Positions 1-34,617 of a stretch of DNA of 34,617 nt are shown in pieces. Both the position numbers and the translations under genes were made by a program. Origin of the DNA: Clostridia bacterium (GTDB lineage: Bacteria > Bacillota > Clostridia > Oscillospirales > JAAYXM01); the NCBI GenBank assembly GCA_017559855.1, contig JAFYQP010000077.1:1-34617 (forward strand). The letters run 5' to 3'. Below the pieces are notes generated by a model. That model was not told where the DNA came from. It was given only the letters and a program-made list of their open reading frames with translations, and did not search any database. Position 1 is the first letter of the stretch, and the number at the start of each line of letters is the position of its first letter.

Positions 1-200
1 AAAAAACACCTTTCGGCATTAGGCGGTTGGTCATAGGGATAAAACGCTTAAAAGAGGCATTTTTAGTCCATAACTGCACAAAAAATCTTGATATCCGCCG
101 GGATAATCTGCGATTTTATTGCTTGTTCTGAAGCAAAAAATTCACTCTTCAAAGTGCCTTGCAGTTTTTAAATTGAGATTTTTCGTCAAGAGAAAGAATA

Positions 201-236
201 AAAATCAGGTAATACTGACGTATTACCTGATTTTTT
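201..236. terminator. Strong bidirectional intrinsic terminator hairpin
   Basis: A perfect 15-bp stem (201-215 with 220-234) closes a 4-nt TGAC loop and has T runs on both strands: T6 at 231-236 on plus, and a T-rich run on minus after 201. It is the first T-tailed hairpin downstream of the TetR gene on the minus strand and is its likely terminator. It lies inside the inverted-repeat block. Confidence 0.7.
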
Positions 237-290
237 GATGCACTATTGGCGGAAAAGATTAGTTCAAAACCGTCTTCTCCCTATGACTAA

Positions 291-316
291 CCGCCTTTGC
301 CGAAAGGTGGTTTTTT
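291..316 (+). terminator. Rightward terminator-like hairpin at the end of the repeat block
   Basis: CCGCCTTT (291-298) pairs with AAAGGTGG (303-310, one G-T pair) around a GCCG loop and is followed by T6 (311-316). The T run overlaps the stop codon of the minus-strand TetR gene. The other end of the block (1-26) shows a similar, weaker hairpin in the opposite orientation, so each end has an outward-facing terminator-like structure. Confidence 0.55.
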
Positions 317-899
317 ATGCTGTTATGAAAAGGTTTGACATAAGGAGATCTTTATACATATTGCGAATTGCGGGGATCATCTTTTCAATTGTCTTTTTTG
401 TTTTATAACACTCGTTTATTACGCCCAAAAGACCGTTGCAAAGAAGGGTTGCGGTCATTGCCGCCGGATATTTTGCACGGATTTTTGAACTATGCTCCTT
501 AATGTAATTTTCCACATTATGAAATACATACTGATAAAAAGCGGAGAATAAATACGGGTTACGGTCAGAGGAGACCATTTCAAAAAAGTTGGGATGGTTT
601 GTATATAGGTGCAGGATGCAATCCAGCATATTGAAATAGCCGGTGAGTACGTTGTTTTTCGGGTTGTTTTCCTTTTGCATTCTGCGGTAATCCTCTACCG
701 CCTCACGATGATAGTCCTCCATAATCTCGGAAATAAGTGAGTACTTGTCGTCATAATATGTGTAGAACGTGATTCTGCTTGTTTCCGCCTGCTTACACAA
801 ACTTGTGACGTTGATTTTTTCAAAGGGTATGCGGTGGAGGAGAGCGACCATGGTTTCTTTTAAATTACGCTTGGTTTTAGTGATGCGTTTATCTTCCAA
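315..899 (-). CDS. TetR/AcrR-family transcriptional regulator
   Basis: This 194-residue protein has the size and layout of a TetR-family repressor. Residues ~8-55 form the N-terminal helix-turn-helix: a hydrophobic helix (MVALLHRIPFEKINV), then a recognition helix ending in the typical aromatic stretch ITFYTYYDDKYSL. The rest is a helical ligand-binding and dimerisation domain that I cannot match to a specific ligand. The start is a TTG codon at 897-899, chosen because AGGAGGG lies 7 bases upstream and no ATG is available there. It is divergent from the DegV gene, whose promoter lies in the 156-bp gap. By analogy with other TetR/DegV pairs it probably controls that promoter and itself; this is inference. 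Confidence 0.85.
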   Translation of the reverse strand: MEDKRITKTKRNLKETMVALLHRIPFEKINVTSLCKQAETSRITFYTYYDDKYSLISEIMEDYHREAVEDYRRMQKENNPKNNVLTGYFNMLDCILHLYTNHPNFFEMVSSDRNPYLFSAFYQYVFHNVENYIKEHSSKIRAKYPAAMTATLLCNGLLGVINECYKTKKTIEKMIPAIRNMYKDLLMSNLFITA

Positions 900-964
900 A
901 ATATGTCCCTCCTTACAATTTTTTTAAAGTGTATAAATATCAATATTCTATTTCAAAAGTGTCA

Positions 965-994
965 TTGTACCGACAAAAAACAATCTGCTATTAT
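965..994 (+). promoter_or_regulatory. Probable sigma-A promoter of the DegV gene
   Basis: TTGTAC (965-970) and TATTAT (989-994) are separated by 18 bp, with TG at 986-987 giving an extended -10. Transcription would start near 1001, about 55 nt before the ATG at 1056. ATTGT and ACAAT half-sites at 964-984 overlap the -35 and could be part of a TetR operator, but the symmetry is weak. Confidence 0.55.
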
Positions 995-1055
995 AAAGAT
1001 ATTATAACACCTGTTAAAATAACTTTCAAGAAAAATTTTCAAAAGAGGGTATTTT

Positions 1056-1883
1056 ATGTTAAGAGTAATTGTTGATTCCGGTAGCAGTATCAAACAATGG
1101 GAAAAGGAAAAATACGGCGTTGAGATCATCCCGCTTCATATAAATTTAGACGGTAAAGAATACTTAGACGGTATAAATCTTTCTGACGAGGACTTTTACA
1201 AAGCACTTACTGTGGATAAAATTTTCCCCAAGACCTCGCTCCCGTCGATAGCGTTCGTTGAGGATTTGATTAACGGTTATGTAGATAAGGGTGATGAGGT
1301 GGTTTACCTTGCACTTTCCTCCGGCCTTTCCGGTACATATAACACTATCCGTATGCTTTTTGAAGATAACGACAAGGTGTGCGTAATAGATACAAAAAGT
1401 GCGGCGGGCGGAATACGAATTCTTGTTGAAGAAATAAACAAGGACAGAAGCCGTACCCTTAAAGATATTGAAAAGCGGATTTTGGAGATTATCCCCAGAG
1501 TGCGACTTTGTGCAATCCCCGATACTCTGGAATATTTATACCGTGGCGGCCGCCTTTCAAAGACCGGATATTTACTCGGTGGAATGCTTGGAATTGTACC
1601 GATTATTGCAATTGAGGATGGAAAAGCCGTTGCCGCAGGTAAAAAACGAGGGGCAAAAAACGCAGTATCCTTTATTTTGGACAAAATGGAGGAACTTGGT
1701 GTGGACACCGACCATTCCATAATCGCAGAGTATTCTTACACAAAGGACAATGCAGAGGGTTTGGTTTCAATACTAAGTGATGAGTATAAAAGACTTGTTA
1801 CCGCATATGATAATTTAAGCCCCACAATTGCAAGTCATTGGGGCCCTAACGCCTACGGACTTTTCTTCGTATCAAAGAAATAA
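1056..1883 (+). CDS. DegV family fatty-acid-binding protein
   Basis: A 275-residue DegV-fold protein, the usual family length. It starts with the typical strand and lipid-contacting loop (VIVDSGSSI), continues with the conserved LALSSGLSGTYN stretch at ~86-97, and carries YLYRGGRLSKTGYLLGG at ~160-176, characteristic of the family. DegV proteins bind a long-chain fatty acid between two domains; FakB-type members present it to the FakA kinase. No fakA or DAK-domain gene is nearby, so a FakB role is not shown. The start has GAGGG 6 bases upstream. It is a single-gene unit with its own promoter and terminator, divergent from the TetR regulator. Confidence 0.9.
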   Translation: MLRVIVDSGSSIKQWEKEKYGVEIIPLHINLDGKEYLDGINLSDEDFYKALTVDKIFPKTSLPSIAFVEDLINGYVDKGDEVVYLALSSGLSGTYNTIRMLFEDNDKVCVIDTKSAAGGIRILVEEINKDRSRTLKDIEKRILEIIPRVRLCAIPDTLEYLYRGGRLSKTGYLLGGMLGIVPIIAIEDGKAVAAGKKRGAKNAVSFILDKMEELGVDTDHSIIAEYSYTKDNAEGLVSILSDEYKRLVTAYDNLSPTIASHWGPNAYGLFFVSKK

Positions 1884-1889
1884 AAAAAC

Positions 1890-1925
1890 CCCGTTGTGGC
1901 TTTCGCCACAACGGGATTTCTTTAT
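1890..1925. terminator. Intrinsic terminator downstream of the DegV gene
   Basis: CCCGTTGTGGC (1890-1900) pairs with GCCACAACGGG (1905-1915) around a TTTC loop: 11 GC-rich pairs with A-rich and T-rich flanks on both sides. It serves the DegV gene (plus) and the lipoprotein operon (minus), which end on either side of it. The same hairpin recurs at 3880-3907. Confidence 0.85.
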
Positions 1926-2857
1926 TTATTGTAAGCGTTATAAATGTTAAGCACTTCGCGAATGGCTTGTTTATCTGCTTCAGATATTGTCAGATCATAT
2001 TGCTTTGAATCGCCGCGGAATCTAACGATGGTCTTCTTGGAATTTGCGATTGAGGTGAGGAGGGAAACGTTTTCGGAATCAAACAATTCGTCGGCATACT
2101 CCCACACGTCACCGTGGGCATTGTCACGAGTAAGGGAGAAATAATTGAAACTTTTGGTCTTTTGAACGCCGTCTATATTGAAAATTAAGTTTTCAAAGAA
2201 AACCCAATTATCTCCGGTATAGACAAATTTTACGCGGAAGTCATAGGAGTTTCCTTTTTTGCCTATATAGGGCAGAATATATGACCGAGAGTTAATGTAA
2301 ACGGGCTGTGCTTTCGTGAGATACCACGTTATGTTTTGCACCTCGTCGGTTTTCGAACGCATTTTCGCAAGACCGTTTTTAATAGTGTTCTCCCGCTCAA
2401 TTTTCGCAAGGCGGTCGGCCTCTTTTTTAAGGTCGGAGAATTTGTTGTACGCAGGGAGAAAGACCGAATCGTAGTTGGTTACGTATTTTTTGTATTCTAA
2501 TGATAGTTTCTCATAGTCTTTTTTAATGTCGGTGATTACCTTTTCGCTATCCAACGTCACGTTACCGATTTTCGAGATTCGATCGACAAGTTTAGCAGCG
2601 GTGTCTTTAAACGTAAGGTCGGTAAAGGTTTCCCTTGCGGCGATGAGATCCTCCTCATTGTCCAATTCTTCTTTTTGCTCAGGAGTTAGCTTCTTAACTT
2701 CCTTTTCGGCTTTATCTATTGCATCTTCACTATCAAGTGTGACCTCGCCGATTGCATCAATCAGAGCATCTGCATTTTTTGCTTCCTCACTTTTAAAACA
2801 ACCGGTAAGACAGAAAAGAAGAGTAAAAAGTAAAAGTATAGACAGATATTTTTTCAT
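1922..2857 (-). CDS. Lipoprotein with two tandem helical repeats
   Basis: A 311-residue predicted secreted lipoprotein. A hydrophobic signal peptide ends in the lipobox LTGC with Cys20 as the lipidation site. Residues ~28-80 and ~84-140 are two copies of a helical module sharing the pattern A.LvD.I..vTLDSE..I....K.y.kLs.e.k, seen in many surface proteins of Firmicutes. The remaining ~170 residues form a mixed, probably beta-rich C-terminal domain with no recognised catalytic motif. It is the second gene of a minus-strand pair, 15 bp after the 2873-3535 gene, and ends at a bidirectional terminator. A role in envelope sensing or binding is possible, but no function can be assigned. Confidence 0.8.
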   Translation of the reverse strand: MKKYLSILLLFTLLFCLTGCFKSEEAKNADALIDAIGEVTLDSEDAIDKAEKEVKKLTPEQKEELDNEEDLIAARETFTDLTFKDTAAKLVDRISKIGNVTLDSEKVITDIKKDYEKLSLEYKKYVTNYDSVFLPAYNKFSDLKKEADRLAKIERENTIKNGLAKMRSKTDEVQNITWYLTKAQPVYINSRSYILPYIGKKGNSYDFRVKFVYTGDNWVFFENLIFNIDGVQKTKSFNYFSLTRDNAHGDVWEYADELFDSENVSLLTSIANSKKTIVRFRGDSKQYDLTISEADKQAIREVLNIYNAYNK

Positions 2858-2872
2858 AATTCAAAATCCCCT

Positions 2873-3535
2873 TTATTTCTTTAATTTTTTTGCAGCGTTT
2901 AAAAGTTCTTGAACCCTGTCCTCGCAGGTATCAAGGGGAGATTTAAGGTTGCCGTAGATATCGCTGTTTGCAGCTGAGTTTGCAATTGTTGTATACACGG
3001 CAGACTGGCAACCGCTTTCTGAAGTTAATGTAAGAATCGAGGAATGTGCCAGAGAAAAAGCACTGTGGGTATCAAAGAGTGCGGTGTCGTGACTTAAGAG
3101 TTTAATAACGTCACGGGTAAAAACGGCGTCATATTCCTCTTTGATTTTTATTATTTCCTCTCGCTGACTTTGGAGAAGAATCCATCGACTGTCACTTGTA
3201 TCCACTTTGGCTGATGCTGAGCCGACTAGCGTTAAATTGGAAATTGTTGAGCGTACAATGCTTGTAAGGATAGGAGTGAAAGTACCAATTGCTTCTGCCC
3301 CCTTAGATCCATACTTGTCCATGTACGAAGCCATTATTTTATGTACAATCAGCTGAGCATCTTTGTAAGTATCGTAATCCTTAAACCGGGATAAAATGCT
3401 TACTGCGGTTGCGTAATCTCCGCTCTCATACGCCGCCACCGCATCTTTATAATCCGATGACTTGCATCCGCATAGTGAGAAAAACAGCAGCATTGCCATA
3501 AATGCAGATACAATTTTAATAAATGTCTTTTTCAT
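2873..3535 (-). CDS. Lipoprotein with a short TPR-like N-terminal segment
   Basis: A 220-residue predicted lipoprotein. The signal peptide ends in LCGC with Cys24 as lipid anchor. Just after it, residues ~28-60 (AYESGDYATAVSILSRFKDYDTYKDA in pieces) look like a tetratricopeptide-type helix pair. The rest is helical and Ser/Thr-rich without a motif I recognise. It is the promoter-proximal gene of the two-lipoprotein operon, with a consensus TTGACA/TATAAT promoter overlapped by a perfect inverted repeat. That repeat sits between it and the small XRE regulator, so repression by that regulator is likely. Function unknown. Confidence 0.78.
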   Translation of the reverse strand: MKKTFIKIVSAFMAMLLFFSLCGCKSSDYKDAVAAYESGDYATAVSILSRFKDYDTYKDAQLIVHKIMASYMDKYGSKGAEAIGTFTPILTSIVRSTISNLTLVGSASAKVDTSDSRWILLQSQREEIIKIKEEYDAVFTRDVIKLLSHDTALFDTHSAFSLAHSSILTLTSESGCQSAVYTTIANSAANSDIYGNLKSPLDTCEDRVQELLNAAKKLKK

Positions 3536-3573
3536 AAAAACCTCCCAAATGGTTTATTTTCACATACATTATA

Positions 3574-3622
3574 AAAGAAAATGTTTTATAATGTCAATAA
3601 AACATTTTCTTTTTTGTATAAT
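3574..3622. promoter_or_regulatory. Divergent promoters with a perfect 16-bp inverted-repeat operator
   Basis: Left arm 3574-3589 (AAAGAAAATGTTTTAT) and right arm 3597-3612 are perfect inverted copies around a 7-nt centre. On the minus strand TTGACA and TATAAT, 18 bp apart, overlap the repeat and serve the lipoprotein operon. On the plus strand TATAAT at 3617-3622 is placed to serve the XRE gene, and another TATAAT lies inside the repeat at 3587-3592. The geometry fits an autoregulatory operator for the 73-residue regulator; which protein binds is inference. Confidence 0.7.
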
Positions 3623-3652
3623 CTCTTTATATTTGATGTGGAGGCATTTGCC

Positions 3653-3874
3653 GTGTATAAGAGAATAAGGGATATGCGAGAGGACAGAGATTTAAAACAG
3701 AAGGATTTGGCGGAATATTTAAAATGCACACAAGTCTGCTATTCCAACTACGAAATCGGAAAGAGAGATATTCCCACCGAGGTTCTTATAAAACTTGCAC
3801 ACTTTTACGATACAAGCACGGATTATTTGCTTGGAATGACAGATGAAAGAATTCCATACCCTAAAAAGAAATAA
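3653..3874 (+). CDS. Small XRE-family (Cro/C1-type) DNA-binding regulator
   Basis: A 73-residue protein consisting almost only of a Cro/C1-type helix-turn-helix: IRDMREDRDLKQKDLAEYL, then the recognition helix CTQVCYSNYEIGKR, then LIKLAHFYDTSTDYLLGM, a textbook XRE arrangement. The GTG at 3653 is chosen because GGAGG (3640-3644) lies 8 bases upstream. A longer reading frame extends to 3581 but would run through the operator and promoter and has no ribosome binding site. Having no effector domain, it is probably a dimeric repressor acting at the inverted repeat upstream of itself and the divergent lipoprotein operon. It ends just before a terminator hairpin. Confidence 0.85.
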   Translation: MYKRIRDMREDRDLKQKDLAEYLKCTQVCYSNYEIGKRDIPTEVLIKLAHFYDTSTDYLLGMTDERIPYPKKK

Positions 3875-3879
3875 AAATC

Positions 3880-3920
3880 CCCCGTTGTGGCTTTCGCCAC
3901 AACGGGGTTTAAGTTTTTTA
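3880..3920. terminator. Bidirectional terminator between the XRE and PrsA-like genes
   Basis: CCCCGTTGTGGC (3880-3891) pairs with GCCACAACGGGG (3896-3907) around TTTC, with A-rich sequence on the left and a T-rich tail on the right. It serves the convergent XRE gene (plus) and PrsA-like gene (minus). Apart from one extra base pair it is identical to the hairpin at 1890-1915. Confidence 0.85.
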
Positions 3921-3922
3921 TT

Positions 3923-4942
3923 TTATGCCTTGGGAATAAAGGATGCGATGTCGACTTTATCGTATTTAGCATTTGTTTTTACGTCAAGTTCTGCAATTAC
4001 CTGAGAGAGTTCCATGCTGAATGCCATACCTGCATAGTAGGAGTAGTAGGAATCCATATTTGCCTTGATATAAGCCTCATCTAAGGGGAGACGCTTGATG
4101 ATGTGGAAACCGTAATCGGTCTGAACAAGACCGCTGTTCTGACCTACCGCAAGTTTCCAAGCAGCATCGGTAAACTCAGAAACCATCTGGCTACCGTCTA
4201 AAGTGTAACCCTGATTGTCAAAGAGGTAACCGTCGGGCTGACTTGTCATACCCGGATCTTCATTTAACTCAGCGATAAGAGCGTTGAAATCCTCACCTGC
4301 GTTTACACGAGCAAGAGCACCCTCAGCCTTTGCTTTCTTCTCTGCAAAATCTGCGGAATTTGCCTGTGCCTGAACGAGGATGTGAACGACACGAACAAAG
4401 TTTCCGGTCATATCGGAAATGATTTCGGCCTCAGATACCTCATGTGCACCGCCCTTGCCGAAAATAGCGGTAGTAACCTTCTGCTGAAGAAGGGAGGTTC
4501 TCTGGAGTTTGTCAAATGCTTCTTCGGTAAAACCGCTATCCTTTAAGGACTTTACAAAGTCGGCACGGCTGCCTGAAGATTCGAAGTAAGAAGCCTTGTT
4601 TTCTTCAAGAGTTTTTTCATCGGCATCGGTTAAGGTGATGTTGTGCTCCTTTGCCATAACGTCAACAGCGTAAATCTGCTTTACGGAATCAAGGCAGTAG
4701 TCCTTGATAGCCTGAGCACCGGTAACGCCGTTTTCATCTTCCTGAGTGAGCATATCACGGAAAGACTGCTCGTCATAACCGTTGGACATATATCCCATAA
4801 CTGCATTTGATGCAGCGGCATTGTAGATATCAGCATCAATTGACATATCGTTGATTGTACCGTAACTTGCACCACCGCAACCTGCGACTGTGATAAGAAG
4901 AGCACAGGAGAGGATGAGTGCCAAAACTTTAGAATTCTTCAT
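3923..4942 (-). CDS. prsA: PrsA-like foldase lipoprotein (parvulin-type peptidyl-prolyl isomerase)
   Basis: A 339-residue lipoprotein with a signal peptide ending VAGC (Cys22). Residues ~25-170 form a SurA/PrsA-like helical chaperone region. Residues ~175-285 look like a PpiC parvulin domain: the strand VRVVHILV, the DPGMTSQPDGYLF segment, and FTDAAWKLAVGQNSGLVQTDYGFHIIKRL read as consecutive pieces. PrsA proteins sit on the outer face of the membrane and help exported proteins fold. In B. subtilis relatives an N-terminal and C-terminal helical module flank the parvulin domain, as here. It lies downstream of mfd but has its own promoter (5006-5035), so it is probably a separate unit. Isomerase activity has not been judged residue by residue. 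Confidence 0.85.
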   Translation of the reverse strand: MKNSKVLALILSCALLITVAGCGGASYGTINDMSIDADIYNAAASNAVMGYMSNGYDEQSFRDMLTQEDENGVTGAQAIKDYCLDSVKQIYAVDVMAKEHNITLTDADEKTLEENKASYFESSGSRADFVKSLKDSGFTEEAFDKLQRTSLLQQKVTTAIFGKGGAHEVSEAEIISDMTGNFVRVVHILVQAQANSADFAEKKAKAEGALARVNAGEDFNALIAELNEDPGMTSQPDGYLFDNQGYTLDGSQMVSEFTDAAWKLAVGQNSGLVQTDYGFHIIKRLPLDEAYIKANMDSYYSYYAGMAFSMELSQVIAELDVKTNAKYDKVDIASFIPKA

Positions 4943-5005
4943 AATTAAAATTCCCCTTTGAAAAATGGATTGTGTCTAAGCCGTGGTTAGCATAACACTT
5001 TAATA

Positions 5006-5035
5006 ATTATAACACAACCGAGACGAAAAAAGCAA
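5006..5035 (-). promoter_or_regulatory. Promoter of the PrsA-like gene
   Basis: On the minus strand TTGCTT (5030-5035) and TATAAT (5006-5011) are 18 bp apart in the 118-bp gap after mfd. Transcription would start about 60 nt before the start codon at 4942, so the gene need not depend on read-through from mfd. Confidence 0.6.
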
Positions 5036-5060
5036 ACAAAATGTAAAATTTATGTAAATT

Positions 5061-8000
5061 TTATTCACTCTTTTTTGCCGCACGGTATTTTCTTATAAAT
5101 TCCCTTGCAATGTTTGGAGTGTCCTTTGCGACAAGTTTAAGTGTGATGAAAGGAACTTTTCCCGCGTTAAGCATAACTTTACCTGCATATTCGTCAAGTG
5201 CGGACACTTTGGAGAGTGCCTCAAGGTCAAACTCTGCCGGGGTAAATTTAAGAACCTTGTCTTTCTGCGAAACGTCGGCAAATCCCGCTTCCGCTGCCTC
5301 TCGACGAAGCAGAGCGATTTCCATAAGCGTCAATATTTGCTTTGGCGGTTCGCCGAAACGGTCACACAACTCATCAATCAAGTCATCTCTCTCCTCATCA
5401 TCGGAAAGAGCCGCAATTCTGCGATAAAGGTCAATTCTCTGTTCGGGTGATGGAATATACTTTTCCGGAATATTTGCGGAGACGGTAAGGTCTACCGAGC
5501 ACTCGGTTTTTACTACGGTTGGCTTATCCTGTGCCTCATTTACCGCCTCTTCAAGGAGTTTTAAGTACATATCATAACCGACAGAGATCATATGTCCGCT
5601 TTGCTCTGCACCTAAAATGTTACCCGCACCGCGGATTTCAAGGTCACGCATTGCGATTTTAAAACCTGCACCGAATTCCGCATATTCACGGATTGCGGTA
5701 AGGCGTTTTTCCGCAACGTCGGTGAGCACCTTGCCACGGCGATAGGTGAGATAGGCATATGCGTGGCGTGGTGAGCGGCCCACACGTCCTCTTATCTGAT
5801 GAAGTTGGGAGAGGCCAAGTTTGTCCGCGTCTTCAATTATAAGAGTATTCACGTTTGAAATGTCAATGCCGGTCTCTATGATGGTGGTGCAAACAAGAAC
5901 CTGAACTTCGCCCTCCGCCATGCGGGACATTACGTCGGAGAGTTCGTCCTCGTTCATTTTGCCGTGTGCGACGTCAATTGACACATCGGGCAGGAGCCGT
6001 GCGATTTTCGCCGCGGTTACCTCGATTGTCTCAACTCGATTGTGCAGGTAGTAGACTTGCCCTCCGCGGGACACCTCACGGCGGATGGCGTCGGCAACAA
6101 CGTTCCAATCATGTTCAAAGACGTAGGTCTGTACGGGATGACGGTTATTTGGCGCCTCTTCAAGAATGGACATATCACGAATGCCGGAAAGTGCCATATT
6201 AAGAGTGCGTGGTATGGGCGTTGCGGTAAGGGTGAGAACGTCTATGTTTTTGGAAAGTTCCTTAAGACGCTCCTTATGTGCAACGCCAAAACGTTGCTCC
6301 TCGTCTACTATTAAAAGGCCGAGATTTTTAAATTCAACGTTCTTTTGCAAAAGTTTGTGTGTGCCAATGACAAGGTCCACACCGCCGGATTTGATCAAAC
6401 GCAGAGTTTCCCTGTTCTTTGCGGCACTCATAAACCGTGACAGTTGTGCGATTTTAACCGGATAATTTGCAAAACGACGCCGTGCGGTGACAAAATGCTG
6501 CTGTGCGAGGACGGTAGTCGGCACCAGAATTGCTGCTTGTTTCCCGCCTAAAATACATTTCATAATCGCACGAAGAGCAACCTCTGTTTTGCCAAAACCA
6601 ACGTCGCCGCAAAGCAGACGATCCATCGGGCGTGACTTTTCCATATCGGTTTTGATTTCCGATACGCATCTTAATTGGTCGTCGGTTTCGCGGAATTCAA
6701 ATCCGTCCTCAAACTCTCTTTGCCAGGTGCAATCCTCAGGGAATGCGTAGCCGGGAGTGTTTTCGCGTTCGGCATATAGTTTTATAAGTTGCTCCGCAAG
6801 ATCCCGTGCTGCCCCTTTGGCTCTTGCCTTTGCACGTTCCCAATCGCCGCCGCCGAGACGACTGAGTTTAATATTGGGATTGTCACCTGCACCGATGTAT
6901 TTTGACAAAAGATCAAGACCGGTAACGGGAACAAACAGAGTATCTGTACCCGCATAGATAACTTTAATGTAATCCTTTTCCACATTGTCTACACGGATTT
7001 TTTCAATGCCCGCAAAGCGGCCGATACCGTGTGTTTCGTGTACGACAAGGCAACCCACGGACAAGTCCTGATAACTTGTGATTTTTTGCTTACTGCTGTC
7101 ACTTTTCTTATGACGGGGACTTTTCTTTCGGATAATCGAGCCCTCGGTAAAAAGTGCTAAATTAAGGTCGGGATATTCAAAACCTGCGGATAAATTTCCG
7201 TCGGCAATTATAACGTGCCCCGATTCCGGAAGCGAGGATAAACCAAAGTCAATACCTGCAGAAATGTTGTAGCGGTCAAGTGCGTCTTTTAACAATTTGG
7301 AATTTTCACGCTTTGTGCAAAGAAGCACAACACGGTATCCGTCATTTATATAGGACTCGATATCCTGACACACAACCTCAACATTACCGTTGTAGCTGGG
7401 AAGTTGTTTTGCGGTGATATTGAATACCGAGCGTGGGGATTTAGGATATGTGGAACGCAGGAAAGAGTCTAAAAACAGTGTGTCGCATTTGAAAAGATTT
7501 GCATAAAGGGCGGAAAAGTCCGCAACAAACTTTGTGCATGAGGGGAGTAGAGTTTCCGCCTCAAGCAGAGTTTTTATATCCTCATGGTGCTGGTCGATAT
7601 AACGGTCGCTTACCTCACGAACCTTGTAAAAATCGTCCACGAGAATAATTGCGTTTTCCGGAATATAGTCTGCACCCGTTGCAAACTCATCATAAGACAG
7701 AGGCAGATAGCGGTCAATTGCGGGGAAGGAAAGCCCTTCATTAAGACGTGTTAAATCCTCCGTGATTGTGTTCTTAAGGTCGCCCTCTGCCTTAACTTTG
7801 ATGAGTTTTTCGCAAAGCGCGGCGGTTAAATCGGGAGTTAAGAACGTTTCACGGGAGGGGAGAATAAGGGTGGACTGAAGATTTACAATCCTTCGCTGCG
7901 AGTCGGTATCAAACTCGCCCATTGCGTCAATTTCATCACCCCAAAACTCAACACGAACCGGATTTTTAGCACCCGGCGAGAAAAAATCCAGGATTCCGCC

Positions 8001-8528
8001 ACGGATAGCGAATTGTCCCGGTGCTTCAACCATCTCAACCCGTGTATAGCCGAAGTTTGTAAATTTAAGGGTAAGGTCTGACAAATCGTACTCTTTCCCA
8101 CTTTTTAAGAAGATTCCGCTATCCTTCAGGAGAGACGGCGGGAGTGTGCATTGTGCAAGTGCGGTGAGTGAGGTGAGTACAACGGGGGATGTCCCTGTCG
8201 CCATTGCGTAAAGGGCGGAGAGACGGTTATGCTCATACTCGTGGGACGCACGTTCAACGTTGTAGAAGGTAAATTCACGGTTTGACAAAACCGAAACCTG
8301 CTCACCGGAAAGAGTTTCAATATCATTTATCATATTAAGTGCGGCAAAATCGTCGGCAAAAATGCAGACTATAGGACGATTTGTAAGGCGGCGAATAGCG
8401 GCGATCAGTTGTGCCTTATGTATGCGGGAAAGGCCGGAGACCACGATTGGGCATTCTCCGGCTTTAAGTGCTTTGAATATTTTACTTGTCTCTCCCGCAC
8501 TGTGCAGGAGGTCGGATAAGGATAGCAT
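5061..8528 (-). CDS. mfd: Transcription-repair coupling factor Mfd
   Basis: A 1155-residue protein of normal Mfd length. Mfd recognises RNA polymerase stalled at lesions, removes it by DNA translocation and recruits UvrA. The N-terminal ~350 residues are the UvrB-like module. The RNA polymerase-interacting domain (~480-550) contains YQDLSVGCLVVHETHGIGRFAG. The translocase has Walker A GDVGFGKTEVA, a DEEQ box in IVDEEQRFGV, TLTATPIPRTL (motif III) and the C-terminal helicase motifs with QIRGRVGRS. The C-terminal domain has the family's RIDLYRRIA stretch. The ATG at 8526-8528 is 8 bp after pth, so the two are co-transcribed, as in the pth-mfd order of many Firmicutes. Confidence 0.97.
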   Translation of the reverse strand: MLSLSDLLHSAGETSKIFKALKAGECPIVVSGLSRIHKAQLIAAIRRLTNRPIVCIFADDFAALNMINDIETLSGEQVSVLSNREFTFYNVERASHEYEHNRLSALYAMATGTSPVVLTSLTALAQCTLPPSLLKDSGIFLKSGKEYDLSDLTLKFTNFGYTRVEMVEAPGQFAIRGGILDFFSPGAKNPVRVEFWGDEIDAMGEFDTDSQRRIVNLQSTLILPSRETFLTPDLTAALCEKLIKVKAEGDLKNTITEDLTRLNEGLSFPAIDRYLPLSYDEFATGADYIPENAIILVDDFYKVREVSDRYIDQHHEDIKTLLEAETLLPSCTKFVADFSALYANLFKCDTLFLDSFLRSTYPKSPRSVFNITAKQLPSYNGNVEVVCQDIESYINDGYRVVLLCTKRENSKLLKDALDRYNISAGIDFGLSSLPESGHVIIADGNLSAGFEYPDLNLALFTEGSIIRKKSPRHKKSDSSKQKITSYQDLSVGCLVVHETHGIGRFAGIEKIRVDNVEKDYIKVIYAGTDTLFVPVTGLDLLSKYIGAGDNPNIKLSRLGGGDWERAKARAKGAARDLAEQLIKLYAERENTPGYAFPEDCTWQREFEDGFEFRETDDQLRCVSEIKTDMEKSRPMDRLLCGDVGFGKTEVALRAIMKCILGGKQAAILVPTTVLAQQHFVTARRRFANYPVKIAQLSRFMSAAKNRETLRLIKSGGVDLVIGTHKLLQKNVEFKNLGLLIVDEEQRFGVAHKERLKELSKNIDVLTLTATPIPRTLNMALSGIRDMSILEEAPNNRHPVQTYVFEHDWNVVADAIRREVSRGGQVYYLHNRVETIEVTAAKIARLLPDVSIDVAHGKMNEDELSDVMSRMAEGEVQVLVCTTIIETGIDISNVNTLIIEDADKLGLSQLHQIRGRVGRSPRHAYAYLTYRRGKVLTDVAEKRLTAIREYAEFGAGFKIAMRDLEIRGAGNILGAEQSGHMISVGYDMYLKLLEEAVNEAQDKPTVVKTECSVDLTVSANIPEKYIPSPEQRIDLYRRIAALSDDEERDDLIDELCDRFGEPPKQILTLMEIALLRREAAEAGFADVSQKDKVLKFTPAEFDLEALSKVSALDEYAGKVMLNAGKVPFITLKLVAKDTPNIAREFIRKYRAAKKSE

Positions 8529-8536
8529 ATTCTACC

Positions 8537-9166
8537 TCAATTTATAGAACTTGCGGTTTTTTCCACACCTTCATTTAAAAGTATTGGAACCGCAGAAACC
8601 GCTTTGTCAATGGCTGTAGTGAGAACCTTTTTGTCATCTTCTCCGAATGTGCCGAGAACCCAATCCGCAACGTCATAATCGGGATGGGGCGGAGCACCGA
8701 CGCCGATTTTTATGCGGGGGAAAACGTCGCTTCCGGTAAGTTGAATGATGTTTTTTATGCCGTTATGGCCGCCTGCACTGCCTTTCGCACGGGCACGAAG
8801 TTTGCCCACGGGAAGGGAAATATCGTCGTAGAGCACGATGATTTTTTCATTGGGGATTTTGTAAAACTGTGCAGCGGCTAAAACCGCCTCCCCCGACAAG
8901 TTCATAAAGGTCTGAGGCATCATAAGAAGGACGGATTTCCCTCCGATTACGCCCTGACCGCAAATGGATCTGAATTTCAAACTTTTTACGGGGATATTAT
9001 GTACGCCCGCCAGCGTTTCAAGGGCGATAAAGCCCACGTTATGACGGGTGAGTTCATACTTTTTGCCGGGGTTACCCAAACCTACAATAAGCCATTCGGG
9101 TTTACCCGCAGGAGTTTTGGCTGCTTTTTCCGCATCAAGACGGCGGAAAATATCCATAATTGACAT
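8537..9166 (-). CDS. pth: Peptidyl-tRNA hydrolase
   Basis: A 209-residue Pth, the cytoplasmic enzyme that hydrolyses peptidyl-tRNA released from stalled ribosomes. Visible family motifs are GLGNPG with the substrate-binding Asn, TRHNVGF with the catalytic His, MPQTFMNLSG, and LYDDISLPVGKLRARAKGSAGGHNG. The core is of normal length but is preceded by ~20 extra residues (MSIMDIFRRLDAEKAAKT). The start at 9166 is nevertheless supported by AGAGG 8-9 bases upstream. It lies between the GlmU-like acetyltransferase gene (14-bp gap) and mfd (8-bp gap), a tight operon matching the glmU-prs-pth-mfd order of Firmicutes except that prs is missing. Confidence 0.95.
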   Translation of the reverse strand: MSIMDIFRRLDAEKAAKTPAGKPEWLIVGLGNPGKKYELTRHNVGFIALETLAGVHNIPVKSLKFRSICGQGVIGGKSVLLMMPQTFMNLSGEAVLAAAQFYKIPNEKIIVLYDDISLPVGKLRARAKGSAGGHNGIKNIIQLTGSDVFPRIKIGVGAPPHPDYDVADWVLGTFGEDDKKVLTTAIDKAVSAVPILLNEGVEKTASSIN

Positions 9167-9180
9167 ATTCTCGTCCTCTT

Positions 9181-9894
9181 TTATTTTTTCTGTTCTTTTT
9201 TCTTCTTAAAGATACGACCTGCCGCATCAGCGATTGTTGTCTGGCGGGGGCGGGAGATTGCAAGTGCACCGTCGGGCACGTCCTCGTGCACGGTGGTACC
9301 CGCAGCAATGAGGGTGTCACAACCTACGGTAACCGGAGCGATAAGATTTGAATTGCAACCGACAAATGCGTTGTCGCCGATGATTGTCTTGTGCTTTACA
9401 ACGCCGTCGTAGTTTACGGTAATTGTGCCGCAACCCATATTTACATTCTCGCCCATTTCGGCATCGCCTACATAGGTAAGATGCGCCATTTTACAGTCAT
9501 TTTTAACGGTTGAATTTTTAAGTTCAACAAAATTTCCGATACGGCAACGCTCACCGATTACACAATGGTCTCTTATATGTGCAAAGGGACCAACGGTTGT
9601 GGAGTTGCCCACAGAACTGTCATAAATCTGTGCGGAATTTACCGTAACTTCATTGCCCACAACTCCGTTGCAGATAAGAGTGTTGGGACCAATGGTACAA
9701 CCCGCCCCGATTTTTGTGCCTTTCAAAAGGATTACACCGGGGAGAATGGAGGTTCCTTCACCGATTTCAACGTCGGGATCTATATGTGCACTCATATCAG
9801 CAAAGATAACGCCATTTGCAAGGTGACGCTCAATCATTGCTATACGCTCATCTTCTCTTTCTTTAAGTGCGGAAATTGTCTTATATGTTTTCAT
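9181..9894 (-). CDS. Stand-alone GlmU acetyltransferase domain (left-handed beta-helix)
   Basis: A 237-residue protein equivalent to only the C-terminal half of bifunctional GlmU, which acetylates glucosamine-1-phosphate on the way to UDP-GlcNAc. It starts in the linker helix (REDERIAMIERHLANGV) and runs through hexapeptide repeats. Known E. coli GlmU acetyltransferase residues are all present at a constant offset of 225: Arg108, Lys126, His138, Tyr141, Asn152, Tyr162. The uridylyltransferase domain, with its N-terminal nucleotide-binding glycine loop, is absent. The upstream 107 bp hold a promoter, not a lost N-terminus, and AGGAGG sits 8 bases before the ATG, so this is not a truncation at this locus. 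First gene of the pth-mfd operon. Confidence 0.88.
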   Translation of the reverse strand: MKTYKTISALKEREDERIAMIERHLANGVIFADMSAHIDPDVEIGEGTSILPGVILLKGTKIGAGCTIGPNTLICNGVVGNEVTVNSAQIYDSSVGNSTTVGPFAHIRDHCVIGERCRIGNFVELKNSTVKNDCKMAHLTYVGDAEMGENVNMGCGTITVNYDGVVKHKTIIGDNAFVGCNSNLIAPVTVGCDTLIAAGTTVHEDVPDGALAISRPRQTTIADAAGRIFKKKKEQKK

Positions 9895-9920
9895 TGTAAT
9901 TTCCTCCTTTTGTAAAATTT

Positions 9921-9972
9921 ATTATAACAATTATTATAAAGATTTGCAATTACCAATAAAAGAATGTATAAT
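9921..9972. promoter_or_regulatory. Divergent promoters sharing one palindromic -35 hexamer
   Basis: TTGCAA at 9944-9949 is its own reverse complement. Exactly 17 bp to its right is TATAAT (9967-9972), serving dnaD. Exactly 17 bp to its left is TATAAT on the minus strand (9921-9926), serving the glmU-like/pth/mfd operon. Two polymerases could not occupy the shared hexamer at once, so the two operons may compete. Confidence 0.7.
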
Positions 9973-10001
9973 ATAAAATTGGAAAGGTAGGTGACCGCGT
10001 C

Positions 10002-10916
10002 GTGAAGGTTTCACTTGCAGAATCAAAAGACATTCTAATACCCAATAGAGCAGTGGATAAACTGCTTGAAATAAAAGACCAGGTGGCACTTCGCCTTTAT
10101 ATTTACATCGCAAAAAACGGCGGTGATTTTGACGCAAAGGTTGCCGCAAATGCACTTTCCGCGACCGCGGATGAAATTTTTGCCGCTCTTGATTTGCTTT
10201 GCATTAAAGGCCTTGCGAAGAAAAGTGACGGCAAGGTATTGGAGAGAGCCGATACCATACCCGAATATACCGCAAATGACGTGTCGAACACTTTGGAGAC
10301 GGATACGAATTTTGGTGCACTTCTTGATTTCACACAGAATAAGTTGGGCAAGATGCTCTCTACCGTGGATACACAGACACTTCTCGGAATATACGGTTGG
10401 ATGGGACTGCCCGTTGAGGTTATCTGCCTTATAGTAACTTATTGTACCGAGCAGATTGCAAAAAAATACGGCGAAGGTCGTCGTCCCACAATGAAAAATA
10501 TTGAAAACGAGGCTCGCTTATGGCTTAATATGGGGATTCTGACCTATGAGCAGGCAGAAGATTACCTGCACACTCAGGAGGTAAGAGGCACAAGAATTGC
10601 CACTATTGCAAGGAACCTCCATTTAAGCGGCAGAGCACTTTCCGCAACTGAAAATAAATATCTCACCGCATGGGCGGATGCGGGATATTCCGACGAGATT
10701 ATTATGGAAGCATACGACGTAACCGTTTTACAGACGGGAAAACTAAATTGGCGTTATATGGATAAGGTTCTTAAAAATTGGGAAACCGACGGTATTAAAA
10801 ACAAGGCGGATATGGCACAAGGAAAAGAAACCACCGGCGGAAAGATGAGTCAAGAACAGTTGGAAGCACTCAGACGTGCGGAAGAATTAAGTAAAAAATG
10901 GGGAAGTGAAGAATAA
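10002..10916 (+). CDS. dnaD: DnaD-domain primosomal protein
   Basis: A 304-residue DnaD/DnaB-like protein. The N-terminal ~100 residues form a winged-helix-like region (ALRLYIYIAKNGGDFDAK, SATADEIFAALDLLCIKGL). Two DnaD-type helical domains follow: ~115-190 (ALLDFTQNKLGKMLSTVDTQTL..IYGWMGLPVEVICLIVTYC) and ~205-275, which ends with the family motif YMDKVLKNW. DnaD proteins act in replication restart and initiation, helping load the helicase. The start is a GTG at 10002 preceded by a long purine-rich binding site (9981-9994). The stop directly abuts the dnaC ATG, so the two are translated from one message, a pairing conserved in Clostridia. Confidence 0.9.
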   Translation: MKVSLAESKDILIPNRAVDKLLEIKDQVALRLYIYIAKNGGDFDAKVAANALSATADEIFAALDLLCIKGLAKKSDGKVLERADTIPEYTANDVSNTLETDTNFGALLDFTQNKLGKMLSTVDTQTLLGIYGWMGLPVEVICLIVTYCTEQIAKKYGEGRRPTMKNIENEARLWLNMGILTYEQAEDYLHTQEVRGTRIATIARNLHLSGRALSATENKYLTAWADAGYSDEIIMEAYDVTVLQTGKLNWRYMDKVLKNWETDGIKNKADMAQGKETTGGKMSQEQLEALRRAEELSKKWGSEE

Positions 10917-11894
10917 ATGGCGTTTGACAAGGAAATATTACGCGAAATCCGTGTCCGAATCGACAGACGCAGAATTGCGGCTGAAGAGGATGCAAAGTTA
11001 AGATTACTTGAAATTCATGATAAAATTCCCCGCATTGCGGAAATAGACCGTGAACTCAGGCTCACTCCGGTTGAAATTGTCCGTGCCGCATTTGCAAGAC
11101 GGGAGGATGCGGGTAAAGAACTTGAAAAAGCTAAGGTAAAAAATCTTACCCTCCAGAAGGAGAGGGAGAATCTTCTCACCGCAAACGGCTTCTCCCCCGA
11201 TTATCTTGACGTGCACTACACCTGCACAAAATGTGAGGACACGGGATATATTGACGGCACCCGTCCTTGCGAGTGTTTGCTTGAGGAGTATAAGAAGGAA
11301 CAGGTTAAAAAATTGAAAACCGATTTCGGCTTTGAACTTCGCGGCTTTGATGCGGTAAAGCCGGAGTATCAGTCCGATGACCGCAATGAGAACCCCATCT
11401 CTCCATGCGAGAGCATGAGGATTAACTTAAGACTATGCAGACAGTATGCGGAAAAATACGGAGAAGACACAAAAAATCTTTTCATAACCGGCGGTGCGGG
11501 TATAGGCAAGACACTTCTTGCGTCCTGCATTGCATTTGAAGTTGCGAAAAGGGGATTTTCGGTTAAGTACGGCACGGCATTTGATATTTTAGGCGATTTC
11601 GAGGAGAAAAAATTCAACCGTGATGCAAATGACGATATAATCGAGGATTACAAAAAGGCGGACCTTCTCATAATAGATGATTTAGGTACGGAAATGATAA
11701 CCCAATTTACAACCGCGGCACTGTATAATCTGATAACAACCCGTGAGGTTGCAGGCAAAGGAACTATCATAATCTCGCCGCTTTCCCTTGCGGAAATTGC
11801 CACAAAATATACCCCCCAGATTAAATCACGTCTTGAGGGTTTTGTGCCTATATCCATATTTGGCGAGGATATTCGTAAGAAGTTAGGGAAATAA
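10917..11894 (+). CDS. dnaC: DnaC/DnaI-type helicase loader (AAA+ ATPase)
   Basis: A 325-residue replicative helicase loader. The N-terminal ~100 residues are helical and charged. Cys103, Cys106, Cys118 and Cys120 form a CxxC...CxC zinc site as in DnaI-type loaders. The AAA+ core has Walker A GGAGIGKT (192-199), Walker B LLIIDDLG, and the Arg-finger segment SRLEG (Arg305). The sensor-1 strand, usually IISTNL, reads IIISPL here, putting Pro288 where an Asn is expected. It starts at the base after the dnaD stop and is followed after 27 bp by the carboxypeptidase gene. It probably loads DnaB-type helicase with DnaD. Confidence 0.92.
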   Translation: MAFDKEILREIRVRIDRRRIAAEEDAKLRLLEIHDKIPRIAEIDRELRLTPVEIVRAAFARREDAGKELEKAKVKNLTLQKERENLLTANGFSPDYLDVHYTCTKCEDTGYIDGTRPCECLLEEYKKEQVKKLKTDFGFELRGFDAVKPEYQSDDRNENPISPCESMRINLRLCRQYAEKYGEDTKNLFITGGAGIGKTLLASCIAFEVAKRGFSVKYGTAFDILGDFEEKKFNRDANDDIIEDYKKADLLIIDDLGTEMITQFTTAALYNLITTREVAGKGTIIISPLSLAEIATKYTPQIKSRLEGFVPISIFGEDIRKKLGK

Positions 11895-11921
11895 TATAAA
11901 AAACAATCAGGAGTAAGAATT

Positions 11922-13157
11922 ATGGGAAAAATCAGAATTTTTGCACTGCTTACAGTATTTGTTTTACTAATATCCACATTCGCGGTTGCAACGCCGAGTA
12001 CAAATATTGACGTAAGTGCAGAAACGGCGGTTATGATGGATGCCAAAACAGGTCAGGTATTATACGACAAGGAAATGCACAAGCAGATGTACCCTGCAAG
12101 TATTACCAAAATTATGACCACCATATTGGCGATTGAAAATTTAGGCCTTGACGACAAAATTACAATGTCGGCAGAGGCGGTGGATGCGGTGTCACGTAAT
12201 GCGTCACATATCGCACTTACCGAGGGCGAGGTAATTACCGTGCGTGAGGCGGTGTATTCAGCACTCCTTGCCTCTGCAAATGATGCGTGTAACGGTATTG
12301 CCGAGGCGGTTTCCGGAAGCATGGGTGATTTTGCAAAATTAATGACCGATAAGGCAAAAGAATTTGGTTGTGAGGGCACTAATTTTACAAATTCCAACGG
12401 ATTAAAGGACGAGAATCATTACACCACAGCATACGATATGGCTAAAATCACACAGCACGGTCTTAAAAACGCTACCTGGCGTGAGATGTTTGGTTGCAGA
12501 AGATATGAGATGCCACCCACTAACAAGCAAGACGAAATCCGATATCTCAACAACCAACATAAAATGATATTTGAAAAAAGCGATTACTACGAGGGAATCG
12601 TAGGAGGCAAAACAGGATACACAACCGTTGCAAAAAATACTCTTGTCACCGTTGCAGAGCGTGATGGGGTTGAACTTATCGTGGTTGTTATGAAATGTCA
12701 GCAGGGTGCAGACACATATTCTGACACCAAGAAACTTTTGGATTTTGGTTTTGAAAATTACAAAGCACTTAAGATTTCAAATGAGGACATTCCGCAAAAA
12801 TCTCCCGACGGTACGGGGGTTAAACTTGAAGAACCGGTATCGGTTTTGGTTCTAAAGGATGTCCAAAAGGTTGAGACAGAGGTTTCTGTACGAGGAAACG
12901 AGGCGAAACTCATCGCAAAATTAGATGGTGAGGAGATTGGCACTTTCCCTCTTACCATAACAGCAAAAGCCACGGCAAAGACGGAGGAAGTTGAGGAAGA
13001 GGGCGGAGGAATAGGATTCTTCGGTGTACTGTTTATTGTACTTGGAAGCATTGCAGGTCTTTTCCTTCTTATCATAATTGTCCTTTATGTAAGAAAGGAA
13101 ATTTATTTATACCGTCGCCGTCGTGCGAGAAGATTACAGAGGAGAAACAGAAAATGA
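11922..13157 (+). CDS. dacF: D-alanyl-D-alanine carboxypeptidase (DacF-like, PBP5 type)
   Basis: A 411-residue low-molecular-mass penicillin-binding protein that removes the terminal D-Ala from peptidoglycan stem peptides outside the cell. It has a signal peptide (1-24) and the three active-site motifs: SITK (Ser60, Lys63), SAN (118-120) and KTG (230-232). A C-terminal domain follows. Unusually, it ends with a clear transmembrane helix (~372-397, GFFGVLFIVLGSIAGLFLLI) and a very basic tail (YRRRRARRLQRRNRK), instead of the amphipathic anchor typical of PBP5. AGGAG precedes the start. The gene overlaps the next lipoprotein gene by ATGA. The dacF symbol is by similarity; a vegetative DacA-like role is equally possible. 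Confidence 0.88.
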   Translation: MGKIRIFALLTVFVLLISTFAVATPSTNIDVSAETAVMMDAKTGQVLYDKEMHKQMYPASITKIMTTILAIENLGLDDKITMSAEAVDAVSRNASHIALTEGEVITVREAVYSALLASANDACNGIAEAVSGSMGDFAKLMTDKAKEFGCEGTNFTNSNGLKDENHYTTAYDMAKITQHGLKNATWREMFGCRRYEMPPTNKQDEIRYLNNQHKMIFEKSDYYEGIVGGKTGYTTVAKNTLVTVAERDGVELIVVVMKCQQGADTYSDTKKLLDFGFENYKALKISNEDIPQKSPDGTGVKLEEPVSVLVLKDVQKVETEVSVRGNEAKLIAKLDGEEIGTFPLTITAKATAKTEEVEEEGGGIGFFGVLFIVLGSIAGLFLLIIIVLYVRKEIYLYRRRRARRLQRRNRK

Positions 13158-14140
13158 AACTGACAGTAAAGATTATATCCCTTATTTTGGCTCTGACTAT
13201 GTTTGCCGCTTGTGCTCCCACCGAGGTTAAGGCGGATGACGAGGGCGATTACGTACTTGCATCTGTGATGAGTGAGCAGGTAAAAGGCGAGGTTGACGTT
13301 ATTGTAAATGCATTCCTCACCGCCCTTAAAGAAAAGGACGGCGGGAAAATAACCGAATATTTAGACGCAAATTTTGAAGTAAAGCCGGAGGAACTTACCG
13401 CATTTTTTACAGATGCAACCAATGGCAAGGCCGAGTATAAGATTTTTGACACGTACTATGTAAACGGAATTAAGGACAGCGACATTTCCATCCGCATCAA
13501 AAAGACCGCAGAGGATGGAAATTATGCAATGCTCACACCGGGCAGCAGCGAAATTTGTGCAACGATGTTCCAATCGGAAAATGAAACCGTATCACAGATG
13601 ATAACTCTTCTTACCGCAAGAATTGACGGTAAGATGAAAATCGTGTGGATTGACACATCCGATAGTGCATACTACGGAATGACCGCACCGGAGATTTACA
13701 CAATTGCAAAGCAGGCAAAGGATGACGGAAAAGATTATCTTGCCTACGTTTATGCACAGATGATGCTTAATATCTGCCAACCGGGAAACGTTTACTTCTA
13801 TAAGGAAACAACCGAAATCACCGACTTTGTAAATGAAATGAGTGCATGGGGGCAGGAAAAATATCCCATCGAAGTTGTGGATGACAAGCATAAAATTCAT
13901 CTTGTGGGACTGTCTCTTGAGGACGTAGGCGTTGTGCCCATGCTCTTCTATCAAACCGAGGTTGATATAAAGAGTGGCGATCTGCAGGCGGATGCGAAGA
14001 AAGTAAAAGATGAATTTTTAAAAGAGTATCCATACTTTAAAGACGCATTTGCGAAGATTACACTTCACGCAACAAATGCAGATCCTCAAACCGCAACCGA
14101 GCAGGCAGATTTTGAAAAAGTTGTTTTAGATATGAAATAG
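13154..14140 (+). CDS. Lipoprotein of unknown function
   Basis: A 328-residue predicted lipoprotein. The signal peptide ends MFAAC with Cys20 as the likely anchor; Phe at -3 makes the lipobox slightly atypical. The body has an NTF2-like opening (EVDVIVNAFLTALKEKDGGKITEYL..NFEVKPEEL) consistent with a small cone-shaped domain. I do not recognise the rest. It overlaps the carboxypeptidase gene by ATGA, so translation is coupled and a role in the same envelope process is plausible. The operon ends in the terminator at 14141. Confidence 0.75.
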   Translation: MKLTVKIISLILALTMFAACAPTEVKADDEGDYVLASVMSEQVKGEVDVIVNAFLTALKEKDGGKITEYLDANFEVKPEELTAFFTDATNGKAEYKIFDTYYVNGIKDSDISIRIKKTAEDGNYAMLTPGSSEICATMFQSENETVSQMITLLTARIDGKMKIVWIDTSDSAYYGMTAPEIYTIAKQAKDDGKDYLAYVYAQMMLNICQPGNVYFYKETTEITDFVNEMSAWGQEKYPIEVVDDKHKIHLVGLSLEDVGVVPMLFYQTEVDIKSGDLQADAKKVKDEFLKEYPYFKDAFAKITLHATNADPQTATEQADFEKVVLDMK

Positions 14141-14165
14141 AAAAGAGGGGGTTAACCCCTCTTTT
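14141..14165. terminator. Bidirectional terminator between convergent genes
   Basis: AAAAGAGGGG (14141-14150) pairs perfectly with CCCCTCTTTT (14156-14165) around a 5-nt loop; the T runs are part of the stem arms. It terminates the dnaD-dnaC-dacF-lipoprotein operon on plus. The stop codon of the minus-strand SleL-like gene (14152-14154) lies in the loop, so the hairpin serves that gene too. Confidence 0.85.
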
Positions 14166-15435
14166 CTATTTCATAAAGTGCGTTTAGAACAAGCCAATTT
14201 TGGGGAAAATCCCGCATTGCATTCCAATAGCCTACACCTCGCAGGTTGTATTCGGAAACCAGGGCGAGTTTCTCACGGATTGAACGTGCGTCCTCGAACC
14301 ATACCTGATGTTGCCGCCCGTTTTCATCAATATAGTCGAAAAAGGGTGTCTGCGAATACTCGTCATACATAATCTCTGCTCCATACCGTGCGGCGGTGGC
14401 AATTGCCTGCTGACTTGAAATTGAAATCGCACGGGAAGTGCCTTGAACAAAGGGGAGAGTCCAATCGTAGCCGTAATTTGGCATTCCGAGGAAAAGTTTT
14501 TCCGCCGGTATTTCCGTAAGAGCATATTCCACCACAGAGCGAACGTTGGGAAGTGGTGCTACCGCCAGGGGTGGCCCGTAAGTATAGCCCCATTCGTAGG
14601 TCATAAGCAAAACCCCGTTTACGCCACGGCCGATGGCGGAATAGTCGTGTCCCTCGTACAAAAGGCCACGCTGGGTAGCGGAGGTTTTAGGTGCAAGGGC
14701 GACAATCACCTCATATCCGTATGGATTAAGACGCCGTGCGGCATTTTCCACAAAGGAGGCATAAAGAGGTGCTTCCTCAGGGAATACGAACTCGAAATCT
14801 ATATCCAGACCGTAATAACCTTTTTCTCTCATTGTACGGAGAACATTATCTATAAGTGTTGCCTGAAGTGTGGGACTATTTAGCACCTCACTTGCAAGTT
14901 CGTTGCTGAAATTTCCCTCATTGGTAAGGGTGGACAGATGCATAAGCGGTTGTGTTTCGTACTCTTTTGAAATCGAGATAAGGGAGCCGTCGCTTAAATC
15001 AACCAGACTGCCATCTTCATTAAATCCATAGGTAAATGGGGTAAGATAAGTTAAATAGGGAAGTGTGCGGCGTAAAAGTGTGCGGTTTATGCCGGGATAG
15101 GCATAGGCATTTACCTCAATAGAGCGAATTTTTTCACCTCGATAGGAAATTATAACCGTATCTCCCGGATATATAATCTGCCGACCGGAAAGGCGAATGT
15201 TGTTTTGATAAAGTGTGGTAAGGGAAACGTTGTAAAGATTTGCGATGCCGATAAGCGTTTCTCCCGACCTTACAGTATGTATAACGTCGGGAAAAAGGAT
15301 TACAAGTGCCTGACCTACCACCAACGGTTGATTTGACGGAAGCATATTGTTATATATTATACTGTCGGGAGTAACACCGAATTTCTCACTGATGGAGAAA
15401 ACCGTATCTCCCGACTCTACCACGTAGATTTCCAT
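14152..15435 (-). CDS. SleL/YaaH-like spore cortex glycosidase (2 LysM + GH18)
   Basis: A 427-residue protein, the same length as B. subtilis YaaH. Two LysM peptidoglycan-binding modules are visible at ~2-46 (VVESGDTVFSISEKFGV) and ~52-96 (HTVRSGETLIGIANLYNV). A GH18 barrel follows, with the catalytic DxDxE motif in GLDIDFEF. SleL-type enzymes degrade cortex peptidoglycan fragments as N-acetylglucosaminidases during germination. There is no signal peptide, as in SleL. The start is ATG 15433-15435, not the upstream ATG at 15459, because GGAGG lies 9-10 bases before it; that site sits in the stem of a terminator-like hairpin. The next gene but one rightward is PdaA, another cortex enzyme. Confidence 0.85.
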   Translation of the reverse strand: MEIYVVESGDTVFSISEKFGVTPDSIIYNNMLPSNQPLVVGQALVILFPDVIHTVRSGETLIGIANLYNVSLTTLYQNNIRLSGRQIIYPGDTVIISYRGEKIRSIEVNAYAYPGINRTLLRRTLPYLTYLTPFTYGFNEDGSLVDLSDGSLISISKEYETQPLMHLSTLTNEGNFSNELASEVLNSPTLQATLIDNVLRTMREKGYYGLDIDFEFVFPEEAPLYASFVENAARRLNPYGYEVIVALAPKTSATQRGLLYEGHDYSAIGRGVNGVLLMTYEWGYTYGPPLAVAPLPNVRSVVEYALTEIPAEKLFLGMPNYGYDWTLPFVQGTSRAISISSQQAIATAARYGAEIMYDEYSQTPFFDYIDENGRQHQVWFEDARSIREKLALVSEYNLRGVGYWNAMRDFPQNWLVLNALYEIEKRG

Positions 15436-15474
15436 AAAAAAGCCCCTCCTTACTACCATAGTAGTAGGGAGGGG
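15436..15474 (-). terminator. Terminator-like hairpin containing the sleL ribosome binding site
   Basis: On the minus strand a 14-bp stem (15461-15474 with 15443-15456, one G-T pair, 4-nt loop) is followed by CTTTTTT and at once by the ATG of the SleL-like gene. The 3' arm contains the GGAGG of that gene. It is well placed to terminate the YwlG-like transcript and to hide the sleL binding site in any read-through message. Confidence 0.7.
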
Positions 15475-15483
15475 TGTTTTGTG

Positions 15484-16035
15484 TTACTTTAACGAGTCGT
15501 TATAGTGTGCACGATCACCGCCGATGAATTTAGGACGGGTACGGGCACAGATAATGGGTGCCTCTCCTATGTTTTTAATGCTGAGTCGTACGGGAACTGC
15601 AACCTTTTGCAGGTGCATACCGATAAGAGTGCCGCCAATGTCAATTCCCGCTTGAGCACGGATTTCTTCAACCGCAACCGGATTTTCAAAGGTCTTGTAA
15701 GCGGTAGTGGCAAAACTTCCGCCCGCTTTGGGTTGGGGCACAACGTTTACAATCTCTCTGTTTTGTGCTTTTGCAACCTCTGCCTCAACAATGATTGCAC
15801 GGTTTAAATGCTCACAACACTGAGCAGCCAAGAAAATACCACGATTTTTGAGTTCGGGGTAAATTGCGTTAAATATTGCCTCGGCGGTGGGGAGGCTTGA
15901 GTCGGAGCCGATTTTCTTACCGCCAACCTCACTTGAACTGCAACCGATGACAAGAACGTCACCTTTTTTAAGTCCTGCAACTTCTATAAGTTCACAAACG
16001 GCACACTTTGCCTGATTTGCAATTGCTTCATACAT
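15484..16035 (-). CDS. YwlG-like protein (TIGR01440/DUF436 family)
   Basis: A 183-residue cytoplasmic protein of the conserved Firmicutes family that includes B. subtilis YwlG. The family signatures I recognise are VLVIGCSSSEVGGKKIG at ~32-48, CCEHLNRA, VVPQPKAGGSFAT, DIGGTLIGMHL, and the C-terminal RPKFIGGDRAHYN. The biochemical function is unknown; the conserved Cys, His and Gly-rich loops suggest an enzyme or cofactor-binding protein. The ATG at 16033-16035 has AAGGAG about 8 bases upstream; the in-frame GTG at 16044 lies inside that site and is rejected. It is followed by a terminator-like hairpin, then the SleL-like gene. Confidence 0.85.
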   Translation of the reverse strand: MYEAIANQAKCAVCELIEVAGLKKGDVLVIGCSSSEVGGKKIGSDSSLPTAEAIFNAIYPELKNRGIFLAAQCCEHLNRAIIVEAEVAKAQNREIVNVVPQPKAGGSFATTAYKTFENPVAVEEIRAQAGIDIGGTLIGMHLQKVAVPVRLSIKNIGEAPIICARTRPKFIGGDRAHYNDSLK

Positions 16036-16144
16036 AATAATCACTCCTTACACATTAATCATAACACTATATTTTAAAATAATCAAGGACAAGGTAAGCA
16101 CATACGATGTGGTATGCTTAAATATAATTTCTTGGGGTGAGAAA

Positions 16145-16966
16145 ATGATTATACATTTAAACAAACGGGGACTAATTTGCGGGATTTTGTGTATGGCACT
16201 TCTTTTTACCGCACGGTTTTTCCTTCCTGCCGATGAGGTTGCCGTAAACGGTGAAATCAAAGATTGGGGCCTTAGTTTTTCAAAACAAGGTGAGCCGCCG
16301 AGAGGCAACGCGGACTGTGAGTATTTAAAAAAATTTAACGCGTATTATTTAAACGAAGCGGGAGGTAATAAGATTTACCTGACCTTTGATGCGGGTTTTG
16401 AAAACGGGTATACCCCAAAAATTCTGGACGTGTTAAAAAAACACAATGCTCCCGCAACGTTTTTCGTTGTGGGAAATTATATTGACACATCTCCGGATTT
16501 AATTCGCCGTATGGTGAATGAAGGTCACGTCGTCGCAAACCACACAACAAGTCATCCGGATATGTCAAAAATTCGAGACATGGAGTCTTTTAAAAATGAA
16601 CTTTTAACTTTAGAGAAAAAATTTAAGGATCTAACCGGCAAAGATATGCCGAAAATCTACCGTCCGCCGCAGGGTAAATTCAACGAGGAAAACCTTAAAA
16701 TGGCAAAGGATTTAGGTTATAAAACCGTGTTCTGGAGCCTTGCCTATGTTGATTGGTATACGGATAACCAACCGTCACGGAATGAAGCAATGGAAAAACT
16801 TGTGCCAAGAATTCATCCGGGTGCCATTGTGCTCTTACACAGCACGTCAGGCACAAATGCGGAGATTTTAGATGAACTTCTCTCAAAATGGGAAAAAGCG
16901 GGATACGAAATTGCACCGCTTACCGACCTTGTTTATTCCCAGGACGCCCAAACTTCCGGACAGTAA
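16145..16966 (+). CDS. pdaA: PdaA-like polysaccharide deacetylase (spore cortex muramic lactam)
   Basis: A 273-residue exported or membrane-anchored deacetylase. An N-terminal hydrophobic segment (~11-26) is followed by the NodB-type domain. Visible motifs are TFDAGFENGYT (motif 1; Asp retained and Ala in the second Asp position, a difference also typical of PdaA), NHTTSHPD with the two metal-binding His, RPPQGKF, and FWSLAYVDWYTD plus HPGAIVLLHS near the end. The SLAYVDW and AFFVxGxY-like stretches match PdaA rather than general chitin deacetylases. PdaA acts on muramic acid residues to allow muramic-delta-lactam formation in spore cortex. The ATG at 16145 follows GGGGTGAG. Its 3' end overlaps the convergent ArsC-like gene by 34 bp. 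Confidence 0.87.
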   Translation: MIIHLNKRGLICGILCMALLFTARFFLPADEVAVNGEIKDWGLSFSKQGEPPRGNADCEYLKKFNAYYLNEAGGNKIYLTFDAGFENGYTPKILDVLKKHNAPATFFVVGNYIDTSPDLIRRMVNEGHVVANHTTSHPDMSKIRDMESFKNELLTLEKKFKDLTGKDMPKIYRPPQGKFNEENLKMAKDLGYKTVFWSLAYVDWYTDNQPSRNEAMEKLVPRIHPGAIVLLHSTSGTNAEILDELLSKWEKAGYEIAPLTDLVYSQDAQTSGQ

Positions 16967-17271
16967 CCAACGGTTACCTGTCGCCCGTTTCGCACGAAAG
17001 GTGCATTGTAAAGTGCGGGGTTTTCAAAGAGTTTGTCAATAACCGCCGCTTCATCGGCAAGATACGCAATGAAAGACTTTTCATATTCTTTTGAGTTTTT
17101 GTTAATCATTGCGTCAAGGCCTACCGCCGCTCTTACCGTTTCAAATTCACGTGGGGAAAGACCAAAACGGGCAAGGTCTATGTATTGGTATTTAATTCGG
17201 CGTTCTTTAAAATAACGCTCCGCCTTCTTCGTGTCAAAACTTTTAGGCATACCGTATATTTGAATATTCAT
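16933..17271 (-). CDS. ArsC/Spx-fold protein lacking the active-site cysteine
   Basis: A 112-residue thioredoxin-like protein of the ArsC/YffB/Spx superfamily. The opening strand and helix (IQIYGMPKSFDTKKAERYFKER) and the C-terminal APFVRNGRQVTVGY, containing the Arg expected in ArsC-like proteins, place it in the family. In the loop where family members carry a redox Cys (CxxC in Spx, single Cys in ArsC/YffB), this protein has Ser11 and no cysteine nearby; its only Cys is near the C-terminus. It is thus unlikely to be an arsenate reductase and may be a regulatory or degenerate member. It is transcribed leftward from a palindromic promoter shared with the hydrogenase maturation operon, and overlaps pdaA tail to tail. 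Confidence 0.75.
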   Translation of the reverse strand: MNIQIYGMPKSFDTKKAERYFKERRIKYQYIDLARFGLSPREFETVRAAVGLDAMINKNSKEYEKSFIAYLADEAAVIDKLFENPALYNAPFVRNGRQVTVGYCPEVWASWE

Positions 17272-17296
17272 AACACACCGCCTGATATTTTTTTAT

Positions 17297-17335
17297 TTTA
17301 GTATAGCATATTTAAAAATAATATGCTATACTAAA
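17297..17335. promoter_or_regulatory. Palindromic bidirectional promoter (extended -10 on both strands)
   Basis: Arms 17297-17312 (TTTAGTATAGCATATT) and 17320-17335 are a perfect 16-bp inverted repeat with a 7-nt centre. Each arm carries the extended -10 TGCTATACT, reading outward: 17324-17332 for the hyd operon (start near 17339) and 17300-17308 on minus for the ArsC-like gene (start near 17293). No good -35 is seen for either. The symmetry may also be a repressor operator. Confidence 0.6.
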
Positions 17336-17338
17336 GAA

Positions 17339-17450
17339 AATCTCCCCGATTTTTAAGATGTTTTTTACTTCTGCGAGAAAGGGGCGGAAACTTACCGTAG
17401 GATAACTATGCGTATTTTCGCCCTGTATTTATACAGGGCGTTTTTATTTT
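17339..17450 (+). promoter_or_regulatory. Structured leader with attenuator-like terminator before the hyd operon
   Basis: The ~120-nt leader folds in two exclusive ways. Structure 1 is a hairpin over 17382-17423: GGGCGGAAA pairs with TTTTCGCCC (9 pairs including one G-U), then TACCGTAG pairs with CTATG/GTA (one bulged C) around a GATAA loop. Structure 2 is an intrinsic terminator at 17419-17440 (arms CGCCCTGTA and TACAGGGCG) followed by TTTTTATTTT; its 5' arm reuses 17419-17423. A CCCC at 17344-17347 could pair with GGGG at 17381-17384 and free the terminator. The binding site GGAGG (17451-17455) follows the T run at once. It matches no riboswitch class I can recall. The ligand or trigger is unknown, and a constitutive small RNA is an alternative. 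Confidence 0.6.
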
Positions 17451-17460
17451 GGAGGTTAAA

Positions 17461-17721
17461 ATGGCTACAAGAATTGCACTTATAGGAATAATCGTTGAAA
17501 ATCCCGAAGCAACCGAGCGGTTAAACGCAATACTCCACGAGTATTCAAAGTACGTTGTGGGACGTATGGGCGTACCTTACCGTGAAAGAGGCGTCGCAAT
17601 AATTAGTATTATAATCGACGCAGAAAACAATGTAATAAGTGCCCTTTCGGGTAAATTGGGACAACTTGACGGTGTGCAGATTAAAACAATGTACGCAAAA
17701 GCGGGTGATGCGAGTGTGTAG
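17461..17721 (+). CDS. TM1266-type iron-only hydrogenase system regulator
   Basis: An 86-residue ACT/NikR-C-like protein. MATRIALIGIIVENPEATERLNAILHEY (in pieces), then VVGRMGVPYRERGVAIISIIIDA and GKLGQLDGVQIKTMYAK are typical of the small TM1266 family found beside [FeFe]-hydrogenase maturation genes. It has no DNA-binding domain of its own, so it may act as a small-ligand sensor; its mechanism is not established. The ATG at 17461 is chosen because GGAGG lies 5 bases before it; an in-frame TTG at 17449 falls in the terminator T run. It is the first gene of the operon, and its last codons overlap the hydE start. Confidence 0.88.
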   Translation: MATRIALIGIIVENPEATERLNAILHEYSKYVVGRMGVPYRERGVAIISIIIDAENNVISALSGKLGQLDGVQIKTMYAKAGDASV

Positions 17722-18667
17722 AGAAGAAATTATTTCAGCCCTTAACGCCCCTGACTTTACCGAATATTTCAAAAAAGCGGATGCGATGCGAAGAGAAGCC
17801 GTTGGCGATATCGTCCACTTAAGGGCAATTATTGAGTTTTCAAACCATTGTTTCAGAAACTGTGCGTACTGCGGCTTAAATTGCAAAAATAAAAGTTTGA
17901 AGCGATACAGAATGGAGCCTGAAGAGATAATTTCTTGCGGAAAAGAGGCGTGTTCGGCGGGATATAAGACTCTGGTGCTACAATCCGGCGAGGACAAGTT
18001 CTATACAAAGGAAATTATCGGGCAAATAGTGCAGGAACTTACATCTTGTGGCGTGACCGTAACGCTTAGTTGCGGTGAGAGGACGGATGATGAATACGCA
18101 TATTGGAGAGATTGCGGTGCGAAGAGATACCTTTTAAAGCACGAGACCGCAGATTCCAATCTTTATGCCGATTTGCATCCGGGATACACGCTTTCAGAAC
18201 GACTTTCCTGCCTTGAAGCAATTAAAAAGTTAGGGTATGAAACGGGAAGCGGATTTATGATAGGTCTTCCCGGCGAGTGTGCGGAAAGCATTGCCGATAA
18301 CATCATTCTTCTTGATAAACTGGATTGTGATATGGCGGGGATAGGCCCATTTATTCCTCATCCGGAGACCGAGATGAGAAATCACAAGGCGGGCTCGGTT
18401 ACAATCACTCAGAAGGCGGTTTCCCTTATCAGAATATTAAGACCGCATATGAACCTGCCTGCAACAACCGCACTTGGCGTACGTAACAAGGAAGCATACA
18501 CAGAGGCGTTTTCACGGGGTGCAAACGTTCTTATGAAGAAAGTAACACCTGCAAAATACCGCAGCCTTTACGAAATTTACCCAACAGAAATTAAAATTGC
18601 GGATATAAGAGACGAGAGGGCAAGTCTTTGTGAATTTATAAAATCACTTGGAAGAATTCCCGAATAG
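17708..18667 (+). CDS. hydE: [FeFe]-hydrogenase maturation radical SAM enzyme HydE
   Basis: A 319-residue radical SAM protein. The cluster-binding CxxxCxxC is in NHCFRNCAYCGLNC (~45-57). Other HydE/BioB-like segments follow: LVLQSGED, the KHETAD stretch (substrate-side region of HydE), SGFMIGLPGE, and IGPFIPHPET. HydE works in assembly of the hydrogenase H-cluster, downstream of HydG. The start is placed at ATG 17708 (MRVCREE), overlapping the end of the TM1266 gene by 14 bp; its binding site is weak, suggesting translational coupling. GTG 17714 in the same frame is an alternative. It is followed after 12 bp by hydG. Confidence 0.95.
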   Translation: MRVCREEIISALNAPDFTEYFKKADAMRREAVGDIVHLRAIIEFSNHCFRNCAYCGLNCKNKSLKRYRMEPEEIISCGKEACSAGYKTLVLQSGEDKFYTKEIIGQIVQELTSCGVTVTLSCGERTDDEYAYWRDCGAKRYLLKHETADSNLYADLHPGYTLSERLSCLEAIKKLGYETGSGFMIGLPGECAESIADNIILLDKLDCDMAGIGPFIPHPETEMRNHKAGSVTITQKAVSLIRILRPHMNLPATTALGVRNKEAYTEAFSRGANVLMKKVTPAKYRSLYEIYPTEIKIADIRDERASLCEFIKSLGRIPE

Positions 18668-18679
18668 GAGGAAGTATAA

Positions 18680-20092
18680 ATGTATAACAGCAAATCGAAA
18701 AATGCGGTGGAGTTTATCTGCCACGAGGAAATTTTAAATACTATTGAAAGAGTGAGCAAAGCGTCAAAAAACGCCGACAGGATTAAGGAAATCCTGGAAA
18801 AAGCCAAAGAATGCAAAGGTCTTGACTATGAGGCGGCGGCAACGCTTTTGATGTGTGAGGATGAGGACTTACTCTCTGAGATGTACGATATAGCAATGGA
18901 TATAAAGCGAAAAATATACGGTAACCGTATTGTTATGTTCGCACCGCTATATTTGTCTAACTACTGCGTAAACGGTTGCCGTTACTGCCCGTATCATTAC
19001 GGCAACTGTCACATTGCAAGAAAAAAACTCACGCAGGAGGAAATCCGCCGTGAGGTAATTGCCCTTCAGGATATGGGGCATAAGCGTCTTGCTTTAGAGA
19101 CCGGTGAGGATCCGAAAAATTCACCGATTGAATACGTTTTAGAGAGTATCAAGACAATTTACGGTATCCATCACAAAAACGGTGCAATCCGCCGTGTAAA
19201 CGTAAATATTGCGGCAACCACCGTTGAAAATTACAGAAAATTAAAGGAAGCGGGCATTGGAACCTATATCCTCTTCCAGGAAACCTATGACAAGGAGAGA
19301 TACGAATATCTCCATCCAACCGGACCTAAGCATAACTACGCATATCATACCGAGGCTATGGACCGTGCAATGGAAGGCGGTATTGACGACGTTGGTATCG
19401 GTGTACTTTTCGGCTTGTCCGATTACCGCTACGATTTCATCGGACTGCTTATGCACGCAAAGCATCTTGAAGACACCTTCGGTGTAGGACCGCACACCAT
19501 AAGTGTACCGAGAATCCGTCCCGCGGCAGACGTTGATTTAAACGAGTATCCCAATGCGATAGATGATAAACTTTTCAGAAAAATCGTTGCGATACTGCGA
19601 ATTGCGGTGCCGTATACAGGCCTTATAATTTCCACCCGTGAGTCGGAGGAATCCCGTGCAGACGTGCTTAAAGTAGGTGTGTCACAGATAAGCGGTGGCT
19701 CTTCCACAAGTGTTGGCGGCTATGTTGAAAAGGAGAAGGAGAACTCCTCCCAATTTGAGGTAAACGATACCCGAAGTTTAGACGAGATTGTAGGTTGGCT
19801 TGCAAAACTAGGCTATATGCCCTCATTCTGCACCGCGTGTTACCGTGAGGGCAGAACGGGTGACCGCTTTATGCAACTTGCAAAAACAGGTCAAATCGGA
19901 AACGTGTGTCAGGCAAATGCAATTATGACACTTAAGGAATATTTAGAGGATTACGCAAGTGACAAGACAAAGAAACTTGCGGAAGCACTCATTGAAAAGG
20001 AAACCGCAGACATCCCTAATGAAAAAGTAAAGGCATTGGTAATTGAGCACCTTAAGGATTTAGGCGACGGCAAGCGGGATTTCAGATTCTAA
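18680..20092 (+). CDS. hydG: [FeFe]-hydrogenase maturation enzyme HydG (tyrosine lyase)
   Basis: A 470-residue HydG of normal length. This radical SAM enzyme splits tyrosine and makes the Fe-CO-CN precursor of the H-cluster. The SAM-cluster motif CxxxCxxC is in NYCVNGCRYCPYH. The HydG-specific C-terminal cluster site is intact: CTAC, then exactly 22 residues, then the third Cys (CX2CX22C). Other conserved segments include LALETGEDP, ILFQETYDKERYEYLHP and QISGGSSTSVGGY. AGGAGG lies before the ATG. It sits between hydE and hydF in one operon with short gaps. Confidence 0.97.
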   Translation: MYNSKSKNAVEFICHEEILNTIERVSKASKNADRIKEILEKAKECKGLDYEAAATLLMCEDEDLLSEMYDIAMDIKRKIYGNRIVMFAPLYLSNYCVNGCRYCPYHYGNCHIARKKLTQEEIRREVIALQDMGHKRLALETGEDPKNSPIEYVLESIKTIYGIHHKNGAIRRVNVNIAATTVENYRKLKEAGIGTYILFQETYDKERYEYLHPTGPKHNYAYHTEAMDRAMEGGIDDVGIGVLFGLSDYRYDFIGLLMHAKHLEDTFGVGPHTISVPRIRPAADVDLNEYPNAIDDKLFRKIVAILRIAVPYTGLIISTRESEESRADVLKVGVSQISGGSSTSVGGYVEKEKENSSQFEVNDTRSLDEIVGWLAKLGYMPSFCTACYREGRTGDRFMQLAKTGQIGNVCQANAIMTLKEYLEDYASDKTKKLAEALIEKETADIPNEKVKALVIEHLKDLGDGKRDFRF

Positions 20093-20106
20093 AAGGGGGT
20101 TTGGCT

Positions 20107-21276
20107 ATGTCCCTTAACTCAACGCCGAATGCCGAGCGGCTACATATAGGAATTTTCGGCAAAAGAAATGCGGGAAAATCTACGCTTATAAACGCACTTA
20201 CCGGTCAGGAGGTTGCAATCACATCACCCTATGCGGGTACAACTGCAGATCCGGTACAAAAGGCGTGTGAAATTTACCCTATCGGCCCCTGCGTAATTAT
20301 TGACACGGCAGGGTTTGACGATGAGGGAGAGTTGGGCAGACTCCGTGTGGAGAAAACCCGTGAGGTTATTAAAAAATGCGACCTTGCGATTATGGTTTTC
20401 ACAGATGGGGATATTGATGCAGAACTTGCGTTTATTGAAGAAATTAAAGCACAAAAAGTTCCCGTAATATCCGTTGTAAATAAAATTGACATAGGAGAGC
20501 ACATATCGGATAGGTTAGAATGCCCGATTTTGGTAAGCGCACTTGAAAGCAGAGGTATTGAGGATTTGCGAAATGCGATAATCAAGGCACTTCCACCGGA
20601 TTTTAGTGCAATTTCTCTAACCGCACATCTTATAAAAGAGGGGGACACCGTACTTCTGGTTATGCCGCAGGATATCCAAGCACCCAAAGGTCGTCTTATT
20701 CTTCCGCAGGTGCAGACCATACGCAACTTATTGGATGAAAAATGCACCGTGGTATGTGCAACCGCAGAGGGTATGGAAAAGGCACTTTCCTCTTTGAAAG
20801 CACCGCCGAAACTTATCATCTGCGACTCGCAATGTTTTAAACCGGTATACGAAAAGAAACCGGAAAGTAGCCTTCTTACGTCTTTTTCCGTGCTTTTTGC
20901 AAGATATAAAGGTGATATTGATGCCTTTGAGGCGGGAGCCTCTGCCATTGACGCCCTAAAGCCGGGGGATCGTGTGCTAATTGCCGAAGCGTGTACGCAC
21001 AATGCACAGGACGGTGACATTGCACGGGTAAAAATTCCCAATCTGCTTCGCAAAAAAGTGGGGGGAGAACTTATAATTGATTTTGCTACCGGAACCTCTT
21101 TCGGAGATGATCTGGGGAAATATAAACTTATTATCCATTGCGGTGCTTGTATGTTTAACAGAAAATATGTGCTCTCCCGCATAGAGCAGGCCAAAAGGCA
21201 GGGTGTTCCCATAACAAATTACGGAATTGCCCTTGCAAAATTAACGGAAATTTTGCCATACGTTGAATTGAGGTAA
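20107..21276 (+). CDS. hydF: [FeFe]-hydrogenase maturation GTPase HydF
   Basis: A 389-residue GTPase and scaffold that carries the H-cluster precursor to the hydrogenase. The N-terminal G domain has GKRNAGKST (P-loop), DTAGFDD and NKID. A dimerisation domain follows, and the C-terminal cluster-binding motif is CTH (in EACTHN) with HCGAC ~50 residues later, matching the HydF CxH...HCxxC pattern. The start is ATG 20107, 7 bases after GGGGG; the in-frame TTG at 20101 is too close to that site. It lies 14 bp after hydG and 5 bp before tyrA. The hydrogenase structural gene hydA is not in the window. Confidence 0.96.
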   Translation: MSLNSTPNAERLHIGIFGKRNAGKSTLINALTGQEVAITSPYAGTTADPVQKACEIYPIGPCVIIDTAGFDDEGELGRLRVEKTREVIKKCDLAIMVFTDGDIDAELAFIEEIKAQKVPVISVVNKIDIGEHISDRLECPILVSALESRGIEDLRNAIIKALPPDFSAISLTAHLIKEGDTVLLVMPQDIQAPKGRLILPQVQTIRNLLDEKCTVVCATAEGMEKALSSLKAPPKLIICDSQCFKPVYEKKPESSLLTSFSVLFARYKGDIDAFEAGASAIDALKPGDRVLIAEACTHNAQDGDIARVKIPNLLRKKVGGELIIDFATGTSFGDDLGKYKLIIHCGACMFNRKYVLSRIEQAKRQGVPITNYGIALAKLTEILPYVELR

Positions 21277-21281
21277 GAAGT

Positions 21282-22121
21282 ATGAATATAGGAATAGTCG
21301 GCCTTGGCCTTATCGGAGCATCTATGGCAAAGGCGATAGAAAAAATGGGCGGAAACTTGGTTTTCGGTTATGATTTAAATCTTGATGTAATAGCCGCCGC
21401 AATTTCGGACAAGACCATTGACAGGGCGGGAAAAGATGAAGATTTACAGAGCCTTGACATGCTTTTCCTTGCACTTTATCCGAAGGATAGTATCGAATTT
21501 GTAAAGCGTAATAAGGATAAAATTGCAAAGGAATGTATCCTTTGCGATTTCGGCGGCGTTAAAAAGATCGTGTGTGATGAAATTTCAAAAATAGCAAAGG
21601 AAAAGGGTTTCCATTTTGTGGGCGGACACCCTATGGCAGGACGTGAACTCTCCGGCTATTTTGCGTCAAAAGGTGATCTTTTTGACGGGGCTAGTATGAT
21701 TTTAACTCCCGACGAGAGTGAAAAGGAGTGTGGGGAAAAACTTGCGGAGTTTTTTAAAAATCTTGGTTTTGGCAAGGTTGTGTTTACCACCCCTGAAAAT
21801 CACGACGATATGATAGCCTTTACCTCACAACTTGCCCACGTGGTTTCATCTGCATATATAAAAAGCCCTGAGGCATCACGCCACGAGGGTTACAGTGCGG
21901 GCAGTTATAAGGATTTAACACGTGTTGCACGGCTTAATGAGTTTATGTGGACGGAACTTTTTCTGGAAAACAGAGCACCTCTTGTGCGTGAAATCGACAC
22001 AATAATAAATCACCTTACCGAGTACAGAGAAGCAATTGCGGCCGGAGATGAAGAGCGGCTGTTTAATCTCTTAAAAGACGGTAGAGAGCGAAAAGAACAA
22101 ATTGACCAAGAAGTTGAATAA
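21282..22121 (+). CDS. tyrA: Prephenate dehydrogenase
   Basis: A 279-residue enzyme that converts prephenate to 4-hydroxyphenylpyruvate with NAD(P), the first committed step of tyrosine synthesis. The N-terminal Rossmann motif is GIVGLGLIGAS (GxGxxG). Family landmarks are FGGVKK, GGHPMAGRE with the catalytic His, and TSQLAHVVSSAY plus GSYKDLTRVA in the helical C-terminal half. No ACT or chorismate mutase domain is present. It begins 5 bp after hydF, so it belongs to the hydrogenase maturation operon. HydG consumes tyrosine, which gives the linkage a possible metabolic sense, though this is inference. It ends at a strong terminator. Confidence 0.93.
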   Translation: MNIGIVGLGLIGASMAKAIEKMGGNLVFGYDLNLDVIAAAISDKTIDRAGKDEDLQSLDMLFLALYPKDSIEFVKRNKDKIAKECILCDFGGVKKIVCDEISKIAKEKGFHFVGGHPMAGRELSGYFASKGDLFDGASMILTPDESEKECGEKLAEFFKNLGFGKVVFTTPENHDDMIAFTSQLAHVVSSAYIKSPEASRHEGYSAGSYKDLTRVARLNEFMWTELFLENRAPLVREIDTIINHLTEYREAIAAGDEERLFNLLKDGRERKEQIDQEVE

Positions 22122-22160
22122 AAATAAAACCCTGAGGGATTTCCCTCAGGGTTTTATTTT
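22121..22160. terminator. Strong bidirectional terminator between tyrA and mgsA
   Basis: An 18-bp perfect stem (22121-22138 with 22143-22160) has a core ACCCTGAGGG/CCCTCAGGGT, AT-rich outer arms and a 4-nt loop. The A/T tracts serve both directions. It ends the hyd-tyrA operon and the convergent minD-mgsA transcript. Confidence 0.9.
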
Positions 22161-22564
22161 TAATCTTTCGGGTTTACAATATCACGCCATGCGAAGTCGC
22201 CACGCTCTAAACCACGGACGAGAACTTCGGCGGTTGCCGCATTTGTTGCCACCGGAACGTTATGTACGTCGCAGAGGCGAAGGAGCGCCTGAACGTCCGG
22301 CTCGTGAGGCATTGCGGTAAGCGGATCACGGAAGAAAAGAACGAGGTCGATTTCGTTATATGCGATTCGGGCACCTATCTGCTGGTCGCCACCCTGTGGG
22401 CCGGATAAAAATCGTTTTATCTCAAGACCGGTTGCTTCACTGACCAATTTACTTGTGGTGCCGGTGCCGCAAATGCTGTGCTTAGAAAGAATTCCGCAAT
22501 AAGCAATGCAGAACTGAACCATAAGTTCTTTCTTTTTGTCATGAGCGATAATAGCAATATTCAT
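22160..22564 (-). CDS. mgsA: Methylglyoxal synthase
   Basis: A 134-residue MgsA, the cytoplasmic enzyme that turns dihydroxyacetone phosphate into methylglyoxal and phosphate. Key residues match E. coli MgsA at a constant offset of 11: Asp60 (in GPQGGDQQ), His87 and Asp90 (PHEPD). Phosphate-binding GTGTTSKL and the conserved [16 protein letters not shown] are present. The start is ATG 22562-22564. An in-frame ATG at 22582 lies on the GGAGGG site and has no binding site of its own, so it is rejected. Following minD in a small operon, an arrangement common in Clostridia, it ends at the shared terminator. Confidence 0.95.
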
Positions 22565-22598
22565 TCTCTTTCTTCCCTCCATTTAAAGTGTCTTTTAT

Positions 22599-23357
22599 CT
22601 AAACTGTCTTGCGGGGTATTTTCATAAGGGGAACCCGCATACCAACAACACGACGGGCGATATTTCTGTATGCCCGTGCCGCGTATGAATTCATATGGAA
22701 CACCACCGGATCGCCCTTGTTTGCACAGGCGATAACCGTCTGATCCTCAGGAACAATGCCGATAAGTTGAATTCCGGTAAAGTCAATTGCGTCGTCGATA
22801 TTTACCGCATTCATTTTATTTATAAGTTTCGGTCGCACACGATTTAAAATAAGGCGGATATCCGAAACGCCACGTGCTTTTAAAAACTTTCGTGTAACAC
22901 CCGCATCCCTGAGGCTTGTGTTGTCAGGCGTTGCAACCATAAGTGCACGGTCGGAAACCGATGCAATGGTGTCAATCCAAGAACCGATACCTGCAGGGCA
23001 GTCGATAATGCAATAGTCGCAAATTTCATCTATTGATGCTATAAGGTCTGACATCTGTTCCTTTGTAACGTCGGGTAACTCCGTGCCGAAAGGTGCTGCC
23101 AGAAGATGTAAATTCTCGATATTGTCATGGGGTACGAGAGCCTGTTTTAAGGTGGCACGGCCTAAAATAACGTCGTAAAAGTCGAAAATAGCACGTTCGT
23201 TAAGACCGAGGGCTAAATCGAGATTTCGAAGACCGATGTCACCGTCTAAAACCACAACTCTGTAACCGAGGCCGGCGAGACAGCATGCGATGCCGGAAGA
23301 GATTGAGGTTTTACCCGTACCGCCCTTGCCGGATGCCACGCATATTTTAACCGCCAT
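22599..23357 (-). CDS. minD: MinD-like septum-site ATPase without membrane-targeting tail
   Basis: A 252-residue ParA/MinD ATPase. The deviant Walker A is KGGTGKTS (~11-18), with VVLDGDIGLRNLDLALGL, then IIDCPAGIG (Walker B), both close to canonical MinD. MinD places division by recruiting MinC to the membrane. The usual C-terminal amphipathic helix is missing: the protein stops at ARRVVGMRVPLMKIPRKTV, about 15-20 residues shorter than B. subtilis MinD at the equivalent place. No minC or minE/divIVA is beside it. AGGAGG lies 8 bases before the ATG. It is the first gene of a minD-mgsA pair, 79 bp after the PBP2 gene, with a likely promoter in the gap. Confidence 0.88.
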   Translation of the reverse strand: MAVKICVASGKGGTGKTSISSGIACCLAGLGYRVVVLDGDIGLRNLDLALGLNERAIFDFYDVILGRATLKQALVPHDNIENLHLLAAPFGTELPDVTKEQMSDLIASIDEICDYCIIDCPAGIGSWIDTIASVSDRALMVATPDNTSLRDAGVTRKFLKARGVSDIRLILNRVRPKLINKMNAVNIDDAIDFTGIQLIGIVPEDQTVIACANKGDPVVFHMNSYAARAYRNIARRVVGMRVPLMKIPRKTV

Positions 23358-23389
23358 TTAACCGCCCTCCTTTTAAATCAACTACTGTT

Positions 23390-23418
23390 ATTTTACAATG
23401 ATATTCCCCTAAATTCAA
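23390..23418 (-). promoter_or_regulatory. Probable promoter of minD-mgsA
   Basis: On the minus strand TTGAAT (23413-23418) and TAAAAT (23390-23395) are 17 bp apart in the 79-bp gap after the PBP2 gene. Transcription would begin ~26 nt before the minD start codon. A weak CCCCT/AGGGG hairpin overlaps the -35. Read-through from the wall operon is also possible. Confidence 0.5.
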
Positions 23419-23436
23419 GGGGTTTGCACAGATTTT

Positions 23437-25506
23437 TTACTTTAAAATGGTGTTTTCGCCTACACGATTTTCCAAATCGAAATCACTTGCAAAATATGCG
23501 TCAAAAATATCCTTGGCACAAGATGCAACTCGGCTACCCTGACCGCCGTTTTCAACAACTATCGCAACCGCAATTTCCGGATCATCTGCAGGAGCATATG
23601 CCACAAAAAGTGCGTGAGAGCCGCCCGGTGCCTGAGCAGAGCCGGTTTTTGCCGCAACTTTTACCGGATAGTCTTTAAATACCGCATAGCCGCTACCGCC
23701 TTCGACCATTGCTACCATCTGCATACCGGATTGGATTGTCTTTAAATTGTTTTCATTAAAGCCCATTGTTGCAGTGACTTCCGCCATTTGTTCATATACG
23801 GTTGTGTTATCCAGCGGATTTTTAACACTTTTCAAAAGATGAGGCTTATACTGTGTTCCGCCATTTGCGATGGTTGCGGTGTACTGCGCAAGTTGTATGG
23901 GGGACACAAGGGTTTCTGACTGACCTATAGCGGCTGCAAGAGTTTGACCGGGATACCATATATCTCCTCTTTTTTCCGTGCGTTCACGGGATGCTACCTG
24001 ACCTGCACGTTCACCGGGAAGTTCAATTCCGGTTTTTGCACCAAAGCCCATACGCTCGGCAAAGGATGCGAGGGTATCAATACCCATAATTCTTCCTATA
24101 TCATAATAGAAATAGTTACAGGATACCTGTAGTGCCTGTTCAACGTTTATTGGGCCGTGGATGCGGCCGTAACTTTTATAAACGTCACATTGCGGGGTAT
24201 AACTTGGTGCATAGTAGGTGTAAATACCCTTTGTGTCAATAATGGAATTCTTATTTATAACGCCGCTTTCAAGACCGGCAATACTTGTTACCATTTTAAA
24301 AGTAGAGCCGGGGGGATAGGTGCCGCCGATTGCACGGTTAAACATAGGACGCAGAGGATCGTTTAGCATATTGTTGTAGTTTTTATTGTAATCGGCAAGG
24401 GAGAATGTGGGGTAAGATGCCAGGGCGAGGGTATCTCCGTTTCTTACATCAAGAACCACCATTGCCGCACCTTTTGCATTTTCACCGCCCCAACGGGAAT
24501 TGGTACTGCCCTCTGCACGAAGTTTGGGAACGATTCTGGCAAGTGACTTTTCCGCCGCTTCCTGAATTTTAATGTCAAGTGTGAGCACGCAGTTGTTGCC
24601 GGGTTGGGGATTGTCTGCACTTAAAATGCCGGTTACCTTACCGGTGGCGGTGGTCTCAATCTCACGTGTGCCGTCGGTGCCACGGAGATAACTTTCCAAA
24701 ATACGCTCCATGCCGTCTTTACCCACGCTGTCGCTCATTTTATAGCCTTTTTTTCTATATTCCGGATACTCTTCCTTATAAATAATACCGACACGGCCCA
24801 AAACGTGTGCCGCATAGGGCGTTTGATATTCACGAACAGAGTCAACGTCTACCATAACGCCGACAAGTTCACGGGAACGCTCCTTTACCTCGGTTACAAG
24901 GGGAACACCCACGTCTTCCGCAAAAAGGAAAGGTGTGGTGGAGTTAAACGGTCGTTGCTCCATTTCATAATAAATACCTGCAAGGGTGCGTTTGTCCTGT
25001 GCACTTAAATCGTCGGGCACTTCGTTTTCTTCACATATTAAGTTTATAAGTTCCTCAGCCGTGGTACTCTCCGACCAGTCGAATTTCCGCAGGAAATTTA
25101 CAACGGTTTTTTCCGCTGATGCGTTTTCCTCTATGTGATAAGTGTAACTGAAAGGGGGAGTTTTTGTTACGGGAAGAGAGTCTAAATACTCATTTCCGTG
25201 CTCGTTACAGATTGAAGCAAGGGATAGAAGCACCGCATTTTTATCCGTATCACGAAAGGGAACCGAATCAATTTTAAGAGAAAAACTTGTGCGGTTTGTA
25301 ACAAGCGGTCTGCCGTAACGGTCAAGGATTTCTCCGCGGGGAGCCTTTACCGTTATGGAACGGGATAGTTTTTTTTCGCTTTGAAGCAGGTACTCGTCAC
25401 CTTTTACCACCTGTAGGAAGAAAAGACGACCTGCAAAGACGAGAACGCATAAAATCGTTGCAATTACAATAAAGACAGAGCGACGGTGAAACATATTCTG
25501 ATCCAT
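23437..25506 (-). CDS. mrdA: Penicillin-binding protein 2 (elongasome transpeptidase)
   Basis: A 689-residue class B penicillin-binding protein that cross-links peptidoglycan during elongation. A short cytoplasmic tail and membrane helix (~11-32) precede the dimerisation region with APRGEILDRYGRPL (~55-68). The transpeptidase domain has STFK (Ser401, Lys404), SCN (462-464) and KTG (620-622). The size and the position after mreD indicate PBP2 rather than FtsI/PBP3. The ATG at 25504-25506 is 3 bp from the end of mreD with an AGGAGG-like site in the mreD tail. RodA is not in the window. Confidence 0.93.
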   Translation of the reverse strand: MDQNMFHRRSVFIVIATILCVLVFAGRLFFLQVVKGDEYLLQSEKKLSRSITVKAPRGEILDRYGRPLVTNRTSFSLKIDSVPFRDTDKNAVLLSLASICNEHGNEYLDSLPVTKTPPFSYTYHIEENASAEKTVVNFLRKFDWSESTTAEELINLICEENEVPDDLSAQDKRTLAGIYYEMEQRPFNSTTPFLFAEDVGVPLVTEVKERSRELVGVMVDVDSVREYQTPYAAHVLGRVGIIYKEEYPEYRKKGYKMSDSVGKDGMERILESYLRGTDGTREIETTATGKVTGILSADNPQPGNNCVLTLDIKIQEAAEKSLARIVPKLRAEGSTNSRWGGENAKGAAMVVLDVRNGDTLALASYPTFSLADYNKNYNNMLNDPLRPMFNRAIGGTYPPGSTFKMVTSIAGLESGVINKNSIIDTKGIYTYYAPSYTPQCDVYKSYGRIHGPINVEQALQVSCNYFYYDIGRIMGIDTLASFAERMGFGAKTGIELPGERAGQVASRERTEKRGDIWYPGQTLAAAIGQSETLVSPIQLAQYTATIANGGTQYKPHLLKSVKNPLDNTTVYEQMAEVTATMGFNENNLKTIQSGMQMVAMVEGGSGYAVFKDYPVKVAAKTGSAQAPGGSHALFVAYAPADDPEIAVAIVVENGGQGSRVASCAKDIFDAYFASDFDLENRVGENTILK

Positions 25507-25509
25507 ATT

Positions 25510-26028
25510 TTATGCCTCCTCTCCGAGTCCTGCCCATTTTGCGATTTTTATAACGAGAAAATAAATTACGGGTGCAAAAATTGCGGTTGCGAGAAATTCG
25601 GCAGGAAGTGTGAAAAACAAGGAAAGAACCTCTCCCTTACCGAAGATAACAAAGAAGAAAATATAATAAAGTATACGGGTGACAAGCATTGCCGCCGCTA
25701 AATAGAGAAGTGTCGTCCAAAAACTTTTCCAAAAAACAAAATTACAAAGAAAAGATATAAGAATCCCGCAAAAGACAAAAGTAATAGTATAAAAACCGTC
25801 CGCTGCAGGAAGAAGGGCATCACTCATAACCCCTGCAAAAAGACCTGCAAGGGCACCGCTTGTAGTACCCTCAAGCATTGCGATAACCGCAACCGCGTAG
25901 GGCAGAAGATGGGTAGGTGTTGCACCAAAAATCTTTATATGTGAAAGCAGCGTTGTTTCAAGAATGAGCGAAATAAACATAAGCAACGCATATAACATCC
26001 ACTTGTAGCGTACAGTCTTTTTTTCCAT
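25510..26028 (-). CDS. mreD: Rod shape-determining membrane protein MreD
   Basis: A 172-residue integral membrane protein with about five to six hydrophobic segments, the usual MreD size. The opening helix (WMLYALLMFISLILETTLL) and the later LPYAVAVIAMLEGTTSGALAGLFAGVMSDAL segment are typical. MreD helps organise the elongation complex with MreC and PBP2/RodA. It starts 1 bp after the mreC stop and ends 3 bp before the PBP2 start, so the three genes are translated as a tightly coupled unit. Sequence conservation in this family is low; the call rests on topology and context. Confidence 0.88.
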   Translation of the reverse strand: MEKKTVRYKWMLYALLMFISLILETTLLSHIKIFGATPTHLLPYAVAVIAMLEGTTSGALAGLFAGVMSDALLPAADGFYTITFVFCGILISFLCNFVFWKSFWTTLLYLAAAMLVTRILYYIFFFVIFGKGEVLSLFFTLPAEFLATAIFAPVIYFLVIKIAKWAGLGEEA

Positions 26029-26029
26029 A

Positions 26030-26869
26030 CTACTCCGTCACCTTAAACTCCTTTATAACAAGTACGTGGTCGATATTTTGAAAATCAACCGTGGGGGATA
26101 AAATTGCATATTTCGTGATACCGTGTGCCTCGCTTTTTACCTCTTCCACACGTCCGATAATGATTCCTTTGGGGAAAAGGCCGCCGAAACCCGATGTTTC
26201 AACCGTATCACCGCGAACAATCTGCGATTCTTTGGTTATATAGGAAAGTTTGAACTTTCCCTCGTGCATAAGTTCGTAATCACCCTCCGCACTTGCAACC
26301 TCACGGGTTCGGGAAACGATGGCGGAGGCTTCCATGCCGGTATCAATAACAGTTGTGACAACCGACCAATTAACGCCGACCTCGCTGATGTAGCCTACCA
26401 TACCTTCGGTGGTAACCACACAGTTATTTACCGCAATACCGTTTATGGAGCCTTTGTCCAAGGTAAATGTATAGCCTAAATTGGAGTCGCCACGGGAAAC
26501 GATTTCCGCAGATTCGAAAACAAGGCTTTCGTCCTTTGTTTTCATATCAAGGGCGGTACGGAGTTGGTCGTTTTCAAGAGAAGCCTTCTCCGCGTCACGA
26601 AGTTTCTTTTGGGTGTCCGCAAGGCTCTTGCGGAGTTCCTCGTTTTCCGCCTCCAATTTTTCATAATCATTCAATTTTTCAAAAAAGCCTGAGGTGCCAT
26701 CGGTTATTGATGTGGTAAGGCTTTGAATGGGACTTGCAAGAATATTGAAAAGGTCGGAAATCGGAGACACGCGTCCGCCGGTAACCGCCGAGCAGATGCC
26801 CATAATAAGGGCGACAAGCACGGCAATAAGCACTATTGCAAGCCACGAGCGGCTAAAAAATTCTTTCAT
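26030..26869 (-). CDS. mreC: Rod shape-determining protein MreC
   Basis: A 279-residue single-pass membrane protein. The membrane helix is at ~8-30, a coiled coil at ~63-110 (DYEKLEAENEELRKSLADTQ and onward), and a beta-rich periplasm-facing domain follows, with GDSNLGYTFTLDKGS and the family signature GMVGYISEVGVNWSVVTTVID. MreC dimers activate PBP2 in the elongation machinery. It lies directly before mreD (1-bp gap) and 8 bp after maf. The mreB actin gene that usually precedes mreC is not present here. Confidence 0.93.
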   Translation of the reverse strand: MKEFFSRSWLAIVLIAVLVALIMGICSAVTGGRVSPISDLFNILASPIQSLTTSITDGTSGFFEKLNDYEKLEAENEELRKSLADTQKKLRDAEKASLENDQLRTALDMKTKDESLVFESAEIVSRGDSNLGYTFTLDKGSINGIAVNNCVVTTEGMVGYISEVGVNWSVVTTVIDTGMEASAIVSRTREVASAEGDYELMHEGKFKLSYITKESQIVRGDTVETSGFGGLFPKGIIIGRVEEVKSEAHGITKYAILSPTVDFQNIDHVLVIKEFKVTE

Positions 26870-26877
26870 AAAATCAC

Positions 26878-27447
26878 CTATAAAACGGAAATTCCAATAT
26901 CACTTAAAATTTTTGAAAGGCGACACACGGGAAGCCCCACAACGTTAAAGTAATCGCCGTCGATTTTCTCAACGAGAAGTGCACCTTTGTCCTGTATGCC
27001 GTAAGCACCGGCTTTATCCATAGGCTCACCGGTTGCAATATAGCGACGTATCATATCGGGGGTGAGGGTGCGAAAAGTAACTTTCGTTGCCTCGGCAGCG
27101 ACAATGGTTGTATCGCCAAAAGAAACGGTAAGTCCGGTGTAGACCGTGTGGGTATTTCCTGAAAGGGCGGAGAGCATATTAAAAGCATCTTCCGTATCAC
27201 GGGGTTTTCCTAAAATTTTATTATCCAGAACAACGATGGTATCCGCGCCGATGATGACGGACTCCGGGAAACGAGCCTTTATGTCAAACACCTTACGCCG
27301 AGCAATCTCTGCGGCACAGTCTGCGGGAGAGATGCCATCAGGCATTGCTTCGTCTGCATCGGAGGGTATAATATCAAAAGTTTCTATTAAGTTTTTAAGA
27401 AGTTGTTTGCGTCGTGGTGATTGTGACGCAAGAATAACGTGTGCCAT
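26878..27447 (-). CDS. maf: Maf-family nucleotide pyrophosphatase
   Basis: A 189-residue Maf/YhdE-like house-cleaning enzyme that hydrolyses non-canonical or free NTPs such as dTTP, UTP and modified forms. Motifs: ASQSPRRKQLL (phosphate-contacting SxxPRR), SDADEAMP, GADTIVVLD with catalytic Asp, and DKAGAYGIQDKGALLVEKIDGDYFNVVGLP near the C-terminus in pieces. It lies in the operon between dut (3-bp gap) and mreC (8-bp gap), as maf often lies upstream of mre genes in Firmicutes. Next to dut it gives a pair of nucleotide-sanitising enzymes. Confidence 0.94.
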   Translation of the reverse strand: MAHVILASQSPRRKQLLKNLIETFDIIPSDADEAMPDGISPADCAAEIARRKVFDIKARFPESVIIGADTIVVLDNKILGKPRDTEDAFNMLSALSGNTHTVYTGLTVSFGDTTIVAAEATKVTFRTLTPDMIRRYIATGEPMDKAGAYGIQDKGALLVEKIDGDYFNVVGLPVCRLSKILSDIGISVL

Positions 27448-27450
27448 AAA

Positions 27451-27894
27451 CTAAATCCTTCCGGTAGAGCCGAAACCACCGCTTCCACGCTGAGTTTCGT
27501 CAAGAGATTCGCAAATTTCAATATCAGGCTGGGTAACCGGCATAATGAGAAGTTGAGCAATACGCTCACCCGGCTCAATGGCATAGGTACGGTCGGACTG
27601 ATTAAACAGAGCGACGATAATCTCGCCACGGTAATCACTGTCGATTACACCCACGGAGTTTGCAAGATTTATGCCGTGCTTTACGGAGAGGCCCGATCTT
27701 GCACAAACAAGAGCAACGTGATTTGCATCAGGCAGGGCAATTGCAATGCCTGTGGGCACACGCAAAGTCTCACCCGGAGCAATTTCCGTAATTTCATCAA
27801 GATGTGCACATAAATCCATGCCGGCAGAGCCGCCGGTTGCATATTCCGGTGGAATTACATCATCAGATAAAAGTTTGATTTTCAGTACACTCAT
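27451..27894 (-). CDS. dut: dUTP diphosphatase
   Basis: A 147-residue trimeric-type dUTPase that makes dUMP and keeps uracil out of DNA. All five family motifs are seen: AGMDLCA (1), ARSGLS (2), GVIDSDYRGEI with the catalytic Asp and uracil-pocket residues (3), ERIAQLLI (4), and the C-terminal RGSGGFGSTG (5). Length is normal. It is preceded by the U32 gene (8-bp gap) and followed by maf. The binding site AGGTG is modest. Confidence 0.96.
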   Translation of the reverse strand: MSVLKIKLLSDDVIPPEYATGGSAGMDLCAHLDEITEIAPGETLRVPTGIAIALPDANHVALVCARSGLSVKHGINLANSVGVIDSDYRGEIIVALFNQSDRTYAIEPGERIAQLLIMPVTQPDIEICESLDETQRGSGGFGSTGRI

Positions 27895-27902
27895 AAAAAC
27901 AC

Positions 27903-29969
27903 CTACTCAACACCACGGAAATAAAGTCCCCGTGTAAATTTTTGTGGCGGGATACCGTCACGGTTTAAATATTCTTTGCATATCCGCACGACCTCATCTT
28001 CGCTCTCTAGCGTAAAGAAAAGGCGGAGGCGGTTTATACCGATTACCTCAAGGTCATTGTACTTGTCTGCCAGATATAGCACGTCGGGATTTAAAATCAT
28101 ATTCCTATGATTTGGAAGACAAAGAACGGGCAGGTCAAAACCACGTCGGTCAGACAAGGTGTGCACACCGTCTCCCGGACATTTGCCACAACTTGCAACC
28201 GCACAGTTTTCAGTCACCATAAGAGGTAGACGACCATAGGCAATAATCTCGCAGGGGATGCATTTTTCTATATCTCGCACCTGAGATAACATAAGTTCGG
28301 GGGATAAGGTGGCGTGTTCTATACCGAGTTTTGCATATTCGGATAAAGAATACGAGTTTAAAACGTTAAGTCCCATATCACCTTCGGGGATAAACCCCAT
28401 TTCAATAAGGGGAGCAATCTGTGAAATGTTAGAGCACAAAACGTTTTTAATCCCCATCTCCTTTGCAAGGGAGAGTTTGTCTTTTATTTTATCCCATTCG
28501 TCATCCCATATGATTTGCGGTAGGGAAATGCCAATGTTGCGGGGGAGATTTCCCTTTCTTAACTCATGTACGGGAATGTAGATTCTTTCTATGGGAAGAG
28601 ATTTAAGTTCATCGGTAAGTTGATTTAACTTAAAGAGCGATACGCTTATTGCAAGAGACTTCTTTTCGTTTTTGCCGTGCTCAACAGAACGTAACACACC
28701 GGCGGGAACGGTCTCTGCCTTGCCGAGTACACGGTCAAGTTCCTCCATAACCTCACGTCTGAGTGAGTTTATAGAAGAAAGGGGGAGTGATACGTTGTTA
28801 TCTATTGAAATATCCGCAGATTCGACGGAAAACTGAGTACCGCCGGTTTTTGACAAACTTGTAAAAACCGTACTCAGATCCAGCGGACGGTTTATCGCAG
28901 GTTCTGCAACCGTACCGTAAAGTGTTACCGAGTGACCGTTTTTATCGGTTGCGGTTAAGGAAGATGCCTCGCCTAACTTTGCGGTAAAGGCAAGATCTAT
29001 CGGGACAAGAGGGACTTCTTTAGCGTACAGTTTCTGTGCCTCTTTGTATATTGGATCATTAGGTGGGAGGTCATCGCTTTTCGTGCCGAACATATTCTTG
29101 CCGTGATTGCGAGAAAAGTACCCGTCGGTAAAGCCGTCACGGGAGAAAATTTTACGCAAGGTCTCCGCCTCACTCTTTGTAGGTGTGCGGTTTTCACGAA
29201 GGAGACTTGAGTATATGCTGCAGACGGTTGCAACGTATTCAGGACGCTTCATTCTGCCCTCGATTTTAAGGGAAGAAACGCCCATCTCACGAAGTTTTGC
29301 AAGGTGGTGTGTAAGGCACAAGTCCTTTAAACTTAAAGGATACGTGTCGTTTTTTGCACCGTTTACTTTGTACGGCAGACGGCAGGGCTGAGCACAAAGG
29401 CCGCGGTTGCCGCTTCTTCTGCCGATAAAACCGCTCATATAACATTGACCGGAATAGCACATACAAAGTGCACCGTGGACAAAAACCTCGGTTTCTATGT
29501 CAACACTGCGGGTTATTTCCTCGATTGCACAGGCGTCAAGTTCACGGGACAGTACCACGCGGGAGAAACCAAGTTTTTTTGCGGCACGGGCACCGTCGGC
29601 GTTATGTACGGTAAGTTGGGTGGATGCGTGCAGGGGCAGATGAGGTGCCATCTCACGGAAAGCACGGGCAACGCCAAGGTCTGCCACAATAATCGCATCG
29701 GGCGAAATTTCGCAAAGGTCGGAAATCGTTTCCTGCAGAGAGGAAAATTCGCGGTCGTGCAACAAGGTGTTTACCGTAATATTGGTCTTTACGTTTCGGG
29801 CACGGCAATATGTGCAGATTTCCGCCATTTCCTCTTTTGAGAAATTTTTTGCGTTGCGACGTGCGTTAAAGTTGCCAAACCCCATATATATTGCATTTGC
29901 ACCGGAACGGACAGCGGCGACCGCCGCTTCCATACTGCCGGCGGGGGCGAGTAATTCAATGTCAGCCAT
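27903..29969 (-). CDS. U32-family protein, RlhA-like (probable 23S rRNA hydroxylation factor)
   Basis: A 688-residue U32 'peptidase' family protein with an N-terminal catalytic barrel (~1-330) and a long C-terminal extension. The U32 signature occurs at ~165-200: EVFVHGALCMCYSGQC followed by GNRGLCAQPCRLPY, with the four Cys likely to hold an iron-sulfur cluster. In E. coli, RlhA (YdcP), of similar length, is required for hydroxylation of a cytidine in 23S rRNA with prephenate involvement; other U32 members act in tRNA hydroxylation or ubiquinone synthesis. RlhA is the closest by length and architecture, but paralog assignment is inference. Its start overlaps the zapA stop by one base (TAATG). 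Confidence 0.85.
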   Translation of the reverse strand: MADIELLAPAGSMEAAVAAVRSGANAIYMGFGNFNARRNAKNFSKEEMAEICTYCRARNVKTNITVNTLLHDREFSSLQETISDLCEISPDAIIVADLGVARAFREMAPHLPLHASTQLTVHNADGARAAKKLGFSRVVLSRELDACAIEEITRSVDIETEVFVHGALCMCYSGQCYMSGFIGRRSGNRGLCAQPCRLPYKVNGAKNDTYPLSLKDLCLTHHLAKLREMGVSSLKIEGRMKRPEYVATVCSIYSSLLRENRTPTKSEAETLRKIFSRDGFTDGYFSRNHGKNMFGTKSDDLPPNDPIYKEAQKLYAKEVPLVPIDLAFTAKLGEASSLTATDKNGHSVTLYGTVAEPAINRPLDLSTVFTSLSKTGGTQFSVESADISIDNNVSLPLSSINSLRREVMEELDRVLGKAETVPAGVLRSVEHGKNEKKSLAISVSLFKLNQLTDELKSLPIERIYIPVHELRKGNLPRNIGISLPQIIWDDEWDKIKDKLSLAKEMGIKNVLCSNISQIAPLIEMGFIPEGDMGLNVLNSYSLSEYAKLGIEHATLSPELMLSQVRDIEKCIPCEIIAYGRLPLMVTENCAVASCGKCPGDGVHTLSDRRGFDLPVLCLPNHRNMILNPDVLYLADKYNDLEVIGINRLRLFFTLESEDEVVRICKEYLNRDGIPPQKFTRGLYFRGVE

Positions 29970-30277
29970 TACTTTTTAAGACGCTCAAGCTGACGGCGAA
30001 GATCGGCAATTTCCATTTTCATTCTGCCGGAGTCTTCAAGGTAGTCCTTTACCTGAGAACGGAGACTCTCGGAAGTCTCAAGAGCCTTAAAATACTCATC
30101 AGCAAGGTTAATGCTTGTGAGGATTGCCGCATCGATGACGGAAACGTTGCCCATGGATAAAAGTTCACGGATTTTTCCGTCAACGTGTTCTGCAACCTTC
30201 ATGGTATATTCTTCGTTTTCTGCGGAAACCAAACGATAATCATTTCCGCCAATTGTGACAGTAATCGTCTTTTTCAT
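29969..30277 (-). CDS. zapA: Cell division protein ZapA
   Basis: A 102-residue ZapA, which bundles FtsZ filaments at the division ring. The N-terminal ITVTIGGNDYRL, then EEYTMKVAEHVDGKIRELL and the helix DAAILTSINLADEYFKAL are typical, ending in a C-terminal coiled coil (MKMEIADLRRQLERLKK). It is the first gene of the minus-strand operon that continues through U32, dut, maf, mreC, mreD and PBP2. ATG 30275-30277 has GAGG about 11 bases upstream and GTGGA closer. Confidence 0.92.
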   Translation of the reverse strand: MKKTITVTIGGNDYRLVSAENEEYTMKVAEHVDGKIRELLSMGNVSVIDAAILTSINLADEYFKALETSESLRSQVKDYLEDSGRMKMEIADLRRQLERLKK

Positions 30278-30324
30278 AATTCCACAACCTCGATTCTTTC
30301 ATATAATAATATAATCTCACAATA

Positions 30325-30333
30325 AGTATACCA
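30325..30333 (-). promoter_or_regulatory. Probable extended -10 promoter of the zapA operon
   Basis: On the minus strand TGGTATACT occupies 30325-30333, an extended -10 in the gap upstream of zapA. No consensus -35 is seen at the right distance. Initiation near 30318 would leave a ~40-nt leader. Confidence 0.45.
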
Positions 30334-30360
30334 TAAAGAAATCAAAGAATAAATATCTAG

Positions 30361-30389
30361 TTGTTAAAAATTTTTAAATATGTTATTAT
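30361..30389 (+). promoter_or_regulatory. Promoter of the short-chain dehydrogenase gene
   Basis: TTGTTA (30361-30366) and TATTAT (30384-30389) are 17 bp apart, with TG at 30381-30382. Transcription would start near 30396, leaving a leader of only ~11 nt before the ATG at 30407, so the message may be translated with a very short 5' end. Confidence 0.5.
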
Positions 30390-30406
30390 ATATTACGGTG
30401 ATATGA

Positions 30407-31171
30407 ATGAAAAAAGTCGCAATTATAACAGGTGCATCAAGCGGAATCGGCAAATGCTTTGCGAAAACGTTAAATGAATTCGGCGTATACGATGAGGTGT
30501 GGCTCATTGCCCGCCGCGAGGAGAGACTTATAAGCCTTGCGGAAGAACTTCCGTATACCGCCCGTGCAATAGCACTTGATTTGTCAAAAGAGGAGAGTTT
30601 AAACGAGTACCGTGTCCTCTTAAACGAGGATATAGAGGTTGGACTCCTTATAAACTGCAGCGGTTTTGGCAAATTTACCGCCGTGGTCGACAGTTCAGTT
30701 GAGGAAAATACAAATATGGTGGATTTAAACTGTAAGGCTCTTCTTGCACTCTGCCAGATTACAATCCCATATATGACAAAAGGTTCTAAAATCATAAATA
30801 TTGCGTCGGTTGCGGCTTTTCAACCAATTCCCTATATTGGCGTTTACGGTGCGACAAAGGCATTTGTTCTCTCCTTTAGCCGTGCACTCAACCGTGAACT
30901 TAAAAGCCGCGGAATTTCGGTTACCGCAGTTTGTCCCTTCTGGACAAAGACAGAGTTTTTTGACCGTGCGGTTGAGGAGAAAAAGGTTGTCAAAAAGTAT
31001 ATTGCAATGTATAAACCGGAGCAGATTGTACGCCGTGCATACAGAGATGCAAAGCGGGGAAAAGACGTTAGTAAATTCGGCTTCATTGCACGATGTCAGG
31101 TGCTTTTGGTAAAACTTTTACCCCATAAAATCATTATGGATATCTGGATGAAACAGCAGGATCTGGATTGA
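30407..31171 (+). CDS. Short-chain dehydrogenase/reductase (classical SDR)
   Basis: A 254-residue classical SDR. The cofactor loop is TGASSGIG (8-15) and the catalytic triad is Ser134, Tyr147 and Lys151 (VYGATK). The basic WLIARREERL after the second strand suggests NADP(H) preference. The usual NNAG is NCSG here. The C-terminal third (IVRRAYRDAKRGKDVSK) resembles SDRs of the DltE/YqjQ type, whose substrates are unknown. Monocistronic, with its own promoter, divergent from zapA, and followed by a GC-rich stem-loop. ATG 30407 is preferred over ATG 30403, which is out of frame. Confidence 0.88.
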   Translation: MKKVAIITGASSGIGKCFAKTLNEFGVYDEVWLIARREERLISLAEELPYTARAIALDLSKEESLNEYRVLLNEDIEVGLLINCSGFGKFTAVVDSSVEENTNMVDLNCKALLALCQITIPYMTKGSKIINIASVAAFQPIPYIGVYGATKAFVLSFSRALNRELKSRGISVTAVCPFWTKTEFFDRAVEEKKVVKKYIAMYKPEQIVRRAYRDAKRGKDVSKFGFIARCQVLLVKLLPHKIIMDIWMKQQDLD

Positions 31172-31201
31172 CAGAAAGGTTGAAATGTAATAGAATAGTT
31201 G

Positions 31202-31225
31202 AACCGAGGGGCTGTCCCCTCGGTT
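31202..31225. terminator. GC-rich stem-loop after the SDR gene
   Basis: AACCGAGGGG (31202-31211) pairs perfectly with CCCCTCGGTT (31216-31225) around CTGT. It is followed by ATACG, not a T run, so termination may be weak or it may act as a 3' stabiliser. Confidence 0.55.
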
Positions 31226-31229
31226 ATAC

Positions 31230-31257
31230 GCCTCCTTAGTTAAATGAATATAAGAAC
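31230..31257 (+). repeat. Partial copy of the 5' half of tRNA-Arg
   Basis: GCCTCCTTAGTTAAATG (31230-31246), followed by one mismatch and ATATAA, copies the acceptor 5' strand and D-arm of the complete tRNA at 31403: 24 of the first 25 bases match. The sequence then diverges and no anticodon arm or T-arm follows. It forms a direct repeat 173 bp upstream of the real gene, either a degenerate tRNA or the scar of an insertion at the tRNA 5' end. Confidence 0.7.
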
Positions 31258-31262
31258 CGCAC

Positions 31263-31356
31263 GCCGTATACAAAATCAGAGATTTTGACGGCTGAGCGAA
31301 CCTTGTTATTCGCTTCGCTCATAAGAATAAACCCTTTTATAACGGAGGGGTTTATT
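31263..31356. other. Three successive hairpins between the tRNA fragment and tRNA-Arg
   Basis: Hairpin A is 31263-31292 (GCCGT/ACGGC, then CAAAATC/GATTTTG, 3-nt loop). Hairpin B is GAGCGAA (31294-31300) with TTCGCTC (31314-31320). Hairpin C is AATAAACCC (31326-31334) with GGGTTTATT (31348-31356). None has a T tail. The stretch 31258-31402 has no credible ORF, and I see no other recognisable RNA in it. Confidence 0.5.
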
Positions 31357-31402
31357 GCCTAGTATTTCTCGCCCATTGATTTTATCTCAAAATAGAATAT
31401 AT

Positions 31403-31477
31403 GCCTCCTTAGTTAAATGGATATAATAAACCCCTCCTAAGGGTTAGTTGTGAGTTCGATTCTCGCAGGGGGTGCCA
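31403..31477 (+). tRNA. tRNA-Arg (anticodon CCU)
   Basis: A complete 75-nt cloverleaf with encoded CCA. The acceptor is GCCTCCT with AGGGGGT (two G-U pairs), discriminator G. The D-stem is GTTA/TAAT. The anticodon stem AACCC/GGGTT encloses CTCCTAA, giving anticodon CCT for the AGG codon. The T-arm is GTGAG-TTCGATT-CTCGC. It is followed by an intrinsic terminator and preceded by AT-rich sequence without a clear promoter. Confidence 0.94.
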
Positions 31478-31515
31478 AAAAGCCGAGAGCACTTCGCTTT
31501 CGGCTTTTGCTTTTT
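31478..31515 (+). terminator. Terminator of tRNA-Arg
   Basis: AAAAGCCGA (31478-31486), G-U, then AGC pairs with GCT and TCGGCTTTT (31496-31508) around ACTTC, followed by GCTTTTT. It begins at the base after the encoded CCA. Confidence 0.85.
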
Positions 31516-31584
31516 GGGTGGCTTGATTTTTTTGGCGAAATATAATAGAATATATGTAAATTTTATATAATCGGGAGTTTAATT

Positions 31585-32799
31585 ATGGATAAAGTTAATC
31601 AAAAATCGTCTATCCGCTGGACGTATATGGTTATTGGCGTTATCGCCATGCTTTTTGCGGGTGTTTTGTATGCCTGGTCAATTCTTAAGTCGCCGCTGAG
31701 TACTGAATTCGGTTGGGGCGTGTCCGAACTTGCATTGAATTTTACGTTGGCCATGACTTTTTTCTGCATCGGCGGACTCTTGGGTGCACAGATATTTAAA
31801 CGCTTGGGGCACAGAGTTGCACTTATTGCAGCGGGCGTGTTGTCTGCTGCAGGTTTTATTCTTACGGCGATACTTAATAACGTATCAATTGTGCTGCTGT
31901 ACATCACATACGGTGTTCTTGCGGGAACGGGTATCGGCATAGCATACAACGTTGTTATAGCAACGGTCGGTGCGTGGTTCCCCGATAAGAAAGGTCTCTC
32001 ATCCGGTTGTCTTATGATGGGATTCGGTGCATCCGCTCTTGTTCTTGGCAATGCGGCTGACGCTATGTTTAAAAGCACTTTGGGTTGGCGTATGACTTAT
32101 GTAATACTCGGCGTTGCCATTTTGGCGGTGCTAGTACTTGCGGGTATTATACTTAAAGTGCCCGGTGCCGATATTTCTCTTCCCAAAGCGAAAAGCACAA
32201 AGACCGCAGACGCGGAAGCGAAAGATTTCACCTCAAAGCAGATGCTTTGCCGCCCCTCATTCTGGATGGCGTTTTTGTGTATATCCTTCCTTGCCGCCGT
32301 GGGCAACTCGGTAATCAGTTTTGCAAAAGACCTCGCACTTTCGGTAAATGCCCCTGAGGCACTTGCGGTATCTTTGGTTGGTATACTTTCCGTATGTAAC
32401 GGGCTCGGTCGTATAGCGACGGGTGCGGTTTTTGACGTTATAGGTTGTCGCAGGACAATGATTCTTGCAAACGTTTTCACCATTGTAGCCGCAGGAGTTA
32501 CCTTAATTGCGGTATCCGCAAATTCATTGGTGCTCTGCATTGTAGGTGTGTGTCTTACGGGAATGTCATACGGTGCGTGTCCTACGGTTATGACCGCATT
32601 CACCTCCACCTATTACGGTATGAAACACCTTTCAAACAACGTGGCGTTTATGACCTTTACGGTTATGGTAGGCTCATTTGTTGCAACTGCGGCAAATAAA
32701 GTGCTGGAGGCGACCGGCGGCTATACCGATGCATTTCTGATGCTCCTCGCCTTAACGGTTGTGGCATTGATACTCAATTTATTTATTAGAAAAGCATAA
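31585..32799 (+). CDS. MFS transporter of the OFA (oxalate/formate antiporter-like) family
   Basis: A 404-residue, 12-helix major facilitator. The opening (WTYMVIGVIAMLFAGVLYAWSILKSPLSTEFGW in pieces), the GTGIGIAYNVVIATVGAWFPDKKGLSSG loop and the FWMAFLCISF helix after the central loop are typical of the OFA group, which includes OxlT. OFA members move small monocarboxylates or oxalate/formate; the substrate here is not deducible. A hydrophilic loop (~195-215, rich in Lys and Ala) splits the two halves. GGGAG lies 7 bases before the ATG. It stands alone between the tRNA terminator and its own terminator. Confidence 0.88.
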   Translation: MDKVNQKSSIRWTYMVIGVIAMLFAGVLYAWSILKSPLSTEFGWGVSELALNFTLAMTFFCIGGLLGAQIFKRLGHRVALIAAGVLSAAGFILTAILNNVSIVLLYITYGVLAGTGIGIAYNVVIATVGAWFPDKKGLSSGCLMMGFGASALVLGNAADAMFKSTLGWRMTYVILGVAILAVLVLAGIILKVPGADISLPKAKSTKTADAEAKDFTSKQMLCRPSFWMAFLCISFLAAVGNSVISFAKDLALSVNAPEALAVSLVGILSVCNGLGRIATGAVFDVIGCRRTMILANVFTIVAAGVTLIAVSANSLVLCIVGVCLTGMSYGACPTVMTAFTSTYYGMKHLSNNVAFMTFTVMVGSFVATAANKVLEATGGYTDAFLMLLALTVVALILNLFIRKA

Positions 32800-32802
32800 G
32801 AT

Positions 32803-32835
32803 AAAAAGCCGAGAACAAAATGTTCTCGGCTTTTT
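32803..32835. terminator. Bidirectional terminator after the MFS gene
   Basis: AAAAAGCCGAGAACA (32803-32817) pairs perfectly with its complement at 32821-32835 around AAA, with T5 at the end. It serves the MFS gene and the convergent disrupted gene. Confidence 0.9.
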
Positions 32836-32844
32836 GCTTATGTT

Positions 32845-33328
32845 CTATATTATAGCGTCGGTTATTACGTAGGCATCACGGGGGGTTACCGCATATATTT
32901 CATCGCCGCATACAAAAGTGCGATAGATTTTATCGTCTGCAAGTATCTTCGCACGTTCTTTGAGTATTCCGCAACACAACTCCACCAAGGTTATTTTGCC
33001 ATTTTCAAACAGGACAAACAAGTTGTCCTTGCCGGTGTGATGCAATACGGCAGAAACATCAATTTTTCCGTTGAGCATTTCGAGATTCTGCTTTTTCCAA
33101 TTATACAGACCGAGTTTTTTATCGCCGTCTATCAAGTGTAATTCACAAAGTATATGTTCTGCTCTTGCCATTAGGCGTAACCAATGCTCCGAGACACCCG
33201 ACGTTTGCATTCCAGGTGGATATCCAGAATCGCTCCTCACCGCTATCAGTGTCAAATCCGGCATGGATGAGTGGTGTATTCACAAACGGATCACGGGTAA
33301 GCGGAACCGAAAACTTTTTGATCTTCAT
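32845..33328 (-). pseudogene. Frame-disrupted gene of unknown function, probable beta-propeller remnant
   Basis: The ATG at 33326-33328 has AGGAG ~9 bases upstream and opens a natural-looking frame (KIKKFSVPLTRDPFVNTP, EERFWISTWNANVGCLG, ALVTPNGKSRTYTL) that stops at 33143. The +1 frame then gives coherent protein to 32845 (CELHLIDGDKKLGLYNW, LFVLFENGKITLVEL, DEIYAVTPRDAYVI). Joined at about 33145-33165 they would make ~160 residues with short beta-strand repeats like part of a propeller. The downstream frame's own ATG at 33264 has no convincing binding site. A one-base indel or a larger internal deletion explains it; a sequencing error cannot be excluded. No programmed slip site is visible. 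Function unknown. Confidence 0.65.
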
Positions 33329-33395
33329 AACCTACGCTCCTTTTGGGATTCCCCAGTTGCCGTAAATATACCACATCTATGTTTTAATTGCAAGA

Positions 33396-33426
33396 AAAAG
33401 GCCGACGGGTTTCACGTCGGCCTTTT
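33396..33426. terminator. Terminator of metA
   Basis: AAAAGGCCGACG (33396-33407) pairs with CGTCGGCCTTTT (33415-33426) around a 7-nt loop. On the minus strand the stem is followed by TTTTTCTT, so it ends metA transcription. Confidence 0.85.
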
Positions 33427-33428
33427 AA

Positions 33429-34346
33429 CTATATATCATTCGTTAAATCGTAAGGTGTGGTCTGGTAAACGTAGTAGTTTAACCAATTGGTATAGAGAAG
33501 GTTTGCGTGTGCACGCCAGGTGACAACCGGATCGTTCTCCGGATTGTCGTCCCTGAAGTAATTTTTCGGAACATCAATGGGAAGCCCCTTGTTCACGTCA
33601 CGGAAATACTCACCTGCTAAGGTGTCCGCATCATACTCCGGGTGGCCGGTGAGGAAGATTCGACGGCCGTCCTTGGAAATTGCGAGATAGGGCCCTGCCT
33701 CGTCGGAAACCGCAAGGAGTTTTAGATGCTTGTTCTTTTCAATATCCTCAACACGGTTTGCGGTGTGGCGTGAGTGAGGTGCAAAAAATACGTCGTTAAA
33801 ACCACGAACAAGCGGCTCGGTTGAATCACACAGTTTATGCCTGAATATGCCAAACATCTTTTTGTCAAGTGCATGCTTGGGAATACCGTAGTAATAGTAA
33901 AGTGCCGCCTGTGCACCCCAACAGATATGTAATGTGGAGTGGACGTTGGTTTTTGTCCATTCCATAATCTCGCGAAGTTCAGGCCAATAGTCAACCTCTT
34001 CAAAATCCATATTCTCAACCGGGGCACCTGTAATAATCATGCCGTCGTAACGCTCGTGCTTTATGTCGTCGAAGTTACAATAGAATGAACGGAGATGATC
34101 TGCAGACGTGTTTTTGGAAACGTGGGTAGAGGTCTGGAGAAGGTCAATCTCAATCTGAAGCGGTGTGTTGGAAAGGCAACGCATAAGTTGCGTTTCGGTT
34201 GTAATCTTGGTGGGCATAAGATTTAAAATTAAAATCTTAAGAGGACGGATGTCTTGGTGCAGAGCACGGGACTCAGTCATAACGAATATATTTTCACCCT
34301 CAAGCACCTTACGTGCGGGGAGACGATTCGGAATTTTAATCGGCAT
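33429..34346 (-). CDS. metA: Homoserine O-acetyltransferase (MetA family)
   Basis: A 305-residue MetA that activates homoserine for methionine synthesis. Catalytic residues fall at the family positions: Cys142 (HICWGAQA), His235 and Glu237 (GHPEYD). Residue 111 is Glu ([15 protein letters not shown]), the residue associated with acetyl-CoA use in Bacillus-type MetA, where succinyl-CoA enzymes such as E. coli have Gly. The product is therefore probably O-acetylhomoserine. The start [11 protein letters not shown] at 34346 matches the family N-terminus and has AGGAG ~10 bases upstream; an in-frame ATG at 34379 lies before that site and is rejected. Monocistronic; no S-box or T-box leader was seen. 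Confidence 0.95.
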
Positions 34347-34379
34347 AACATCATTTCTCCTATTAAAATTATTATCCAC

Positions 34380-34408
34380 AGTATATCAAACAATCCATAA
34401 AAAAGCAA
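34380..34408 (-). promoter_or_regulatory. Promoter of metA
   Basis: On the minus strand TTGCTT (34403-34408) and TATACT (34380-34385) are separated by 17 bp, ~34 bp upstream of the metA start codon. The leader would be under 30 nt, too short for a riboswitch. Confidence 0.6.
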
Positions 34409-34476
34409 TAAGAAGTATATATTATATATATTATAATATGAAGGAAAAAATTTTTCAAAAAATGTCAAAAAAAGTG

Positions 34477-34600
34477 TTGACAATGCAAGATGTGTATGGT
34501 ATTCTAATTAGGCTGTCGCTTGAGGGCGAGGCGGGCATTGAAAAAAGAATAAAAAACTTTAAAAAAAGGTGTTGACAAGTGAGGAAAAGGGTGATATACT
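34477..34600 (+). promoter_or_regulatory. Two tandem strong promoters pointing out of the window
   Basis: P1 is TTGACA (34477-34482), 17 bp, TATTCT (34500-34505). P2 is TTGACA (34572-34577), 17 bp, TATACT (34595-34600). Both are preceded by an A7 run and GTG or GGTG directly before the -35, resembling UP elements. Perfect -35 boxes in tandem ~95 bp apart are typical of rRNA or tRNA operons in Firmicutes; the transcribed unit lies beyond base 34617. Confidence 0.7.
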
Positions 34601-34617
34601 TAAATTCCGCACTGACG

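Follow-up and report, generated by a model that had tools for sequence, protein, structure and literature searches.

Known attenuators and the leader of the hyd operon

The pyr attenuators controlled by PyrR are built of a binding hairpin, an antiterminator and a terminator; the gene of the regulator is often the first of the operon and the element can be repeated between genes. The RAT sites of the BglG/SacY systems are short imperfect hairpins with internal loops that overlap a terminator arm, and binding favours antitermination. A third comparison is with the Moco RNA motif, a clostridial leader RNA that in Eubacterium limosum is reported to precede a cluster for a hydrogenase complex (PMC5651825).

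Here we describe the leader of an [FeFe]-hydrogenase maturation operon found in a window (the whole stretch of DNA that was analysed) of 34,617 nucleotides. This leader is very probably a transcription attenuator whose sensor is a divergent copy of a phylogenetically wide cis-regulatory RNA motif that precedes H-cluster assembly genes in many anaerobic bacteria, a level of confidence that covers the attenuator and the motif family, with the role of TM1266 as effector standing outside it. The structure of the motif, its covariation, its gene association and its competing platforms are established by the sequence evidence. With the pyr attenuators (RF00515) it shares an anti-antiterminator logic (the three exclusive structures being computed ones here) and the repetition within one operon (L205, L206, L211, L285). 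It differs from them in its genes (TM1266 is TIGR03959) and in its hairpin loops, and the score of the window with RF00515 is sub-threshold (19.6 bits versus a gathering threshold of 54). The RAT sites resemble it in being short, imperfect and interrupted by internal loops, and in the overlap with a terminator arm, but the hyd motif competes with the antiterminator and the genes are others. The Moco RNA is similar in being a clostridial leader RNA reported next to hydrogenase genes; however, it is a separate candidate riboswitch in Rfam with no match to our leaders, and the hyd motif precedes maturation genes. Modular platforms and a regulon extending over unlinked operons are features shared with transcription-terminating riboswitches, although no known class matches the motif and its effector is possibly a protein.

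In our literature searches no control of [FeFe]-hydrogenase maturation at the RNA level came to light. None of the motif-discovery and riboswitch papers that we found links hydrogenases to such a motif, nor is a comparable element reported in the passages found in RNA surveys of E. limosum and A. bakii. Apparently, the motif is an undescribed class among attenuator or riboswitch-like leader RNAs. From it follow a regulon open to testing (TM1266, hydE, hydF, hydG, aspA), a switch predicted to turn these genes OFF and a candidate for its partner. It also flags operons that combine HydE with nitrogenase-like proteins, and it points to a circuit that would control the assembly of the [FeFe]-hydrogenase active site. 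In practice, it could help to improve the heterologous production of hydrogenases or to sense the assembly of the H-cluster.

Competing structures in the window leader

The operon, on the plus strand, starts with the gene of a TM1266-family putative iron-only hydrogenase system regulator of 86 aa (17461-17721; NCBIfam TIGR03959, 118.7 bits, cut-off 60.8), followed by hydE (17717-18667; TIGR03956, 296 bits), hydG (18680-20092; TIGR03955, 853 bits) and hydF (20101-21276; TIGR03918, 526 bits). A prephenate dehydrogenase-like gene (21282-22121) lies directly 3' of hydF; since HydG consumes tyrosine, its co-transcription would make sense.

On the other side, the preceding Spx/ArsC-like gene (16933-17271) is on the minus strand, and a perfect inverted repeat of 16 bp (17297-17312 and 17320-17335), detected by direct reading, opposite-strand self-match and pattern search, sits between this divergent gene and the hyd operon. 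The repeat (17297-17335) presents extended -10 sites in mirror image, and a 14-mer of its arm has no second exact occurrence in the genome. The extended -10 TGCTATACT (17324-17332) is located just upstream of the leader and faces it; we infer that it is the promoter of the leader. It is absent from the output of a simple promoter scan.

The initial annotation had proposed that a long hairpin competes with an intrinsic terminator directly before the ribosome binding site of TM1266, while a third segment (CCCC at 17344-17347) would pair with GGGG at 17381-17384. All of these elements were recovered, and the third segment turned out to be P1 of a conserved motif. The motif hairpin (aptamer or binding-site domain; 17344-17384, plus strand), supported by its stand-alone fold, by both covariance models and by the covariation of the family, consists of P1 (17344-17347 with 17381-17384, CCCC:GGGG) next to a GA/AA loop, P2 (17350-17353 with 17375-17378, UUUU:GAGA) next to a 2x2 loop, and P3 (17356-17358 with 17370-17372, AGA:UCU). 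Folded alone, this region gives 4 bp / 2x2 / 4 bp / 2x2 / 3 bp at -10.9 kcal/mol. The long hairpin, which is the antiterminator (17381-17424, plus strand; -21 kcal/mol), has the GATAA loop and the one bulged C already described and a small CU bulge. It was identified from folds, duplex energy and a test of own versus swapped partners in the family. The P1 3' strand GGGGCGGAAA serves as its 5' strand and the 5' arm of the terminator TTTTCGCCC as its 3' strand, with a duplex energy of -14.8 kcal/mol. The intrinsic terminator (17419-17450, plus strand) is formed by a stem at 17419-17440, CGCCCTGTA-TTTA-TACAGGGCG, and the U-rich tail TTTTTATTTT (-15 kcal/mol); it overlaps the antiterminator at 17419-17424 and ends just before the Shine-Dalgarno GGAGG of TM1266, read directly at 17451-17455 on the plus strand. 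It is the only terminator-like site within 17200-17500, where shuffles expect 0.2.

A leader stretch of 141 nt folds better than its shuffles (z = -2.3; 4 of 200). When the terminator is included, the best fold combines P1 with the terminator (-35.0 versus -26.7 with the antiterminator forced), and when the leader is folded only to 17424 the antiterminator prevails. In these computed folds, the P1 hairpin, the antiterminator and the terminator are predicted to be mutually exclusive. A rival explanation, that the terminator simply serves a transcript coming from upstream or that two hairpins lie together by chance, appears very improbable. Such a terminator would stop read-through from the left too, but the gene on that side is on the opposite strand and a promoter-like site abuts the leader, so the objection of an upstream-gene terminator, already contemplated in the initial annotation, fails. 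Chance hairpins are at odds with the conservation and covariation that the alternative structures show between species.

The conserved motif and its expression platforms

A plain DNA search with the window leader yielded, apart from the leader itself, nothing in its own genome and a single weak match in its family, so the leaders were compared by way of orthologous genes. TM1266 is present in 187 of the 394 genomes of the order, and our set contained 110 leaders upstream of TM1266 from genomes of this order. Common to many of these leaders is an imperfect hairpin of ca. 36 nt, yCUGAc-n(2-4)-AA-[P3]-cuGA-n(2-4)-GAAAGg, with a P1 that has C4-G39 beside a GA/RA internal loop, a P2 of 3-4 bp, a second 2x2 loop and P3. 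The check on covariation suggested from the single locus gave a strong signal in two leader sets. In the alignment of 28 copies, obtained with plain MAFFT, double-change cells number 57, whereas shuffles give 19.9 and slid controls never exceed 26. For 69 copies the figure is 157 (52 in shuffles, at most 51 in slid controls) and for 72 independent copies, from loci unused for building the models, 175 (60 and at most 58, respectively), both of these alignments being fitted to the model and thus biased to its structure. The window sequence was excluded from every model and from the alignment of 28 copies. RNAalifold, unaided, recovered the same stems. The P2 pairs vary in step (A-U, G-C, C-G and U-A at one pair). 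By contrast, hardly any change is seen in the loop nucleotides CUGA / GAAAG, which, together with AA / GA, make the internal loops the most conserved part.

The early impression that the leader resembles no known riboswitch class was borne out by Rfam 15 (4227 families), which gave no family at the gathering threshold in the window leader and nothing at the motif in 27 relatives (20 searched at gathering thresholds, 7 at E <= 0.1). Matches elsewhere in the loci of the relatives were limited to tRNA, 5S rRNA and Gut-1; Chlorobi-1 also matched L064, below threshold and on its opposite strand. The T-box covariance model of Rfam did not match the leaders of the window or its relatives. Some leaders contain tandem pairs of the motif (L103 412-496, L153 3277-3357, L264 2320-2411). 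Others (L016, L024, L051, L109, L118) have an extra 5' hairpin (GGTGCGAG...CACCGAA type) upstream of the core motif, a possible second domain.

A strong terminator (dG <= -10) is found within 130 nt after the motif in 61 of the 69 copies and, in the independent set, in 46 of 72, whereas dinucleotide shuffles yield 8.7 and 3.9. The 3' strand of the motif (GAAAGGnnn) pairs far better with the 5' arm of its own terminator (-11.4) than with swapped ones (-8.4, sd 0.33), and the same is seen in the independent set (-9.1 versus -6.9, sd 0.35). This preference indicates that P1 and the antiterminator compete for one strand; at each locus, antiterminator and terminator are matched to one another, in the three-segment architecture first noticed in the window. 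A terminator is missing from several of the copies that immediately precede hydG, and their motif 3' strand is, or abuts, the Shine-Dalgarno (e.g., GAAAGGAG, GAAAGGTGG). The overlap with the Shine-Dalgarno within ca. 15 nt of the ATG occurs in L175, L181, L189, L206, L211, L239, L266 and L287. Both platforms have the same sign, and the folded motif would be the OFF state. In five loci (L205, L206, L211, L285, L287) the motif appears twice per operon, in the leader and between genes.

Promoter use, actual termination, the direction of control and the identity of the effector are inferred, and the following scheme is proposed for them. In the absence of the effector, the GG-containing P1 3' strand would pair with the 5' arm of the terminator, forming the antiterminator, and the operon would be read. 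The effector would stabilise the P1-P2-P3 hairpin, which would act as an anti-antiterminator; with the P1 3' strand sequestered the terminator would form and transcription would stop ca. 100 nt after its start. In the copies directly before hydG, since this same strand is the Shine-Dalgarno, the folded motif would hide it and block translation. The most likely effector is the TM1266 protein itself, possibly loaded with a small molecule and acting in a PyrR-like manner.

As to the window copy itself, both models (R1 and R2) have their best place within the leader at 17343-17384/5, plus strand. R1 gives it 4.4 bits (E = 0.3 for the leader, not significant genome-wide) and R2 9.4 bits (E = 0.02 in the intergenic leader of 189 nt, 3.7 in the whole window). 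A model search of its own genome gave one weak place elsewhere (16.4 bits, E = 2.9), and the window copy was not significant. The hairpin at 17344-17384 has the geometry of the motif family when folded alone, and its position and the complementarity of its P1 3' strand to the terminator arm are also those of the family. It keeps 6 of the 7 invariant nucleotides; at the seventh (the G of C8-G35) both partners have changed, to U-A. Its P2 is rich in U and includes G-U pairs. The only other TM1266 genome found in the family (G008) has a clear copy at the same place (L113). From the fold geometry, the invariant nucleotides, the strong antiterminator duplex and the copy of G008, we take the window leader to be a divergent but intact member, assigned partly by position. 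The low covariance-model score, the U-rich P2 and the loss of the usual C8-G35 pair could also be expected of a decayed remnant of a real family, with the leader now acting as a constitutive, partly terminating UTR. This we consider unlikely, given that all the pairs of P1 and P2 form, with paired substitutions (C-G to U-A, U-A to C-G), P1 has been lengthened to 4 bp, the antiterminator and the terminator, each of them strong, have the expected strand in common, and the G008 copy is clear.

Gene context and the candidate effector

In the 394 genomes of the order, 47 of the 49 best places of R1 (E <= 0.0037) are just upstream of H-cluster assembly genes; the other two end at contig edges, and the first clear false match has rank 50. 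Besides TM1266, the genes that follow are hydE (L137, L151, L152, L168), hydG (L164) and an acetyltransferase-hydG-hydF operon (L153). Across 391 genomes of the class, R2 detected the motif in 49, upstream of TM1266, hydE, hydG, hydF, aspA and HydE-containing operons. The aspA context (L171, L180) comes from two genomes belonging to a single genus. This gene fits the regulon, since AspA is able to supply nitrogen for the dithiomethylamine bridging ligand of the H-cluster and aspA is often a neighbour of hyd genes (PMC11736057). An extra test set of 80 loci, fetched only by TM1266 similarity and outside training, gave 43 places with R2 at E <= 1, of which 42 were on the coding strand and directly upstream of TM1266 or hydG. 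These loci include records titled Alphaproteobacteria (e.g., Azospirillum sp. CAG:239) and Victivallales, and the motif therefore seems to cross phyla.

Many genomes with TM1266 gave no model match (e.g., Clostridium sensu stricto, L254, L255, L272), and none of the convincing matches precedes hydrogenase structural genes. Weak matches in or near unrelated coding sequence, with no hyd gene following (L154-L162, L209, L213, L215, L217-L219), were rejected; their contexts include murG, priA and glutaminyl-tRNA synthetase. In L310 (272-6600, G755) the motif is followed by FecCD-type ABC transport, HydE (539 bits), a NifH-like and two NifD/E-like proteins, and in L312 (1098-8528, reverse strand, G461) it stands before a like operon with HydE, FecCD and nitrogenase-like proteins; these are possibly an unstudied nitrogenase-like/HydE cofactor system. 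Two further operons, with products named by sequence reading, have the motif and TM1266 followed by an ECF-type membrane protein (L314, 948-1505) or by an ABC transporter with a substrate-binding lipoprotein (L315, 744-3262).

As to the effector, we favour TM1266, as a PyrR-like RNA-binding attenuator, over a metabolite, and give it roughly an even chance. The resemblance to PyrR comes from the co-occurrence, the simple hairpin and the position of the regulator gene, first in an operon with repeated sites. TM1266 is present in 35 of 37 checked genomes of the class with the motif; one of the two exceptions is a false match and in the other (G407) the operon ends at the contig edge, its congener G657 having TM1266. 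Order-wide, there was no convincing match in a genome without TM1266, and none of the six inspected genomes with hydG and no TM1266 carries the motif. The power of this co-occurrence test is low, as TM1266 is absent from only 8 of 151 genomes with hydG. We found no RNA-binding activity or mechanism for TM1266 in the literature; the protein is annotated as 'putative regulator', and a solved relative (2nzc) is labelled 'hypothetical'. One ABC ATPase (L310, G755) has a C-terminal TM1266 domain, a fusion that suggests that TM1266 may be a ligand sensor. If TM1266 is the partner, it would represent a new family of RNA-binding attenuation proteins.

Quite possibly, the hairpin is instead the aptamer of a small-molecule or ion riboswitch with the same platforms and no protein, ligand binding giving an OFF feedback; this explanation shares the attenuator architecture and only the effector differs. 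A small ligand was already suggested in the initial annotation; what is sensed could be, for example, a metabolite of the pathway, the ammonium/aspartate status, iron or an intermediate of the H-cluster. In favour of it, riboswitches typically have modular platforms (here terminator or Shine-Dalgarno) and a regulon of unlinked genes; conservation is highest in the internal-loop nucleotides (CUGA / GAAAG, AA / GA); and aspA and FecCD transporter operons are among the carriers of the motif. On the other hand, a single short, imperfect hairpin, which has two purine-rich internal loops but neither a junction nor a pseudoknot, bears more resemblance to a site bound by a protein, the motif is found only in genomes encoding TM1266 (save the contig-edge case of G407), and no ligand is common to all the genes except the H-cluster or HydE chemistry. 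If the partner is a metabolite, this would be a new riboswitch class. A more specific variant, which we regard as improbable, is that the hairpin, alone or via TM1266, senses an H-cluster precursor (e.g., iron-CO/CN species or the HydE product). One RNA switch would then gauge organometallic cofactor assembly both for [FeFe]-hydrogenase maturation and for the HydE-plus-nitrogenase-like system.

Returning to TM1266, the favoured effector, the B-type examples are too few to separate a link between TM1266 subtype and P2 sequence from relatedness. A divergent subtype of TM1266 (no DAP after the GRMG motif) has its own copies of the motif (L165, L187, L200, L208), and in at least one genome (G482) it is found alongside the canonical TM1266.
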